Positions 1 through 64,000 of a stretch of DNA of 64,000 bases are shown in pieces. A model generated the notes under the pieces. That model had not been told where the DNA came from and made no database searches. It saw only the letters and a program-made list of their open reading frames with translations. Within the stretch, counting starts at the first letter, position 1, and each line of letters begins with the position of its first letter. This DNA comes from Deltaproteobacteria bacterium (GTDB taxonomy: Bacteria; JAMCPX01): the NCBI GenBank assembly GCA_023382265.1, contig JAMCPX010000025.1, forward strand, positions 1 to 64,000, given 5' to 3'. The position numbers and the translations under genes are program-made.

Positions 1-95
1 TAATAAAATTGTTAAATTAGAATGAATCTGTTAGTATCAACATATAATCTTATTTTAAAAATGTGCAAAATATAATGCTATGAGAGGTAAAAGAG

Positions 96-1877
96 TTGAT
101 AGATAAAATCTTTGAAATTAAAAAAAATATAGATTTTGACTTTAGAAAATATACATACGGTAATGATCCTCTGAAATACCTTTTCGATGAATGGGTTGAT
201 TATTATAAATTGAAATATGCGATTTGCAAGGCGATTGAGCCAAAATCGATTTTAGAAATAGGTGTAAGGTATGGATATGGCGCAATTACATTTCTAAAAG
301 CATGCCCCGATGCAAGTTATTTAGGAATTGACAACAATTCCGATACTTTTGGTGCATCAATCGGTGCCATAAAATGGGCTAAGGAGATCACAAAGGGATT
401 TAACGTAGAATTTTTGATTGCCAATACGCAAGAATTGAAAGAATTTCCCGGTGATTATTTTGATCTTATACATATTGATGGTCAGCAAGATGGCGATGGG
501 ACTTATAGAGATTTGGAACTGGCTTTAGGGAAAGGATATTTTATATTAGTTGATGGATACTATTGGTCAAAAGAAAATATGCTAAGCTCAACATATTTTA
601 CGGAGAAATATAAAGCATTTATCGAATATGCTATCATAATCCCCGGTTATGCGGGTGAATTACTCATCAAAACAAAACCTTCTGCTAAAGATATATTTTT
701 AAATAAATATATCAAGGGTTATCAAGACTTAAAAAATACATATGATACGGTTTATTATATGAATGATTGTGGTGGATATGATAGCTTTAAAAGATATGGC
801 GGCAAAAAGATTACCGATGGTAGGATTTTGGCAGCAAATTATTTAGCCGATCCTCATAAAAATGATATTATATTGGATATTGGCTCGGGACGGGGCGAGT
901 TGTCTTATCTGCTATCGAAAAAAACAAAAAAAGTGATAGGCCTGGATTATTCCGAAAGTGCCATTAATATTGCCACAGCGACATATTCTAATATGACAAA
1001 CTTAAATTTCATACAAGAAGATATCCTAAAATACAATCCTGATTTTAAATTCGATAAAATATTAATGACGGATGTCGTTGAACATATAGAAGGTGATAAG
1101 CTATATCGTACCTTTGAAAAGATCAGTAAACTCTTGAATAATAATGGGATATTGATTATCCATACAGCGCCCAATAAATTAAATTATAAATATGCTTACA
1201 ATAAAAAATATAAGTTGGCTAAATCGATAGGCAGTTATATTCCAAGTAACCCGAGAACATTTTACGAAGACTTAATGCATATCAATGAGCAAACACCGGC
1301 AAAACTAAAAAATAGTTTAAAAAGGTATTTCAGTAAAATATTTGTATGGACGACAAACTTACCCGACATCAAAGGTAATTTGACTCTCATACCGAATAAA
1401 ACAGACCTTCTAAACCATACAAGTATTTTCGCTATAGCAACAAACAGAAAGGATTTTACCATTAATACCATAGTAAATCTCATTAGCCAAAACAAGTTAG
1501 ATACTCATAATTTGAAAGTAGTTATAGAGGTAGGTGGGAATGAATTAACTCTAGCAAGAGCAGAATATTATACTGTAAATATCAAATTAACAAATTTATC
1601 AAAAGAATCTTTTAAATCACGTTTGCCTTATCCAGTATATTTGGCTTATCATTGGTATAATTTAGAGACAAACAGTTACGAAGTATTTGATGGGATAAGA
1701 ACTGATTTACAAACCCCGATTGAGCCCAATGAGTCAAAAGATCTTGAAATGGATGTTGTTGCACCTGAGAGAGCGGGAAAATATTTATTACAGATTACTT
1801 TAGTTCAAGAACAACAATTCTGGTTTGAAAATATTATAGATAATTTACCTGTAGTAATCAAAGTTGAGATAATTTGA
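96..1877 (+). CDS. Two-domain SAM-dependent methyltransferase with C-terminal Ig-like domain
   Basis: The 593-residue protein carries two class I methyltransferase folds. The first has a glycine-rich SAM loop at residues 53-60 (LEIGVRYG) followed by the acidic GIDN strand end near 77-80. The second has DIGSGRG at 261-267 and GLDY near 282-285, with DVVEH around 326-330 as post-loop motif. Residues about 480-593 are a beta-rich domain (PVYLAYHWYN, PERAGKYLLQ) of the type seen on enzymes of surface-polysaccharide clusters. The start is TTG at 96, chosen because GAGAGG lies at 82-87; no upstream ATG is in frame. A role in O-antigen or capsule modification is inferred from the domain type; substrate unknown. 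It may be the last gene of a cluster extending left of the window. Confidence 0.75.
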   Translation: MIDKIFEIKKNIDFDFRKYTYGNDPLKYLFDEWVDYYKLKYAICKAIEPKSILEIGVRYGYGAITFLKACPDASYLGIDNNSDTFGASIGAIKWAKEITKGFNVEFLIANTQELKEFPGDYFDLIHIDGQQDGDGTYRDLELALGKGYFILVDGYYWSKENMLSSTYFTEKYKAFIEYAIIIPGYAGELLIKTKPSAKDIFLNKYIKGYQDLKNTYDTVYYMNDCGGYDSFKRYGGKKITDGRILAANYLADPHKNDIILDIGSGRGELSYLLSKKTKKVIGLDYSESAINIATATYSNMTNLNFIQEDILKYNPDFKFDKILMTDVVEHIEGDKLYRTFEKISKLLNNNGILIIHTAPNKLNYKYAYNKKYKLAKSIGSYIPSNPRTFYEDLMHINEQTPAKLKNSLKRYFSKIFVWTTNLPDIKGNLTLIPNKTDLLNHTSIFAIATNRKDFTINTIVNLISQNKLDTHNLKVVIEVGGNELTLARAEYYTVNIKLTNLSKESFKSRLPYPVYLAYHWYNLETNSYEVFDGIRTDLQTPIEPNESKDLEMDVVAPERAGKYLLQITLVQEQQFWFENIIDNLPVVIKVEII

Positions 1878-2273
1878 ATAAAATCGAATATAAAGTTATA
1901 GATATAGTCTCTCTTTTATGAAACCTTTGCTATAGTTTTATATCCAAGAGATTTTAATACCGTTGGTAAACTTAGTTCAGGAACAAAATTTATAAAGTAT
2001 AATTCGGTCCCGATCCTTTGTGTCCAGAAAAACAATTACTTTTTGTATACTTCTGAGGCAAATATTTTTGTCGGGTTTTTATGAGGCATGAGTCCCATGA
2101 GCAATACGTAATGCGAGGGGGATGTTCAGCTTGCATAGCTGTACCGTTTCTGCACAGTACCTAATTTTTTATATTTCCGACTTCCGCCTTTATAAAATTA
2201 TCGTATCGTGCACTGTATATGATAAGAAAAATAATATCACTCATGTAATCCTCCGCTACCGGGAAGATGTTTT
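1878..2273. other. Intergenic region, no convincing gene
   Basis: This is about 400 bases between the methyltransferase and the end of vapC, which converge here. No terminator with a T-run was found. A 75-codon plus-strand frame from 2122 has no ribosome site and no recognisable motif. On the minus strand, codons between 2036 and 1916 read like a protein C-terminus (ending LGYKTIAKVS) but have no start, so this may be a gene remnant. Not called. Confidence 0.4.
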
Positions 2274-2681
2274 TTACTGTCTGTTTTTGTACTTTAAGGT
2301 TTGTAAACTAACCATGTCTTTTACCTGTTCGAACTCAGGATCTTTATGAACAAGTATAGCCTTTGTAGCAATGGCTGTAGCAATTATCCAGGTGTCTGCA
2401 TTTGAAAGTTTTTTTGTAGCCTTTATCTCCATTGCCATCATCAGAATTTCATCACTCGCATCAACTTGTTTTAACGGCAGCAAGTCAAGATACCTCAGGA
2501 ATTCTTCTGATATTGTTCTACCCGCTTTCTTCCATATTCTATAACCTGCTTCCATTCTTGTCATAAAAGAAATATGGAGCGCTGCAGGTGAACGTAATAT
2601 TTTTTCCACAGTATCTGCATCTTCTTCATCGTTACAAAGAGTCAGGATAGCAGAAGTATCCAGCACAAAAGTATCAGGCAT
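2274..2681 (-). CDS. vapC: VapC-family PIN-domain toxin ribonuclease
   Basis: The 135-residue protein is a single PIN domain, the usual VapC length. The acidic metal-binding set is complete: Asp8 in VLDTSA, Glu44 in RMEAGY, Asp96 in NADTWI and Asp114 in HKDPEF. VapC toxins cleave RNA, typically tRNA or rRNA, and are neutralised by the cognate VapB. The start overlaps the end of the upstream antitoxin gene by 8 bases, which is the classical antitoxin-first arrangement with translational coupling. All catalytic residues are present, so the toxin is probably active. The RNA target cannot be read from sequence. Confidence 0.9.
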   Translation of the reverse strand: MPDTFVLDTSAILTLCNDEEDADTVEKILRSPAALHISFMTRMEAGYRIWKKAGRTISEEFLRYLDLLPLKQVDASDEILMMAMEIKATKKLSNADTWIIATAIATKAILVHKDPEFEQVKDMVSLQTLKYKNRQ

Positions 2682-2922
2682 TCTTATCTCTCACACGTTC
2701 TGCTTTTCTCTCCTTTACTCTGTCCCGCAGAAGTTCTTGCGTTTTATAGGCACCTTTCCCTTTTCCTCTAAAAGCTGAGATGATATCCCCCGGTATAGGG
2801 ATTATTTTCACGGTATTGCCTTCGACAACCCATTCTATATAGGATTCCGGCTTAACATCTAATCTTTTTCTTATCTTTGCTGGTATTGAAACCTGTCCTC
2901 TTGTAGTGACTTTTGTTTTCAT
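2674..2922 (-). CDS. vapB: VapB-type AbrB/MazE-fold antitoxin
   Basis: The 82-residue protein has an N-terminal swapped-hairpin AbrB/SpoVT DNA-binding domain (TTRGQVSIPAKIRKRL at residues 6-21, then WVVEGNTVKIIP) and a charged C-terminal tail (residues 55-82) of the kind that wraps around and inhibits the PIN toxin. It precedes and overlaps vapC. Such antitoxins repress their own promoter together with the toxin. The region upstream (2923-2985) should hold that operator, but no clear palindrome was identified there. Confidence 0.88.
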   Translation of the reverse strand: MKTKVTTRGQVSIPAKIRKRLDVKPESYIEWVVEGNTVKIIPIPGDIISAFRGKGKGAYKTQELLRDRVKERKAERVRDKNA

Positions 2923-2984
2923 GTATGTAAAGAAACTACATGATAAATGTAGTTATGTCAAGATGAATTAGGAAAGTGGCTATT

Positions 2985-3069
2985 TTAATATTTTGATGGT
3001 CGATAAAGTATACAAGCTGCTCCAATAACTTGCAAAGTTGTTTTACAGAAACTCCGGTAGCTTGCTCAC
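2985..3069 (-). pseudogene. hicA: Decayed hicA toxin fragment
   Basis: Read on the minus strand from a GTG at 3069, the sequence gives VSKLP and then, after a one-base frame change, GVSVKQLCKLLEQL. Joined, these match the N-terminus typical of HicA mRNA interferases (SKLPGVSGK..IK.LEK.GF). In the original frame a TAA follows eight codons later, and the conserved histidine region (GSH) is not recognisable. The GTG overlaps the TGA of the hicB fragment by four bases, preserving the original operon join. This is a dead gene. Confidence 0.75.
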
Positions 3070-3205
3070 ACTGCTACCTCAGCAATTTCTTCTTCAATAG
3101 ATGGAGTAATGGGTTACTTATGTTTTTTAGACTTTCTAAATAACCATTTATAGCATCCTGAATATTCTCAAGTGCTTCTTCTCGAGTTTTACCTCAGGAG
3201 CAGCC
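3066..3205 (-). pseudogene. hicB: Decayed hicB antitoxin fragment
   Basis: On the minus strand, 3205 downward reads G-C-S-stop and then GKTREEALENIQDAINGYLE, the hallmark segment of HicB antitoxins. The frame then shifts within an A-run. In the new frame the sequence ends PSIEEEIAEVAV and a TGA at 3068-3066, the usual HicB C-terminus. At least one stop (3196-3194), one frameshift and a second stop interrupt it. The 5' half is absent: the fragment abuts a perfect 6-base-stem palindrome at 3203-3217. HicB normally neutralises HicA; this pair cannot function. Confidence 0.8.
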
Positions 3206-3292
3206 GCCTTTGGCGGCATAGGTGTTACTCAGAACAAAGTTAATGCATTCAGAATAACAAAACTTCGGGTTCCCGAGCGTACTCTGCGTATG

Positions 3293-3314
3293 ATGAGAGA
3301 ATCGCATCTCTCAT
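3293..3314 (-). terminator. Hairpin just after typA stop codon
   Basis: An 8-base perfect stem (ATGAGAGA / TCTCTCAT) with a 6-base loop begins one base past the typA stop at 3316-3318. No T-run follows on the minus strand, so it may act as an mRNA 3'-end stabiliser rather than a classical intrinsic terminator. Confidence 0.45.
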
Positions 3315-3315
3315 A

Positions 3316-5157
3316 TTATTCGTCGTTGTCTATCTCCTGTTCGGAATACCTTTCCGATCTTTTACGTTCAGTGTGCTCAAGAACCTTTTTTCTCAGCCTT
3401 ATTGATAGAGGCGTGATTTCAAGCAGCTCATCGTCTTCTATAAATCCCAAGCCGTACTCGAGTGTTAGTTTTAGCGGAGGAATAAGCCTTATGGCTTCAT
3501 CAGAGCCTGAAGCCCTCATGTTTGAGAGGTGTTTTTTCTTTCCCGGGTTAATAACGAGGTCCGTATCTTTGTTGTGGATACCCACTATCATGCCGCCGTA
3601 TACCTTATCCCCGGGTGATATAAATAAAGGTCCTCTTTCCTGTAAGAACCACAGGGCATAGGCAACGGTAACAACCTCTTCTTTTGCAATCTGAACGCCT
3701 TTTTTCCGCGACGGCAGGTCGCCCCTATACAGGTCATATTTAGTGAATTGATGATGCATAACGACGTTACCCTTTGTTTCGAGCAAGAGTTCCGAGCGTA
3801 ATCCGATAATACTTCTTGAAGGAATTGAGAAAATAAGGCGTGTCAACCCTGATGGAGTTTTGTAAGAATGGAGTAATTCTCCTTTTCGTGAACCGGTCTT
3901 TTCCATAATCCTGCCAAAATAATCATCCGTCACTTCGATAGTGAGTTCCTCTATTGGTTCCATGACCCTGCCTTCAACGTTTTTCAATATAGCCTTCGGC
4001 ATACCTACCTGAAATTCGTATCCTTCTCTGCGCATCGTTTCAAAAAGGATTGATAGATGCAGTTCACCTCTGCCGGCAACATCAAAGACATCAGGGCTAT
4101 TTGTTGAGGTGACTTTTAAAGACAGGTTGGATTTTACCTCTTTTTTCAATCTTTCACTTAAATGCCTTGATGTGAAAAATTTACCTTCCCTGCCTGAAAA
4201 GGGGCTGTTGTTCACAAGCATCTGTACGGAGATTGTAGGTTCTTCAACCTTTAATCCTGCAACATGCTGTATGCCCTCTTTCTGTGAAACGATAGCTCCT
4301 ATGTCATGTGTATCAATGCCTGCAATGGCTATAATATCGCCGGGAGCTGTTTCGTTGATCTCAATTCTCTGCAGCCCTTCAAACGTAAACAATTTAAGGA
4401 CCTTTTTTGTAATGGGCTCATGATCCCTGGGGTAGATATACACCTCTTCACCCGGATGCAGTCTACCGCTCTTTACCTTACCTATGACCATAGGGCCTAT
4501 ATACTGATCGTATGCAAGCTGGCTTATCATCATTTCAAAATTTTCATCCATATCTATTTCAGGATACGGGATACTGCTGATGATTGCATCAAACAAGGGC
4601 TTCAGGCTGCTCAACGGCTTATCCATTGACAGTGTTGCGGTGCCATTTCTTGCGGATGTGTATATAACAGGGAAATCAAGCTGGGATGAGTCTACCACGA
4701 GATCAAGAAACAATTCGGATACGGCATCAAGGACCTCTTGTGGTCTTGCCTCGGGTCTGTCTATCTTGTTGATAACGACAAGCGCCTTAAGCCCGCTCTC
4801 AATTGCTTTTCTAAGCACAAACCTGGTCTGCGGCATTGGACCGTCTATTGCGTCAACAAGTAGGAGTACCCCATCAACCATCGAAATCGCCCTTTCAACC
4901 TCTCCGCTGAAATCAGCATGCCCCGGCGTATCAACAATATTGATCTTGTAATCGTTGTACCTGATAGATGTATTCTTTGCCAGGATCGTTATCCCTCTTT
5001 CCCTTTCAAGCTCAAAAGAGTCCATCACCCGTTCAACAATCAACTCGTTGCTGCGGAATATGCCTGCCTGTTTAAGCATGGCATCCACAAGGGTTGTTTT
5101 CCCATGATCTATATGCGCTATGATCCCTATGTTCCTGATTTTATCTGCCGATAACAT
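3316..5157 (-). CDS. typA: Ribosome-associated translational GTPase TypA/BipA
   Basis: This 613-residue translational GTPase, close to the family length of about 605, has all G motifs: AHIDHGKTT (residues 14-22), the GITI switch, DTPGH, NKID and an SA-type G5. The EF-G-like domains II, III and V follow, with the BipA-specific C-terminal domain at the end (GKKKHLSNMRASGSDEA). TypA acts in 50S ribosome assembly and stress adaptation on the ribosome. The start ATG at 5157 is preceded by AGG at about 10 bases. It is transcribed alone, with a hairpin on each side. Confidence 0.97.
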   Translation of the reverse strand: MLSADKIRNIGIIAHIDHGKTTLVDAMLKQAGIFRSNELIVERVMDSFELERERGITILAKNTSIRYNDYKINIVDTPGHADFSGEVERAISMVDGVLLLVDAIDGPMPQTRFVLRKAIESGLKALVVINKIDRPEARPQEVLDAVSELFLDLVVDSSQLDFPVIYTSARNGTATLSMDKPLSSLKPLFDAIISSIPYPEIDMDENFEMMISQLAYDQYIGPMVIGKVKSGRLHPGEEVYIYPRDHEPITKKVLKLFTFEGLQRIEINETAPGDIIAIAGIDTHDIGAIVSQKEGIQHVAGLKVEEPTISVQMLVNNSPFSGREGKFFTSRHLSERLKKEVKSNLSLKVTSTNSPDVFDVAGRGELHLSILFETMRREGYEFQVGMPKAILKNVEGRVMEPIEELTIEVTDDYFGRIMEKTGSRKGELLHSYKTPSGLTRLIFSIPSRSIIGLRSELLLETKGNVVMHHQFTKYDLYRGDLPSRKKGVQIAKEEVVTVAYALWFLQERGPLFISPGDKVYGGMIVGIHNKDTDLVINPGKKKHLSNMRASGSDEAIRLIPPLKLTLEYGLGFIEDDELLEITPLSIRLRKKVLEHTERKRSERYSEQEIDNDE

Positions 5158-5196
5158 TATCCTGCCTTTAATTTATATTTTAAATAAAAACGATAA

Positions 5197-5218
5197 AGGG
5201 TGGGTTAAAAACCACCCT
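5197..5218 (-). terminator. Hairpin between C45 hydrolase gene and typA
   Basis: A 7-base stem (AGGGTGG at 5197-5203, CCACCCT at 5212-5218) encloses an A-rich loop. On the minus strand it is followed by TTTATCGTTTTTATTT, a loose T-rich tract, so it can terminate the lip operon upstream of typA. Confidence 0.5.
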
Positions 5219-5239
5219 GCTTCTTAACACCTTGGTCCG

Positions 5240-5275
5240 CCTGTAGGTGGCAATTCATAAATTGCCACTTGCAGG
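5240..5275. repeat. Long imperfect palindrome (REP-like)
   Basis: The arms 5240-5255 and 5260-5275 pair over 16 positions: a perfect 9-base inner stem (GTGGCAATT / AATTGCCAC) around a CATA loop, with two G-T wobbles outside. It lies in the 199-base spacer behind the lip operon. No second copy was noticed in this window. Confidence 0.55.
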
Positions 5276-5356
5276 TCTCAGGAAATATATTATTATAATA
5301 GGGTTTTATAAATATGCAATGATATTGTTTACATCATCAAGATTTGTGGAATGGGA

Positions 5357-7099
5357 TCAGTAACCTGTATTATCGGAAAAAATAAAATCAATGTCGTGCT
5401 GTTTAACCTTCGAGGGTTTGAACATCGTTCTTTTACCTTTATTTGCAGCCTTTTTAAGGTTTGTGCCCGCGCCGCCCGTATTTAATACCTTTTCATAAAG
5501 GCTTAAAGCCTCCTGGCGGTTTCCGAGTATATCGAGTGTCCTTGCTTTCCAGAGAAGGTTTACAGCTATTCTATGAGGGATATCCGGCATTGTTAGAGCT
5601 TTTTCAAACGCGTCTAAAGCCTTATCGTACATGCTTGTTTTTAAGTACAGTTGTCCTTTTAACATAAAATAAATAGGCTCTGTTTGATCCTCGCGTGTAA
5701 GCTCCTCCATCTCTTTGAGCGCATCTTTTATGTTATTATGATAAAAATACTTTTGATACGCCTGTTCATAATGCTCTTTGAATACGTTAAAGTTATGAGA
5801 ATTGGCGTAAGGATGCGGAGGTTTTATATCGAGCAGCCTTAACTCTCCATCCATCCAGCTCTTAATGTCCATTCCGATATAATCCGAATGGTTTGTGGGT
5901 GCATCGCCCTGTGCTACCCATACCTTTAATTCTTCCGGTTTGAAAACATACGAGCCCACATTATGAATAGCCATGATGGTGCTGCCAAGCGCTCTTTCCC
6001 TGCGTGTGAAATATTCCAGATGATCCCCGAGCAGCATAATCATGTCCTGCTCATTAAACTTACCGTTCTTCTCTTTTATTATTTCCTCAGCCCTTTTATA
6101 TCTTCCAATCGTTGATGCAGTGGTTGATACGTTATAATCGTACTCTCTTTTTTTAAGCAGCTCTGTATTGTAATGGTTAGTATTGATAATATAGTTAGAG
6201 ACAGCTTGCCTTGAAGCAACATATCTTGATGATGCCTCTATCACTCCCGCTTTTCCATGCCTCGCATCAGTTACGGCTATGCCCCATCCTGATGAAAATT
6301 TGAATGATTTTGCTATCCGTATTGCATCTTCCATGCTTTCTGCATTTCTCAGTATCTCGTTTAATATATTCATAATAGGCGTTGAAAAGCTCGAAACATC
6401 TTTTGAAAGCATTATGTGCAATGCACAGGTAATACCCGCCTCATTTATACCCGTTATACCTCCGCCAAACACACCCAGAAAGCTAAAAGCTGCATACTTC
6501 ATTCCTTTATCTGGTTTATACAAAAATACAGCTGGATAGCTGTCCATAGAGTGATCATCGAAGAAATCAAGATTTCTGCCGTAAATAAAGCTTCCATCAT
6601 AAGTTTTATTACCCCAGACACCAACACTTGTACAACCGAAATTTAATGCAGCAATCGAGTTTGCTCTTGTACGGGATAAACCTCTTGACAGCAGCATCTG
6701 TAATATATCCGGCATTGCAACCAGCTTTTTCAACAGCTCTACGGACTCGCCGCTTCCGTCTGAAAAGCCTTTTATTTCATCGATCATCCATGTGGTGTAA
6801 CGTTTTTTCAGGTTTGAAGAGAGTATTTCGACATAGCTCTCAAATAGTTTTTCAGCCTTTTTTGATAAGAATTCCGTTGGAACCATATCTTTAATACCAA
6901 GCCTTAACACCCTTAGAAATCTTGCAAAAAACAGTATTAGCCCTTTTACATAAAGCTCCTGAGCAATTACACCATGCTGATAACCCATGTCATAGGCACT
7001 TCCATTTAATGTTATGAGATTAATCCTGCCAACCTTTTTTATTCTGCCCTCCGGCAGAGAGCTGAATTCTATGGGTGTAAGGAGTTGTGCTGCCGTCAT
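5357..7099 (-). CDS. C45-family Ntn hydrolase/acyltransferase with C-terminal TPRs
   Basis: The 580-residue protein resembles the acyl-CoA:6-aminopenicillanic acid acyltransferase family (peptidase C45). These are made as zymogens that self-cleave before a nucleophilic cysteine. The candidate is Cys156 in NFGCTSVG, followed by YGRNLDFF and GGGITGINEAG, conserved blocks of this family. Residues about 465-545 form two TPR-like repeats (YFMLKGQLYLK, ALDAFEKAL, NRQEALSLYEKVL). No signal peptide is evident. It overlaps the upstream membrane-protein gene by four bases and ends the lipB-lipA operon. The substrate is unknown; an amide bond of an acyl or lipoyl type would fit the context, but that is a guess. 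Confidence 0.75.
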   Translation of the reverse strand: MTAAQLLTPIEFSSLPEGRIKKVGRINLITLNGSAYDMGYQHGVIAQELYVKGLILFFARFLRVLRLGIKDMVPTEFLSKKAEKLFESYVEILSSNLKKRYTTWMIDEIKGFSDGSGESVELLKKLVAMPDILQMLLSRGLSRTRANSIAALNFGCTSVGVWGNKTYDGSFIYGRNLDFFDDHSMDSYPAVFLYKPDKGMKYAAFSFLGVFGGGITGINEAGITCALHIMLSKDVSSFSTPIMNILNEILRNAESMEDAIRIAKSFKFSSGWGIAVTDARHGKAGVIEASSRYVASRQAVSNYIINTNHYNTELLKKREYDYNVSTTASTIGRYKRAEEIIKEKNGKFNEQDMIMLLGDHLEYFTRRERALGSTIMAIHNVGSYVFKPEELKVWVAQGDAPTNHSDYIGMDIKSWMDGELRLLDIKPPHPYANSHNFNVFKEHYEQAYQKYFYHNNIKDALKEMEELTREDQTEPIYFMLKGQLYLKTSMYDKALDAFEKALTMPDIPHRIAVNLLWKARTLDILGNRQEALSLYEKVLNTGGAGTNLKKAANKGKRTMFKPSKVKQHDIDFIFSDNTGY

Positions 7100-7524
7100 T
7101 TGTTATCACCATTCTTTATTAACTTCCACACATAAACTATTGTGACGGCACCAAATATAACACTCGCCAAATTTATAAGAACTTCAAAAAACATGCCCAT
7201 GTTCATATCAAGATATGTTCCGTTCTCGAGATTATACAGTATGTCCATGCATCCGAGGTAAACGAAAGTTCCACCCGCGACAATGCCCCATAGCACGCCT
7301 TTCAAATCCTTTTTTACAAGGAAATAAGCGGATAAAAAGAACGCAATACTCATCCACAGGTCTGCAGCTACAAAGCTTCTCTCATAGATCATATAACACT
7401 TATCATTTGGGAATGATTGAACGCTATTTGGTACAAATAAAAACAGTATCCAGTAAACAATGGTTAGAATTCCAACCACGACCTCGAGAGCTATAAACGT
7501 TTTTGATGCATCTCTTTTTAACAT
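7096..7524 (-). CDS. Small four-helix membrane protein of unknown function
   Basis: The 142-residue protein has four predicted transmembrane stretches: about residues 11-30, 55-70, 77-95 and 109-132, with a short basic C-terminus. I do not recognise a family. It lies 13 bases downstream of lipA and overlaps the C45 hydrolase gene by four bases (ATGA), so it is co-translated with them. It may anchor or assist the hydrolase; this is context inference only. Confidence 0.6.
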   Translation of the reverse strand: MLKRDASKTFIALEVVVGILTIVYWILFLFVPNSVQSFPNDKCYMIYERSFVAADLWMSIAFFLSAYFLVKKDLKGVLWGIVAGGTFVYLGCMDILYNLENGTYLDMNMGMFFEVLINLASVIFGAVTIVYVWKLIKNGDNK

Positions 7525-7537
7525 ATGCCATCCTCCT

Positions 7538-8380
7538 TCATTTTATATTTTTAAAAGTATTTCTTGCATTTAATGAGCTTCTTGCAAATGGTGCTGCCTG
7601 AACAGATCCGAATCCAAGTTTGTACGCATATTCTTCAAGCATTTTAAACATCTTCGGGTGCACATAAGTTTTAACATCCATGTGTGATTCTGTCGGCTTC
7701 AGGTACTGGCCGATCGTTAAGATATCACATCCAGTATCCTTAATATTTCTGATAAGTTCTTTTATCTGGACTAAATTCTCACCAAGTCCAAGCATAAAGC
7801 CCGATTTTGTCACAATCTTTTTATTCAGCCGTTTGATCTCATCAAGAACATACAGACCGGTTGCATAATTTGATAATGGCCTTACCACCGGGTAAAGATC
7901 AAGCACCGTTTCCATATTATATGCAATGACCTTTGGTCCTGCATCAACGATGGCTTTGAGAGGATCATCTTCTCCATTAAAATCTGGGATCAATACCTCT
8001 ACGTCTATATCGTTTGCATTAAGAAGTTCTATTGCTATTACGAACTGTTCAGCACCTCCATCCGAAAGATCATCCCTTGTAACCGAGGTTATTACCGCGT
8101 AATCACTTCCAAGCCATTTAACGGTGCTAAGGATTCTCTCAGCCTCATACTCATCAACACTATCCGGTATGCCCTTTGACACATTGCAAAACATGCACCG
8201 CCGTGTGCAATTGCTGCCAAGTATCATGAATGTTACTTCTTTATGTGCATAACAGGTCCATCTATTAGGACATAACGCACCTTCGCATACTGTATTTATG
8301 CCATGTTCAACAAGATAATCGGAAACGGTTGCAATGCTATTTTCATTGTAATTTACGGTTATCCATTCCGGTCTTTGCAT
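7538..8380 (-). CDS. lipA: Lipoyl synthase (radical SAM)
   Basis: The 280-residue enzyme inserts two sulfurs into octanoyl groups on lipoyl carrier proteins. The radical-SAM cluster motif CTRRCMFC is preceded by the LipA-specific auxiliary cluster cysteines (VCEGALCPNRWTC), and the conserved C-terminal serine lies in the ARSSLNA segment. The length is slightly below the usual 290-320 because the N-terminus is short. It follows lipB by 6 bases, so octanoyl transfer and sulfur insertion are encoded together. Confidence 0.97.
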   Translation of the reverse strand: MQRPEWITVNYNENSIATVSDYLVEHGINTVCEGALCPNRWTCYAHKEVTFMILGSNCTRRCMFCNVSKGIPDSVDEYEAERILSTVKWLGSDYAVITSVTRDDLSDGGAEQFVIAIELLNANDIDVEVLIPDFNGEDDPLKAIVDAGPKVIAYNMETVLDLYPVVRPLSNYATGLYVLDEIKRLNKKIVTKSGFMLGLGENLVQIKELIRNIKDTGCDILTIGQYLKPTESHMDVKTYVHPKMFKMLEEYAYKLGFGSVQAAPFARSSLNARNTFKNIK

Positions 8381-8386
8381 AAAAAC

Positions 8387-9028
8387 CTATCCTATAAACC
8401 TATCAGGCAGGTAACCAAGCTGTCTTGAGAACCTTGATACAAGGGTCATCTTAACAGACTCTATGTCAATCATGTTTTTTGTCTTAAGAACAAGGTTTGT
8501 AACCCTTTCATTATCTCTGCCGCATGTTTTGATTGCATTGAACGGATTCAGATCATTAAATATATTAAGAGCAGCGCCATGAACAAGCACGCCATGCTCT
8601 ACACTCATCCCGAAAAATGCAATCTTTTGATCATCGATCCATGCTCCCGGTTCATCATGCCGCGTTGTTTTAAGCCCAAATGTGCTTAATGTGCTTTCCA
8701 TTACATCCATCATCTTAAATAAGATATCTATTGGATTGTCTGTAACCTTGATCACAGGATAAACCACAAGCTGTCCTTTGTTATGAACAACAGCTTTACC
8801 TCCACGGTCTGCATGAACCACGGGAATGTTGTGTTTATCTATATATGCCTTATCAACAATACTTGAATCATCCCCATCCCTGCCGATCGTAATCACTGTC
8901 GGATGTTCAACAAGTAAAAGCGTATCATCCTCTATTCTTTCTACATCGGCTCTTACCCGTTCCATTACTTCTATTGCATCACTGTACGTCATTATACCCA
9001 GGTCTATGATATTTAGTTTTTTCATCAT
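8387..9028 (-). CDS. lipB: Lipoyl(octanoyl) transferase LipB
   Basis: The enzyme moves octanoate from acyl carrier protein to lipoyl domains. Family motifs are complete: HPTVITIGRDG, ADRGGKAVVHNKGQLVVYP, the catalytic lysine in DDQKIAFFG and the catalytic cysteine in KTCGRD. The reading frame stays open to 9109, but those 27 residues have no LipB similarity and no ribosome site. The tandem ATGs at 9028 and 9025 have AAGAG just upstream and give about 213 residues, the family norm. First gene of the lipB-lipA-membrane protein-C45 hydrolase operon. Confidence 0.93.
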   Translation of the reverse strand: MMKKLNIIDLGIMTYSDAIEVMERVRADVERIEDDTLLLVEHPTVITIGRDGDDSSIVDKAYIDKHNIPVVHADRGGKAVVHNKGQLVVYPVIKVTDNPIDILFKMMDVMESTLSTFGLKTTRHDEPGAWIDDQKIAFFGMSVEHGVLVHGAALNIFNDLNPFNAIKTCGRDNERVTNLVLKTKNMIDIESVKMTLVSRFSRQLGYLPDRFIG

Positions 9029-9238
9029 TAACTCTTGTCCCTTGTTTTCATACATACAGAGTCTTACATACCATTGCAAGTATTTGTTCACATATACGTT
9101 CGTTGGCATTTGTTACATCTGAGCGATTAACGCACTGCATGATAATCAATGCTTGTAAGCCTATATTGCCTGTGATAGTTACAGATTCAGATTGGCAAAT
9201 ACATATGCTATGCTGAAATCAATAGAGGAATAACAAAT

Positions 9239-10015
9239 ATGAATCCGATATTAAATGCTCTGATTTTTATTTTTGGATTGATCCTTGGAAGCTTTTTAAA
9301 TGTTGTAATATACAGGCTTCCAAGACATGAATCCATTGTTTATCCATCGTCGCATTGTCCATACTGCAGTGCACACATAAAACCTTATGACAATATACCT
9401 CTGTTGAGTTATGCCATACTTGGAGGTAAATGCAGATCATGCGGTAAACATATATCCTTGAGATACCCATTTGTAGAACTGCTTGCAGGACTTTCGGGTG
9501 TTGCGATTTATCTTAAATACGGGCTCGGCATCGACTGGGTATTTCTGTTTGTCCTCTCTTTGAGTCTCATCACGATAATTTTCATAGACCTTGATAATAG
9601 AATTATCCCGAACGTGATCACCTATCCAGGCATTGTTATAGGATTTGCATCAAGTTTTTTTATGACTATAAATACGGTAACTGGTTCGGTCTTAGGCAGT
9701 GTAATAGGCGGGGGTGTGCTGTATGCGACGGCATACTTGTATAAAGCGATAACAAAGCAAGAAGGCATGGGTATGGGAGATGTCAAGCTCATGGCAATGC
9801 TTGGTGCATTTCTTGGATGGCAGGCATCGCTTTTTATTATAATAACAAGTGCTTTTGCAGGCTCTATTTTTGGTATTGCTCTTATGCTGTTAGCCGGCAA
9901 AAACAGGAAATACGCAATACCTTATGGGCCATTCATATCTATGGGTGCATTCATTTACCTTTTTTACGGGCAATATATTATACAGATTTATCTTAGGTTC
10001 ATTGGTTATGATTAG
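9239..10015 (+). CDS. pilD: Type IV prepilin peptidase / N-methyltransferase
   Basis: The 258-residue polytopic inner-membrane protein cleaves and N-methylates type IV pilin-like prepilins. The N-terminal methyltransferase part has the zinc-type cysteine pairs (HCPYCSAH and CRSCGKH). The aspartyl protease residues are in DLDNRIIPN and the hallmark GMGDVKL. About eight membrane segments follow. No pilin gene lies within the window, so substrates are elsewhere. It overlaps the next gene by 8 bases. Confidence 0.95.
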   Translation: MNPILNALIFIFGLILGSFLNVVIYRLPRHESIVYPSSHCPYCSAHIKPYDNIPLLSYAILGGKCRSCGKHISLRYPFVELLAGLSGVAIYLKYGLGIDWVFLFVLSLSLITIIFIDLDNRIIPNVITYPGIVIGFASSFFMTINTVTGSVLGSVIGGGVLYATAYLYKAITKQEGMGMGDVKLMAMLGAFLGWQASLFIIITSAFAGSIFGIALMLLAGKNRKYAIPYGPFISMGAFIYLFYGQYIIQIYLRFIGYD

Positions 10016-11414
10016 AAGGTTAAGGGCAAGGATCGTACTTATTGAAGGTATGATTATAGGTATAGCCCTTTTGCTGATGGGTATTATCCTGTACGAATTA
10101 CAAAAACAAAACATGATAATACAGTTTCTTGATGATACCTCACAAATATATAACCTTGTTCAAGGAAGTATTTATTATGGTTATAACAGCGCTGAAAAGG
10201 TTGTAGAGTCTTTTCAGAACAAAACAGGGATGTCCATGGTTCAGCATATTATGCTTCTCGATCGCCGGGAAAATGTACCGGAGCATATCAAAATAAAATT
10301 CAAGCCTAAAGATATGGCATTAATAGCAAAGGATATTGATGACTGTAAAGAAGGATTTTTCCATGGATCGGGGATGAGGCTTATAAAGATATATCCAATG
10401 AACATATCAAAAACACAATGTAAGAGTCTGCTCATCACATCCAGCAACAGATATATAACAGGAAGGCTTTTATTGCTTATGGAGATTATCAGCGCCTATA
10501 TGCTGTTTAATTTTTTAATCCTCACTGCGATTGGCTGGTTTATTATAGACAGGTACACGGCTGCCCCTTTGCAGGCCCTTGAAACTGCTGTGCAGGAGAT
10601 AAGCGGCGGAGAGTATTCAGAGATAAAATACATGCCTCATTCAAAGGAGCTTGCGAACGTTATAAAAGCATTTAACGCAATGGTAAAGATTATTATGTCA
10701 AAGGAACAGATATTAAAGAACAACCTGAAAGAGCTGAAAGAAACACAGCAGTTTGCAATAAAAAAAGAAAGGCTTGCAGCCATCGGAAACCTTGCATCAG
10801 GCATATCGCACGAGATAGGCAATCCTGTAAGTGCTATCATAGCAATGCTTGAGATCCTGAAAAATGATGAGATCAAAAAGGATAAAGGGGATATGATTCA
10901 GCGGTCTTTAAATGAGGCTTACAGAATAGATGCACTTGTAAGGCAGATGCTATTATATGTAAGGCAGGCATCCGTTAACATAAGTGATGTCAATGTTAAA
11001 GCTGTTGTTAATGACGCACTTTCAGCAGCGACTTTAAATAGATCAATGGATGGAATTGACGTTTTGGTGGATGTAAACCAATCTCTAACTTACAGGATCG
11101 ATTATGAAAAACTCAGGCATATACTTATTAACCTTATATCAAATGCTTTAGATGCAATGTATGATAGGGGAAGGATTGTAATAAAGGCAGGGATTACAGC
11201 CGACGGCATCTCAATAGAGGTATCCGATACCGGAGAAGGCATAAAAGCGGATTACCTTGACAAGGTATTTGAGCCGTTTTTTACAACAAAGCCATCGGGT
11301 AAAGGCACAGGTCTTGGGCTTTCCATTGTTAAGAACCTTGTTCAGGACCTTGACGGCGATGTAACGGTAAAAAGTGAACAGGGCAAAGGAACGACGTTCA
11401 TTATAAGATTATAG
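10008..11414 (+). CDS. Membrane sensor histidine kinase (orphan)
   Basis: About 468 residues: TM1 near residues 8-28, a roughly 130-residue extracytoplasmic sensor, TM2 ending in GWFIIDRY, a HAMP linker (PLQALETAVQEISGGEY), HisKA with phospho-acceptor histidine in SGISHEIGNP, then the N box (NLISNALDAM), G1 (DTGEGI) and G2 (GTGLGLSIVK) of the ATPase. The start at 10008 gives a natural N-terminus (MIRRLRARI) and an 8-base overlap with pilD; the frame is open further upstream but inside pilD. No response regulator is adjacent. Its neighbours are pilD and pstS, so a link to pili or phosphate is possible but unproven. Confidence 0.88.
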   Translation: MIRRLRARIVLIEGMIIGIALLLMGIILYELQKQNMIIQFLDDTSQIYNLVQGSIYYGYNSAEKVVESFQNKTGMSMVQHIMLLDRRENVPEHIKIKFKPKDMALIAKDIDDCKEGFFHGSGMRLIKIYPMNISKTQCKSLLITSSNRYITGRLLLLMEIISAYMLFNFLILTAIGWFIIDRYTAAPLQALETAVQEISGGEYSEIKYMPHSKELANVIKAFNAMVKIIMSKEQILKNNLKELKETQQFAIKKERLAAIGNLASGISHEIGNPVSAIIAMLEILKNDEIKKDKGDMIQRSLNEAYRIDALVRQMLLYVRQASVNISDVNVKAVVNDALSAATLNRSMDGIDVLVDVNQSLTYRIDYEKLRHILINLISNALDAMYDRGRIVIKAGITADGISIEVSDTGEGIKADYLDKVFEPFFTTKPSGKGTGLGLSIVKNLVQDLDGDVTVKSEQGKGTTFIIRL

Positions 11415-11437
11415 AATTTACACTGAGTACATTTTTC

Positions 11438-11470
11438 TGTAATCCGTATGTTACAATCAAGGTATACAAT
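11438..11470 (+). promoter_or_regulatory. Pho box and -10 element of pstS
   Basis: TGTAATC at 11438 and TGTTACA at 11449 are 7-base units on an 11-base period (4-base spacer), the PhoB-binding arrangement. A -10-like TACAAT lies at 11465-11470, about ten bases after the second unit, as in PhoB-activated promoters where the box replaces the -35. pstS starts at 11496. Confidence 0.6.
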
Positions 11471-11495
11471 AAACAAAAACACATGGAGGTGTAAA

Positions 11496-12590
11496 ATGAA
11501 AAAAATAAGTTTAAAACTAAAAAGCGGATGGTTGATGCTGAAAACGGATATGAAAACAGGGTTGTTAAAGCTAAATCATACTACGGGTATTCTGACAGGG
11601 GCTATTTTAATAGGGTTTGCACTGTTTACCGGTAATGCGATTGCAGGGCCAATGCTCAATGGTGCCGGTTCTACATTTGCCTATCCTTTTTACACAAAAT
11701 GGTTCTATGATTACAATAAAGAAACGGGTGTGAGGATTAATTATCAGGCAATAGGAAGCGGTGGAGGCATACAGCAGCTTTTTGCAAGGGTTGTTGATTT
11801 TGGCGCAAGTGATAAGCCGCTCGATGAAAAAACACTCAATGGGCACGGCTTGATACAAATGCCGACAGCAGCAGGTGCTGTAGCGATTGCGTATAACATA
11901 CCCGGTGTTGGCAACGGCTTAAAATTTACGCCCGGGCTTATAGCCGACATCTATCTTGGTAAGATCACAAACTGGAGTGATCCGAGGATCAAGGCTGTAA
12001 ATCCTGATGTAAAGCTTCCTTCATTGGCTATAATACCCGTTCACAGGTCGGATGGCAGTGGAACAACAGCCATATTTACGGCATACCTTAGTGATGTGAA
12101 CAAAGAATGGGCAAAAAATATAGGGCATGATCTGTCTGTTAACTGGCCTGTTGGTATAGGCGGAAAGGGAAACCCGGGTGTTGCAGGATTTATTATGAAA
12201 GCAAGGGGCAGCATAGGTTATGTAGAGTTCGCTTATGTGCTGCAAAATAAAATAACCTACGGACCTGTAGAGAATAAATCGGGCAGATTTATACTGCCAA
12301 GCCTTGATTCCGCAAAAGATGCAGCAGCCACCCTTAATAAGATTCCACCAGATTTTAATGTAATGTTCGTAAATCAGCCCGGCGTTGATTCTTATCCTAT
12401 AGCAGGATTCACATATCTTATTGTCTATAAAAATCAAACTAATCCGGTAAAAGGAAAAGAACTGGTTAAGTTCCTTCACTGGGCTTATTCTAAAGGTCAG
12501 ACAATGCTTGCACCACTTGGCTATGTATCTATACCCAACAACATCATTGAAAGGATAAAGAGAGAGATCAAAGAAATAAAGATTAAGTAA
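11496..12590 (+). CDS. pstS: Phosphate ABC transporter substrate-binding protein PstS
   Basis: This periplasmic phosphate receptor feeds the PstCAB transporter. The ATG at 11496 has a strong GGAGGT at 11485-11490; the 16 extra codons upstream (from 11448) have no such site. The roughly 364-residue precursor has a long N-region and a signal peptide ending AIA before GPMLNGAGSTF. The phosphate loops GAGSTFAYP, GSGGGIQQ and HRSDGSGTT are intact. It stands alone, 16 kb from pstCAB, with its own Pho box upstream and a hairpin downstream. Confidence 0.95.
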   Translation: MKKISLKLKSGWLMLKTDMKTGLLKLNHTTGILTGAILIGFALFTGNAIAGPMLNGAGSTFAYPFYTKWFYDYNKETGVRINYQAIGSGGGIQQLFARVVDFGASDKPLDEKTLNGHGLIQMPTAAGAVAIAYNIPGVGNGLKFTPGLIADIYLGKITNWSDPRIKAVNPDVKLPSLAIIPVHRSDGSGTTAIFTAYLSDVNKEWAKNIGHDLSVNWPVGIGGKGNPGVAGFIMKARGSIGYVEFAYVLQNKITYGPVENKSGRFILPSLDSAKDAAATLNKIPPDFNVMFVNQPGVDSYPIAGFTYLIVYKNQTNPVKGKELVKFLHWAYSKGQTMLAPLGYVSIPNNIIERIKREIKEIKIK

Positions 12591-12596
12591 TGAATT

Positions 12597-12624
12597 GTAT
12601 GGGCGGGTTTTGACCCGCCCATAC
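12597..12624 (+). terminator. Strong GC-rich hairpin after pstS
   Basis: An 11-base perfect stem (GTATGGGCGGG / CCCGCCCATAC) with a TTTTGA loop begins six bases after the pstS stop. The following sequence is TTCCCTCC, so the U-tract is poor, but stem strength and position argue for termination or 3'-end protection. Confidence 0.6.
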
Positions 12625-12747
12625 TTCCCTCCAGATCCCACTGTTTAAAAGTGAAATCAAATTTGATTGTTGCAGGTTTGATCATTTCCCAGCAGGGATT
12701 TTAAGAAAACCTTGTTTATGCCGCCTGCTTTGTAGTATGAATGACCT

Positions 12748-14187
12748 ATGAAGGATTCTAAAAATAATAAACGGAGTAAGAACGGTGTGTTTAAGCTGTG
12801 GGGTGGCAGGTTTGAACAGGAGCCGAGTGAGGTAGTAAGCGGATTTACCAATTCGCTCCTGTCCGATATGAGGCTTGCGGTTTACGACATAAAGGGCGGC
12901 ATGGCACAGGCAGAAGGCTTACTGCATGCTGGTATATTTGATCCATCCGAGTACAAAAGAATAAATGATGGCCTGGGGAAGATAGAGCTTGAACTACTTA
13001 CAGGCAGATTTGTGCTTGATAAAAAAGATGAGGATATACATACTGCTATTGAAAGGAGGCTGCACAGCTTGATAGGAAATACTGCTTATAAGCTTCATAC
13101 GGGCAGGAGTCGCAATGATCAGGTTGTTACCGCATTCAGATTGTACCTTCTTGATAATATAAAGGATACCGTCTCAAAACTTTTAAACATCCAGTCTCTC
13201 ATTTTGTCTCAGGCTTCAAAACATCTTGGTATCCCAATGCCCGGATTTACACATACGCAGCACGCACAGCCGGTGCTTTTAAGCCATCACCTGCTCGCCT
13301 ATGCAGAAATGTTCAACAGGGATATTGAAAGGCTTTTCCATGCATATCATTCTACATCCGTTATGCCGCTCGGATCCGGTGCGCTTGCCGGCACCCCGTA
13401 TAACATCGACAGGATAGCAATGGCAGAGTTGCTTGAGTTTAAAGAAATAAGTGGCAACAGCATTGACGCTGTTTCTGACAGGGATTTTGCCATTGATACG
13501 ACCTACGCATTAAGTATTTTGATGATGCACCTCTCAAGACTCTCGGAGGAGCTTATACTGTGGTCAACCGATGAGTTTGGTTTTGTTTCTCTGCCTGATT
13601 CGCTTACAACCGGCAGCAGTATTATGCCTCAGAAGAAAAACCCGGATGTTGCCGAATTGACAAGAGGTAAAACAGGCAGGGTTTACGGATCACTTATAAA
13701 CCTGCTTACAATGATGAAGGGCCTGCCGCTTTCATATAACAGAGATATGCAGGAGGACAAACCGGCCGTGTTCGAAGCTGTGGACACTGTAAAGACCATA
13801 CTTGAAGTATGGGCACCCGTGATAAGCGGTTTGAGGTTCAATGCAGGAAGGTTGAATGAATCCCTTTCTCAGGGTAATCTGCTCGCAACCGATATTGCGG
13901 ATTATCTTGTGAGACAGGGCATGCCGTTCAGAAAAGCGCACGAACTTACGGGCAGGATTGTGCTGTATGCGATCAAGAAAGGCGTGGATGTGGCATCATT
14001 GGATTATGAAGCTTTTAAGGCATTTTCACCGCTGTTCAAACCTGATATAAGGCATACGATTGATATCAAAAATTCTATAAATAGCAGGGCCGTGTATGGT
14101 GGTACCGCCGAGAAGCAGGTAAAGATTGCTATGTTAAGGCTCCGGAAGAGGATCAAGCATTATATGGAGCTGCTCAAAAGTTTATAA
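12748..14187 (+). CDS. argH: Argininosuccinate lyase
   Basis: The 479-residue enzyme makes arginine and fumarate from argininosuccinate. The fumarase/aspartase signature GSSIMPQKKNPD is intact, as are TGRSRNDQV and THTQHAQPV, which carries the catalytic histidine. The N-terminus has about 15 extra residues before the usual KLWGGRF; a GTG at 12787 with GGAG at 12773-12776 is an alternative start. Other arg genes are absent nearby. An N-terminal fragment of a second argH, sharing this unusual extension and the leader just before the ATG, survives at 37767-37940. The gene therefore appears duplicated or moved from the lysine operon. Confidence 0.96.
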   Translation: MKDSKNNKRSKNGVFKLWGGRFEQEPSEVVSGFTNSLLSDMRLAVYDIKGGMAQAEGLLHAGIFDPSEYKRINDGLGKIELELLTGRFVLDKKDEDIHTAIERRLHSLIGNTAYKLHTGRSRNDQVVTAFRLYLLDNIKDTVSKLLNIQSLILSQASKHLGIPMPGFTHTQHAQPVLLSHHLLAYAEMFNRDIERLFHAYHSTSVMPLGSGALAGTPYNIDRIAMAELLEFKEISGNSIDAVSDRDFAIDTTYALSILMMHLSRLSEELILWSTDEFGFVSLPDSLTTGSSIMPQKKNPDVAELTRGKTGRVYGSLINLLTMMKGLPLSYNRDMQEDKPAVFEAVDTVKTILEVWAPVISGLRFNAGRLNESLSQGNLLATDIADYLVRQGMPFRKAHELTGRIVLYAIKKGVDVASLDYEAFKAFSPLFKPDIRHTIDIKNSINSRAVYGGTAEKQVKIAMLRLRKRIKHYMELLKSL

Positions 14188-14198
14188 TCAAAGGGTTT

Positions 14199-14256
14199 CC
14201 CCGGCATTCACGCCGGGATAAATAGTCTGTGCTGCTATTCCCGCGAAAGCGGTAAT
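14199..14256. repeat. Paired intergenic palindromes after argH
   Basis: Two hairpins lie close together: CCCGGC / GCCGGG at 14200-14217, and ATTCCCGC-GAAA-GCGGTAAT at 14237-14256. The second matches the widespread proteobacterial intergenic palindrome type (ATTCCCGCGAAAGCGGGAATCC). They may also terminate argH. The rest of the 236-base spacer shows nothing further. Confidence 0.55.
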
Positions 14257-14423
14257 CCTGAGCATGTTTGCCAATGCGCTCCGGTATAACTGATACCTCG
14301 TTGCCTGCGTGGAGATGTTCAGGGGAAAACTCTTTTGTCCTGATAAAAGTTGAGTGCATGCGGTGCATTCCCTGTTGACAATTGCATAACAAAGATATAT
14401 ATTGTTATTGATATTTAATTTTT

Positions 14424-14894
14424 ATGAAAGATGAACTTAAAATAGCGAAAAGGCTGTTGGAGGTGCTCCCTTCGTCAATGGCACGTATCAGGAACGAGAT
14501 GAGATCCTGCATTCCCCGGGAGCTTAGCGTCGCGGATTTCAGGATACTTGGAAGCATAGTACGTGGGAAAACCCTTGTGAGTGATATTGCAAAGTATCAT
14601 GGAGTCAGCCAGCCGTCTATGTCAAGGAGTGTGGAAGGTTTGGTTAAATCAGGGTTCATTGAAAGAAGCCGCGAATCCTCTGATCGAAGACGGTCTCCGC
14701 TAAAGCTAACCTCCAGAGGCACTGCTCTGTTTTACAAGATCACGGAAGCTACGGAGTATAGTCTGAGTAAACAAATTTCGGCTCTTGATTATGAAAGCCG
14801 GGAAGTGCTTTTACATGGTTTGATTCAACTCGAAAAACTTTTTTTCCCGGAGCACAGTATCGCTTCCCAAGCCATAGAGAAAGGAAAAACATGA
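14424..14894 (+). CDS. MarR-family transcriptional regulator
   Basis: The 156-residue winged-helix protein has the recognition helix region VSDIAKYHGVSQPSMSRSVEGL and the wing RESSDRRRSPLKLT, the MarR signature with the conserved Asp-Arg-Arg. It overlaps the ATPase gene of a two-gene exporter by four bases (ATGA), so it most likely autoregulates that operon in response to a small molecule. The GC content of this operon is visibly higher than that of its flanks. Confidence 0.9.
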   Translation: MKDELKIAKRLLEVLPSSMARIRNEMRSCIPRELSVADFRILGSIVRGKTLVSDIAKYHGVSQPSMSRSVEGLVKSGFIERSRESSDRRRSPLKLTSRGTALFYKITEATEYSLSKQISALDYESREVLLHGLIQLEKLFFPEHSIASQAIEKGKT

Positions 14895-15766
14895 CAGAAC
14901 AAACTACCGTAACTCCACCCTCCGGCAAGAGTATGGATTTTGATGATACTGAAAAAAACGCTGCACCCAACTCACCGGCAATAGAAACAAAGGGGCTGAC
15001 TATGCGGTTTAAAGATTTTACTGCTGTGGATGCGGTTAACTTAAAAATCCCCCGCGGAGAAATCTTCGGTTTACTCGGGCCTAACGGTGCGGGCAAGACC
15101 ACCACGATCAAAATGTTTACAACACTGCTAAAACCTACAGCAGGAGTTGCAATTGTTGCAGGTCTTGATGTAAGTGCCTTCCCCTCTGGGGTTAGGAAAA
15201 GGATCGGGTACGTGCCTCAGATGCTTTCGGCCGACGGGGCACTGACCGCTTATGAGAACCTCATGCTTTCAGCCAAGCTTTACGGCATGAAAAAGCCGGA
15301 TCGAAAAGGAAGGATTGCTGATGCAATCAACTTTATGGGACTGAATGACTTCTCGCACAAGCTTGTGAAGACCTATTCGGGCGGAATGATACGGCGTCTC
15401 GAGCTTGCACAGGCAATGCTGCACAAACCTGAGGTCCTGTTCCTTGATGAACCGACGATTGGACTTGATCCGGTAGCCCGCAGGGTCGTCTGGGAAAGGC
15501 TTATTGCATTGAAGGAGGAATACGGCATTACCATACTGATTACAACGCATGATATGGAAGAGGCGGATCAACTGTGCGATGAAATTGCTATTATGCATCA
15601 GGGCAAAATCGCGGCAACAGGGAGTCCTGCAAGTCTGAAAGCCTCGGTGGAGGCTGGTGCAACCCTAAATGATGTGTTCGTATACTACAGCGGGGGATCA
15701 ATTGAAGAAGGAGGGAATTACCGTGATGTCAGAAAAACAAGAAGAACAGCAAGCCGGATGGGTTGA
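14891..15766 (+). CDS. ABC-2 type exporter ATP-binding protein (DrrA-like)
   Basis: The 291-residue ATPase has Walker A GPNGAGKTT, a Q-loop in YVPQML, signature YSGGMIRRLELA, Walker B LFLDEPTIGLD and switch histidine TTHDM. The acidic, serine-rich first 30 residues precede the fold. The C-terminus (TLNDVFVYYSG) is the DrrA-type tail. It is co-translated with the MarR gene and overlaps the permease gene by about 40 bases. The pair probably expels a hydrophobic drug or metabolite. Confidence 0.92.
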   Translation: MTEQTTVTPPSGKSMDFDDTEKNAAPNSPAIETKGLTMRFKDFTAVDAVNLKIPRGEIFGLLGPNGAGKTTTIKMFTTLLKPTAGVAIVAGLDVSAFPSGVRKRIGYVPQMLSADGALTAYENLMLSAKLYGMKKPDRKGRIADAINFMGLNDFSHKLVKTYSGGMIRRLELAQAMLHKPEVLFLDEPTIGLDPVARRVVWERLIALKEEYGITILITTHDMEEADQLCDEIAIMHQGKIAATGSPASLKASVEAGATLNDVFVYYSGGSIEEGGNYRDVRKTRRTASRMG

Positions 15767-16547
15767 TTCATTTTTCCCGATCAGGTTTCTGAAAGAAAGC
15801 CTGGCAATTGCGGAGGTTGAATTGAAAAAACTTATACGTGATCCAATCGAACTGTTTACCCGTGCGGTTCAGCCGGTACTATGGATAGTGATCTTCGGAG
15901 AGGTCTTCAGCAGGGTTCACGGCATACCTACCGGTAAGATCAGTTACCTCGCATTCATAACCCCCGGCATTCTTGCACAAAGCGTTTTATTCAGTGCCAT
16001 TTTTTACGGGATCGCGGTCATATGGGAAAGGGACTTAGGGATCATTCACAAACTGCTGGTGAGTCCTGCACTGCGCGGCTCACTCGTTTTTGGGAAAGCG
16101 ATCTCCTCCGGATTCAGGGGATTTGTTCAAGTGGTGATTATTTATTTTCTCGCTATTGTCATGGGGATAGACCTTCGCTGGCAGCCATACGCCCTGATTG
16201 GTGTTTTATTCAGCGTTGTCGTGGGATCAGCGGTTTTTTCAACATTCTCGCTGATCGTAGCCTGTATAGTAAAAACGCGTGAGAGGTTTATGGGGATCGG
16301 TCAGCTTCTGACAATGCCTCTTTTCTTTGCAAGCAATGCAATTTATCCATTAACACTGATGCCTGTGTGGCTGCAGTGGTTTGCCATGTTAAATCCACTG
16401 ACTTATCTTGTAGACTCGCTTCGCGGTCTTATGATCGCAGGCGGGCACAGTGTCCATGGATTAGGTGTTGACTTTGGAGTAATGCTGTTTGTTTTTATAA
16501 TCTTTCTTCTGATAGCCGACAGATTATACCCCACACTGGTACAGTGA
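15726..16547 (+). CDS. ABC-2 type exporter permease (DrrB-like)
   Basis: About 273 residues with six membrane segments typical of ABC-2 permeases, an N-terminal amphipathic elbow (AIAEVELKKLIRDPIELF) and the conserved FLSNAIYP-like segment (FFASNAIYPLTLMP) before the C-terminal NPLTYLVDSLR. The ATG at 15726 (or the adjacent GTG at 15723) follows GGAGG at 15710-15714; the frame is open to 15669 inside the ATPase gene but without a ribosome site. It forms the membrane channel for the preceding ATPase. Confidence 0.9.
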   Translation: MSEKQEEQQAGWVDSFFPIRFLKESLAIAEVELKKLIRDPIELFTRAVQPVLWIVIFGEVFSRVHGIPTGKISYLAFITPGILAQSVLFSAIFYGIAVIWERDLGIIHKLLVSPALRGSLVFGKAISSGFRGFVQVVIIYFLAIVMGIDLRWQPYALIGVLFSVVVGSAVFSTFSLIVACIVKTRERFMGIGQLLTMPLFFASNAIYPLTLMPVWLQWFAMLNPLTYLVDSLRGLMIAGGHSVHGLGVDFGVMLFVFIIFLLIADRLYPTLVQ

Positions 16548-16821
16548 GCATGAGACAACATGCCGTCGGGCAATTATCACATTGGCGTAGGACATAAATA
16601 CCGGTATTTTATTGTAGGGGCAACCCTATTGGTATGTTCAGCAGACACGCACGTCGGCACGGATGAATCGCAGCGTGGAACGGGCAAACATGTTCCCTGT
16701 CGCTTTTTTTGGTAAACCAAATTACGGGATCGAGATCATGCATGTTAAAATGCGACTCTTGGTTAGCAATATGCATGATGAGCTTGACAAAATAACATGT
16801 ATGATTAAACTTCTTTCAAAA

Positions 16822-16905
16822 GCCGGAGTGGCGGAATTGGTAGACGCGCCAGATTCAGGGTCTGGTAGCTGAAAGGCTGTCAGGGTTCAAATCCCTGCTT
16901 CGGCA
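16822..16905 (+). tRNA. tRNA-Leu (anticodon CAG)
   Basis: An 84-base class II tRNA: acceptor arms GCCGGAG and CTTCGGC pair over seven positions with one G-T, the anticodon stem CCAGA/TCTGG encloses TTCAGGG, and the T-arm has GGTTCAAATCC. A long variable arm fits leucine. The discriminator base is A and no CCA is encoded. The CCA-adding enzyme gene begins 12 bases later. A hydrophobicity-free frame overlapping it (16663-16872) is not a gene. Confidence 0.95.
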
Positions 16906-16917
16906 TATCTGACCGGT

Positions 16918-18009
16918 ATGGATATCGAGATAAAAAATATTTATAAAGCATTGCCCGAAACAGCAAAGAAAAATCTCGTGACAATAGGGGATATTGCTAA
17001 TGAGCTTAATACCGATATTTTCCTTGTAGGCGGACCTGTCAGGGATTTCATCCTCGGTAAAAAAAGTATAGATCTTGATATAGCAGTACCGGATGACGGT
17101 ATAAGATTTGCGACCATTCTTGCAAATAGAATAAACGGCGACATTAAAGTTTACAGAGAACGGTTGACCGCAACCGTGATTTTACCGGATCTTAATACGA
17201 TTGATGTTGCTACACTAAGGAATGAAACGTATGATTATCCCGGGTCTCTGCCGGCAGTAAAACCGATCTCTGATATTGTAACTGATCTTTCAAGAAGGGA
17301 TTTTACCATCAATGCAATGGCCATAAAGCTCAACAGTAAAACAACTTCATCTCTTGTGGACCCTTTCAACGGCTATAACGACGTTCATTCCGGTATCATA
17401 AAGTTCCTTCACAATAAAAGTTTTATAGATGATCCAACCCGTATATTAAGAGCCATAAGGTTTGAGATAAGGCTGGGGTTCAGGATAGATGAGCAGACAT
17501 TAAAAGCTTTAAAAAACGCCATTGCGAGTAATGCTCATAAAACTATAAGTGGACAAAGATACATTAAAGAGATAAATCTTTATCTGGATGAGACAAAGCC
17601 GCTCAGATATTTAGAAAGGGCTTATGAACTCGGTATCATGACGGATATTATTCCCGATCGGGGATCTTTAAAAGAGGTGAAAAATTTTTTCGATAAAATA
17701 GAAAATGAAAAAAAGATAAAAAATGAACATAAGAAACTGCTCTTATTCTCCGCAATGTTTTTGCACAATACTCCCAATGAGATTACCAATAAAGCAAATT
17801 ACTTTGGCATGACCAAAAAGCAGAAAAGTACAATAATAGATACAAAATTAATTCTGAATGTATTAAAGAATGAACCCGGAAAAATCGAGAGCGTAATAAA
17901 AAGATACGGTGATCATGCTAAATTACTTGCGTACATTGTTAGTGATAATAAAATACTTTTTTCATACATAAAAAATGAGCTGGCAATCTTATCAAAAGAC
18001 GTATCTTAA
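16918..18009 (+). CDS. cca: CCA tRNA nucleotidyltransferase family protein (class II)
   Basis: The 363-residue protein has the class II nucleotidyltransferase head: FLVGGPVRDFILG, the DLDIAV acidic pair, RRDFTINAMA and DDPTRILRAIRFEIRLGF. It adds CCA (or part of it) to tRNA 3' ends; poly(A) polymerases and split CC- or A-adding enzymes share this head and cannot be separated by eye. There is no C-terminal HD domain. The gene starts just behind a tRNA-Leu lacking encoded CCA, so both are probably on one transcript. The 3' end overlaps the next gene by 35 bases. Confidence 0.88.
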   Translation: MDIEIKNIYKALPETAKKNLVTIGDIANELNTDIFLVGGPVRDFILGKKSIDLDIAVPDDGIRFATILANRINGDIKVYRERLTATVILPDLNTIDVATLRNETYDYPGSLPAVKPISDIVTDLSRRDFTINAMAIKLNSKTTSSLVDPFNGYNDVHSGIIKFLHNKSFIDDPTRILRAIRFEIRLGFRIDEQTLKALKNAIASNAHKTISGQRYIKEINLYLDETKPLRYLERAYELGIMTDIIPDRGSLKEVKNFFDKIENEKKIKNEHKKLLLFSAMFLHNTPNEITNKANYFGMTKKQKSTIIDTKLILNVLKNEPGKIESVIKRYGDHAKLLAYIVSDNKILFSYIKNELAILSKDVS

Positions 18010-19189
18010 ACGTTTGCACAAACAAATAAAGCGCAAAATTATCCTATACGCTATCCTTGCGTTTATGATAAGTCTTTCGCTCAGCCTTTATATCGGAATG
18101 AGAGAACATGCCGCTAATCCTAAGCCGAATAAAACAGAACAAACGAAAGTCAAATCGCAATTCACCTCAACAGTACAGCCTCAGATAGCATCGGGAATGC
18201 CACCCATAACAGAGATCAAAAGTGTGTCGTCTTATCATTTAAAGGAAAACAATATCGAAAGATGGATCAAATTTATAATGAGAGAGTACCGTGTAAAATA
18301 CGGTGCGGTTGTAGCCATTGATATAAAGACGTGCAAGCCCATTGCGATAGTGAACATTGGTAACGGATTCTCTGTTTTTAAAGCTTACCCCGCAGCCTCA
18401 CTCGCAAAACTTATTACAGCAGCTGCCGCTATTGAACTGCATCATATCCCGTCTTATGCATTGTTTTATTATGACTCAAGGAATTCATCTCAAAGTATCG
18501 GAGCATTAACCGATGGTTATGATTACGGTAAAAAGAGTATAACTTTTTCCATCGCTTTAGCAAAATCAAATAATCCCGTATTTGGAAAACTGGCACTTTA
18601 TAAGATCGGCGCTGCGAATCTGCAGTCTTATTTTGACAGATTTTATTTTAACAAAAGTTTGGGGCCTTCATTCATAGAACACAGTACTGCCGTAGTTGGT
18701 GACAGTGGGGATGATATCGCATTAACGGGTGCGGGTTTAAATACCGGTGTTCTTTTAAGTCCATTCCATGCAGCCCTTATTGCACAGGCAATAGGCTCTG
18801 GAGGCAACATGTGTGTGCCGTATACGCGGTTTGATAACCGCGTTCAGATTAAAAGGAGAATTATAGCAGCATCAACTGCTAAAGAACTCCTGAATATGAT
18901 GAGATTTACAATAACAAAAGGTACATCAAGAAGGGCATTCTACAACAGGCGGGGACACTATATACTTGCAAATATCTCTGTCGCAGGGAAAACCGGTTCT
19001 ATTCATGGAACCGGGCCAGAAGGTGATTACGAGTGGTTTATCGGTATAGCCCCTGTGAACAATCCGGAAGTTGCAGTTTCTGCGCTTGTTGTGAATGGAG
19101 AAAAATGGACGGTAAAAGGTTCTTATCTTGGTGCACAAACATTTTTCGCATATTTCTTTCCTGATGCAGTAAAAAAATTACTAAGATAG
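17975..19189 (+). CDS. Penicillin-binding transpeptidase-domain protein
   Basis: The 404-residue protein has a basic N-terminus, a single membrane anchor at about residues 21-41, a linker to about 90 and a transpeptidase/beta-lactamase-type domain. All three active-site motifs are present: SLAK at 142-145 (serine nucleophile), SNN at 198-200 and KTG at 339-341. It lacks the dimerisation domain of class B PBPs and is short for one, resembling single-domain D,D-transpeptidase or PbpA-like proteins. The ATG at 17975 lies inside cca without a clear ribosome site; a TTG at 18014 is an alternative start. It would act on peptidoglycan in the periplasm. Confidence 0.82.
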   Translation: MSWQSYQKTYLKRLHKQIKRKIILYAILAFMISLSLSLYIGMREHAANPKPNKTEQTKVKSQFTSTVQPQIASGMPPITEIKSVSSYHLKENNIERWIKFIMREYRVKYGAVVAIDIKTCKPIAIVNIGNGFSVFKAYPAASLAKLITAAAAIELHHIPSYALFYYDSRNSSQSIGALTDGYDYGKKSITFSIALAKSNNPVFGKLALYKIGAANLQSYFDRFYFNKSLGPSFIEHSTAVVGDSGDDIALTGAGLNTGVLLSPFHAALIAQAIGSGGNMCVPYTRFDNRVQIKRRIIAASTAKELLNMMRFTITKGTSRRAFYNRRGHYILANISVAGKTGSIHGTGPEGDYEWFIGIAPVNNPEVAVSALVVNGEKWTVKGSYLGAQTFFAYFFPDAVKKLLR

Positions 19190-19327
19190 TTTGAACCCAT
19201 GATTTCAATATGCAAACTCGGGAAGACAATACAGATCGCGGTACACGGCATACCGATCGCACGTATACAGGAACTGGTTTGAAACCCACCCACTCTTATA
19301 GACCACAGCATTCCGGGTTAAACAGGG

Positions 19328-19681
19328 CTAATGCTTTTCTGTGGCAGGCAGCCAGAAGTTAACCTGCTGAACTTTTTCTAATGCCATTATCAGCTTGCCG
19401 ATCTCTTTCCTTTCTTCTTCATCAGTGATTGGCTCTACCTCGGAGATATCAAGACCGGCTTCGTTTTTAGCGCCCTTCCAGTTTTTAGAATAACCTATAA
19501 CGATTGCAAAACCGCAGCCGCCTACCCCGCAGCATGAGGTGTCAAACATACTATATCCTGTATTGTAATACACTCTTCTGGATTTATATTCTATGAATTT
19601 TTCCTTTTCTATAGAATAATGCCCTGAGATTGCCGTTATCTCTTCTCCAAGCTTTGGATGAATGTAAAAATGCAAATCCAT
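19328..19681 (-). CDS. Small conserved-looking protein with CC-GVGGCG motif, unknown
   Basis: The 117-residue soluble protein has three cysteines in one short stretch (Cys50, Cys51 and Cys56 in TSCCGVGGCGF), suggesting a metal site or redox pair. The C-terminal half is acidic and helical. The start ATG at 19681 has an excellent GGTGAGG ribosome site. I do not recognise a family. It lies about 80 bases downstream of a thiolase gene on the same strand and may be co-transcribed. Confidence 0.65.
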   Translation of the reverse strand: MDLHFYIHPKLGEEITAISGHYSIEKEKFIEYKSRRVYYNTGYSMFDTSCCGVGGCGFAIVIGYSKNWKGAKNEAGLDISEVEPITDEEERKEIGKLIMALEKVQQVNFWLPATEKH

Positions 19682-19760
19682 GTCCTCACCTTACTTTATA
19701 ATATAATACCTTTATTGAATTAATTCAGGGACGAGGCTACCACGCCACTGCTTATTAAAA

Positions 19761-20972
19761 TTACGCCCCTTCTTTACCTACAATAGCTATGCTGACTATA
19801 TTCATAAAGGGGAATCCCCCGAGGTTATGCGTAAGGCCTATCCTTGGCTCTTTTAGCTGTCTTTCACCCGCTCTGCCATGAAGCTGTAAATACATTTCGT
19901 AAAGCATTCGTAAGCCCGATGCGCCGATAGGATGTCCAAAACATTTTAATCCGCCGTCTACCTGAGCAGGAATTCCACCGCCCTTTAGATCGAAAAAACC
20001 ATCCATAACATCCTTAACTGCTTTGCCTCTCTGGCATATTTGTAAATCTTCATAAGTTACAAGCTCTGTGATAGAGAAACAATCGTGAAGCTCCATCATG
20101 CTTATCTCTTTTCTCGGATCTTTAATCCCGGCTTCTTCATAAGCTTTAACCGATGCTTTTGAAGTACTCACAAAGTAAGTACTATCCCATTCATTGTACT
20201 GCATTTCTTCCCCGTTACTGAGTGCGATTTGTAGTGCTTTAACAGTAACCAGATCTTTTTTGCCAAGCTTTTTTGCTATTTCTGGCGTTGTGACAATTGC
20301 CGCTGCAGACCCATCACTAACTCCACAACAGTCATAAAGTCCGAGTGGATATGCAACCATTGGTGAAGATAGTGCCTGTTCCTCTGTAATTGGGGTCCGT
20401 AAATGTGCCTTTGGGTTCAATGCACCATTGGCATGGCTCTTAACGGATATGTGAGCGAGTGCCCTTTTTAATTCGTCAATGGAATATTTATACTTGGCAG
20501 CGTAAGCCGTGGCAAGCTGGGCAAATGCACCAGGTGCGGTCATATTTGGCATCCATAACCAGTTTAATGTTCCGCTGTTTGAGCCTGAATTCGGCAAGCC
20601 TCCGTATCCAACATCTTTGAGTTTTTCAACACCGAGTGCAAGGGCTATATCATAAGCACCGGAGGCAACTGCATAAACCGCTCCTCTGAATGCCTCTGTA
20701 CCGCTTGCACAGAAGTTTTCAACCCTTGTAGCGGGGATATTTGGTAAGCGCAGGGTTATAGATAGAGGTAATGCACTTTTGCCTATGTGTATTTCATCAA
20801 AGCAGTCACTAAGCCATGCAGCCTGAATCATGTTTTTTTCTATACCGGCATCCTGTAAAGCCTCTTCGAAAGCCTCTACCATCAAATCTTCCGCGCTTGC
20901 ATTCCACCGTTCTCCAAACTTTGTGCAACCCATCCCGATTATTGCTACTTTATCTCTAATACCTGTTGGCAT
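19761..20972 (-). CDS. SCP2-type thiolase (acetyl-CoA acetyltransferase family)
   Basis: The 403-residue thiolase-fold protein has the nucleophile Cys88 in ENFCASGTEA, HDCFSITEL, and the catalytic histidine in CFGHPIGASG, all matching the archaeal/SCPx-type thiolases. These pair with a DUF35 zinc-ribbon protein, here supplied by the fused gene 11 bases upstream. The pair probably makes or cleaves a beta-ketoacyl-CoA; acetoacetyl-CoA formation is the family paradigm, but the substrate is not determined by sequence. Confidence 0.88.
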   Translation of the reverse strand: MPTGIRDKVAIIGMGCTKFGERWNASAEDLMVEAFEEALQDAGIEKNMIQAAWLSDCFDEIHIGKSALPLSITLRLPNIPATRVENFCASGTEAFRGAVYAVASGAYDIALALGVEKLKDVGYGGLPNSGSNSGTLNWLWMPNMTAPGAFAQLATAYAAKYKYSIDELKRALAHISVKSHANGALNPKAHLRTPITEEQALSSPMVAYPLGLYDCCGVSDGSAAAIVTTPEIAKKLGKKDLVTVKALQIALSNGEEMQYNEWDSTYFVSTSKASVKAYEEAGIKDPRKEISMMELHDCFSITELVTYEDLQICQRGKAVKDVMDGFFDLKGGGIPAQVDGGLKCFGHPIGASGLRMLYEMYLQLHGRAGERQLKEPRIGLTHNLGGFPFMNIVSIAIVGKEGA

Positions 20973-20983
20973 ATATTCCTCCT

Positions 20984-22429
20984 TTATTTTTTTATTGCCT
21001 TCCAGAAGTAACCTGTAAAACCTCTTGTCTTGTCATAGTATTTTTTTCTGAAAGTCATTTTCAATGGCTGCCCTATCTCAAGTTCTTCCCGTTCGCAGTC
21101 TGTAAGATCCGCAAGCATTCTGCCTCCCTCGTTAAACTGTATCATACCATAGATAGCCGGAGGTTCTACCGATACTGCAAGATAATCTCCCGTAAATGAA
21201 AGGAGCTTTGCCTCTTTATCGGAAAATTCATAATCCTCCTGGGTATGAAATGAATTACACTTTGGGTTCACGCATATATTCGTTTTAGGGAATTGGATTG
21301 TTCCGCATTTTGTACATTTACCACCGACCAATCCAAGTATCATCTTGTGGTTACGCCATAAAGTTGTAAGTGCTGTTTGTGTAGGAGCTTCTGCCCTTAT
21401 ACCCGTTTCTGTCTCTATAAGTTCATTAAACTTTAAAAATTTGGCATAACTCGTCTCATCTTTTTTATTGGCAAGTGATCCCCTTATACCCCTTTTTGCC
21501 GGGAGCTTTGTGATATTATCGGTGACCTCAAATAATAATGCGTCACTGCCCTGTCCGAAGCTTGCCACTATTATCTTATCGCCCGGTCTTGAATCTTCAA
21601 GTGCTGAAGTCAACATTACAAGCGGATGTGCAGCCCCTGTTTCGCCGCACACATCATGCATATTGTTTACTATTTTATCAGGCTTTACACCTATCCTCTT
21701 GCCTATGCTTGCGTGTTCTCTCTGGAAGTAGCATGGATATACAAACTTGCTGACTTGTTCAGGCGAAAGTTTATACTTTTCCAAAAGTCCTTTAATTACC
21801 CCTGGTATTATTTTTATATACCCTTCATCTCTCACCCATCTTTCTTCCCATGTGTAATCAAAAGCTTCTTTTGATCCCCTGTAATGATCTACAAAATCAA
21901 GAGATACGGAATGGGAGCCCTTAAATTCTGCAATAACATTGCTTTCCCCTATAAGAAGAGAAGCAGCGCCATCTCCATACCATAGTTCATAGAAACTTGC
22001 AGAACGTGCCTTTCTATTATCTGTGGCGGTAACAAGTAGGTTCTTTTTTTCTCCACTTTTTACTGCTCCGATCGCTGACAGTAGTGCAGCAGTCCCGCTC
22101 TTTAGTGATGATGTAAAATCCGCGGTAACAATATCTTCTCTCAGATTAAGCGCAGCAGCAACGATACCTGCATTTTGACGATCAGCAAATGGTAATGTTG
22201 TTGATGCGAGATACAGACCATCGATCCTACTTTTATCTATGCCCGTGATACAATCCCTTGAAGCATCAACGGACATTGTTATACTATCCTCGTCCCAGTT
22301 ACACATCGCTCTTTCGCCCTGTGCTACCATCATCAATGCCGGGATATACCACCCCATCTCCTGAATCACAGAAAAACGATTTAAACGACGTCTTGGAACA
22401 TACCCACCATAAGAAACAATACCTACCAT
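20984..22429 (-). CDS. HMG-CoA-synthase-like protein fused to DUF35 zinc ribbon/OB domain
   Basis: The 481-residue protein has a ketosynthase/HMG-CoA-synthase fold (residues 1-320; GDGAASLLIGE, GETGAAHPL, VASFGQGSDALLFEV) followed by a DUF35 acyl-CoA-binding module: zinc ribbon Cys372, Cys375, Cys386, Cys391 and an OB fold ending GRMLADLTD. In archaea, thiolase, HMG-CoA synthase and DUF35 form one channelling complex; here two of the parts are fused and the thiolase is next door. Where HMG-CoA synthase has its nucleophilic cysteine (ACKAGT), this protein has Leu109 in SSLKSGT, so HMG-CoA synthesis is doubtful. Confidence 0.82.
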   Translation of the reverse strand: MVGIVSYGGYVPRRRLNRFSVIQEMGWYIPALMMVAQGERAMCNWDEDSITMSVDASRDCITGIDKSRIDGLYLASTTLPFADRQNAGIVAAALNLREDIVTADFTSSLKSGTAALLSAIGAVKSGEKKNLLVTATDNRKARSASFYELWYGDGAASLLIGESNVIAEFKGSHSVSLDFVDHYRGSKEAFDYTWEERWVRDEGYIKIIPGVIKGLLEKYKLSPEQVSKFVYPCYFQREHASIGKRIGVKPDKIVNNMHDVCGETGAAHPLVMLTSALEDSRPGDKIIVASFGQGSDALLFEVTDNITKLPAKRGIRGSLANKKDETSYAKFLKFNELIETETGIRAEAPTQTALTTLWRNHKMILGLVGGKCTKCGTIQFPKTNICVNPKCNSFHTQEDYEFSDKEAKLLSFTGDYLAVSVEPPAIYGMIQFNEGGRMLADLTDCEREELEIGQPLKMTFRKKYYDKTRGFTGYFWKAIKK

Positions 22430-22501
22430 TGTTTACCTCCTTTTTGTTAATCTACACAACACATTGTGATTGCATCATAAGCATAAACGAATAGCATCAA
22501 A

Positions 22502-22517
22502 TTGATATATTTATCAA
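22502..22517. promoter_or_regulatory. Small palindrome upstream of acyl-CoA gene pair
   Basis: TTGATA and TATCAA arms with a 4-base centre lie about 75 bases upstream of the HMG-CoA-synthase-like gene. The position suits an operator, but AT-rich palindromes are common by chance here. Confidence 0.2.
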
Positions 22518-22566
22518 TAATTCTTAAAATTACTCTTGTAAAGTAATTTGATTGCCCGGCATGAAC

Positions 22567-23958
22567 TTACTTTTTCTGCCTGAAGGTTATTTCTTTTTTT
22601 CTAAACTTATAGTTGATGGTATTTCTTGATATACCAAGGAGTTCTGCAGCTTTTGTTACATTCCATTCTGATTTTTCAAGTGCTTTTGTTATTGCTTTAT
22701 TTTCTACATTATTAATGAAATTAGCCAGAGGCTCTTTTGATTCAATAACGGCATGCACAACCTTTTCAATGTAAGCATCTTTTGATTCGCTCAATAAACC
22801 TTCGGAAAGAAGTATAACGTTACTTCTTATCATTTCATCATCGGTAAGCATTGCTGCGCGTTCGATGACATTTTTTAGCTCCCTTATATTACCCGGCCAG
22901 TCATAGCTTATAAGCATATCAATAGCATCTTTATCGATGTCCTTGATTTTTTTTTGCCTGCCCTCGTTCAGGATTTTTATGAATTCTTGTACGAGCAGAG
23001 GCAGGTCTTCTTTCCGCTCTCTTAAAGGAGGGAGCTGTATCGGCATAACCGAGATACGATAGTAAAGATCATCCCTGAATAAACCCTTGTCCACAAGCAC
23101 CTTCAGGTTTTTGTTCGTTGCTGTAATAATTCTTACATCAACCTGAACTTCCTTTTCTCCTCCAAGCCTTAAAAAGTTTTTTGTTTCTATAACCCGGAGA
23201 AGTTTTGCCTGAAGCAATAAAGAAAGCTCCGAAATCTCATCAAGAAATATTGTTCCTCCATCAGCGAGTTCAAAAAGGCCTCTTTTTCTTTTTTTTGCAT
23301 CTGTAAAAGCACCGGGTTCGTATCCGAAGAATTCTTCTTCCAGCAATTGATCAGGGATTGCAGCACAATTGATAGATATCATATGTCCTCTTGCTCTTTT
23401 TGAAGCTCTATGAATGAAATTTGCCAGAAGCTCTTTACCTGTGCCGCTTTCACCCTCTATAAGAGCATTCATCTGATCCGCATTGGCTGCGCGCATAGCA
23501 ATGTCGTAAGCATTTTTTATCTTATGTGATGTTCCTATGTAGTAATTAAGCTGTACATCCGAGATCTTGCTTTTAAGTATCGCCACTTCCCTTTTTAGCT
23601 TTATCTTCTCAATCAGGCTGTTCAGGGCGATTTCAAGATCATCGAGTGTAAAAGGTTTTACAAGGTAATCATACGCGCCCATTTTTATAGCGTTTATGGA
23701 ATCTTTGATTGAACTATGTGCTGTAATCATTATTATTTCATAATTATCATCCATAGATTTTATATCCTGCAAAAGTGTAATGCCATTGGCATCGGGCAGC
23801 ATTATATCAATCAGAATTATATCTAAGTTCTCGCTTTTTAACAGCCCGAGCCCTTCTTCACCGGTATACGCAGAAAATACGTTGTGTTTCAGAGATTTTA
23901 ATGCATCCGTAATGAAATTCGTAAGTATTTTTTCATCATCAATTATTAGAATATTCAT
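22567..23958 (-). CDS. Sigma-54-dependent response regulator, NtrC family
   Basis: The 463-residue protein has a receiver (Asp51 in LIDIMLPD, Lys in VKPFTLDD), an AAA+ domain (Walker A GESGTGKE, Walker B GGTIFLDEI, arginine-finger region LPPLRERKEDLP) and a Fis-type HTH (VTKAAELLGISRNTINYKF). The sigma-54 contact loop reads GAFTDA rather than GAFTGA, a known natural variant. It is the partner of the overlapping upstream kinase gene (4-base ATGA). Targets are unknown; no convincing -24/-12 promoter was found in the window. Confidence 0.95.
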   Translation of the reverse strand: MNILIIDDEKILTNFITDALKSLKHNVFSAYTGEEGLGLLKSENLDIILIDIMLPDANGITLLQDIKSMDDNYEIIMITAHSSIKDSINAIKMGAYDYLVKPFTLDDLEIALNSLIEKIKLKREVAILKSKISDVQLNYYIGTSHKIKNAYDIAMRAANADQMNALIEGESGTGKELLANFIHRASKRARGHMISINCAAIPDQLLEEEFFGYEPGAFTDAKKRKRGLFELADGGTIFLDEISELSLLLQAKLLRVIETKNFLRLGGEKEVQVDVRIITATNKNLKVLVDKGLFRDDLYYRISVMPIQLPPLRERKEDLPLLVQEFIKILNEGRQKKIKDIDKDAIDMLISYDWPGNIRELKNVIERAAMLTDDEMIRSNVILLSEGLLSESKDAYIEKVVHAVIESKEPLANFINNVENKAITKALEKSEWNVTKAAELLGISRNTINYKFRKKEITFRQKK

Positions 23959-25241
23959 ACTGTTATATAGCCGTTTAGATATACTTCACATTCTACGCAT
24001 TTGTGTCCGCTGCAGCCTGACATACAATCTTTATACTTAAAACACCTATAAGTATCTTTTTTAATAAAGACTTCGCACTGCTCTCTCTCATTTAAAGGGC
24101 AGTTTATCTCCTCGTAGCATGGTTTTCTAATGCCCTGTAAAAATAAGATCGAAACTGCAGTACCTATATCCACTTCACTTTCCATATACAGTTTCCCCAT
24201 ATTTTCTTCAATTATGTTTTTAACTATGCTCAACCCAAGCCCTGTCCCATGCACCTTTGTTGAAAAAAATGGTGTAAATATCTTATCCATATGCGACTTT
24301 TGGATACCGATCCCCGTGTCTTTAACCTCTATCCTTACAACATCCTGATACGGGGCGATCTTAGGGCATTTTATATCAGGAGAAAGGTTCCTTTTTAGCT
24401 TTAAAGTAGAAACGTTAATCCTGAGTGTTCCGCCTTTTGGCATGGCGTCTAAAGCGTTATTTAATATATTCAAAAGTGCCTGATGTATTGCAGATTCGTC
24501 AACAACTATATCAAGTCTATCATTGTTTAAAAATTTTTTTATAACTTTAATACCGGTATGCTGTATCCTTGCATCCGAGATATCCAATACATTTTTTATA
24601 ACGGATGGTATGTTTACAAGGTTCATACGGGGTATAGCGGTCTTGGAATATGTGAGAAGCTCTTTTACAAGGTCATCAATCCTCTGTATCTCCGATATGA
24701 TCATATCAAAGTAATTATTATTCTGATAATCCGCGGATTGTTTTTTTAACAACTGAATTCCTATAATTATACTTGCGAGTGGATTTTTTATTTCATGGGC
24801 AAGCTTTGCAGACATCTCGCCTATTATCGCGAGATGCGTAAGTTTTTTTTGCTCTTCTTCCATCTTCCTGATCTGGGTTAGATCTGCAAAAATAGCCATT
24901 ACTCCCTCCGTGTTTCCATTCAATCCTGTGAGAGGCGCTAATGTAAAGCCGAGAAAAAGCTCTTTACCTTCGGGTGTATAACCAAAGCTGTTCAGCCTTT
25001 TTTTTACTGCTTTTTTTGCAACCACTTCTTTATAGTCAAAGCCAGACAGTTTTAATTGTTTGACGAAGTCTTCTATAGGTCTATTTATCATATTCTCGGA
25101 TTTTATGTCCGTGATCTCTTCCATAACAGAATTGAAAATCAGTATATTTCCTTTTAAATCCGTACACACTATACCGCTCGGCATATTTTGAAAGATATTC
25201 TTAATCATTGTTATATTATTTGAACCGTTAAATAAATCCAA
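23955..25241 (-). CDS. Cytosolic PAS histidine kinase with cysteine-rich tail (NtrB-like)
   Basis: The 428-residue kinase has no membrane segment. It has a PAS domain (residues 10-125), HisKA (AKLAHEIKNPLAS), N box (NILNNALDAM), G1 (DTGIGI) and G2 (GTGLGLSIVK). After the ATPase, the last 50 residues hold eight cysteines (KPC, INC, EQC, YRC, KDC, SGC, HKC, VEC), a likely metal or iron-sulfur site. It is co-translated with the NtrC-like regulator. A redox or metal cue is suggested by the tail; this is inference. Confidence 0.92.
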   Translation of the reverse strand: MDLFNGSNNITMIKNIFQNMPSGIVCTDLKGNILIFNSVMEEITDIKSENMINRPIEDFVKQLKLSGFDYKEVVAKKAVKKRLNSFGYTPEGKELFLGFTLAPLTGLNGNTEGVMAIFADLTQIRKMEEEQKKLTHLAIIGEMSAKLAHEIKNPLASIIIGIQLLKKQSADYQNNNYFDMIISEIQRIDDLVKELLTYSKTAIPRMNLVNIPSVIKNVLDISDARIQHTGIKVIKKFLNNDRLDIVVDESAIHQALLNILNNALDAMPKGGTLRINVSTLKLKRNLSPDIKCPKIAPYQDVVRIEVKDTGIGIQKSHMDKIFTPFFSTKVHGTGLGLSIVKNIIEENMGKLYMESEVDIGTAVSILFLQGIRKPCYEEINCPLNEREQCEVFIKKDTYRCFKYKDCMSGCSGHKCVECEVYLNGYITV

Positions 25242-25362
25242 TCTAAACCTCTTTCTCCGTTCTTCATGTCCTGTTTATGGTAAAAAAATATACACTCTTA
25301 ATAAAATATTAATCATTAACATGTATACTTATTATACCATCTTTAAGTAGTTTGCAAATACT

Positions 25363-26388
25363 TTAAGCCTTGTGATTATTCGTTCTGGGATCTAATATAC
25401 TTCTCAAATAATCACCCAGAATATTAAGGCATAGTATGGTAATAATAATGGCAATGCCGGAAGCAAGCATCCATGGCCTTGCCGTAAGCGCTTCCACATT
25501 CGTTGCCTCGCTTAACATGTTGCCCCAGCTCACATCCGGGTCTCTTATACCGAGTCCCAGCATGCTTAATGCAGACTCACTTATTATGTATCCCGGTATG
25601 GATAGTGTTATTGCTACGACAGTATAATACATCAGATTTGGTATGAGCTGTTTTAGTATGATTCCGCGGATAGAATCACCATAAGCCCTTGATGCAATTA
25701 TAAAATCCCTCTCTTTAATGCTTAAAACGATCCCTCTGATAACCCTTGCAAATCCTGCCCATCCTATAAAGCTCAAAATTACAATAATAAGCATAAAGGT
25801 TGTGGACGAGCTAACACCTGCCGGTATTATAACAGCGAGTGTTAGTAAAAAATAAAATGCAGGTAAAGACATAATGATTTCCGTAAATCTCATTATCAAT
25901 GTATCTACAATCCCGCCTATGTAACCCGATAGTGTTCCAATTACAATGCCGATACTAAAGCTGATCAGTGCTCCAATTAAACCAATAAATAAACTTACCC
26001 TGCCGCCGTACACTAGCCTGGAGAAATAATCCCTTCCAAGTTGATCCGTCCCGAGTAAATGAATCCCAGCATCTTTTACATAAAACAGCTTACCGCCGGT
26101 AAAAAACCTTATAGGGTAGATTCGATTTTTTACTTCGCTGTATTTATGAGCATGGATATCAGTTAATTCATATCTGTATACATAAGGTCTTACAAGTGTG
26201 GTTTTACCGTTTTCTACAACAGTAAAATGTATGGATGTAGGAGGGAGATCAGGGAAAGCTCTGTTTTGCTGTTTGTATGGATATGGAGCAACATAAGGGG
26301 CAAAAATAGAAATGGAGTAAAGAATGAGAAGGACTATTCCTGCGATAATTGCTGAAAGTTTAGATACCTTAAAAGAATGTTTAATCAT
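25363..26388 (-). CDS. Peptide/nickel-type ABC permease (OppC/DppC family)
   Basis: The 341-residue inner-membrane protein has TM1 at about 14-32, an unusually long extracytoplasmic segment (about 35-120) containing the family motif LGTDQLGRDYFSRLVYG, five further helices and the EAA loop (REFIIASRAYGDS-like, REDFIIASRAYG region). It overlaps the OppB-type gene by four bases. No binding protein or ATPase gene adjoins, so the transporter must borrow them from another locus. Confidence 0.88.
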   Translation of the reverse strand: MIKHSFKVSKLSAIIAGIVLLILYSISIFAPYVAPYPYKQQNRAFPDLPPTSIHFTVVENGKTTLVRPYVYRYELTDIHAHKYSEVKNRIYPIRFFTGGKLFYVKDAGIHLLGTDQLGRDYFSRLVYGGRVSLFIGLIGALISFSIGIVIGTLSGYIGGIVDTLIMRFTEIIMSLPAFYFLLTLAVIIPAGVSSSTTFMLIIVILSFIGWAGFARVIRGIVLSIKERDFIIASRAYGDSIRGIILKQLIPNLMYYTVVAITLSIPGYIISESALSMLGLGIRDPDVSWGNMLSEATNVEALTARPWMLASGIAIIITILCLNILGDYLRSILDPRTNNHKA

Positions 26389-27356
26389 AACTGGGCTTTT
26401 ATCCTGGGATCAATATACATCAGAGCAATGTCTGAAATCAAATTGCCTATAAGCAGCATTGCAGCACCTATAAGTAAGTCTCCCATGATCAGGAATACAT
26501 CCATTGACATAACAGCTTTTAACAGAAGTGTTCCAAGTCCTTGAAGATTCAGTATCGTTTCAACGAGGGCTGCCCCTCCAAGCAGGCCTGCAAGGTCATA
26601 GCCTGCAAGTGTAACAAAAGGGTTTAACGCATTTTTTAATATATGAATATAGATTATACGTGAACTATTTAATCCCCTTGCTCTTGCGGAAGTAACAAAT
26701 TCGCTATATTTAATCTCTATGATATTTGCTCTTATCAGTCTTATATATGAAGCAATCTGTGGTATTGCCAGTGCTGTTACGGGCATGATCAGATGAATCG
26801 ACCTGTCGTATATCTTATCCTTGATGCTTAAAAGATTATAAAGAGGACTTGTTGTCCCGCCTGTCGGCAGTATGCCGGTTTTAGCTACAAGCAGAAGCAG
26901 GATAAATGCAATCAAGAAGCTCGGCAGTGATATGCCTATATAACTTGCAAAGCTAACGCTTCTGTCAAAATACCCATTTTCTTTTATCCCAGAAATGATC
27001 CCAGCGGGTAATGATATTAGCCAGCTGACAACGATGGTTGTGATTGACAATATAAGTGTATTCAATGCACGCGATGATATAAGACTTAAAACGGATGCGT
27101 GGTAGTATATGCTTATGCCCAGGTTAAAGTGTATTATATTCCATAACCACAATCCATATCTGTAAAGCAAAGGTTTATTAAGCCCATAAGCCTGCTCCAT
27201 CATTTTTATAGTTTTTTCGGAAATATAAGGATTCATTTTTAATGAAGTTAAGATATTACCGGGTGCGAGCGAAATGATAACAAAAGAAATAAATGTTATC
27301 CCGAGTATTTCAGGTAACATTATTAAAAGTCTTTTTATAATAAACTTAAATAACAT
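26385..27356 (-). CDS. Peptide/nickel-type ABC permease (OppB/DppB family)
   Basis: The 323-residue permease has the OppB N-terminus (FIIKRLLIMLPEILGITFISF), six helices and the EAA loop (YSEFVTSARARGLNSSRIIYIHILKNALNPF). It is the first gene of a two-permease operon. ATG at 27356; the upstream side ends in the cspA terminator, so it needs its own promoter in the 150-base gap. The partner genes (substrate-binding protein and OppD/F ATPases) are not in this window. Confidence 0.9.
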   Translation of the reverse strand: MLFKFIIKRLLIMLPEILGITFISFVIISLAPGNILTSLKMNPYISEKTIKMMEQAYGLNKPLLYRYGLWLWNIIHFNLGISIYYHASVLSLISSRALNTLILSITTIVVSWLISLPAGIISGIKENGYFDRSVSFASYIGISLPSFLIAFILLLLVAKTGILPTGGTTSPLYNLLSIKDKIYDRSIHLIMPVTALAIPQIASYIRLIRANIIEIKYSEFVTSARARGLNSSRIIYIHILKNALNPFVTLAGYDLAGLLGGAALVETILNLQGLGTLLLKAVMSMDVFLIMGDLLIGAAMLLIGNLISDIALMYIDPRIKAQL

Positions 27357-27440
27357 GATGTAAAATACAAAATCATGATTTTGTGTTTACTTCAAGTGCT
27401 TAACTCAAAAGATGTGTTTAAAAAAAAGGGAAGGCTGTGA

Positions 27441-27459
27441 AGCAACCGATTGGGTTGCT
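27441..27459. repeat. Small hairpin upstream of oppB-type gene
   Basis: AGCAACC and GGTTGCT form a 7-base stem over a 5-base loop about 85 bases upstream of the permease start on the minus strand. It could sit in the 5' leader; function unknown. Confidence 0.35.
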
Positions 27460-27504
27460 CATTGTACTCTTACATCTCGTTATCACCCATACCGGTTTCG
27501 ACAT

Positions 27505-27532
27505 AAAAAAACCCGGTTCGCGCGAACCGGGT
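27505..27532 (-). terminator. Rho-independent terminator of cold-shock gene
   Basis: A perfect 22-base palindrome at 27511-27532 (ACCCGGTTCG arms) is followed on the minus strand by seven T residues. It lies 26 bases after the stop codon. Confidence 0.9.
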
Positions 27533-27558
27533 AGAGCAAAAAAAAGATGCCTATCTAT

Positions 27559-27759
27559 TTAGGCTTTTGTAACTTTTGCAGCTTGTGGACCCTTAGGACC
27601 CGCAACAACCTCAAAGTTTACACGATCTTCTGCCTTTAGAGTTTTGTATCCATCTCCTTGGACTTCTGAATAATGAACAAATATATCCTGTCCATTATCC
27701 TGTTCAATAAAACCGTAGCCTTTTGCATTATTGAACCACTTTACTTTTCCTGTTGGCAT
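27559..27759 (-). CDS. cspA: Cold-shock domain protein
   Basis: The 66-residue single CSD protein has RNP1 (KGYGFIE) and RNP2 (DIFVHYS), the nucleic-acid-binding aromatic patch of CspA-family RNA chaperones. It begins GKVKWFNNAKGYG as is typical. It is monocistronic, with a near-consensus sigma-70 promoter about 55 bases upstream and a strong terminator downstream. The leader is short, unlike the long cold-structured leader of E. coli cspA. Confidence 0.97.
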   Translation of the reverse strand: MPTGKVKWFNNAKGYGFIEQDNGQDIFVHYSEVQGDGYKTLKAEDRVNFEVVAGPKGPQAAKVTKA

Positions 27760-27810
27760 TTAAAACCTTTCTCCTTTCACTTCATACTTAAACCGTATAG
27801 AAGTATTATA

Positions 27811-27839
27811 ACTATAAGAGCTTAGTATTGAATTGTCAA
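27811..27839 (-). promoter_or_regulatory. Sigma-70 promoter of cspA
   Basis: On the minus strand, a perfect -35 TTGACA (27839-27834) is separated by exactly 17 bases from TATAGT (27816-27811). Transcription would start near 27804, giving a leader of about 45 bases. Confidence 0.75.
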
Positions 27840-27880
27840 CTGTTATTTTAAGTCTTGCCCAAATCTAATGCATTTTTAGG

Positions 27881-28357
27881 TTAAGCATGTTGTGCTTTAC
27901 GGAGAAGACGTTCTTTCTGGCGTTTTTCTGCCTGCTCCCAACGTTCATGTTCTCTACCTGTTTCAAGGATCAGTCGCGGCACCTCTACAGGCCGACGATT
28001 CTTACTGTCGAGTGCAACATACACAAGATATGCCTGATTTGTTATCCTGAGCCTGCCTGTTAAGATTTCCTCTGCCTCAACAATAACCTCTGTTTCCATT
28101 GACGTCCTGCCGACGTAGGTAAGCCTTGCCCTGAATGTGACAAGGTCACCAATATGTACGGGTTCAAGGAAAGTAAGAGAATCAACCGCCACCGTTACTG
28201 CCGGATATCTTGCATGTCGTGTAGCACACATTCCCCCTGCCTCATCTATAAGTTTCATCAGTACTCCGCCATGTATGTTACCAAGGTTATTGGCATGTTC
28301 CGGCTGCATAAGCTGGCTTAACACAACCTCTGACTCACTGATCCTTTTTGCTTCCAT
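27881..28357 (-). CDS. Hotdog-fold acyl-CoA thioesterase
   Basis: The 158-residue protein belongs to the YciA/BACH-like thioesterases. It has NLGNIHGGVLMKLIDEAGG with the catalytic Asp/Asn segment, VDSLTFLEPVHIGD and a hydrophobic beta strand SMETEVIVEAEE. The basic C-terminal tail (EKRQKERLLRK) is an extension. Such enzymes hydrolyse acyl-CoAs in the cytosol. It is divergent from pst and a separate unit from cspA. Confidence 0.9.
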   Translation of the reverse strand: MEAKRISESEVVLSQLMQPEHANNLGNIHGGVLMKLIDEAGGMCATRHARYPAVTVAVDSLTFLEPVHIGDLVTFRARLTYVGRTSMETEVIVEAEEILTGRLRITNQAYLVYVALDSKNRRPVEVPRLILETGREHERWEQAEKRQKERLLRKAQHA

Positions 28358-28838
28358 ATAATTATCCTTTTTTAATCCTTTAACTCGATTCTATTAAGAT
28401 AATAACAATTTTATTTTGTTAACCCGAAAAATGCAATAGGAAAGTTTTTTCATTCACTCGACCCTGCGATCCACCTAAGATATATAGGTTTTTTGTTATA
28501 AATGATGCTCAAGACCTCTGTAAGTTTATATACATGCACTTTGTGTTTCTTTTTTCTAATATTCGGAGAATACCTTTATTTGACGAAGGGTTATTGTTCA
28601 TTACAAAAACCCCCCTATTTTTAAATGCATTTTTTGGGTTAATCAATTTCTACCTTCATCGGTCAGCAATACCTTTTAAAGTCCAAGCCCGTTCTATTTT
28701 AAAAAGATTTAAATTATTTGATATTTCATGTACTTCGAGGGGATTTATTTTTTGAGTCGTGTTACAGACATGTAAAATCCGTGTAACACAAAATTTACTT
28801 GTATAAGTAATCGCATAGAATTATCCTTCTTAAGTATT
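28358..28838. other. Divergent intergenic region with pst promoter
   Basis: This 480-base gap separates the thioesterase from pstC. Its right end holds the Pho box described separately. The middle (about 28520-28760) has no intact gene. The minus strand there has coding-like stretches in two frames without a start, such as one ending IERAWTLKGIADR, possibly a decayed gene. A 73-codon plus-strand frame (28534-28755) has no ribosome site and no motif. Confidence 0.4.
28760..28807 (+). promoter_or_regulatory. Three-unit Pho box and -10 of the pst operon
   Basis: TGTTACA at 28760, TGTAAAA at 28771 and TGTAACA at 28782 are 7-base repeats with 4-base spacers, an exact 11-base period as in PhoB-binding Pho boxes. 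TATAAG at 28802-28807 is a suitable -10; TAGAAT at 28816 is an alternative. The pstC ATG is at 28839. Confidence 0.75.
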
Positions 28839-29744
28839 ATGAAAACAAGAATAGGTGATCATTTTATAAAATATGTCTCCCTGGGTTTTTCTTGTTTAAT
28901 ACTTTTAATCCTTGTAGGTATAGCTTATGAACTTGTAGCAGGTTCGAGAGCTTCTATAGAGCAGTTCGGCTGGAAATTTTTAATCACTTCCACGTGGGAT
29001 CCCGTTAACAGGGTATTTGGAGCATTTCCATTTATATATGGGACAGTGGTATCTTCGGTCATAGCATTGATTATAGCTTTACCGGTAAGTCTTGGGATTT
29101 CTATATTTTTATCAGAACTTTCACCTCCACAACTTCGTATCTATGGATCACTAATGGTTGAACTGCTCGCGGCAATACCAAGCATAATTTATGGATTATG
29201 GGGACTGTTTGTGATGGTCCCGTTCCTTCAAATTTATGTTGAGCCGTTTCTCGGTAGATATCTAGGTTTTATGCCATTGTTGTTTAAAGGCTATCCTCTC
29301 GGGGTTGGAATGCTGGCAGGCGGACTCATTCTATCGATTATGATTATTCCAACAATAGCATCAATTTCGAGAGACATTTTAAATTCTGTTCCTACAATAT
29401 ATAAAGAAGCAGGGCTGGGTCTTGGCATGACGAGATGGGAGGTTATTTCAAAAATAAGCATTCCATATTCGAAATCGGGCATAATAGGTGCGGTCATGCT
29501 TGGGCTTGGAAGGGCACTTGGAGAAACAATGGCTGTTACAATGGTCATAGGGAATTCTCCAAACATTTCAGCCTCTTTGTTCGCACCTTCCTATACGATA
29601 GCAAGTGTGATAGCAAATGAATTTACAGAAGCCACATACAAGCTATACATATCATCACTTATAGAGCTTGGACTAATACTCCTTGTAATATCAATGATAT
29701 TCAATGCAATTGCAAAACTGCTTGTTAAAAGAGACTCAATATAA
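28839..29744 (+). CDS. pstC: Phosphate ABC transporter permease PstC
   Basis: The 301-residue inner-membrane permease has six helices, the N-terminal GWKFLITSTWDP segment and the cytosolic loop YKEAGLGLGMTRWEVISKI that docks the ATPase. GRALGETMAVTMVIGN is the PstC family hallmark. It is the first gene of the pst operon. With PstA it forms the channel for phosphate delivered by PstS, whose gene lies 16 kb away. Confidence 0.97.
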   Translation: MKTRIGDHFIKYVSLGFSCLILLILVGIAYELVAGSRASIEQFGWKFLITSTWDPVNRVFGAFPFIYGTVVSSVIALIIALPVSLGISIFLSELSPPQLRIYGSLMVELLAAIPSIIYGLWGLFVMVPFLQIYVEPFLGRYLGFMPLLFKGYPLGVGMLAGGLILSIMIIPTIASISRDILNSVPTIYKEAGLGLGMTRWEVISKISIPYSKSGIIGAVMLGLGRALGETMAVTMVIGNSPNISASLFAPSYTIASVIANEFTEATYKLYISSLIELGLILLVISMIFNAIAKLLVKRDSI

Positions 29745-29758
29745 TGAGATGACGCAAG

Positions 29759-30604
29759 ATGGAATCCCTTGTTTATATAAAAAGAAAAACCGTTAATAAT
29801 ACGATGCTTGTCCTTTCGTATATATCTGCATTGTTAGGGTTTATTATTCTTCTGCTTATACTTATTTACACTATCATTAAAGGTGCAAACGCTATTAATC
29901 TCGATTTCTTTATAAAGTTACCAAAACCCACAGGTGAGGCGGGCGGAGGTATTGCGAATGCCATTATAGGAACATTTATAGTGGTAGGCATAGCTTCTAT
30001 AATAGCTGTACCTATCGGCATCATGTCGGGTATATATCTTTCCGAATTTGGGAAAAACAGGTTCGCTGGGTTTGTAAGATATATGACAGACATCATGAAC
30101 GGTATTCCATCAATAATAGCAGGCATTGCGGTCTACGTGTTTATTGTTGTTCCAATGCATGAATTCTCAGCACTATCCGGTGGCATTGCCTTATCCATTC
30201 TTATGATCCCTGTAATCACAAGGACTTCAGAAGAATTAATAAAAATGGTACCCGACACTATAAAAGAAGCAGCTCTCGCTCTTGGTATCCCCAAATGGAA
30301 GGTAATCATTTTTATAGTATTGCGTACAGCTTCGGTAGGTATTATAACAGGAATAATGCTTGCCGTGGCAAGGGTTGGCGGCGAAACAGCCCCGCTTTTG
30401 TTCACTGCCTTTAATAACCCGTTTATGAGCTTCAGGCTTGATCAGCCGATCGCAACAATGACGGTTCTTATATATAATTATGCATCTTCCCCTTATTTGG
30501 ACTGGAACCGGATTGCATGGGGTAGTGCATTTGTTCTTATTATGGGTGTGCTTATTGTCAATATACTTGCAAAGATGTTTACAAAAAAGAGTTATTCGTT
30601 ATAA
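29759..30604 (+). CDS. pstA: Phosphate ABC transporter permease PstA
   Basis: The 281-residue permease has six helices, the family motif [13 protein letters not shown], docking loop [16 protein letters not shown] and the C-terminal [15 protein letters not shown]. It follows pstC by 14 bases and precedes pstB by 11. It is the second half of the phosphate channel. Confidence 0.97.
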
Positions 30605-30615
30605 GGTGTATCACT

Positions 30616-31374
30616 ATGGCCAAGAAATTACTTATAGAGGATCTGAATGCATGGTATGGCAGTGTTCAGGCTTTAAAAGCTATAAACATAGAGATAGAAG
30701 AAAATAGTGTTACAGCAGTGATAGGTCCATCTGGATGCGGTAAAAGCACATTTGTTAGATGTCTGAATAGGATCCACGAGATAGTAAATAATGCCAGAGT
30801 AAGCGGAAAGGTTATACTTGATGGAAACGATATTTACGGCAATTCGAGTGATCCGGTTTTAATAAGACGTAGAATCGGAATGGTGTTTCAGAAACCGAAT
30901 CCATTCCCAACTATGAATATATTTGATAATGTTGCTGCGGGATTAAAAATGAATGGTATAAAAGATAAAAGGTTACTTGCGGATACTGTTGAAAAGAGCC
31001 TGAGGAAATCGGCACTATGGGATGAAGTCAAGGATAAGCTTTATAAATCTTCAATGGCTTTGTCGGGGGGACAACAGCAGAGACTATGCATAGCCAGAAC
31101 CATTGCAATAGAGCCTGAAGTTATACTTATGGATGAACCTGCTTCATCACTTGACCCTATTTCTACATCACGTATAGAAGAGCTGATGCAGCAATTAAAA
31201 GATAAATATACTATTGTAATCGTTACTCATAACATGCAGCAGGCCGCAAGGGTATCCGATTACACGGGATTTTTTTTGCTTGGGGAATTGATTGAGTTTA
31301 ATAAAACCTCTGATATTTTTACAAACCCAAAAGATAAAAGGACAGAGGATTATATTACAGGAAGGTTTGGTTAA
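30616..31374 (+). CDS. pstB: Phosphate ABC transporter ATPase PstB
   Basis: The 252-residue ATPase has Walker [10 protein letters not shown], signature [16 protein letters not shown], Walker [14 protein letters not shown] and switch histidine [13 protein letters not shown], the last being PstB-typical. It energises phosphate import by PstSCA and takes part in phosphate signalling with PhoU. Confidence 0.98.
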
Positions 31375-31386
31375 TAAGGAGCAGAG

Positions 31387-32049
31387 ATGGAAAGAAGATT
31401 TGATGAAGAACTAAAAGAATTATCAGGTATGCTGATTGAGATGGGAAGTCTTGCTCAAACCATGATACATAAATCTATTAAGGCACTCGTTGACAGGGAC
31501 AGAGCGGTATTAAAAGAGGTATATACACTGGAGGAAACTGTAAACAGAATGCATATTGAGATAGACGACTTTTGTCTGAAACTTCTTGCGCTTCGCCAAC
31601 CTCAAGCAGGAGACCTGCGCATGGTTACGGCAGCAATAAAGATCAACACGGATCTCGAGAGGCTCGGGGATCAGGCGGTAAACATAGCGCAGCGTACGGA
31701 ATCCCTGCTTGAAAGGCCGGCAATAAAACCGCTTGTTGATATCCCAAGGGAATCCACCATAGCTCAAAAGATGGTAAGCGACAGCCTTGACGCGTTTGTA
31801 AAAAAAGATGTCAGTCTTGCAGAAGATGTCCTGACAAGAGATGATACAATAGATGATATCAACAATCAGATATTCAGAGAATTGCTTACATACATGATGA
31901 GTGATCCAACAACTATACCAACCGCTATTGATCTAATATTTGTATCAAAAAATCTTGAACGAATAGCCGATCATGCAACAAACATAGCAGAGGATGTTAT
32001 ATTTATGGTTGTTGGTAAGGACATCAGGCATCACATGAATATAAAGTGA
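31387..32049 (+). CDS. phoU: Phosphate signalling protein PhoU
   Basis: The 220-residue protein is two PhoU three-helix bundles, each with the metal-binding motif: TDLERLGDQAVNIA in the first and KNLERIADHATNIAED in the second. PhoU couples Pst activity to the PhoR/PhoB kinase pair and limits phosphate uptake. No phoR or phoB gene is in the operon. Its stop overlaps the next gene. Confidence 0.97.
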   Translation: MERRFDEELKELSGMLIEMGSLAQTMIHKSIKALVDRDRAVLKEVYTLEETVNRMHIEIDDFCLKLLALRQPQAGDLRMVTAAIKINTDLERLGDQAVNIAQRTESLLERPAIKPLVDIPRESTIAQKMVSDSLDAFVKKDVSLAEDVLTRDDTIDDINNQIFRELLTYMMSDPTTIPTAIDLIFVSKNLERIADHATNIAEDVIFMVVGKDIRHHMNIK

Positions 32050-32816
32050 AAATGAATACAAAAGGCTTTGACATAAAAAAACTTTTTGACAAAATGCGAC
32101 CTTTAGCATACTCCGTCATGTTTTTATTGCTTCTGATGAGCGGATGTACATCGCAGCAGATTAAAAAAGAACCTGGTGCAAAAGGTTTATACGATAAAGC
32201 TCTTGGAGAAATGAAAGGTGGAGTTTTTGGCCCAGACTATGAAGAGATAAGACAAACTCTAAATCAAATTGTAGACAACTATCCTTACTCAACTTATGCG
32301 CCTCTTGCACAATTGAGAATTGCAGACACATACTTTAAACAAAGCAGATACCTCGAGTCTGCTGAAGCCTACAATCATTTCATAAAAATGTATCCAAACG
32401 ATAAAGAGGTTCCTTATGCGGTATTTAAGGAAGGTAAATCCTATCTTGAAAATCAAAAAACATGGTTATTCCGCACTATACCTTATGATATAGATGAAAC
32501 GGGTATTTATAATGCACTTGATGAGTTTAATTATATAGTTAATTACTACCCTTCTTCCAAATATTTCAAAGATGCACAAAGGTACGCAAAATTATGTAAT
32601 TATACCCTTGCCAGGCATGATTTGTACATTGCTGATTTTTATATAGCTCACGACCATTATGAAGCTGCAATAGATAGATTAAAAGAGATACCCGAATTAT
32701 ACCCCACCAGTGGTCTGGTTGAACAGGCACTAAAAAAGCTTGCTTATCTTTATAAAAAGATAAACTCCCTTCAGGAATATAATAAGACCGTGAAATTATT
32801 AAAACAAAATCATTGA
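32046..32816 (+). CDS. bamD: Outer-membrane assembly lipoprotein, BamD family
   Basis: The 256-residue lipoprotein has a signal peptide ending in the lipobox LMSGC, then about five TPR-like repeats matching the BamD/YfiO fold (YPYSTYAPLAQLRIADTYFK, FIKMYPNDKEVPYAVFKEG, IVNYYPSSKYFKDAQ). BamD works with BamA to insert outer-membrane proteins. It starts at GTG 32046, overlapping phoU by four bases; an ATG at 32052 is an alternative. Co-translation with phoU places an envelope assembly gene under the Pho promoter, unless an internal promoter exists. Confidence 0.85.
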   Translation: MKMNTKGFDIKKLFDKMRPLAYSVMFLLLLMSGCTSQQIKKEPGAKGLYDKALGEMKGGVFGPDYEEIRQTLNQIVDNYPYSTYAPLAQLRIADTYFKQSRYLESAEAYNHFIKMYPNDKEVPYAVFKEGKSYLENQKTWLFRTIPYDIDETGIYNALDEFNYIVNYYPSSKYFKDAQRYAKLCNYTLARHDLYIADFYIAHDHYEAAIDRLKEIPELYPTSGLVEQALKKLAYLYKKINSLQEYNKTVKLLKQNH

Positions 32817-32955
32817 CACTATAATAAACGCGTTTTACCCGGAGTTGCAACCGATCAAGGATATTACTGCCAGAGGCTGGTTGTTCTATTTGACCTTGAA
32901 GAGAACGAATCGTGATAAGATTTACTTGTACGGTGCATTTTTATCGGGCTTACTA

Positions 32956-33768
32956 TTATTTCGAGAACCCGAGTACATCAAACATGTTATAAAGTGCCGG
33001 AGGCCTACCGACAATCCATTTGGCGGCACGGACAGCACCTTGGGCAAGATTTTCTCTACTTGAAGACCTGTGTGTTATTTCAAGCCTTTCCCCGGTCCCT
33101 ATGAACATGACCGTATGTTCACCGGCAACATCACCACCCCTTAGTGTCTGTATTCCAATCTCGCCCTTTTGTCTTGCTCCGGTATTTCCGGACCTTGCGT
33201 ATCTTGCGGTATCCTTAAATGACTTGTCTCTTGCCCATGCTATCAATTCACCGAACTTTATTGCTGTACCGCTTGGTGCGTCAACCTTGTTTCTGTGATG
33301 TAATTCAAAAATTTCAGCATCATATGCATCGTCAAGCGTTTTTGCCGATAATTCAACAAGCTTGAAAGCGAGATTTACAAGCACGCTCATATTGGGTGAT
33401 AATAGTACAGGTATGATATTTGCTGTTTTATGGATTGTTTCCATCTCACTCTGTGAAAAACCGGTTGTTCCTATCACCGTAGCTATGCTTTTTATCTTTG
33501 CGTATTCGATAAGCTTCATTGTAGATTCAGGGCTTGAAAAATCTATAAAACAATCTATGCTGCTATTGATCTTGCCGGGGTCATCTACGATATTTGAGGT
33601 AGATTTCGCTTCCATGGTATTGTTATCCTGTGAGAGGAGAGATGGATGTCCTTTTCTTTCAATCCCCCCTGCAACATCAAATGAAGTGTCATTGAATAAG
33701 AGTTTCAGCACCTGCATGCCCATTCTACCCATTGCCCCATTTACTGCAACAGAGATGGGTTTATTCAT
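32956..33768 (-). CDS. dapB: 4-hydroxy-tetrahydrodipicolinate reductase
   Basis: The 270-residue reductase has the N-terminal nucleotide loop NGAMGRMGMQVL and the substrate block ELHHRNKVDAPSGTA with the catalytic histidine and lysine. It performs the second step of the lysine/diaminopimelate branch. It overlaps dapA by 8 bases and is the last gene of the lysine operon. Confidence 0.97.
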   Translation of the reverse strand: MNKPISVAVNGAMGRMGMQVLKLLFNDTSFDVAGGIERKGHPSLLSQDNNTMEAKSTSNIVDDPGKINSSIDCFIDFSSPESTMKLIEYAKIKSIATVIGTTGFSQSEMETIHKTANIIPVLLSPNMSVLVNLAFKLVELSAKTLDDAYDAEIFELHHRNKVDAPSGTAIKFGELIAWARDKSFKDTARYARSGNTGARQKGEIGIQTLRGGDVAGEHTVMFIGTGERLEITHRSSSRENLAQGAVRAAKWIVGRPPALYNMFDVLGFSK

Positions 33769-34651
33769 TTTTTAAGCCCGCTTCTGTCATAACATTTTTT
33801 AGCTTGCTCATGCCTGCTTCCGATAGTGGAGTCAAAGGCAGTCTTATCTCTTTGGAAATCCAGCCCATAAGGAATGCCGCTGCTTTTACAGGTATGGGAT
33901 TCGTTTCCATAAACATTGCATTGTGCAGCTTCCATAATGCGAGATTAAGCTTTGCGGCTTTTTGCAGGTTTCCTTCTTCAAAGGCATTAAACATCTCAAC
34001 AATTTTTTCAGGCACTATATTGGATGTTACTGAAATAACGCCCTTTGCTCCAATAGCCATAGCCGGCAATGCAGTAAAATCGTCACCGGAAAGGACGATA
34101 AAATCTTTCCTGCATAGCTTTATAACATCTGTTACCTGCTGTACCGAGCCTGTTGCCTCTTTTATCCCAATTATATTTTTTATCTCTGATAATTTTGCAA
34201 CCGTCTCGGGAAGCATATTCACACTTGTTCTACCGGGCACGTTGTAGAGTATTATTGGTATGTCAACTGCTTCTGAAACAGCTTTAAAGTGTTCATATAA
34301 GCCATTCTGAGTTGGTTTATTATAGTAAGGTGTTATTAAAAGCGCTGCATCAGCCCCTGATTTTTCAGCATGTTTTGTAAGTTCTATAGCCTCTTTTGTG
34401 TTGTTTGAACCGGTGCCTGCTATGACAATGGTTTTATGATCAGCTATTTCGATTGTATAATCAATGAGCATTTCATGTTCTTCAATATCAAGTGTAGCGG
34501 ACTCACCTGTTGTGCCGCAGGGGGCGATGCCTTGAATACCAGCTTTTATCTGCAGTTCAACAAGTTTTTTGTATGCCTGTTTATCAATCTCATTATTTTT
34601 AAAAGGGGTAATAATTGCAGTTATTACACCTTTAATTGCATTATATATCAT
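33761..34651 (-). CDS. dapA: 4-hydroxy-tetrahydrodipicolinate synthase
   Basis: The 296-residue TIM-barrel aldolase has CGTTGESATLD, YNVPGRTSVNM with the catalytic tyrosine, and the Schiff-base lysine in IIGIKEATGS. It condenses pyruvate with aspartate semialdehyde, the first committed step to diaminopimelate. Four-base overlap with dapF upstream. Confidence 0.98.
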   Translation of the reverse strand: MIYNAIKGVITAIITPFKNNEIDKQAYKKLVELQIKAGIQGIAPCGTTGESATLDIEEHEMLIDYTIEIADHKTIVIAGTGSNNTKEAIELTKHAEKSGADAALLITPYYNKPTQNGLYEHFKAVSEAVDIPIILYNVPGRTSVNMLPETVAKLSEIKNIIGIKEATGSVQQVTDVIKLCRKDFIVLSGDDFTALPAMAIGAKGVISVTSNIVPEKIVEMFNAFEEGNLQKAAKLNLALWKLHNAMFMETNPIPVKAAAFLMGWISKEIRLPLTPLSEAGMSKLKNVMTEAGLKNE

Positions 34652-35475
34652 ACATCAATCTCTCCTTTAAAGACTTCTTCGGCAGGACCGGTAAGATAGA
34701 TACGGTTATCCTTAGCCCATTCAAGTTCAAGATCCCCGCCACGAAGGTGTATTAGAACCTTTTGCTTGCTTTTATTATTCAACACCCCTGCTACAGCAGC
34801 AGCGCTTGCACCGGTTCCGCAGCTTAAGGTCTCGCCGCTTCCTCGTTCCCAAACGCGCATTTTCAGCTCTGAATCATTGATCTTTTCTACAAACTCCACA
34901 TTTGTTTTTTTGGGGAAGAGTTTGTGATTTTCGATGGCAGGACCATACTTGTGAACATTAAATTTATCAACATGATCGACAAATATAACTGTGTGAGGAT
35001 TCCCCATTGAGATACACGTGATCTTGAATTCCGTATCTTCTACTTTGAGATTCCTGTTTATGACCCTTCCGCTGAGTTTCATTGGAATTTGTTTCGCATC
35101 AAATGAAGGTTCACCCATATCAACCTTTATATTGTTGTGAATGATTGCGGGTTTCTTAATACCCGCAAGTGTTTCTATTGTAAGCTCCTCCTTTTTTGTA
35201 TATCCATGCGTTACAAGGTATTTTGCAACACATCTTATGCCGTTCCCGCACATCTCGACCTCTTCACCATCCGCATTGAATATTCGCATTCTGAAATCTG
35301 CTGTCCTGGATGGAAGTACCATCAAAAGCTGATCAGCTCCTATTGAGAATGCCGGAGTGCACAACCATTTTATTTCCTCTGTTGTTAGTTTTTCTTCTTT
35401 TTTGATAGCATCGATGAGTATAAAATGATTCCCGGTGCCCTGCATCTTTGTAAACTTTATTGTCTTTTTAGCCAT
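34648..35475 (-). CDS. dapF: Diaminopimelate epimerase
   Basis: The 275-residue cofactor-independent epimerase has both catalytic cysteines, in EMCGNGIRC and LSCGTGASA. It converts LL- to meso-diaminopimelate, used for both lysine and peptidoglycan. It lies 14 bases after lysA. Confidence 0.98.
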   Translation of the reverse strand: MAKKTIKFTKMQGTGNHFILIDAIKKEEKLTTEEIKWLCTPAFSIGADQLLMVLPSRTADFRMRIFNADGEEVEMCGNGIRCVAKYLVTHGYTKKEELTIETLAGIKKPAIIHNNIKVDMGEPSFDAKQIPMKLSGRVINRNLKVEDTEFKITCISMGNPHTVIFVDHVDKFNVHKYGPAIENHKLFPKKTNVEFVEKINDSELKMRVWERGSGETLSCGTGASAAAVAGVLNNKSKQKVLIHLRGGDLELEWAKDNRIYLTGPAEEVFKGEIDV

Positions 35476-35489
35476 TTATTACTCCTCTT

Positions 35490-36737
35490 TTATCTAATAA
35501 GAGTTTCACCCTTTATAAGATCCTGTAACGTCTCTCTTCTTCTTATGATATAGTATCTGCTGCCATCGACAAGCACCTCCGCGGCACGGCGTCTTGAATT
35601 ATAATTTGATGACATTGAAAAGCCGTACGCACCCGCACTCATTATAGCTACAAGTTCATTTCTATCCATTAAATGAAGATTCCTATCTTTTGCAAAGAAA
35701 TCTCCCGATTCACATATGGGCCCTACAACATCCTGTTTTTCTATTTTTGTATTTATAGTTTTAACAGGTATTATAGAATGATATGCATTATACAGGCTTG
35801 GTCGTATGAGGTCATTCATAGCTGCATCTATGATCATAAATCTTTTTTTACCATTGTATTTCCTGTATAACACCTTACCGACAAGAATGCCAGCATTACC
35901 GACGAGAACCCTGCCGGGCTCAAGTATGAGTTTACCTTCGAAATTTGCCAATGCTCCTTCTATTGCTTTTGCATATTTTTGCGGGACCGGAGGCAATTCA
36001 TCCTTATATGTTATACCGAGTCCACCGCCAATGTCCATGTATTGTATGTTTATTCCACTTTGATTGATCTTTTGAACCAGGCTCATGGCCCGGTTGATCG
36101 CAGATACTATTGGGGATACCGTTGTAAGTTGGGAGCCTATATGCATATCAATCCCGTTGACAATAAGATATTGCATGGAGCTTGCGTATTTATAAGCGTC
36201 AACAGCATATTTACTGTCTATGCCGAACTTATTCTTTTTCAATCCCGTTGAAATGTATGGATGTGTCTGTGGATCTATATCGGGATTTATCCGTATGCCA
36301 ACCCTCGCCTTTTTCTTAAGTTTTTTTGCTACGCTGTTTATAATGTCTATCTCTTCTATGGATTCGGCATTAAATAAGAGGATGTTTTCTTTAATTGCAT
36401 AAGCTATTTCTTCCTCCGTTTTCCCTACACCGGAGTACACGATCCTGTCAGCCTTAATGCCGGCTTTTAAAGCTCTGTACAATTCACCACCGGATACAAT
36501 ATCGGCACCTGCGCCCATTGATGCAAATAGTGCTATATTGGCAATATTCGAGTTCGCTTTTACAGAATAACAGATCAAAGGCTCTATGCTTGTAAATGCA
36601 TTGCTTAAAACGGCATAATGTCTTTTTAATGTTTTTTTACTGTAGATGTAAACAGGGGTTCCAACATCGTCTGCGATATCCTTTATTTTAACATCTTCAC
36701 AGTAAAGTTCGCGGTTTTTGTAATTAAAAAAATTCAT
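35490..36737 (-). CDS. lysA: Diaminopimelate decarboxylase
   Basis: The 415-residue PLP enzyme of the alanine-racemase fold has the PLP lysine in CYSVKANSN, HIGSQ, the GGGLGI loop and CESGDFFAKDR with the cysteine from the partner subunit. It performs the last step of lysine synthesis. Its ATG directly abuts the stop codon of the upstream lipoprotein frame, so the two are co-translated. Confidence 0.97.
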   Translation of the reverse strand: MNFFNYKNRELYCEDVKIKDIADDVGTPVYIYSKKTLKRHYAVLSNAFTSIEPLICYSVKANSNIANIALFASMGAGADIVSGGELYRALKAGIKADRIVYSGVGKTEEEIAYAIKENILLFNAESIEEIDIINSVAKKLKKKARVGIRINPDIDPQTHPYISTGLKKNKFGIDSKYAVDAYKYASSMQYLIVNGIDMHIGSQLTTVSPIVSAINRAMSLVQKINQSGINIQYMDIGGGLGITYKDELPPVPQKYAKAIEGALANFEGKLILEPGRVLVGNAGILVGKVLYRKYNGKKRFMIIDAAMNDLIRPSLYNAYHSIIPVKTINTKIEKQDVVGPICESGDFFAKDRNLHLMDRNELVAIMSAGAYGFSMSSNYNSRRRAAEVLVDGSRYYIIRRRETLQDLIKGETLIR

Positions 36738-37940
36738 CTACTTCTCCTGTAAAAAGATAGTGATCGGTTCTGATTGTGCACTTTCATTATGTTCACTTGA
36801 GCTATCAACAGCAGTTACATAATAAATATTATAACCTGTTACGGCCGTTTTGTCTATATAAGTCGTAGAAGATATGGGGATAGCGTTAAGACGTCTGAAA
36901 AGTTTTTCATTCCCCGACTTTCTGTAAATATAATATCCAAGAATATTCGATCTGGTATTTGGTTCCCAGCTCAATGCTATTCCAGATTTTATCGGGGCAC
37001 CTGAAAGGGCATAGGGCCTTGCGGGTGGAACAAGGTTTATTGGTACGGCGAGAATCTCATTGGAAAGCCTGCTTTCTACAGGTGTGTTAAAAACTTTTGA
37101 AACACTTGTAACCGCATAAAAATAAGGTACATTGTTTTTCAGTTCTCCGTCTATATAGGTTGTGCCTGAAATCAGGACAGGATTTATAGGAAACAAAGGA
37201 AAGTTATCCATTTTAAGACTTCTATAAATATTGTAGTAAATGGGTGTATTGATTTTAGTGTTGTTGATGTAGATTGATGGAGGATACCAGTGGAGTTCTA
37301 CAAAATTATTCCCGGAATTTGCCCTTAGATCAGTGGGTGGGTTATACGGTATATCCCAGTTAACAACGACGATATTGGAAGCATCACTTACAATATCCTC
37401 TTTTGTAACCGTGAATACAATGTATGAATATCTGAACCCGTATTTAACGTCGGTATCTTTTATGATCATAAAGTGTTCACCCCGTTTATACGGGTATCGC
37501 CATTGTTTATAAACCTCTTTTGTTCCAATGAGTGTTATCGGGGCACCGGCCCTTACAAGGTTAAAACCTTTTATATCTTTCAATACAGTGCCGTCTGTGT
37601 TTGTTGATGGAACAGTCCAGGTTAGTATTATGCCGTCTCCTCTTGCCAGTGCTGTAAGATCGGATATAAAAGCAGGTCTTGCAAGGGCATAAGGCACAGG
37701 ATTTGCTTTTACACCGCACCCCGCTATTATAAATAAAATTATGACTAAAAGGTATTTAAAGTTTTTTATACCTGCCTTCCTAAGTCCGTAAGCCTGGGCA
37801 GTACGGCCTTCTACAACATGCGTTACAAATCTCACATCAGATATTATAGAGTTTGTAAAATTTATTTTAAGACCGGATGACCCTTGCTCAAATCTTGTAA
37901 TCCATAGTTTATGCGATTTGCCGTTATTCCGCTTTTTCAT
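36738..37940 (-). CDS. Fibronectin type III lipoprotein with in-frame argH remnant at N-terminus
   Basis: The 400-codon frame begins with 58 residues homologous to the ArgH N-terminus, then reads KNFKYLLVIILFIIAGC, a lipoprotein signal peptide with lipobox Cys75, followed by three FN3-like repeats (from about 90, 190 and 300; for example LTWTVPS, LHWYPPS, LSWEPNT). A lipoprotein in this position, between argH and lysA, is usual in Geobacter-type operons. The signal would normally start at residue 58, where the codon is ATA, not ATG; AGGAAGG and AGG precede it. The translation start is thus uncertain: an internal non-standard start, or a fusion with a buried signal. Role unknown; outer-membrane surface likely. 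Confidence 0.75.
   Translation of the reverse strand: MKKRNNGKSHKLWITRFEQGSSGLKINFTNSIISDVRFVTHVVEGRTAQAYGLRKAGIKNFKYLLVIILFIIAGCGVKANPVPYALARPAFISDLTALARGDGIILTWTVPSTNTDGTVLKDIKGFNLVRAGAPITLIGTKEVYKQWRYPYKRGEHFMIIKDTDVKYGFRYSYIVFTVTKEDIVSDASNIVVVNWDIPYNPPTDLRANSGNNFVELHWYPPSIYINNTKINTPIYYNIYRSLKMDNFPLFPINPVLISGTTYIDGELKNNVPYFYAVTSVSKVFNTPVESRLSNEILAVPINLVPPARPYALSGAPIKSGIALSWEPNTRSNILGYYIYRKSGNEKLFRRLNAIPISSTTYIDKTAVTGYNIYYVTAVDSSSEHNESAQSEPITIFLQEK
37767..37940 (-). pseudogene. argH: N-terminal fragment of a second argH
   Basis: Codons 1-58 of the lipoprotein frame align with the complete ArgH at 12748. I count 24 identities in 48 aligned positions, beginning KLW..RFEQ, with FTNS..SD.R and AQA.GL..AGI. 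Both copies share a basic extension before KLW, and the 22 bases ending at their ATG+2 match at 18 positions, so the leader was copied too. The remaining roughly 400 codons are gone. The fragment is in frame with the lipoprotein. Confidence 0.85.
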
Positions 37941-38144
37941 AGTATATTCATACTATAAATAAGGTATAACAAACAACAATTTTGTGTTTAAATATTATAG
38001 ACAGATGAAACCGTCGCTGTTACTAAGAATGGAGTTACGGACAAATTCATTTACATCAGCATCTTTTTTAAAGCAATTTTTTATGTTAGGGAACAAAACC
38101 ATATGCGGATCGTTTATATTTACTTAAGGAGATAAAGTTTTATA

Positions 38145-39641
38145 ATGAATATATGTCAGATAAACCCAAAAAGTTTTTTTAGAAAGATCCATGCGAATCT
38201 ATCTATTGTGCTTATCTTGTCAGCATTTTCAGTTTTTTTTGCAGGATGTGCTGCAATGCCAGGCATACGTTCAAACACATCTTCAGCTCCGGATGTTCCC
38301 TATACAGCACCTGAATCAATCATGAAACCTCAGGCATCTGAAACCACAACAACATCGTCTGTTCTGGAGCAATTTAAGGATTCAAATAATCTGAGTCTTG
38401 AGGATATCATAAACATAGCCCTGCAAAACAGCACCCAGACAAGGTATGCATGGCTGCAGGCACGCGCAGCAGCCGGAATATTCGGCGCAAACCGGGCATT
38501 ATACTTTCCAACGGTAACAGCGAGTGTGGATTTTAACCGTTACAAGCAGAGCCTCATTGGTTCTCAGCTCTCATTTTTACTTACAATATACGGTTTTTCC
38601 GCAAGCATTAACTACCTTTTGTTTAATTTCGGAGGACGATATGCTCAAGTAAAAGAGGCGCGTTATGCCCTACTTGCTTCAGACCTTAGCCAGAATTATA
38701 CAATTCAAAATGTAATACTTCAGGTCGAGCAGGCTTACTATCAATACCTTGGTGAAAAGGCCTTGCTTGATGCTGAACAAAAAAATCTCGAAGATGCAAA
38801 AACAAATCTGGATGCGGCACAAGAGAGATATACTGCCGGGCTTGCAACGATTGCAGACGTACTTCAGGCAAAAGCAGCCTATTCTCAGGCAAAACTCGCG
38901 CTTGAGAATGTAAACGGACAGATTCAAATAATGTACGGTGCGCTCGCAACATCCATGGGATTTCCGGCAAACATTCATGTCGCCGTAGGTAACCTTCCGG
39001 AGCATGTCCCTGATAAGGAAATCTACGACAATATCAACGACCTCATAAAAAAAGCAGAAGCACACAGGCCGGATCTCGCTGCTGCCAGGGCACAGGTTAT
39101 TGAGGCAAAAGCACATACCCATTCTGTTCTTGCCTACGGATTGCCGAGTCTTTCGTTAAACGGTACAGCAAGCCGTACCTATCTTTACAGTACGATAGGC
39201 AACCCGTATTTTGATCAGTATTCCGGGGCAGTGCTCCTTGAGATCCCGCTATTCAACGGTTTTTCAACGGCATACAATGTGTATACGGCAAAGGAGCAGG
39301 CAAAGGCTGCACAACAGCAGTTGAAAGGCGCCCAGCAGCAGGTAATACTTCAAGTATGGAACAGTTATTACTCATTTAAGACTGCGCAACAATCCCTCGA
39401 GACAAGCGAAGATTTCCTAACAAGTGCACGGCAATCAGCTGATGTTGCACTTGGCATGTACAAGCAGGGGCTTGGAGACATTATAAGTCTTTTGAATGCG
39501 CAAAACACCCTTGCTCTGGCAAGGGCACAGGAGATTCAGGCACGAACAACATGGTTTTTGTCAATGGCACAGCTTGCACATGATACAGGTATATTAACGC
39601 CCGATTTTTTAAATGGAAAAGCGGCTGCAAATCATGATTAA
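38145..39641 (+). CDS. TolC/OprM-family outer-membrane efflux lipoprotein
   Basis: The 498-residue protein has a signal peptide ending in lipobox FFAGC (Cys about 34), a proline/threonine-rich linker and two OEP repeats with long helical hairpins (LDAAQERYTAGLATIADVLQAKA in repeat 1, SADVALGMYKQGLGDIISLLNAQN in repeat 2). It forms the outer-membrane duct of a tripartite pump. It is first in a three-gene operon, 20 bases before the adaptor gene. The GC content is higher than in the lysine operon beside it. Confidence 0.93.
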   Translation: MNICQINPKSFFRKIHANLSIVLILSAFSVFFAGCAAMPGIRSNTSSAPDVPYTAPESIMKPQASETTTTSSVLEQFKDSNNLSLEDIINIALQNSTQTRYAWLQARAAAGIFGANRALYFPTVTASVDFNRYKQSLIGSQLSFLLTIYGFSASINYLLFNFGGRYAQVKEARYALLASDLSQNYTIQNVILQVEQAYYQYLGEKALLDAEQKNLEDAKTNLDAAQERYTAGLATIADVLQAKAAYSQAKLALENVNGQIQIMYGALATSMGFPANIHVAVGNLPEHVPDKEIYDNINDLIKKAEAHRPDLAAARAQVIEAKAHTHSVLAYGLPSLSLNGTASRTYLYSTIGNPYFDQYSGAVLLEIPLFNGFSTAYNVYTAKEQAKAAQQQLKGAQQQVILQVWNSYYSFKTAQQSLETSEDFLTSARQSADVALGMYKQGLGDIISLLNAQNTLALARAQEIQARTTWFLSMAQLAHDTGILTPDFLNGKAAANHD

Positions 39642-39661
39642 AAGAGAAAGGTACACATACG

Positions 39662-40807
39662 ATGATAAATAAAAATAAAAAAATTGTTACTATAATAGCT
39701 TCTCTGTTTTTGTATGTATCGTTATCTGCATGTTCAAAGGGAAAAAAAATGAACGGCTTTCAGCAAGTTGCACCTGTTACTGCTGCTTATGTAACAAAAA
39801 GAACAATGCCCATACAGATTCATACCATCGGAAACGTACAGGCAATTTCATCAGTAGATGTCGATGCACGCGTAGGTGGAGAGCTTCTGAGTGCGTATTT
39901 TAAAGAGGGACAGTATGTAAAAAAAGGCCATCCAATGCTGCGTATTGATCCAAGACCGTTCAAGATCGCCCTTGAGCAGGCAAAGGCAAATCTTATGCGG
40001 GACGAGGCACAGTTAAACTATGATCTTGAAAACCTGAGGAGATATACCAAACTTGTGGCAAAAGACTATGTAACAAGGGATCAGTATGATCAGGTAAAAA
40101 CGCAGGCACAGTCATTGAGCGCTACGGTCGAAGCCGACAAGTCACAGGTAGACAATGCAAAACTCCAGTTGAGCTATTGTTATATAGATGCCCCGGTATC
40201 CGGCAGGACTGGCAGCCTACTCGTAAAACCAGGCAATATCGTGAGTATCAACCAGCCCAACAGTACGACGCTTGTCAATATACAGCAAACCCGGCCCATT
40301 TATGTGCAGTTTTCAGTGCCTGAACAGTACCTCAATGATATAAGGACGTATAAGCACAAAGGCACATTGAAGGTTGGGGCTTATTTTAAGAACAGTGGAA
40401 ACAACAGTAAGGTTGAATACGGGGATCTTACCTTTATCAACAACGCAATCGATACCTCGACCGGTACCATAATGCTGAAAGCGCTATACCAAAACAAGGA
40501 CGACATGCTCTGGCCGGGTCAGTATGTCAATGTTACTTTAACACTGACGAATTTGCCGGATGCAGTCGTTGTTCCAACACAGGCAATTCAGGTATCACAA
40601 CAGGGACAATACGTGTTTGTCGTTCATAAGAATAACATTGTTGAAACAAGACCAATTGTTTCAAATTACAGTTATGATCATGAAAGCCTTATTGAGAGAG
40701 GCGTTTCCCCTGGAGAGATGGTTGTAACGGACGGACAGCTTGAGCTGGTCGATGGTTCCAAGGTTGAGATAAAAAATAAATTAGATGCAGGAAACACGAA
40801 TCAATGA
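39662..40807 (+). CDS. RND efflux periplasmic adaptor (MdtA/AcrA-like)
   Basis: The 381-residue membrane-fusion protein has lipobox LSAC near residue 24, a lipoyl/biotinyl half-motif (VDARVGGELLSAYFKEGQYVKKGHPMLRID), a coiled-coil hairpin (about 95-165), the second lipoyl half (YIDAPVSGRTG) and beta-barrel/MP domains (AIDTSTGTI, LWPGQYVNV). It bridges the RND pump and the TolC-like duct. Overlaps the pump gene by four bases. Confidence 0.95.
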   Translation: MINKNKKIVTIIASLFLYVSLSACSKGKKMNGFQQVAPVTAAYVTKRTMPIQIHTIGNVQAISSVDVDARVGGELLSAYFKEGQYVKKGHPMLRIDPRPFKIALEQAKANLMRDEAQLNYDLENLRRYTKLVAKDYVTRDQYDQVKTQAQSLSATVEADKSQVDNAKLQLSYCYIDAPVSGRTGSLLVKPGNIVSINQPNSTTLVNIQQTRPIYVQFSVPEQYLNDIRTYKHKGTLKVGAYFKNSGNNSKVEYGDLTFINNAIDTSTGTIMLKALYQNKDDMLWPGQYVNVTLTLTNLPDAVVVPTQAIQVSQQGQYVFVVHKNNIVETRPIVSNYSYDHESLIERGVSPGEMVVTDGQLELVDGSKVEIKNKLDAGNTNQ

Positions 40808-43800
40808 ATATATCTGAATTGTTTATACGCAGGCCAGTCATGACCACGCTGGTCATGCTGGCAATACTATTGTTCGGGATCATAGGGTATAAACTATTGG
40901 CAGTAAGCGACCTGCCCAATGTTGATTTCCCTGTCATACAGGTTATGGCAACCCTTCCAGGGGCAAGTGCCGAAACAATGGCATCTGCCGTTGCAACACC
41001 GCTTGAGAGACAATTTACAACAATATCCGGGCTTAACTCCATGTATTCTTCAAGTATGCTCGGTGCAACGCAGATAACACTCATGTTCGATTTAAGCAAA
41101 AACATAGACGCAGCGGCACAGGATGTTCAGGCAGCAATGACTGCGGCATCTCCGCAGCTGCCACAGGGTATGCCAAGCCCTCCTACCTATCAAAAGGTGA
41201 ATCCTGCCGATATGCCGATAGTGTATATCTCTCTTACATCAAAGACCCTGCCGCTCTATACACTCGACTACTACGGTGAAACAATGATGGCAGAGCGCAT
41301 ATCCATGATCAACGGTGTTTCACAAGTGCTTGTGTACGGCTCACAAAAATATGCCGTGAGGGTACAGGTGAATCCAAAGATACTCTCAGGGCTGGGTTTG
41401 GGCATAGATCAGGTGGCAAATGCAATACAAACATCCAATGTAGAGCTTCCGACAGGCGTACTTGATGGTGAGCACTCGGCATACACAATACAGGCAAACG
41501 GCCAGCTTACCGATGCAAGTTTATACAATCCCTTGATAGTTGCTTACAATAACGGCAGTCCTGTGAGGATTAAGGATATAGGCAGGGCAATCGACAGCGT
41601 TGAGAATGACAAGACCGCTGCGTGGTATGTAAATACAAAAGAGAACACATTTCAACGGGCCATAGTTCTTGCCGTTGAAAGACAGCCCGGGAGTAACATT
41701 GTAGGCGTTGCAGATGCCGTAAAAAAGCTGCTCCCCGAATTCAGAATGGACCTGCCTGCATCGGTTTCAATGCACCTGTTGTTCGATCGTTCTACTTCTA
41801 TAAAACAATCCATAAACGATGTAAAAACCACCCTGATTATAGCTTTAATACTTGTTGTACTTGTTATCTTTGTATTTTTAAGAAACCTGTCGGCCACTAT
41901 TATTCCAAGCCTGTCTCTTCCATTGTCGATATTCGGCACATTTGCTGTCATGTATCTGCTTGGATATACTATTGATAACCTTTCCATGATGGCCCTTGTT
42001 CTGGCAATTGGTTTTGTCATTGACGATGCCATTGTCATGCTTGAAAATATTGTCAGACACGTGGAGATGGGCGAAGGCCCGTTCGAGGCAGCTTTGAACG
42101 GTTCAAAGGAGATAAGCTTTACCATTCTGTCCATGACCTTATCGCTTGCAGCTGTGTTTATCCCTATAATCTTCATGGGCGGTATTATCGGCAAACTCTT
42201 CCATGAATTCGCAGTTACCATAGGTGTTGCAATACTTGTTTCAGGCTTTGTATCTCTTACCCTTACTCCAATGCTGACCAGCAGATTTATTAAGTCCATA
42301 GAACCAAAGGAACACAGCAAGCTCTATAAGCTGTCTGAACGTGGTTTTGATTCCATGTTAAACGCATATAAAATAAGTCTTCAGTGGGTTCTAAATCATA
42401 AAAAAAGTACCATGATATTTTCTCTCATCATACTGATATTTACCGGACTCCTGTTCGCAGAGGTGCCAAAGGGATTTATGCCAAGCGAGGATCTTGGCGA
42501 GATCTTTGGAATAACCCAGGCAGCACAGGGCATTTCATTCAAATCCATGGTCAAGCACCAGATTGAAGTTGCAAACGTCATAAGACAAAATCCCAATGTG
42601 GATGCTTTTATGACAAGCTGCGGGGCAAGGGCGGGTATTACCAGCAGCAACTCCGGCGTGGTGTTCATGAGGTTAAAGCCGAAATCCGAAAGGAAGCTGT
42701 CGCCGGAGCAGATCATACAGCAATTGTATCCGAAACTTGTCAAAATCCCCGGCATCCGCATATTCCTTCAGAACCCTCCGCCCATACAGCTCAGCGGCAG
42801 GTTCACGAAGAGCCTTTACCAGTACACGCTGCAGGGTACGAATACCGATGAACTGTACAAGAATGCACAGATCATGGAAGCAAGAATGAAGACGCTGCAC
42901 GGACTTATGGATGTCACGTCTGATCTCGAGATTTCAAACCCGCAGGTCAACCTTACCATTGAAAGGAATAAGGCGTCCCAGCTTGGTGTATCTGCATATC
43001 AGATAGAGAACGCTCTTTCCTATGCGTACAGCTCAACGCAGGTATCGACCATCTATGCACCGGACAATGAATACAAAGTTATCCTGGAGCTTGAGCCCCA
43101 GTACCAGGAAGACCCGTCCGTATTGTCACTTTTGTACATCAGATCCTCATTGGGTCAACTTGTACCTCTTGATAGCGTTGTCAGCATGGAAAAAACAGTG
43201 GGTCCGCTTCAGGTTAACCACACAGGCCAGCTGCCGTCCGTCACCATATCGTTCAATCTTCTGCCCGGGGTATCACTCGGTGATGCTGTTTCTAAGATTG
43301 ACAGGCTTGCACATAAGACCATTCCTGCAAACATCATCACGAGTTTCCAGGGTACCGCACAGGCATTTGAATCCTCTATGAAGGGACTTGGCATGCTGCT
43401 GATCATGACTATCCTCATCATCTACATGGTGCTCGGTATATTGTATGAAAGTTTTATACATCCAATAACGATACTTTCCGCCCTGCCTTTTGCAGGGTTC
43501 GGTGCATTGTTGACGCTGTTGATCTTTCATGTGGATTTAAACATCTACTCATTCGTGGGCATAATAATGCTCGTAGGACTTGTGAAAAAGAACGGTATCA
43601 TGATGATCGATTTTGCGGTTGAAGCAGAGCGGAAGGAAGGGAAAAGCACGAGGGATTCCATTTATGAGGCATGTGTCATAAGGTTCAGGCCCATTATGAT
43701 GACAACAGTGGCTGCAATCATCGGTACCTTACCCATAGCAATCGGACTTGGTGCAGGTGCGGGCTCGCGTCAGCCGCTGGGCCTTGCCGTCGTCGGCGGA

Positions 43801-43917
43801 CTTATATTTTCTCAGTTCCTTACATTGTATATCACCCCGGTTTTCTACATATACATGGATTCCTTCAGCAAATGGCTGCCTAAGGCATTGCATATCAGGC
43901 AGGATACAGAACCCTGA
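40804..43917 (+). CDS. RND-family efflux pump (MdtB/MdtC-like HAE1 transporter)
   Basis: The 1037-residue inner-membrane pump starts MNISELFIRRPVMTTL, the HAE1 hallmark, with 12 helices and two large periplasmic loops. The proton relay aspartates are in AIGFVIDDAIVMLENI, and the C-terminal half has GLVKKNGIMMIDFA. It closely resembles MdtB/MdtC-type pumps. Only one pump subunit is encoded, so a homotrimer is expected. Its substrates (drugs, bile-like or metabolite compounds) cannot be read from sequence. Confidence 0.96.
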   Translation: MNISELFIRRPVMTTLVMLAILLFGIIGYKLLAVSDLPNVDFPVIQVMATLPGASAETMASAVATPLERQFTTISGLNSMYSSSMLGATQITLMFDLSKNIDAAAQDVQAAMTAASPQLPQGMPSPPTYQKVNPADMPIVYISLTSKTLPLYTLDYYGETMMAERISMINGVSQVLVYGSQKYAVRVQVNPKILSGLGLGIDQVANAIQTSNVELPTGVLDGEHSAYTIQANGQLTDASLYNPLIVAYNNGSPVRIKDIGRAIDSVENDKTAAWYVNTKENTFQRAIVLAVERQPGSNIVGVADAVKKLLPEFRMDLPASVSMHLLFDRSTSIKQSINDVKTTLIIALILVVLVIFVFLRNLSATIIPSLSLPLSIFGTFAVMYLLGYTIDNLSMMALVLAIGFVIDDAIVMLENIVRHVEMGEGPFEAALNGSKEISFTILSMTLSLAAVFIPIIFMGGIIGKLFHEFAVTIGVAILVSGFVSLTLTPMLTSRFIKSIEPKEHSKLYKLSERGFDSMLNAYKISLQWVLNHKKSTMIFSLIILIFTGLLFAEVPKGFMPSEDLGEIFGITQAAQGISFKSMVKHQIEVANVIRQNPNVDAFMTSCGARAGITSSNSGVVFMRLKPKSERKLSPEQIIQQLYPKLVKIPGIRIFLQNPPPIQLSGRFTKSLYQYTLQGTNTDELYKNAQIMEARMKTLHGLMDVTSDLEISNPQVNLTIERNKASQLGVSAYQIENALSYAYSSTQVSTIYAPDNEYKVILELEPQYQEDPSVLSLLYIRSSLGQLVPLDSVVSMEKTVGPLQVNHTGQLPSVTISFNLLPGVSLGDAVSKIDRLAHKTIPANIITSFQGTAQAFESSMKGLGMLLIMTILIIYMVLGILYESFIHPITILSALPFAGFGALLTLLIFHVDLNIYSFVGIIMLVGLVKKNGIMMIDFAVEAERKEGKSTRDSIYEACVIRFRPIMMTTVAAIIGTLPIAIGLGAGAGSRQPLGLAVVGGLIFSQFLTLYITPVFYIYMDSFSKWLPKALHIRQDTEP

Positions 43918-44055
43918 CTTACCGCATCACACAGGTTTTCTTAACCCAAAACGTGCATTTAAAAATGTGGGAGGAGGACAAAACATCTTTGTTTATGGTA
44001 TGTTGAGCGTAGCACAGTGTTGAACGGACAGGCTTTCCTATTGTATTCCCATGGT

Positions 44056-44655
44056 CTATGTCCTTTTTCTCAGGTGTAAAAAGATTACCACAATGCCTGC
44101 AATAATGAATGGAACAAGAATTATAAAAAGGTATTCGAAATCTCTCGCATACCTCAGTACTTTATCAATATTGCTGCCCATTATAAACCCTGCACCTACC
44201 CATAACGGTACTGAAATGATTGCACCAAGTGCATCGATAAATAGAAATTTATCTGTTTTTATATTCATAACACCCGCTGACAGAAATACGGCAACCCTTA
44301 ATCCGCTTATGAATCTTGCTATAAATATTGTTTTATTACCATGCCTGGTGTAAAAATATTTTACCTTTTCAAGGCCGATATCCCCTATAAATTTTTTTAT
44401 AAACCTGTGATCTTTTCGCCCGATCGACCATCTTTTGCCTATAGAAAAGAGTATAAGATCCCCGCCAAGTACACCTAAAAAATCGGCAGCCCCCATAAGA
44501 TATAGAGACGTCAAACCCTTATAAGCTATGTATCCTGAAATAACGAGTAAAACCTCTTCAGGAACAGGGAATCCTAGTCCGCATAATATAAGAAAGATGA
44601 ATATTGCAATAAAGGTGAACTGCTCAATATACTGGAATACAAATTCATTTAGCAT
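44056..44655 (-). CDS. DedA-family (SNARE-associated) membrane protein
   Basis: The 199-residue polytopic protein has the DedA signatures: FPVPEEVLLVISGY, GGDLILFSIGKRWG-like segment and RFISGLRVAVFLSAG, matching the conserved F.R..P..R......G pattern. DedA proteins act in membrane lipid flipping and proton-motive homeostasis. It follows the ICMT-like gene by 55 bases on the same strand. Confidence 0.9.
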   Translation of the reverse strand: MLNEFVFQYIEQFTFIAIFIFLILCGLGFPVPEEVLLVISGYIAYKGLTSLYLMGAADFLGVLGGDLILFSIGKRWSIGRKDHRFIKKFIGDIGLEKVKYFYTRHGNKTIFIARFISGLRVAVFLSAGVMNIKTDKFLFIDALGAIISVPLWVGAGFIMGSNIDKVLRYARDFEYLFIILVPFIIAGIVVIFLHLRKRT

Positions 44656-44710
44656 GATATATCATTAAATGAATCGCCGCCCGAAATCAAGAATATCAAC
44701 GTAAATTATC

Positions 44711-45322
44711 TTATAGAAGCTTTAACCTGATCAGATTGATCCCTATCATGGCTATAAACATCGCTGCAATACCTGTAATTGTCCACATCTCGCCTTTAAG
44801 TGCACGTGAATTGTATCTGGATTTTTTTGTTTTTAACATCAAAGGGAAAAATCTCGGGACCTCCGATGTGTACTGTTTATACGCGTCACCGAACTTTTCG
44901 AGAAGAAAATGCTCCTCTCTTATAACAATTGGGTAGTATTGGAATACAAAGTATACAACTACCATAGGTATTACGATTATTTGATTAGCAATTACAGAGA
45001 ACCCTAACGTAATGAAAAAATTACCCAGATATAAAGGATTCCTGATTATAGAATAAGGCCCCTCTGTGGTAAGCCTGTCCGCAATTAATTTTTTCGATCG
45101 TGTTGTCATGCCTGAATACCCAACGGCCCATATCCTTATGGCCTCACCCGAAAGGACAACAAACCCTCCTATAATGAGAATTGCCAGGTTTGCTTTAAAA
45201 CCGACAAACGAAGGCTTGGCCAGCACAAGTATTATTATTGTCAAGATAATAAAAGGCACCGGCAGGGTGTCCCTGTGCCGGAAAAGAAAATCTCCAAAAC
45301 GCACCATCTTACTTTGCTTCAT
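44711..45322 (-). CDS. ICMT/PEMT-type integral membrane methyltransferase
   Basis: The 203-residue protein has about five helices and the family C-terminal half: GPYSIIRNPLYLGNFF, then IREEHFLLEKFGDAYKQY, the SAM-site Glu-His and Tyr pattern of isoprenylcysteine carboxyl methyltransferase-like enzymes. In bacteria these methylate lipids or unknown isoprenoid-type substrates. Overlaps the polX stop-start by four bases, so co-translated with PolX. Confidence 0.82.
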   Translation of the reverse strand: MKQSKMVRFGDFLFRHRDTLPVPFIILTIIILVLAKPSFVGFKANLAILIIGGFVVLSGEAIRIWAVGYSGMTTRSKKLIADRLTTEGPYSIIRNPLYLGNFFITLGFSVIANQIIVIPMVVVYFVFQYYPIVIREEHFLLEKFGDAYKQYTSEVPRFFPLMLKTKKSRYNSRALKGEMWTITGIAAMFIAMIGINLIRLKLL

Positions 45323-47043
45323 CTATCACCTCCCAACCATTTTACGAAGTCTTCATAAGGCTTTGTGTTAATAACATCATCTTTTTTAAGCCAGCCGCGT
45401 CTTGCTACAGATACACCATAGCTCATATACCGCATCTGATTTGGATCATGACTGTCTGTTGTTATCATAAACTTTACACCATAACCCGATGCTTTTCTTA
45501 TCATAATATCGGTAAGATCAAGTCTTAACGGGTATGAATTAATCTCCATTGCTACATTGTACTGTGCAGCTGCTTCAAATACCTTATCCCAGTTTACGTC
45601 GTAACTATCCCTTTCACCAATTAACCTTCCCGACGGATGTCCTATAACATCCACAAGCCCTGTTTTCATTGCACCCGTTAAACGGTTTGTAATCTGTTCT
45701 GCCGTTTGTTTAAAACCCGAATGTATAGAACCTATAACAATATCGAGCTGACCGAGCAATTCTGTATCCATATCGAGTGAGCCGTTTGATAGAATATCAA
45801 CCTCCATGCCTTTTAGAATCCTTGTTCGGTTTTGTTTTTTATTAAGTAAATCTATCTCCATCATTTCTTCTTTTAGCCGTTCCGCATCAAGTCCTCCTGC
45901 TACGCCGAGTGACTGTGAATGATCTGTGATTGCGATATACTCGTATCCAAGTTTTGATGCATGTTCAGCCATCCGTTTTACAGTGCTGTCTCCATCGCTG
46001 TGAACGGTATGTGTATGTACATCCCCTCTTATATCGGCAAGCATGATAAGGTCGGGCAATTTGTATTCAACCGCGAGTTCAATCTCCCCTTGATCCTCTC
46101 TGATCTCGGGAGGAATAAACTGCATATCAAGGACTTTGTAAATCTCTTGTTCTGTTGTCCCTGCCTCATTTTGATTATTCTTCATATTGAACAGCCCGTA
46201 CTCATTGAGTTTTAGGCCCTTTTTTATAGCAATTTCTCTAAGTTTTATGTTGTGATCTTTGGAACCTGTAAAATACAAAAGCGATGCACCAAAGTTATTT
46301 TTATCAAGCACACGCAGATCAACCTGTATGTGTGTATCTTTAAGTATGACGGATGATCGTGTTGTGCCGTGTGAAAGGATTCTTTCTACTTCTTTTAAAT
46401 TTACGAATTTATTCATCAGCGGTTCGGAATCAGATGCAATTGCAAGTATGTCTATGTCCCCAATCGTCTCTCTTCTCCGCCTTATACTTCCTGCAACCTC
46501 GACCTCATCCACTCCTGTTAGGGCATTTAATTCTTTTATAATGGATTCCGTTATAGGTAATGCAGTGCCAAGTGGAAATCTGCCCTTAATACTTTTCTTG
46601 AGTTCAATACCTTTTAGAATATTCTCTACCGTTTTATCTTTTATACCTTTAACGCCTTTAATCCTGCCCGATTTTGCATATTCTTCAAGCTTTTCGACCG
46701 AATCTATCTTGAATTGATCGTACAACAGCTTTGCCGTCTTTGGCCCGACTCCCTGAATAGATAAGACATCAAGCACACCCTGAGGGATTTCTTTTTTAAG
46801 CTCTTCATAGGAAATCATTTTACCTGTTTTGACATATTCTTCTATTTTGGAAGCCAGATCCTTGCCGATACCCGGAATCTCTTCAAGATCGTGTGTTTGA
46901 ACGAGTTTATCGGCATCCTCTGCAAGATCTTCCATAACATACGCAGCCTTCCGGTACGCCCGTATTCTAAAAGGATTATCTCCCCTCATCTCAAGCATGT
47001 CAGCTATATTGTTAAATATGTGAGCAATTTCTTTATTCAACAT
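45319..47043 (-). CDS. polX: PolX-type DNA polymerase/3'-5' exonuclease
   Basis: The 574-residue repair polymerase has an HhH-rich 8-kDa region (IPGIGKDLASKIEEY, IQGVGPKTAKLLYDQ), a nucleotidyltransferase centre (EVAGSIRRRRETIGDIDIL) and, from about residue 335, a PHP exonuclease domain (DVHTHTVHSDGDS, AITDHSQSL, VIGHPSGR, TTDSHDPNQM). It fills gaps in base-excision and end-joining repair. First gene of a polX-ICMT operon. Confidence 0.97.
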   Translation of the reverse strand: MLNKEIAHIFNNIADMLEMRGDNPFRIRAYRKAAYVMEDLAEDADKLVQTHDLEEIPGIGKDLASKIEEYVKTGKMISYEELKKEIPQGVLDVLSIQGVGPKTAKLLYDQFKIDSVEKLEEYAKSGRIKGVKGIKDKTVENILKGIELKKSIKGRFPLGTALPITESIIKELNALTGVDEVEVAGSIRRRRETIGDIDILAIASDSEPLMNKFVNLKEVERILSHGTTRSSVILKDTHIQVDLRVLDKNNFGASLLYFTGSKDHNIKLREIAIKKGLKLNEYGLFNMKNNQNEAGTTEQEIYKVLDMQFIPPEIREDQGEIELAVEYKLPDLIMLADIRGDVHTHTVHSDGDSTVKRMAEHASKLGYEYIAITDHSQSLGVAGGLDAERLKEEMMEIDLLNKKQNRTRILKGMEVDILSNGSLDMDTELLGQLDIVIGSIHSGFKQTAEQITNRLTGAMKTGLVDVIGHPSGRLIGERDSYDVNWDKVFEAAAQYNVAMEINSYPLRLDLTDIMIRKASGYGVKFMITTDSHDPNQMRYMSYGVSVARRGWLKKDDVINTKPYEDFVKWLGGDR

Positions 47044-47080
47044 ATATAAAAGATAAACGTATGATAAAAAATATCAATAA

Positions 47081-47094
47081 TTTGTTTAATCAAA
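47081..47094. promoter_or_regulatory. Recurring near-palindrome TTTGTTTAATCAAA (copy 1)
   Basis: This 14-base near-palindrome lies in the polX/pilZ divergent region. The identical sequence occurs at 62687-62700, just upstream of the ybjQ-family gene, and a variant (CTGGTTTAATCAAA) occurs at 51363-51376, upstream of the inositol monophosphatase gene. All three are in intergenic 5' regions. Possible operator; may be chance in AT-rich DNA. Confidence 0.25.
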
Positions 47095-47215
47095 GTAATT
47101 CCTTTGTACAGTAACACAACCGCATGAATGTGCTTTTGAGGTACTGCGGTATAATACGGTTGACTTTAATTTTATCCTTGCAAAAAGATTTTATAAGTGT
47201 AGTATAAATATCTGT

Positions 47216-47566
47216 ATGCCTAATAATAATGAAAAACGAAAGCATATACGGGCAAAAACACACGTACGGGTTAATTGCAAAAGTGAGGGTATTTTCTTTT
47301 CTGATTTTACAAGAGATATAAGTTTTGATGGAGCTGGCATAGAAAGTCTGGTGACCATTGCCCCTGGAACAATTATTGATCTATTCTTCACATTACCTGA
47401 GGAGACAGAAAGCATAATGGTAAGAGGTAAGGTTTTGTGGTCAAGAGTAAAACCAAGTACGTATGAATCAGGTAAGTCAAATGCGATGTTCGGGGTTCAA
47501 TTCATAGATATTAATGATTCACATAAAGAAAAACTATTCGGATTCGTCTCTAAACGAATAGCTTAA
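47216..47566 (+). CDS. PilZ-domain protein (cyclic-di-GMP receptor)
   Basis: The 116-residue single-domain protein has the RxxxR motif (RKHIR, residues 8-12), the D.S..G motif (DISFDGAGIES) and a beta-barrel ending GVQFIDIN. Both c-di-GMP-binding motifs are intact. It is monocistronic. The window also encodes a diguanylate cyclase and a prepilin peptidase, so a pilus or motility output is plausible. Confidence 0.9.
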   Translation: MPNNNEKRKHIRAKTHVRVNCKSEGIFFSDFTRDISFDGAGIESLVTIAPGTIIDLFFTLPEETESIMVRGKVLWSRVKPSTYESGKSNAMFGVQFIDINDSHKEKLFGFVSKRIA

Positions 47567-47570
47567 GATA

Positions 47571-49493
47571 TTATTTGTTCTGAGCAATCCTTAATGTTAT
47601 ATTACCTGTGAATCTTTCTATATGCTCAATTTCGATCTTTATCTTTTGGCCGATCTTGAACATCCTCCCTGTTCTTTTGCCTATCGCCGTGTACCGCTGG
47701 ATATCACTGTAGAAATAATCCCCTTTTATATTATCAAATGATAAAAACCCATCAATAAAATAATTTTCTATCTCTACAAACAATCCCGATTTGGTTATAC
47801 CGCTTATATAGCCTGTGAAGATGTCATCTTGCATCTCTTTTAATGCCTTTGATATCAGTAATTTTGTTATATCCCTTTCTGCATCCATTGCTCTTCTCTC
47901 TGTTTCAGATGTATTGTTGGCTATAGTATCCAGTAAAGCCTGTCCAAACAGTTCACGCGATGATTCTTTATTATTCGCTAATTTATTTTTTATAATTCTA
48001 TGGACGGTTAGATCCGGGTACCTTCGTATAGGCGATGTGAAGTGTGTATAAAGATCAAACCCAAGCCCGTAATGCCCTATATTGTGAGTTGAGTATTTTG
48101 CCTGCTTCATGGATCTTAAAAGTGTATAATTTATAACTTTTTCGTGTTTTGTATTTTTTACTTCATCGAGAATGTGTTGAAGGGATAAGGCATCAAAAGA
48201 TTCAAATACCGGTAACTTGATTCCGAGGTTGTAAGCAAACAAATAAAATTCATAGAGCTTTTCTCTATCGGGTTGATCGTGTACCCTGTATAGGAAAGGA
48301 TGTTTTGTTGATGTCCCCATTATAGCAACTACTCTGTTTGCCTCAAGCATAAATTCTTCTATAATTATATGGGCAACATTTCTTTCTCTCTTTACAATGG
48401 ATTCTATATCACCCGATAAGCCTATCAAAAGTTCTACCTCGGGGAGATCCAGATCAAGACTCCCCTGTGCTATCCTGTTTTGTTTAAGTTTTAAAGCAAG
48501 TTCCTTCATGGTATTGAGGTTGCGGATTAATTGATGATCTTTATACGTATCATTGCCGCCATTCTCAAGCATCTCTTTCACAGATGTATAGGTAAGCCTT
48601 GCATAGCTTTTTATAATGCTTTGATATACATCATAACCGGTCCTGATACCATTGTTGTCATACCTTATCTCTGCTGTTAATGTAACTCTCTCTTTATGGG
48701 GTATCAGGCTGCACAGATCGTTTGATAATTCCTCTGGAAGCATTGGTATTGACCTATCAGGGGAATATACGCTTGTTCCTCTCTCATAAGCATCCGAATC
48801 AACCGGATCCGAAAACTTTACATAATGGCTGACATCTGCAATGGAAACATAAAGAGTATAACCGTGTGATGCCTTTTTTACAAAAACAGCATCGTCAAAA
48901 TCACGTGCATTTTCTCCATCGATTGTTACAATTTGCATATTTGTGAGATCATGTCTTTTAAAACGTTCTGAAGCATTTATCCCATATCTTAGTGAAGATA
49001 CCTTTTCTTTTGCCTTTTTACTAAACTCAAATGGCAGGCCATTCTTCTTTATGACAAGCTTTGCATCAATGTCAGGGCTATGCTCATCACCGAGTATCTC
49101 ATTTAATTTAACATACATGTTTCCATGTTTTGCTTCTAATATCTCACAGGTAACAACATCTCCATCTTTGATATTTCTTGTACCTTTTTGAACAGGGACG
49201 GCAAATGGATAATGTTTGTCTAATGGAAAAAACATAAAACGGCCCTGCTCTTTCTGGACCATACCAACGATGTCTTTTACCTTCCTCTCCAATATCTTTA
49301 AAACTTCGCCTTCGTAAAGCTCGCCTTTAGATTTTGTTTTTATAAGCACCTTATCTCCATGTCTTGCACCGTTTATATGCTTTTTTGGAATAAACACGTC
49401 CTTAGACATATCCGTTGCAACAAATCCGTACCCATCAGGGTGTACGAAAAGGCGGCCTTCTTTTTTTATGCTATTAAATTTATTTCTTCCCAT
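47571..49493 (-). CDS. rnr: Ribonuclease R (RNB/S1 exoribonuclease)
   Basis: The 640-residue 3'-5' exoribonuclease has N-terminal cold-shock domains (GRLFVHPDGYGFVATD, DVFIPKKHING), the RNB catalytic block TIDGENARDFDDAVFV with the metal-binding aspartates, HYGLGFDLYTHFTSPIRRYPDL, and a C-terminal S1 domain. The start ATG at 49493 has GGAG six bases upstream; the frame runs open to 49664 but that part lies over the maf start and has no family similarity. Shorter than E. coli RNase R mainly at the ends. Confidence 0.95.
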   Translation of the reverse strand: MGRNKFNSIKKEGRLFVHPDGYGFVATDMSKDVFIPKKHINGARHGDKVLIKTKSKGELYEGEVLKILERKVKDIVGMVQKEQGRFMFFPLDKHYPFAVPVQKGTRNIKDGDVVTCEILEAKHGNMYVKLNEILGDEHSPDIDAKLVIKKNGLPFEFSKKAKEKVSSLRYGINASERFKRHDLTNMQIVTIDGENARDFDDAVFVKKASHGYTLYVSIADVSHYVKFSDPVDSDAYERGTSVYSPDRSIPMLPEELSNDLCSLIPHKERVTLTAEIRYDNNGIRTGYDVYQSIIKSYARLTYTSVKEMLENGGNDTYKDHQLIRNLNTMKELALKLKQNRIAQGSLDLDLPEVELLIGLSGDIESIVKRERNVAHIIIEEFMLEANRVVAIMGTSTKHPFLYRVHDQPDREKLYEFYLFAYNLGIKLPVFESFDALSLQHILDEVKNTKHEKVINYTLLRSMKQAKYSTHNIGHYGLGFDLYTHFTSPIRRYPDLTVHRIIKNKLANNKESSRELFGQALLDTIANNTSETERRAMDAERDITKLLISKALKEMQDDIFTGYISGITKSGLFVEIENYFIDGFLSFDNIKGDYFYSDIQRYTAIGKRTGRMFKIGQKIKIEIEHIERFTGNITLRIAQNK

Positions 49494-49527
49494 TTTTGCT
49501 CCTGTAATGTTATAACACATAATACTT

Positions 49528-50124
49528 ATGAAACCTATAATAAACTTAACGGATATTATTCTTGCATCGGCATCCCCAAGAAGAGAGGCACTGCTTAAGG
49601 GTATGGGCTTAAAATTTAGGGTAATAGCGCCTGCGATTGAGGATGAGCCGGGATTCAAACACATATTGAACAGTAAAAAACCGTATCAATACGCTATTAA
49701 AATCGCAAAGATAAAGGCACAATCGATAGGCTCATGGCTAAAGGATGATGCCATAATAATATCGGCAGATACTATAGTCGTAATGCAAAACAGAATTATA
49801 GGAAAGCCAAAAAACAAAAATGATGCAAAAAGGATTCTTAGACTGTTAAACGGTAAAACCCACAGTGTAATTACCGGTGTGTGCATTTTAAAAACACCGC
49901 AGATGCATTTACGTTGTTTTCATGTAAGTACAAAAGTAAAGATGGCAAAATTAACCGATAAGGAGATCGGGTGGTACGTGAAAACACGAGAGCCGATGGA
50001 TAAAGCAGGTGCCTATGGAATACAGGGTATAGGCGGTTTGTTTGTTGAAAAGATAAACGGCTCGTATACAAATGTCGTAGGTTTTCCGACTGCTGAGTTG
50101 CTAAAGGCACTTAAGAAATTATAA
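49528..50124 (+). CDS. maf: Maf-like nucleoside triphosphate pyrophosphatase
   Basis: The 198-residue protein has ILASASPRREALLKGMG, ISADTIVVMQNRIIGKP, THSVITGV and DKAGAYGIQGIGGLFVEKINGSYTNVVGFP, the full Maf/YhdE pattern. These enzymes hydrolyse dTTP, UTP or modified nucleotides and prevent misincorporation. Divergent from rnr by 34 bases. Confidence 0.96.
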   Translation: MKPIINLTDIILASASPRREALLKGMGLKFRVIAPAIEDEPGFKHILNSKKPYQYAIKIAKIKAQSIGSWLKDDAIIISADTIVVMQNRIIGKPKNKNDAKRILRLLNGKTHSVITGVCILKTPQMHLRCFHVSTKVKMAKLTDKEIGWYVKTREPMDKAGAYGIQGIGGLFVEKINGSYTNVVGFPTAELLKALKKL

Positions 50125-50317
50125 AACGGTCGTTTAATTCAAAAATGCATTTTTTGAGGCAATAATTTTTTATCAAAGAAGCCCCACTGCGCAAGCACCG
50201 GCGTATCTGTTATACCAAAGTGCATAGGCATACATTATCTGGATTACCGCTTTCTTGAGAATGACAGCATAGACGCTCTACATCAGCGTAAATGTCGTGG
50301 AAACCTTTTGATTATAA

Positions 50318-51190
50318 TCAGTAAGCAATGCGGTTCCTTCCCTGTATCTTTGCTTTGTATAGTTTTTGATCTGCGATCTTAATCAACGACAATGTATCTT
50401 TTACCTCAATGAACTCATTGCATGCTACGCCTATGCTTACCGTAATGTTTATAGCTAAATCCTCATAAGTTAACGTAGAAGACGCAATGATGGTTCTTAA
50501 CCTTTCAAAAACCGATGCAGCATGGGATAAATTAAATTTATCAAGTATTACCAAAAACTCTTCTCCTCCAAATCTGCCGATATTATCGATCGGACGAAGA
50601 TGTTTGCGGAATAGATTTGAGATATATCTTAACGCTGTATCCCCTGCGATGTGTCCGTAAGTATCATTAATATTTTTAAAATGGTCGATATCAATTATTG
50701 CTATGCTAACGTACGTGTTTAAAATTAAAGCCTGGTTTACAGCTATATCCAATAAATGGGTTATATACCCTTTGTTGTATAAGCCTGTTAATTGATCTAT
50801 CCTTGCATCATTAATAATGCGTTTAATAAAATCGGAATCATACACCGGCATAAAGGATAGACAAATTGTCCCAATTGTGATAACATCACCTTCTTTCAAA
50901 TTTGCCGCATCAATTTTTTTCCCGTTTACATAAGTTCCGTTACTGCTTTTTAAATCCTTTATAGAAATATTATTATCATTTAAAATGATTACAGAATGTG
51001 CCCGTGAAACCAAAAGAGAATTTAACCTTATATCAACGTCTGCCCCTCTCCCGATAATATTTTCACCCTTTTTTACCTTAAACACGTCTCCTATCTGTTC
51101 ACCCTCAACAACAATAAGGGATGGAATATTCTCATGCGCAGCTCCGATTTGTTCTATTTTTATTAAAGATGTTTTATCTTCAGAAAACAT
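50318..51190 (-). CDS. FHA-domain diguanylate cyclase
   Basis: The 290-residue protein has an FHA phosphothreonine-binding domain (GRGADVDIRLNSLLVSRAHS, LKSSNGTYVNGKKI; residues 25-105) and a GGDEF cyclase domain with the active site GGEEF. An RPID inhibitory site lies five residues before it, so product feedback is expected. It makes c-di-GMP, probably under control of a Ser/Thr kinase seen by the FHA domain. Monocistronic; start ATG at 51190. Confidence 0.94.
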   Translation of the reverse strand: MFSEDKTSLIKIEQIGAAHENIPSLIVVEGEQIGDVFKVKKGENIIGRGADVDIRLNSLLVSRAHSVIILNDNNISIKDLKSSNGTYVNGKKIDAANLKEGDVITIGTICLSFMPVYDSDFIKRIINDARIDQLTGLYNKGYITHLLDIAVNQALILNTYVSIAIIDIDHFKNINDTYGHIAGDTALRYISNLFRKHLRPIDNIGRFGGEEFLVILDKFNLSHAASVFERLRTIIASSTLTYEDLAINITVSIGVACNEFIEVKDTLSLIKIADQKLYKAKIQGRNRIAY

Positions 51191-51382
51191 AAAATAATAC
51201 TAACTAATATCGTAAAACAATCAACTAATTTGTTTAAAAATTGTTAGTAAGTTAGTTTAAATGCCATGCCTGCTCTGTTATAATACAGCTAAAAGATGGT
51301 TTGCTTAAATAATAGGCACTAAATCTTATTGATCTGATTTAATTATTGTAGTTTTTAATAAACTGGTTTAATCAAACTCAAT

Positions 51383-52183
51383 ATGGAAAAGGTAAAAAAG
51401 ATGATATCACATGCAGAACTGCTAAGCATAGCTGAGAAAGCAGCAAAGGTTGCCGGGGATATTATTAGAAAAAGGATCAGCGGTTACAAAGAGGTATCCT
51501 ACAAAGGTGTTGTTGATCTCGTAACGGACGTTGATAAATTATCTGAACGAAAGATCATCAGAGTAATTAATAAATACTTCCCCGAACATTCCATTCTTAC
51601 AGAAGAAATGGGCAGCATATCAAGAAAGAGTGATTATAAGTGGATTATAGATCCAATAGATGGTACGACCAATTTTTTTCATGCGTACCCTTTTGTATCA
51701 GTTTCAATAGCTGTTGAGCATAAAGGCAAGATCATCACCGGTGTTGTGCATGATCCATTAAAGTATGAAACCTTTACTGCAATAAATGGCAAGGGTGCAT
51801 TCCTTAATGGTAAAAGGATTCATGTATCTCGCATACATGCCATAGAACAATCGCTTTTATCAACAGGTTTTCCTTATGATATAAGACATACAAACGAGAA
51901 CAACATTGATAACTGGATAAGGTTCCTGAAAAGGGCGCAGGCAATAAGAAGAGACGGCTCTGCTGCCCTTGATCTTTGTTATGTAGCCGCGGGAAGATTT
52001 GACGGTTTCTGGGAGATGAAGTTAAAGCCATGGGATGTATCAGCAGGTTCATTGATTGTTAATGAAGCAGGCGGAAAGGTTACAGATTTTTTAGGAGAAC
52101 ATTATTCCATTTATAACAATAGCATAGTGGCATCCAATGGCATTATCCACGGTGATCTTCTTGACGTTCTTAATGAGAGATAA
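51383..52183 (+). CDS. suhB: Inositol monophosphatase family protein
   Basis: The 266-residue phosphatase has the metal sites: EEMG, WIIDPIDGTTNFFHAYP and WDVSAGSLIVNEAGG. Substrates in this family include inositol phosphates, fructose bisphosphate and PAPS; SuhB also binds the transcription machinery. The ATG at 51383 lacks a clear ribosome site; ATG 51404, preceded by AAAAGG, is an equally good start. A TATAAT lies at 51278-51283. Confidence 0.9.
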   Translation: MEKVKKMISHAELLSIAEKAAKVAGDIIRKRISGYKEVSYKGVVDLVTDVDKLSERKIIRVINKYFPEHSILTEEMGSISRKSDYKWIIDPIDGTTNFFHAYPFVSVSIAVEHKGKIITGVVHDPLKYETFTAINGKGAFLNGKRIHVSRIHAIEQSLLSTGFPYDIRHTNENNIDNWIRFLKRAQAIRRDGSAALDLCYVAAGRFDGFWEMKLKPWDVSAGSLIVNEAGGKVTDFLGEHYSIYNNSIVASNGIIHGDLLDVLNER

Positions 52184-52306
52184 AAAACCATTCGCGTTTT
52201 ACTTATAACGAACAGCATCATTCAGGAAGCCCGGCATTGCATTTTTTAATTTATACAGCCTATGTAGTGTTTGACAACTATTCTTATCACCATTATTATT
52301 CTAAGT

Positions 52307-53623
52307 ATGAGAAAGGTTTATGTAGAAACTTATGGATGTCAGATGAACGAACACGACTCTGAGAGAATGCTCTCGATCTTAAAAGAGGATGGCTACGGTT
52401 ATACCGATAATCCAAAGGATGCCGATGTAATCATTATTAATACATGCAGTGTAAGGGAAAAGGCCGAGCATAAGGCTTATTCAAGCCTTGGCAGATACAT
52501 GGAACTAAAACACAGGAAGCACAATAAGGTTGTTGTTTTCAGTGGTTGTGTTGCACAGCAGGACGGTAAAGAGCTTATTAAAACATTTAAAGATGTTGAT
52601 GTTATAGTAGGCCCTTCAAATGTTCACAGGATCGGTGAGCTGATTGCACGGATCGATCATGATGGGCATGTAATAGCTACATCAGAGAACACCGGCCAAT
52701 CCAGATTTAAAAATCCGGTAAAAAACATAATCGGGATAAAAGCTTATGTTACGATCATGGAAGGATGCAATAACTTCTGTACATACTGTACCGTTCCTTA
52801 CCTGAGGGGCAGGGAGGTTAGCAGAGATGCAAGGGAGATCGTTGATGAGGTTTATGCTCTTGCCGGGTCTGGGGTTAAAGAGATTATACTGCTTGGACAG
52901 AATGTAAATTCATACACGGATCAATCAACAAGCCTTTATGAACTATTGTCCATGCTTAATGATATAAATGGCATTGAGAGAATAAGATTTATTACATCCC
53001 ATCCAAAGGATCTTACCGACAAGCTGATTAGAGCGTTTGCAGATTTTGGCAAAGTCTGTCCTCACATACATCTGCCGGTACAATCCGGTTCTGACAGGAT
53101 ACTTAAACTTATGGCAAGAGGTTATACGACAACGGATTATATAAAAAAAATTGAAAAACTAAGGAACATCAAACCGGATATAGCTATTACATCTGATTTT
53201 ATAGTAGGTTTTCCATCGGAAACCGATGATGATCACGATAGTACAATTTTATTTATAAAACAGGTATACTATGATAATATATTTTCATTTAAATACTCCG
53301 ATAGGCTCCTTGCAAAGGCGAGCCGGTTTGATAATAAGGTGGGTGATGATGATAAGGCCGGGAGATTAAAAGAACTTCATGAAACACAGTTAAGGATAAC
53401 AAAAAGTATATACAGCTCTCTTGTTAATACGGTTCAGAGAGTATTTGTGGAAGGGAAGAGTAAAAAACAGGGCAGAATGCAGGGCAGAACCGGGCATAAT
53501 AGAATTGTAAATTTTGAAGGTGCGGCAGACCCTGGTGAAGTTGTTGATGTTTTGATCAATGATTATTCAGACAATGCCCTGTACGGCAGTGTTAAAAATA
53601 AGAAGGTGAACAATGTTAATTGA
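52307..53623 (+). CDS. miaB: tRNA-2-methylthio-N6-dimethylallyladenosine synthase
   Basis: This radical-SAM methylthiotransferase acts on A37 of tRNAs. It has three auxiliary-cluster cysteines (TYGCQMNEHDS, INTCSVREKA, FSGCVAQ), the radical-SAM motif GCNNFCTYC and a C-terminal TRAM domain (VQRVFVEGKSKKQGRMQGR). The start at ATG 52307 (MRKVYVETYGCQM) fits the family; 12 further hydrophobic codons to 52271 have no similarity. It begins a tightly packed five-gene run and overlaps the next gene by 11 bases. Confidence 0.96.
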   Translation: MRKVYVETYGCQMNEHDSERMLSILKEDGYGYTDNPKDADVIIINTCSVREKAEHKAYSSLGRYMELKHRKHNKVVVFSGCVAQQDGKELIKTFKDVDVIVGPSNVHRIGELIARIDHDGHVIATSENTGQSRFKNPVKNIIGIKAYVTIMEGCNNFCTYCTVPYLRGREVSRDAREIVDEVYALAGSGVKEIILLGQNVNSYTDQSTSLYELLSMLNDINGIERIRFITSHPKDLTDKLIRAFADFGKVCPHIHLPVQSGSDRILKLMARGYTTTDYIKKIEKLRNIKPDIAITSDFIVGFPSETDDDHDSTILFIKQVYYDNIFSFKYSDRLLAKASRFDNKVGDDDKAGRLKELHETQLRITKSIYSSLVNTVQRVFVEGKSKKQGRMQGRTGHNRIVNFEGAADPGEVVDVLINDYSDNALYGSVKNKKVNNVN

Positions 53624-54119
53624 AATGAAAGTAGCGGGTGTAATGGTTGACCCTGTAAATCTGACACCAATAGTTGCACTTAAGGATAGTGAAAATAAAT
53701 ATACCTTACCTATATGGGTTGGTGTTTCTGAGGCAAGTGCTATTATGATGGAAATGGAAGGTATTAAGCCTCCCAGACCATATACACACGATCTGCTCAG
53801 GAATGTATTTAATACACTCGGTGTTATCGTTACAAAAGTAGAAATTACGGAATTAAAAGATAATACATACTATGCGATTATATTTTTAAGGGCCGGCGAC
53901 TTAAATATCTCAATCGATTCAAGGCCATCAGATGCAATAGCACTTGCACTAAGAATGGCAGCGCCCATTTTTGTTGAAAAATCGGTTATTGATAAATCAA
54001 TAGAATCCATTATTTCTGCTTCCACCGTATCGGATGTAAATCCCGAAGAAAAAAAGAAAACCTATGATGAATTATTAAAACATTTTAAGAATGCTGATTT
54101 CGGTAAGTACAAGATGTAA
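53613..54119 (+). CDS. Bifunctional nuclease family protein (DUF151)
   Basis: The 168-residue protein has the DUF151 core: LPIWVGVSEASAI, RPYTHDLLRNVFNTLG, ISIDSRPSDAIALALRMAAPIFVEKSV. Members show weak RNase/DNase activity; the biological role is unclear. It overlaps miaB by 11 bases. Widespread pairing of DUF151 with miaB suggests a link to tRNA or translation quality, which is inference. Confidence 0.92.
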   Translation: MLIEMKVAGVMVDPVNLTPIVALKDSENKYTLPIWVGVSEASAIMMEMEGIKPPRPYTHDLLRNVFNTLGVIVTKVEITELKDNTYYAIIFLRAGDLNISIDSRPSDAIALALRMAAPIFVEKSVIDKSIESIISASTVSDVNPEEKKKTYDELLKHFKNADFGKYKM

Positions 54120-54140
54120 TAAATACGGATAACAGTATAA

Positions 54141-55997
54141 ATGAATAACGGTAAAGTACTTATAGTAGAGCGGGATAGATTTTATAGAGAGCTTTATTCC
54201 GATTTACTGACGGGCATAGGTTATGAAATTTCAATAAACGATAGTTACGATATTGCTCCATCGAATTTGGAGGATTTTGATCTGATCATTTATGAACCAA
54301 ATAAACATGAAGAATCATTTACGGTTCTGACTTCCATTTTAAAGGCCCAGCCTTATAAGCCTGAAATAATGATTATAACATCGGGGGATGTGCAGAAGTA
54401 TAAAGCCATGTTTAACCCATCCGATCAGCAATACACATATATAAAGAAGCCGTTTGATGACAACAAACTGATTAATCTCGTAACGAATGCAATTTCAAAG
54501 AGGAGATTATATATAGATAAAGATAAACTTGCCCGAGAAGGTATGGAATATTTTATACTGCTCGAAGTTTATAAAAGGGCGAGTGAGATATTATCACAAA
54601 AAAGTATCGATGATGTTTTAAAAAAGCTTACAAGTGCAATGGTTATAGAGTTAAAGGCTTATAAAGCCATGATATGGTTAAGGGATGATGCAGATAACTT
54701 TAACATTGTACAGTCCTTTGGTTATGAGACAGAGCCTTATGATGAATCAACATCTTTTAACTGGAAAGGATTTAAATACAAAGTTGCATTTAACGAAGGC
54801 TACTATATTATAAAAAAAGATAGCAAAAGTGTGATGTATGTACTTATTCAGTCCAATGATGGGCATATCTATGCAATGCTCAGGTTGGTTAAAGAAGGTT
54901 TAGAAGGCTTTTCTATTCAGGATGTAAGAATTATGAGGACGCTCGCTACATTTGGAAGCATTGCTATAGCTAATGCAATAGAGCTTTCAAGTAAAATACC
55001 CGATACATTAAGAGCAGGCGATTTACCTGCCTATACGTACAAGTATTTTATAGAATACACGGAGAATGAGATTAGAAGAGCCCATAGGATGCATGGTATG
55101 TTTTCCCTATCGGTGGTATCTATAGAAAATTATAGAGAGTTGGTTGAGACATTCGGCAAAAATCACGTGAATGCTATTTTTAAAAAGATAGCCGATCTTA
55201 TGAACGAGGTTTTAAGAGATGCTGATACTCTTTCCTTATCGGAACATTCAAATATGCTTAACCTTTTTTTACCCGATACCGATTATTTCGGTTCCATTAT
55301 AACCATACGCAGAATTAAAAACCAGCTTAAGCAAAACTTATACATAACGGATGGATTAATAACAAAGAATGTGGAAATTGTAATAGGTGCTGCAACGTAT
55401 CCAGTTGACGGGACTACAGTGCAGACCCTTTTGTCAAAGGCTTATGAAAGTGCAAATAAGACTAAGTCGGGGATATTGAAGCAAGTTTCGGCAATAGAAT
55501 ACACAAGCTTTGCGGAGTTTGCCGATAAAATAATAGATAGTTTTAGTCGTATGGATAAAGATGGAAAAACCGTAAATGCCGTATTCACCCTTACTAAAGA
55601 TCGCGGGCAGGAAATCATCGATTTGATTTCATCCGACATGATCGAAAGGCCTTATATGAGAGGTATGCTGTTTGTCGGTTTACCTTTTATAACAAAGCAG
55701 ATGACGATTTTAAGAGAACAGTACAAACTTCACAACTCCAGCACAAAATTTTATATTATGGGTAAAAAAACAGTGGGTGAAGATATTGATATATCTTATG
55801 CACCCGTTATAATCATGGATGAAGATTTCGGCAATAGATATTTTATATTCAATCTTAATGAAGAATATGCGTACGGATTCGTTGCAGTAGAACAGCCTGA
55901 TAATACGTTAAAAGCTTTTCATACCAGCGAGCCGCTGCTTGTTGAGGAATTCATTGCTGTTCTTCAGGAAAAATATTTTTTGCAGAGGCAGATATAA
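54141..55997 (+). CDS. Pseudo-receiver/GAF/degenerate GGDEF multidomain regulator
   Basis: The 618-residue cytosolic protein has, in order: a receiver-like domain (1-120) with Glu52 at the phospho-acceptor position and the conserved Lys103 kept; a GAF-like domain (about 135-285); a GGDEF-like domain (about 300-450) in which the GGDEF loop reads EHSNM although the upstream RDAD remains; and a C-terminal domain (about 455-615) that could be DICT-like (FVGLPFITKQMTILREQYKL, then a strand-rich end). No domain looks catalytic. The gene abuts the next one with no spacer, so the products probably work together. Function unknown. Confidence 0.72.
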   Translation: MNNGKVLIVERDRFYRELYSDLLTGIGYEISINDSYDIAPSNLEDFDLIIYEPNKHEESFTVLTSILKAQPYKPEIMIITSGDVQKYKAMFNPSDQQYTYIKKPFDDNKLINLVTNAISKRRLYIDKDKLAREGMEYFILLEVYKRASEILSQKSIDDVLKKLTSAMVIELKAYKAMIWLRDDADNFNIVQSFGYETEPYDESTSFNWKGFKYKVAFNEGYYIIKKDSKSVMYVLIQSNDGHIYAMLRLVKEGLEGFSIQDVRIMRTLATFGSIAIANAIELSSKIPDTLRAGDLPAYTYKYFIEYTENEIRRAHRMHGMFSLSVVSIENYRELVETFGKNHVNAIFKKIADLMNEVLRDADTLSLSEHSNMLNLFLPDTDYFGSIITIRRIKNQLKQNLYITDGLITKNVEIVIGAATYPVDGTTVQTLLSKAYESANKTKSGILKQVSAIEYTSFAEFADKIIDSFSRMDKDGKTVNAVFTLTKDRGQEIIDLISSDMIERPYMRGMLFVGLPFITKQMTILREQYKLHNSSTKFYIMGKKTVGEDIDISYAPVIIMDEDFGNRYFIFNLNEEYAYGFVAVEQPDNTLKAFHTSEPLLVEEFIAVLQEKYFLQRQI

Positions 55998-57542
55998 GTG
56001 GTTAAAATAAAGGGCAAGATCCTTATAGCAGATGTAGATCAAAAATCTGTAGTCCTTATAAAGGATACCCTTAAAACTCAGGGTTTTACAGTATTTTCAG
56101 CTCTTAATGGGGCAAAGGCGCTTGAACTCATAATAGAGAACATCCCGGATATTATAATACTCAGTATGACTCTAACGATTGTAGCAACGGAGAAATTAAG
56201 GGATATTGTAAGAGCAAATCCAAACACAGATAAATTGCCTATCATATTTCTCGGGACACCGGAACAATTAAAAAAACTTAATAATTCCGGAGAAAAGATC
56301 ATCACAAAACCGTTTCGTGTCGATGAACTTATCAACTTAATATCAGGCATTTATCAAAAAAGGCAGAAGGCTATAGAATTATCAAGAGAGGATAAAGAAA
56401 TAGAAGGTAATATATCACAGATATCGTTAATCGATCTGCTCCAGATATTCAGTATGAACAAAAAAGACGGTACCATAACGATATATTCAGAAAAGAGTAA
56501 CGGGTTTATTTATCTCCAGGAAGGGAATATCATAAACGCTACTATAGGTAAAGCGGAAGGTGTAAAAGCTCTGTTCAGATTGATTGGTATAAGGGTTGGG
56601 AAGTTCGAATTTGTTCCACACCGGGCATTGACACCGACCAGAATAAATTCTACGACGGAATCGTTGCTGATGGAAGGTATGAGGCATATAGACGAAATGA
56701 ATAAACACAAGAGCGAATTACCCAGCTATGATGGAGTTGTAGCGTTGAAAAAAAAGTTATCAGACATACCGAAACAGGTGAGAACCATAACACAGGAGGT
56801 TTTATTATTGCTTGAGTTCTATTCTAATGTAGAGGATATAGTGGACAACTGTACTTTCCCCGACTACGATGTGCTAAGGGTTCTGAAGGCCCTTGTGGAG
56901 AAGGGTATCATAGAGATCAATACCAAAATATTAACGAAAGAGAAGATAAAAGAAGAAAGCCTGCTTGCAAATGAAGAGGTGTATAAGCTTCTTGAATACG
57001 TTTCTACAAACAGGCATATAAAGTTAGAGATGCATCGCGGCAGAGTGGTTATGTTACCGACAAATCATAATTCGCTTAAAATATTTTTAAATAGTATGGC
57101 AAATATGCCAAAATTTAGTTTTAGCAGCTCATTTACACGATCAGCAAAAGATGATGTTTTACTTGGTAATATTGGTTTTATTACACTTACAGATCTCCTG
57201 AGTATCGAGCTATTATCAATCCCGCCGGCGGAAGAGTACAGCCCACTATGGACTGCACTATCAGGCAGTGCTGTTGGTGCAGTAGCTATCTTTGATAAGG
57301 AATCCAGAGAGGTAATGGATTCATTTGTTAAGGCAATAGGAAAGTTTAAACAAATAGGGGGACTTCCATTTGCTTACGTATTCATTAATCCATCAACAAA
57401 GGAGCAGGGCAAAAATGCAGTGCTTGCTATAAGGAAACTTCTCGGTTTAAATAATGATGATCCTGTTTTTATAATAAATGAGTATTCAACAGAAGGGATC
57501 AAGGTGCTACCGGAACTCATAAGAAGGGTAATAAACGTATGA
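55998..57542 (+). CDS. Pseudo-receiver/PATAN (DUF4388)/pseudo-Ras GTPase protein
   Basis: The 514-residue protein has a receiver-like domain (1-120) with Ser56 in place of the phospho-Asp and Lys104 retained; a PATAN/DUF4388 domain (135-235; EGNISQISLIDLLQIFSM); a helical/winged segment (240-310); and a region (about 345-514) that follows the layout of MglA/Ras-like GTPases. The P-loop equivalent is MLPTNHNSLK (352-361), without GxxxxGK. The G3 equivalent is SIPPAEEY (407-414) and the G4 equivalent is INPSTKEQ. GTP hydrolysis is therefore unlikely. GTG start at 55998 follows the upstream stop directly, with AGAGGC before it. Confidence 0.72.
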   Translation: MVKIKGKILIADVDQKSVVLIKDTLKTQGFTVFSALNGAKALELIIENIPDIIILSMTLTIVATEKLRDIVRANPNTDKLPIIFLGTPEQLKKLNNSGEKIITKPFRVDELINLISGIYQKRQKAIELSREDKEIEGNISQISLIDLLQIFSMNKKDGTITIYSEKSNGFIYLQEGNIINATIGKAEGVKALFRLIGIRVGKFEFVPHRALTPTRINSTTESLLMEGMRHIDEMNKHKSELPSYDGVVALKKKLSDIPKQVRTITQEVLLLLEFYSNVEDIVDNCTFPDYDVLRVLKALVEKGIIEINTKILTKEKIKEESLLANEEVYKLLEYVSTNRHIKLEMHRGRVVMLPTNHNSLKIFLNSMANMPKFSFSSSFTRSAKDDVLLGNIGFITLTDLLSIELLSIPPAEEYSPLWTALSGSAVGAVAIFDKESREVMDSFVKAIGKFKQIGGLPFAYVFINPSTKEQGKNAVLAIRKLLGLNNDDPVFIINEYSTEGIKVLPELIRRVINV

Positions 57543-58201
57543 TAGATCTGCATACACATTCATTGTTCAGTGATGGTGAACTGTTACCATCGGAGCTCGT
57601 AAGGAGAGCAGAGGATATTGGGATAAAAGCTATTGCAATTACGGATCATGTTGATTTTTCAAATTTCATATTTGTAATAGAGCATATCCGGAAAGCAGCA
57701 GAGGAACTGTCTGATAGAAAAAAGACAATAAAGGTTCTTACAGGCGTTGAAATTACGCATGTACCTCCAGACGATATTCCTGCACTTATTGAACTATCAA
57801 GAAAACACGGTGCTGATATTATTGTTGTACATGGCGAAACTATAGTAGAGCCGGTAGAGCATGGAACAAATCTTGCAGCTATTAACGGCAGGGCAGATAT
57901 CCTTGCCCATCCCGGTTTTATCAGTCTGAAAGAAGCAAAACTTGCTGCAAAAAATCATGTTTATCTTGAAATAAGCGGAAGGCATGGACATAGTTTTTCA
58001 AATGGATATGTGTCTATGATTGCTCAAAAAGCACATGCAGGACTTGTGTTTAATACGGACGCACACGCCCCTTATAATCTTATGGACTATGATACGGCAC
58101 TTAAAATTGTAAGGGGAGCCGGGTTGAGTGAAAATGATTTTAAAAATATGCTTGAAAATTCAAAGAATTTAATCCGGAGAAACGGCCATGAGCTGCCGTA
58201 A
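57539..58201 (+). CDS. PHP-domain phosphoesterase
   Basis: The 220-residue protein is a bare PHP domain with the metal ligands in DLHTHSLFSDGE, AITDHVDF, GVEITH, LAHPGF and NTDAHAPYNL. Members include histidinol phosphatases and oligoribonucleases/nucleotide phosphatases. This one lacks the polymerase fused in PolX. It overlaps the pseudo-GTPase gene by four bases and ends the miaB run, so it may supply the catalytic output of that locus. Confidence 0.85.
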   Translation: MIDLHTHSLFSDGELLPSELVRRAEDIGIKAIAITDHVDFSNFIFVIEHIRKAAEELSDRKKTIKVLTGVEITHVPPDDIPALIELSRKHGADIIVVHGETIVEPVEHGTNLAAINGRADILAHPGFISLKEAKLAAKNHVYLEISGRHGHSFSNGYVSMIAQKAHAGLVFNTDAHAPYNLMDYDTALKIVRGAGLSENDFKNMLENSKNLIRRNGHELP

Positions 58202-58216
58202 ATGGCTTGATAGAGA

Positions 58217-59494
58217 TTAAAAAACATTTTCTTCAATCCTGATAATCTTTGTTTTCCCTTTGGTTACATTAAGATTACCAATCAGTTTTATAGCTTTTCG
58301 AACATCGTTTTCTTTTGCTTCATCACTTATTATTATTATGGGTAAAACGGTATCAAGCCTTTCTCCCTTTTGTATCACCTTATTAATGTTAATATCGAAT
58401 CTTCCAAGAATAGAAGAGATATTAGCCAAAACGCCTGGTTTGTTAATGGCGTTAAACCGGATGTAGTATTTACAGTTAATGGATTTTATCCGTTTAATAA
58501 GCAGTTTGCTAACCTGCTTTGGCCATGAAATGGGTGAACCATTGGCAACACCCATGAGATCCGTGATAATGGCGCTTGCCGTGGGATCTCCGCCTGCACC
58601 TTCAGCATATAAACCTCCCTGACCTCTTAACTCATCATCAATCTGAATACCGTTTTCCGCACCTTTTAGTAAAGCTAAAGACGTATTAATGGGGACAAGA
58701 GCCGGATGCACCCTGATATCAACATTATTATTCTCGCGCTTCATAATACCCAGTAATTTAATTCTATAATTCAATTCTTTTGAGAATTGGATGTCCTGAA
58801 TATCTATGTCTCTTATCCCTTCTACATAAAAATCTTCTAATTTTATATTAAGTCCAAACAATAATTTTGAAATTATGATTACTTTATGAGCAGTGTCTGT
58901 TCCATCAATATCCATTGAGGGATCGGCTTCTGCATAACCAAGCTGCTTTGCCTGCTCCAGAATTTCGGGAAAATCTTTATTGGATTTTTCCATTTCGGTT
59001 AAAATAAAATTACAAGTACCGTTAAAAACCCCTATTATGCTTTTAACTGAAGCACCGTAGTATAAATGACTTAATATCTGATGACTTCCCGTAATTGCCG
59101 CACGAAATCCCAAGAAACAATTATTTTTGCGTGCTTCTTTTATGATCTTATCTCCGTATAAAGACAACACGTGCTTGTTCCCGGTAACAACATTCTTTTT
59201 ATTCTTTATTGCCTTAAGAATCATATCCTTGGCAGGAGATAGACCACCGATTACTTCGATTACAGTATCGATCTCCGGATCATTAAGAATCGAATCCGGA
59301 TTTGTAGTGAGAATTCCATTGGAAACATTTACATTTCTTTTTGCATTGATTCTTTTCACCAGGATTTTTTTGATATTGAATTCAAAACCGTAATTACGCC
59401 TGTACTCTGCTTTTTTTTTGGATAATATTTTTACTACGCTGCTCCCTACTGTTCCAAGACCTAAGAGCCCTATATTAATTTTTTTTACTATCAT
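58217..59494 (-). CDS. hom: Homoserine dehydrogenase
   Basis: About 425 residues: NAD(P) loop GLLGLGTVGSSV, KNVVTGNKH, the substrate block GVFNGTCNFILTEME, YAEADPSMDIDG and a C-terminal ACT domain (NKPGVLANISSILGRFDININ) for feedback by threonine. It makes homoserine for threonine and methionine synthesis. The ATG at 59494 (MIVKKINIGLLG) fits the family; a TTG at 59518 is the alternative. Monocistronic here; lysA/dap genes 25 kb away share the aspartate branch. Confidence 0.96.
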   Translation of the reverse strand: MIVKKINIGLLGLGTVGSSVVKILSKKKAEYRRNYGFEFNIKKILVKRINAKRNVNVSNGILTTNPDSILNDPEIDTVIEVIGGLSPAKDMILKAIKNKKNVVTGNKHVLSLYGDKIIKEARKNNCFLGFRAAITGSHQILSHLYYGASVKSIIGVFNGTCNFILTEMEKSNKDFPEILEQAKQLGYAEADPSMDIDGTDTAHKVIIISKLLFGLNIKLEDFYVEGIRDIDIQDIQFSKELNYRIKLLGIMKRENNNVDIRVHPALVPINTSLALLKGAENGIQIDDELRGQGGLYAEGAGGDPTASAIITDLMGVANGSPISWPKQVSKLLIKRIKSINCKYYIRFNAINKPGVLANISSILGRFDININKVIQKGERLDTVLPIIIISDEAKENDVRKAIKLIGNLNVTKGKTKIIRIEENVF

Positions 59495-59518
59495 CTGTTC
59501 TAAAATTTCCTTTTTCAA

Positions 59519-59862
59519 TCTTTTTTTTTAAATATCAAATTCATTTCTTCATATAATATAACATTTCTTCAAAATATTATTTAAACAATGTCTTGATTTT
59601 AAGTTTTTTTGATATAAAAATATTTATTATAGATATACTTAAGTAGATCCCGGCGAAGTGTCAAGATAATGTTAAAACGAATACCTGTGAACTACCACCA
59701 AAGGCGGAAGGTCTTTACTACGCACTAAATCGTCAGAGCATTCCGATTCAATGCTTATAAATTTTCAGCACTATCCTGTTCTTGCATGTCATTTTTACAT
59801 AATTATTATAAGGAGAATTTATACTTTTCAGATTTAATTTGTAATTTATCTGTAAGTGCTAT
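59519..59862. other. Divergent intergenic region
   Basis: This 344-base gap between hom (minus) and the membrane PHP gene (plus) must hold both promoters. It is very AT-rich at the hom side, where several TATAAT-like hexamers occur around 59550-59640 and cannot be ranked by eye. No small gene, tRNA or clear palindrome was found. Confidence 0.4.
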
Positions 59863-61305
59863 ATGCAAACTAATATGAAAAAAGAGATTGTTTATTTTAT
59901 AAGTAATCATAAATATTTTGTTGGCTTTTTAATCATACTGACTATGCTTGAATTGCTCCCTGTTGGAACTTATACATTGCTCAATGCAGCTACATATAAG
60001 CCGCTTATGGATTTTAAACTTGCTACGCCTGCATTGAATTATATTCTTGAACCATTCATTGGTATCCCAGTATATTTAAGCACAACGCATTATATAAAAC
60101 CGGCAAGCATATCTATCTTTTCGTGGGGGCTTCTTATGGTTTTAGTCTATGGTATAATCAAGAGGCGATATAAAAAATTACCCGTTTATGTGCTGGCTTA
60201 TATAGCAGGATTTTCGATATTTATCGTGTACATACTTTTTACTCCGTTTCCATTGCTGAAAGCCATACCAAGAGATAAGTCGTTCTGTCTTATTGATCCC
60301 CATTCTCATACGTTCTATTCTCATGATGGGCTTGTTACTTTAAAGCAAAGCATTAGATATCATAAAAAACAGGGCTTTACTGGATGGTTTATTACTGAAC
60401 ATTATAACATACTTGGAGGTATCGCAGAAGAAAATATCACAAAACTGGATACCCATAAATCAATGATAGGGGAAGAGGTAAGAGTAGATCATGATCCTCA
60501 CTTCTTTCTTGCGCTCGGGATCAGTTCAACTGTTACGGCAAAAGACATCACAACGGTAACCGCACTTGCAAGGTCTGTTCATAAACAAGGTGGCGCACTC
60601 GTTCTTGCTTTGTGGTGGCTGCGTGGACCGGTGAATCTCATACATTATATAAATGATGGTGTTGATGCATTTGAAATAGCGAATGCAGGGCATAAACAGC
60701 ATCTCACAGCTTCCATAAGAGAGTATGCCTATAATATCTCTCAAAAGTACCATATACCGCTTATTGCATCCAGTGATTGGCACGGATGGGGTAATTATGC
60801 TTACACATGGACAGCTTTTAAAATACCCGGGGCAAAGGATTATACATCATATCAATTGCAGAATATCATTATTTCAATGATACGAAATAGGAATAACAAA
60901 GATATTATTCCGATTATATATGATTACCCGCATCAATACTGGGGTGTTATGAGATTTATATTTGAGCCTTTTTTCGATTTTTATTATTATTTTTCTACGC
61001 TTCCATTTAAAGGTTATATATCGTGGTTGATCTGGAGCTTTTTATTTATGATTATCTATTCGGTTTATCAGCTATACAGGGAATCTTATTATTACAAACC
61101 GGCCATTATGCCTTATGTATTATTTATTGCAGGCAGTTTGATGAGTCTTTTCTACGCGGTTCACAAGATATCAAGTATAACGTTTATACCCGTAGAGAAT
61201 ACGCTTTTGTTGACAGTTATAAGGGTTCTATTATTTTATTCGATTGGTATGCTTACAATAATGACTTTATTGCTTGCATTAACTATAAAGAAAAAAGGAG
61301 TTTAA
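59863..61305 (+). CDS. Membrane protein with embedded PHP-type domain
   Basis: The 480-residue protein has three or four helices in residues 15-135, a PHP-like metallo-domain in about 140-350 and four helices in 380-475. PHP ligands are recognisable: DPHSHTFYSHDG (the usual DLHTH reads DPHSH), ITEHYN (usual TDH), GEEVRV and SSDWHG. A hydrolase held at the membrane by helices on both sides is unusual for PHP proteins, which are mostly soluble. Start ATG at 59863 or 59875. It is followed by purS after one base, so is in the same transcript. Confidence 0.7.
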   Translation: MQTNMKKEIVYFISNHKYFVGFLIILTMLELLPVGTYTLLNAATYKPLMDFKLATPALNYILEPFIGIPVYLSTTHYIKPASISIFSWGLLMVLVYGIIKRRYKKLPVYVLAYIAGFSIFIVYILFTPFPLLKAIPRDKSFCLIDPHSHTFYSHDGLVTLKQSIRYHKKQGFTGWFITEHYNILGGIAEENITKLDTHKSMIGEEVRVDHDPHFFLALGISSTVTAKDITTVTALARSVHKQGGALVLALWWLRGPVNLIHYINDGVDAFEIANAGHKQHLTASIREYAYNISQKYHIPLIASSDWHGWGNYAYTWTAFKIPGAKDYTSYQLQNIIISMIRNRNNKDIIPIIYDYPHQYWGVMRFIFEPFFDFYYYFSTLPFKGYISWLIWSFLFMIIYSVYQLYRESYYYKPAIMPYVLFIAGSLMSLFYAVHKISSITFIPVENTLLLTVIRVLLFYSIGMLTIMTLLLALTIKKKGV

Positions 61306-61306
61306 T

Positions 61307-61552
61307 GTGCTCGCAAGGATATTTATAAAACCGAAAAGGGGTATTCTCGATCCCCAGGGTAAGGCCGTGCTTGGCTCTCTCCACAGTCTCGGATTTAAAA
61401 ACGTTGATGATGTTAGGGTCGGTAAATATATTGAAGTAAAATTAAATACCGGGGATAAAGCGCAGGCACATTCTGAGGTACAGAAGATGTGCGATACGCT
61501 TTTATCAAACAAGGTCATAGAGGATTTTAACTATGAGATTGTAGAAGGATAG
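61307..61552 (+). CDS. purS: Phosphoribosylformylglycinamidine synthase subunit PurS
   Basis: The 81-residue subunit has the family pattern FIKPKRGILDPQGKAVLGSL, then VRVGKYIEVKL. It bridges PurL and PurQ in the multi-subunit FGAM synthase of purine synthesis. GTG start with AAAGGAG at a good distance. It lies 2 bases before purQ. Confidence 0.95.
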   Translation: MLARIFIKPKRGILDPQGKAVLGSLHSLGFKNVDDVRVGKYIEVKLNTGDKAQAHSEVQKMCDTLLSNKVIEDFNYEIVEG

Positions 61553-61554
61553 GT

Positions 61555-62253
61555 ATGACACATATAAAAGCAGGTGTTATTGTATTTCCAGGAACGAACT
61601 GCGACCGGGATACCTATAATGCAATAAAATGCGTGATGGACGCACGGGTTGATTATGTGTGGTATGAAAATAAAAGCCTTCATCATTATCAGCTTATCGT
61701 TATACCTGGCGGATTTTCTTATGGTGATTACTTAAGGGCAGGGGCATTGGCAAGGTTTTCTCCTATTATGGATGCACTGAGATCTTATGTTGATAGAGGC
61801 GGTCTGGTAATTGGTATATGCAATGGGTTTCAGATATTGCTCGAGTCTTTAATGCTTCCAGGCGCAATGCAAAGGAACAAGACACTTAAGTTTGTATGTG
61901 ATGATGCCTTTATAAGGATTGAAAGGGATGATACTGCTTTTACAATGCTTTACAAAAAAGGCGATATTTTAAAAATACCGATAGCCCACGCAGAGGGTAA
62001 CTATTATGCACCGCCTGACCTGCTTGATCGCATAGAGCATAAAAAGCAGATTATTCTAAGATACGTAGATCAAAACGGGAAAAGAAGTGAGCCTTCAAAT
62101 CCGAACGGTTCTATAAATGCAATAGCTGGACTGTGTAATGATAAAGGCAACATTCTTGGCATGATGCCGCACCCGGAAAGGGCTTCCGACGGGCTGATTG
62201 GAAGCGAAGATGGTAAACGGATCTTTCTCTCAATTAAAAAAGCGCTGGGATGA
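61555..62253 (+). CDS. purQ: Phosphoribosylformylglycinamidine synthase glutaminase subunit PurQ
   Basis: The 232-residue class I glutaminase has the nucleophile cysteine in VIGICNGFQIL, VFPGTNCDRD at the N-terminus, and the His-Glu pair in MMPHPERASD. It supplies ammonia for FGAM synthase. The large subunit PurL is not next to it; the following gene converges. Confidence 0.97.
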   Translation: MTHIKAGVIVFPGTNCDRDTYNAIKCVMDARVDYVWYENKSLHHYQLIVIPGGFSYGDYLRAGALARFSPIMDALRSYVDRGGLVIGICNGFQILLESLMLPGAMQRNKTLKFVCDDAFIRIERDDTAFTMLYKKGDILKIPIAHAEGNYYAPPDLLDRIEHKKQIILRYVDQNGKRSEPSNPNGSINAIAGLCNDKGNILGMMPHPERASDGLIGSEDGKRIFLSIKKALG

Positions 62254-62323
62254 TAGTTGATGATGCAAGCTTTCAATAAGCATGAGGTCAGCCTTTTTTC
62301 ACAAAAGTGCAATAATGTCCATA

Positions 62324-62665
62324 TTAAATGTGTTCCATCTTTACAGCTGTTCCGTAAGCAATAACTTCATTCATTGCCTGTCCCTGTCCTGCATCAAATT
62401 CACCCGAATCAAATCTCATCATAATGATCGCGTTAGCACCGATATTTTTTGCCTGTTCCGCCATTTTATTAATCGCTTCTTCTCTGGACTGGGTAACCAT
62501 TTTTACATATCCTTCTTGAGAACCGCCAATAGTTGCCCTCAGATTACCTAAAAAATTACCGACAATACTGCGCGAACGAACACTAACACCAAATACCGTA
62601 CCCAACACTTCTGTTACACGATAACCTGAAACAGATTCCGTTGTAGATATCAAGAAATCCGGCAT
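62324..62665 (-). CDS. YbjQ/UPF0145-family protein
   Basis: The 113-residue protein has the UPF0145 pattern: ISTTESVSGYRVTEVLGTVFGVSVRSR and AKNIGANAIIMMRFD. The family forms pentamers and is sometimes described as heavy-metal-binding-like; function is not established. A strong AAGGAG precedes the ATG, and TATAAT overlaps the near-palindrome at 62687-62700 that probably marks its promoter. Confidence 0.9.
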   Translation of the reverse strand: MPDFLISTTESVSGYRVTEVLGTVFGVSVRSRSIVGNFLGNLRATIGGSQEGYVKMVTQSREEAINKMAEQAKNIGANAIIMMRFDSGEFDAGQGQAMNEVIAYGTAVKMEHI

Positions 62666-62842
62666 TGCATTATCTCCTTTTTTAAATTTGTTTAATCAAA
62701 TTATAATACTCAAAATCTATTTTGACAAATATCTACTAATGATTTCATATACTTTATATGCTGTAAAACTCACTTAATTATTTTCAGGGGCAGACATAAT
62801 CTGGAATGAGATTGACTACTTAAAAAGACAAAAAAACAATAT

Positions 62843-64000
62843 TTATTTCTTTGCACGGTCCGGGTGTGTTTCCTTTATAAGAATTGTAAGTATAAGGGCT
62901 GCCACGAAGAGTACCAGGAGTAACCATATAGAGTTGTGGAAGCTGTTTGTGATATCCTTGATGCCCTCCATAAGATATATTACAGCCACAGCACCGACAG
63001 AACCTATAAGCATAAGAAGACCCGTTGCAGTGCCTGTGAGCCTTTCACCCACGATCTCTGTAGTCATCTGCAGTATGAGCGGCAGAAGAGATATCACAAA
63101 GAAACCAATCACAGCGCCGAGAACTATCGTTACGGCTATACTGCGGGTATTAAGAAACGGATACATTACTACTCCTCCGACAAGTGTTGCGATTATAAGA
63201 AATGGCTTTCTCCTCTTGAAACTGTCTGAAAGCAGAGGGATTATAACAGCGCCCAGTATACCGCCTCCTATAATAACAGCACCTATTGTTCCTGTTTGAA
63301 CTGTAGTGAAACCATTTATTGAAAGAAGCTCATTCATCCATGTCATAAGTCCATTGAAGAATCCGATACCTATAAACATTATTGCTATAAGCATAAGCAT
63401 GTCTTTTATGTTTAATATACTTTTATACGCATTCTTACCAGTGTATTCCTTTTCTTCTTCCTTTAAAGCAGGAATAAGTGAGGGGTTGTCCTTACCAAGC
63501 AGGAGAAATAGAATACTCCCGGGTAATGTTATTCCTGCATAAATGTACAGTACATTTTCGAGTCCTTCACTGTTTACAAGTATAGGGGTTATGAGCATGG
63601 CCGCTATCATACCAATAAACATTGCCGTGGACCCGAGCCCGTTTGCCATAACGCCCTTATTCCTGCCAAACCAAGTGGATGCAAATTTCGATACGCTGTT
63701 CAAAATAAAGGGCTGTGATACTGCTATGCCGAATTGTCCGGCAAACAACCACAAGTATGAGTTGTACTTTAACCTTAGCAATACGGATATACCCATTATA
63801 ATGACTCCGATTGAAACGGTGAATTTAAAGCCCTTTGCATCAAGCAGGGAGCCGACAGGCGCTGATAGTATTATGTTTAGTATTGGAAAGATGGATGTAA
63901 GCAGACCAACCTCAAATACTTTTATATCTAACTGTTGTCTGACAACTGTTTCTATAGATGCAAAGTTAAGCCACAAAAACTGGTTTAATGCAATAGCATA
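62843..64000 (-). CDS. Major facilitator transporter, 5' end beyond window
   Basis: The frame has about ten visible helices of an MFS carrier, with the GSLLDAKGFK loop between helices 2 and 3 and a central acidic loop. It resembles the oxalate/formate-antiporter and related sugar/metabolite MFS groups. It remains open through the window edge (reading ALNQFLWLNFAS, an MFS helix 1 pattern), so the TTG at 63976 is not the true start and the N-terminus is missing. Substrate unknown. Confidence 0.85.
   Translation of the reverse strand, partial: YAIALNQFLWLNFASIETVVRQQLDIKVFEVGLLTSIFPILNIILSAPVGSLLDAKGFKFTVSIGVIIMGISVLLRLKYNSYLWLFAGQFGIAVSQPFILNSVSKFASTWFGRNKGVMANGLGSTAMFIGMIAAMLITPILVNSEGLENVLYIYAGITLPGSILFLLLGKDNPSLIPALKEEEKEYTGKNAYKSILNIKDMLMLIAIMFIGIGFFNGLMTWMNELLSINGFTTVQTGTIGAVIIGGGILGAVIIPLLSDSFKRRKPFLIIATLVGGVVMYPFLNTRSIAVTIVLGAVIGFFVISLLPLILQMTTEIVGERLTGTATGLLMLIGSVGAVAVIYLMEGIKDITNSFHNSIWLLLVLFVAALILTILIKETHPDRAKK

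Follow-up and report, generated by a model that had tools for sequence, protein, structure and literature searches.

A conserved pair of catalytically degenerate multidomain proteins that probably forms a c-di-GMP-responsive switch in bacteria

Two adjacent genes in the window, that is, the whole 64,000-nucleotide stretch of DNA analysed here, encode multidomain proteins, A and B, that have lost the catalytic motifs of their receiver, GGDEF and Ras-like domains, while the GGDEF domain of A keeps its product-binding inhibitory site (I-site). Rather than a set of decayed enzymes, the pair, which occurs in several bacterial phyla, is probably a switch responsive to c-di-GMP that has gone unrecognised. 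We favour, with a probability of about one half, the reading that A and B form a dedicated regulatory module working by ligand binding and protein contact without catalysis, in which A would be a c-di-GMP receptor relaying to B, with the type IV pilus or cell polarity as the output.

A recent review (PMC12632262) calls the working of bacterial pseudo-receivers a mystery, and no description of bacterial pseudo-GTPases of the MglA kind was found in the literature searched; papers on DUF4388, PATAN and BFN/miaB do not describe the A/B pair. A compact and conserved pair that brings together pseudo-receiver, pseudo-cyclase and pseudo-GTPase, with one clear ligand prediction, makes the pseudo-receiver question directly testable. 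If the favoured reading is true, A/B would add a type of c-di-GMP effector in lineages known mainly from metagenomes.

Gene layout and lost catalytic residues

All the genes concerned lie on the forward strand. Gene A (54141–55997; 618 amino acids) encodes a pseudo-receiver, a GAF domain, a pseudo-GGDEF domain with an intact I-site and a C-terminal domain, and gene B (55998–57542; 514 amino acids) encodes a pseudo-receiver, a PATAN domain, a winged-helix-like segment and a pseudo-GTPase. Gene B starts with GTG at the base right after the stop codon of gene A, and its TGA is overlapped, by 4 nt in the window, by the ATG of the gene for a PHP-family metallo-phosphoesterase (57539–58201; 220 amino acids; NF004981/PRK06361), an arrangement in keeping with the co-translation of the three genes that had been proposed. 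Two conserved neighbours lie upstream, as had also been noted: miaB (52271–53623) and a BFN/DUF151 nuclease gene (53613–54119; Pfam BFN, 135.8 bits). The interval 54141–58201, described in the original prediction as a four-gene locus, holds three genes; the number becomes four only when the BFN/DUF151 gene is counted, and miaB makes it five.

Pfam scores were judged against curated cut-offs. The pseudo-receiver of A (amino acids 6–114; 54156–54482) scores 22.1 bits for REC, below the cut-off of 30.2, and the assignment is backed by orthologues, two of which (L107 and L045) score 85.8 and 91.4 bits. When the translation is aligned to CheY positions, the site of the acceptor aspartate is taken by Glu52 (54294–54296), and Glu is found there in all seven readable members of the family. 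The GAF-like domain (amino acids 155–276; 54603–54968) scores 20.8 bits for GAF_2, below the cut-off of 28.6, as is likewise the case in orthologues. The GGDEF domain (amino acids 301–442; 55041–55466) scores 48.6 bits, over the cut-off of 23.8; in place of the GG(D/E)EF motif of an active diguanylate cyclase it reads EHSNM at residues 368–372 (55242–55256), as aligned to GGDEF positions. The C-terminal domain (amino acids 450–618; 55488–55994) is diagnostic of the A family. Pfam left it unmatched in all scanned members, and a sequence search of the PDB returned no credible match; its predicted fold, which carries no HKD motif, weakly matches PLD/TrmB-like folds in Foldseek (E 8.9e-5 to 2.2e-4, query TM 0.42–0.50). 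DICT, another candidate for this domain, was dropped for want of Pfam support.

The pseudo-receiver of B (amino acids 8–115; 56019–56342) scores 31.8 bits for REC, over the cut-off of 30.2, and its fold was confirmed by an AlphaFold model and Foldseek (target TM about 0.85). The acceptor aspartate is replaced by Ser56 (56163–56165), a position occupied by Gly in other family members, and Lys104 is kept. The PATAN/DUF4388 domain (amino acids 136–234; 56403–56699; 79.1 bits, cut-off 25) is followed by a winged-helix-like segment (amino acids 262–308; 56781–56921), which gives weak DnaD_N/TrmB matches and is strongly conserved in distant orthologues. How can the tail (amino acids 345–514; 57030–57539), which has no Pfam match of its own, be assigned? 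A comparison with Ras/MglA had been suggested. When B tails were searched directly against the PDB, the best match was no closer than Arf (E about 0.4), so an intermediate GTPase profile was needed: a profile of intact PATAN-linked GTPases (A7) was used as the intermediate between the B tails (A6) and the PDB. In hhalign, A6 and A7 are linked with a probability of 94.6 (E 6.5e-8), and A7 has MglA as its best PDB match (2.4e-12) and finds B in the window's own genome (3.4e-6). The P-loop and G3 motif, which are present in stand-alone relatives, are absent from all 20 aligned B tails. The domains and substituted residues first read from the translations of A and B were thus borne out.

Spread, pairing and selection

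Are A and B simply decaying remnants of a once active two-component, diguanylate cyclase and GTPase system? The loss of all catalytic motifs would fit such an origin, as would the acceptor aspartate that is intact in some distant relatives, namely G035, G155 and G293 for A and G022, G035 and G194 for B. However, identical losses are found in ten families, and the pairing is obligate: the C-terminal domain of A occurs in 21 of 386 sampled genomes with B adjacent in every one, and these genomes belong to 10 GTDB families, nine of them outside the window's phylum. No intact GG(D/E)EF motif is found in the 19 A proteins readable among them, and no B has a P-loop. The dN/dS ratio is about 0.05 (range 0.04–0.12) for both A and B, similar to that of PHP and BFN, which indicates strong constraint on both genes, and wherever a genome has a complete copy, the open reading frames are intact. 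Decay is already contradicted by this selection test, and we regard it as hardly credible.

Degeneration of the copy in the window alone is ruled out by seven orthologues from the same family (about 65% identical in B) together with dN/dS; because the losses are common to all same-family orthologues, they do not reflect chance or damage to one copy. The search for the gene pair in related genomes that had been suggested with the original prediction ended with the losses conserved. Intact homologues beside a single degraded copy, the outcome that would have spoken against it, were not encountered for the GGDEF domain and the Ras-like tail. The receivers differ in this respect, having an intact aspartate in the distant relatives named above; on these alignments, receiver loss is lineage-specific, though general within the window's family.

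The I-site of A and its candidate ligand

According to the original prediction, the system senses by binding rather than by phosphorylation, GTP or c-di-GMP synthesis. This agrees with the loss of all catalytic motifs, but it overlooked a complete c-di-GMP I-site in every A. The RxxD motif, R359–D362 (55215–55226), is kept in each of the 19 A proteins, which come from 10 families, and the secondary I-site arginine, at R390–R391 (55308–55313), is Arg in 18 of them and Lys in one; R391 aligns with R390 of PleD after a one-residue insertion. In contrast, the active-site residues are lost from the same proteins, D327 being kept in 2/19, N335 and G369 in 0/19 and E371 in 1/19. Judged from sequence, a dead active site with a kept I-site is what marks out PopA, SgmT and similar c-di-GMP receptors. 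With the whole I-site retained throughout the A proteins, the best candidate for the signal that A would bind is c-di-GMP. It is probably made in these hosts, as other high-scoring GGDEF proteins are present in all 15 A/B genomes tested; six are encoded in the window's own genome.

Could the I-site be kept for fold stability only? A and B would then be a purely structural scaffold with another partner, and the signal would enter through the GAF domain, a common sensor domain, or through the C-terminal domain of A with its weak likeness to TrmB-type ligand-binding and PLD folds. RxxD is near-universal in the canonical GGDEF domains of A/B genomes (27/28), so its retention in A could be partly structural; as a stand-alone argument it was rejected for this reason, and what counts is that A has kept RxxD while losing its active site. 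However, in genomes of the same family, five related GGDEF domains whose motifs resemble GADEF or GGDDF have lost RxxD and kept the fold, which indicates that the GGDEF fold does not need RxxD. Moreover, the secondary arginine, kept in A, varies in the canonical domains (17/28 at the R390 position). On balance, a purely structural role seems doubtful to us.

Output and comparison with known systems

The most likely role of A is that of a c-di-GMP receptor signalling through B, and the following mechanism can be proposed. The GGDEF domain of A would bind c-di-GMP at its I-site. The pseudo-receiver, with Glu at the phosphorylation site in the window's family, is possibly locked in an active-like state, and together with the GAF and C-terminal domains it may serve oligomerisation or the binding of other ligands. 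A would then relay the c-di-GMP state to B, its obligate partner, contact between the two being suggested by the adjacency of their genes. The PATAN domain and MglA-like pseudo-GTPase of B would in turn dock onto the output machinery, for which the type IV pilus or the cell-polarity apparatus is the most plausible candidate. PilB scores over its cut-off in 19/21 A/B genomes versus 146/365 others, a co-occurrence that could arise through phylogeny alone. More tentatively, A/B may be an undescribed multi-phylum switch free of phosphorylation, cyclase and GTPase chemistry, in which c-di-GMP sets pilus activity or polarity through a B that mimics MglA.

The original prediction instead regarded PHP as the output enzyme of a dead-domain scaffold that senses by binding something other than c-di-GMP. 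The enzyme is intact, as had been claimed: it scores 54.6 bits for the Pfam family (cut-off 26.4) and 288.7 bits for NF004981 (curated cut-off 117), and an alignment of eight orthologues has all of the metal-site motifs DLHTHS, ITDH, GVEI, HGE, AHPG and DAH, which we take to provide the metal ligands in PHP enzymes. Besides overlapping gene B in the window, PHP directly follows B in f1, f15, f44 and f139 and stands after a 35-nt gap in f158, and it occurs with A/B above background (18/21 A/B genomes versus 66/365 others). However, the family is found in 84/386 genomes, archaeal controls included, and mostly without A/B, so PHP has an independent function. In addition, it is unlinked to A/B in f108, f169, f222 and f148, absent in f28 and not found in the A/B genome G035, and a scaffold of this kind would leave the conserved I-site unaddressed. 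PHP is thus a weak candidate for a dedicated output of A/B, the reading built on it is unlikely, and the type IV pilus or polarity is the more plausible output.

Known systems resemble the pair in several respects. In cyanobacteria the pilus motor is a target of PATAN regulators, and PixE, LsiR and PixG of phototaxis resemble B in joining PATAN to a receiver and have a suggested signal link to the type IV pilus (PMC7690835); B differs from these in having REC ahead of PATAN, a dead receiver, and a winged-helix segment and Ras-like tail after PATAN. Some MglA-family small GTPases, which share the Ras-like fold of the B tail, are encoded beside PATAN genes (PMC4316618), and split gene pairs of PATAN and an intact GTPase occur in G021, G308 and G169, whereas the tail of B forms one protein with PATAN and has neither the P-loop nor the PGQ motif in any genome. 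Pseudo-receivers of the FrzS type keep the fold without the phospho-Asp, as those of A and B do, and in FrzS the domain is used for protein contact (PMC11580455); the FrzS receiver is among the Foldseek matches of the B pseudo-receiver, although FrzS carries a coiled coil and no PATAN or Ras-like domains. The closest parallels to A are PopA of Caulobacter and SgmT of Myxococcus, c-di-GMP receptors with a degenerate GGDEF active site and an intact I-site, mutation of which abolishes binding (PMC3509222). A differs from them in its own-family C-terminal domain and obligate partner B, SgmT being a histidine kinase, and in that its binding is predicted from sequence; it shares with them the GGDEF fold, the dead active site, the intact RxxD and secondary arginine, and a receiver and/or GAF domain in the same protein (PMC3509222).

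Organization and distribution of the A/B pair

The interval contains three open reading frames instead of the four genes announced in the original prediction: A (54141-55997, + strand; 618 aa; REC-GAF-GGDEF-C-terminal domain), B (55998-57542, +; 514 aa; REC-PATAN-winged helix-Ras-like tail) and a PHP phosphoesterase gene (57539-58201, +; 220 aa). B starts on the base right after the stop codon of A, the PHP start overlaps the B stop, and a BFN/DUF151 nuclease gene (53613-54119, +) and miaB (52271-53623, +) lie upstream. In the window copy, Pfam recognizes the GGDEF domain of A and, in B, both PATAN and REC; the REC and GAF matches of A stay under the cut-off, with REC being strong in orthologues. 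Nearby, an FHA-GGDEF protein (50318-51190, −) with intact GGEEF and RxxD is likely to be an active cyclase. A second PHP-domain protein (59863-61305, +; 480 aa), close to the operon but separate, has apparent membrane segments and scores slightly under the Pfam PHP cut-off.

A and B form a real, conserved two-gene module, hitherto undescribed, made from known kinds of domain. Separate profiles for the A C-terminal domain and the B C-terminal half, run on 386 sampled genomes, found the same 21, in all of which the two genes are adjacent; the B profile additionally matched a few shorter or weaker PATAN/GTPase proteins. Among the carriers are ten GTDB families, of which nine belong to phyla other than that of the window. 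Full-length B orthologues share 64-66% identity within the family and about 30% in other phyla, and dN/dS between family members is 0.04-0.12 for A and B, with similar values for BFN and PHP. The order miaB-BFN-A-B-PHP occurs in four families (f1, f15, f139 and f158) and miaB-A-B-PHP with no BFN detected in f44; in f108 a lone receiver takes the PHP position behind miaB-BFN-A-B; in the DNA fetched around the pair in f28, f148, f169 and f222, no miaB, BFN or PHP lies beside it. The f108 genomes also have a small membrane ORF between BFN and A (L105:8364-8789; L114:2596-3018), which we take by eye to be VanZ-like, and a CsgG-like lipoprotein gene accompanying the lone receiver downstream of B. 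One A gene (L037:1742-3706, genome G007) contains a stretch of unknown bases together with an insert of 32 residues, probably an assembly gap and not biology.

Lost catalytic sites and the Ras-like tail of B

Glu52 in the A receiver, Ser56 in the B receiver and EHSNM at the GGDEF site of A are all present as originally described. GG(D/E)EF is absent from all 19 A proteins covering the site, and no B tail has a P-loop. The receiver losses hold for the window and its readable family members, where the phospho-site is Glu in A (7/7) and Ser (window) or Gly (seven family sequences) in B, but not everywhere: in other lineages the B position is Asn, Ala, Ser, Glu or Phe, the Asp is intact in A of G035, G155 and G293 and in B of G022, G035 and G194, and the A receiver domain is missing from f108, f139 (G283), G177 and G194.

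The B profile also reached stand-alone GTPases of 174-179 aa with an intact GPFAAGKT-type P-loop and GTPGQ, which match Pfam ATP_bind_1, Ras and Arf and in G021, G308 and G169 lie directly downstream of a PATAN gene. B tails align with them at an hhalign probability of 94.6, MglA is their best solved relative, and their profile matches only the B tail in the window's own genome. By this homology, the tail is a pseudo-GTPase joined to PATAN, which bears out the predicted Ras-like tail without a P-loop. MglA genes near PATAN genes have been noted earlier (PMC4316618). Pairs of a PATAN-winged-helix gene and an intact small GTPase gene (L115:3011-4179, L116:2304-3475, L118:2637-3808) are a split, P-loop-intact counterpart of the B C-terminal half. 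On L120, from a same-family genome, a few kb separate the gene of a further receiver-PATAN protein from that of a canonical MglA-like GTPase (GPGLSGKTS, VPGQ), at 1944-3623 and 10270-11091. L119:2895-5779, from a genome that has no A, encodes tandem receiver-PATAN proteins; one of these carries a Ras-like tail with no obvious P-loop.

PHP and the C-terminal domain of A

The window PHP is a good member of NF004981, a family present in 84 of the 386 genomes and two archaeal controls. It co-occurs with A/B above background and may share their regulation. Most PHP carriers are without A/B and several A/B lineages have PHP elsewhere, which weakens the case for PHP as a dedicated output, the weakest part of a partly correct original model.

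The AlphaFold model of the A C-terminal domain (pLDDT 80.8, pTM 0.78) gave polyphosphate kinase, NucT, Zucchini and TrmB-type proteins as best Foldseek matches (query TM 0.40-0.50); we treat a PLD/TrmB-like fold as a lead and not as a result. Residues 601-618 of A (55941-55994; LQxxYxLQxQ[IL]) are conserved between lineages that are about 20% identical to each other; this extreme C-terminus is possibly a docking peptide for B.

The c-di-GMP inhibitory site of A

One alignment combined the 19 A proteins with 17 canonical GGDEF domains of the family; residues are given in PleD numbering. The inhibitory site (I-site) is kept (R359 and D362 in 19/19; R390 in 18/19, Lys in G177), whereas active-site residues are mostly lost (D327 2/19, N335 0/19, G369 0/19, E371 1/19). 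Since RxxD is near-universal in canonical GGDEF domains from A/B genomes (27/28), its retention in A is no proof by itself; the fold does not require it, given that it is missing from five further GGDEF domains in the family. Other high-scoring GGDEF proteins occur in every A/B genome tested. For the module, c-di-GMP is the likeliest ligand.

In the proposed mechanism, c-di-GMP would bind the I-site of A; the pseudo-receiver might hold A active-like, or GAF and the C-terminal domain might tune it; A would then engage B, whose PATAN and pseudo-GTPase domains would act on a target. A Glu in place of the Asp can mimic phosphorylation in many, though not all, cases (PMC12632262). In cyanobacteria, binding to the pilus motor is shown or proposed for PATAN regulators (PMC7690835). 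PilB exceeds the cut-off in 19/21 A/B genomes versus 146/365 others (9/10 by family), raw counts that ignore phylogeny and hence are only suggestive of a pilus role. In SgmT, the residues matching R359, D362 and R390 are R763, D766 and R794; the paper describing them adds that degeneration of the A-site combined with preservation of the I-site may be the sign of a c-di-GMP receptor (PMC3509222).
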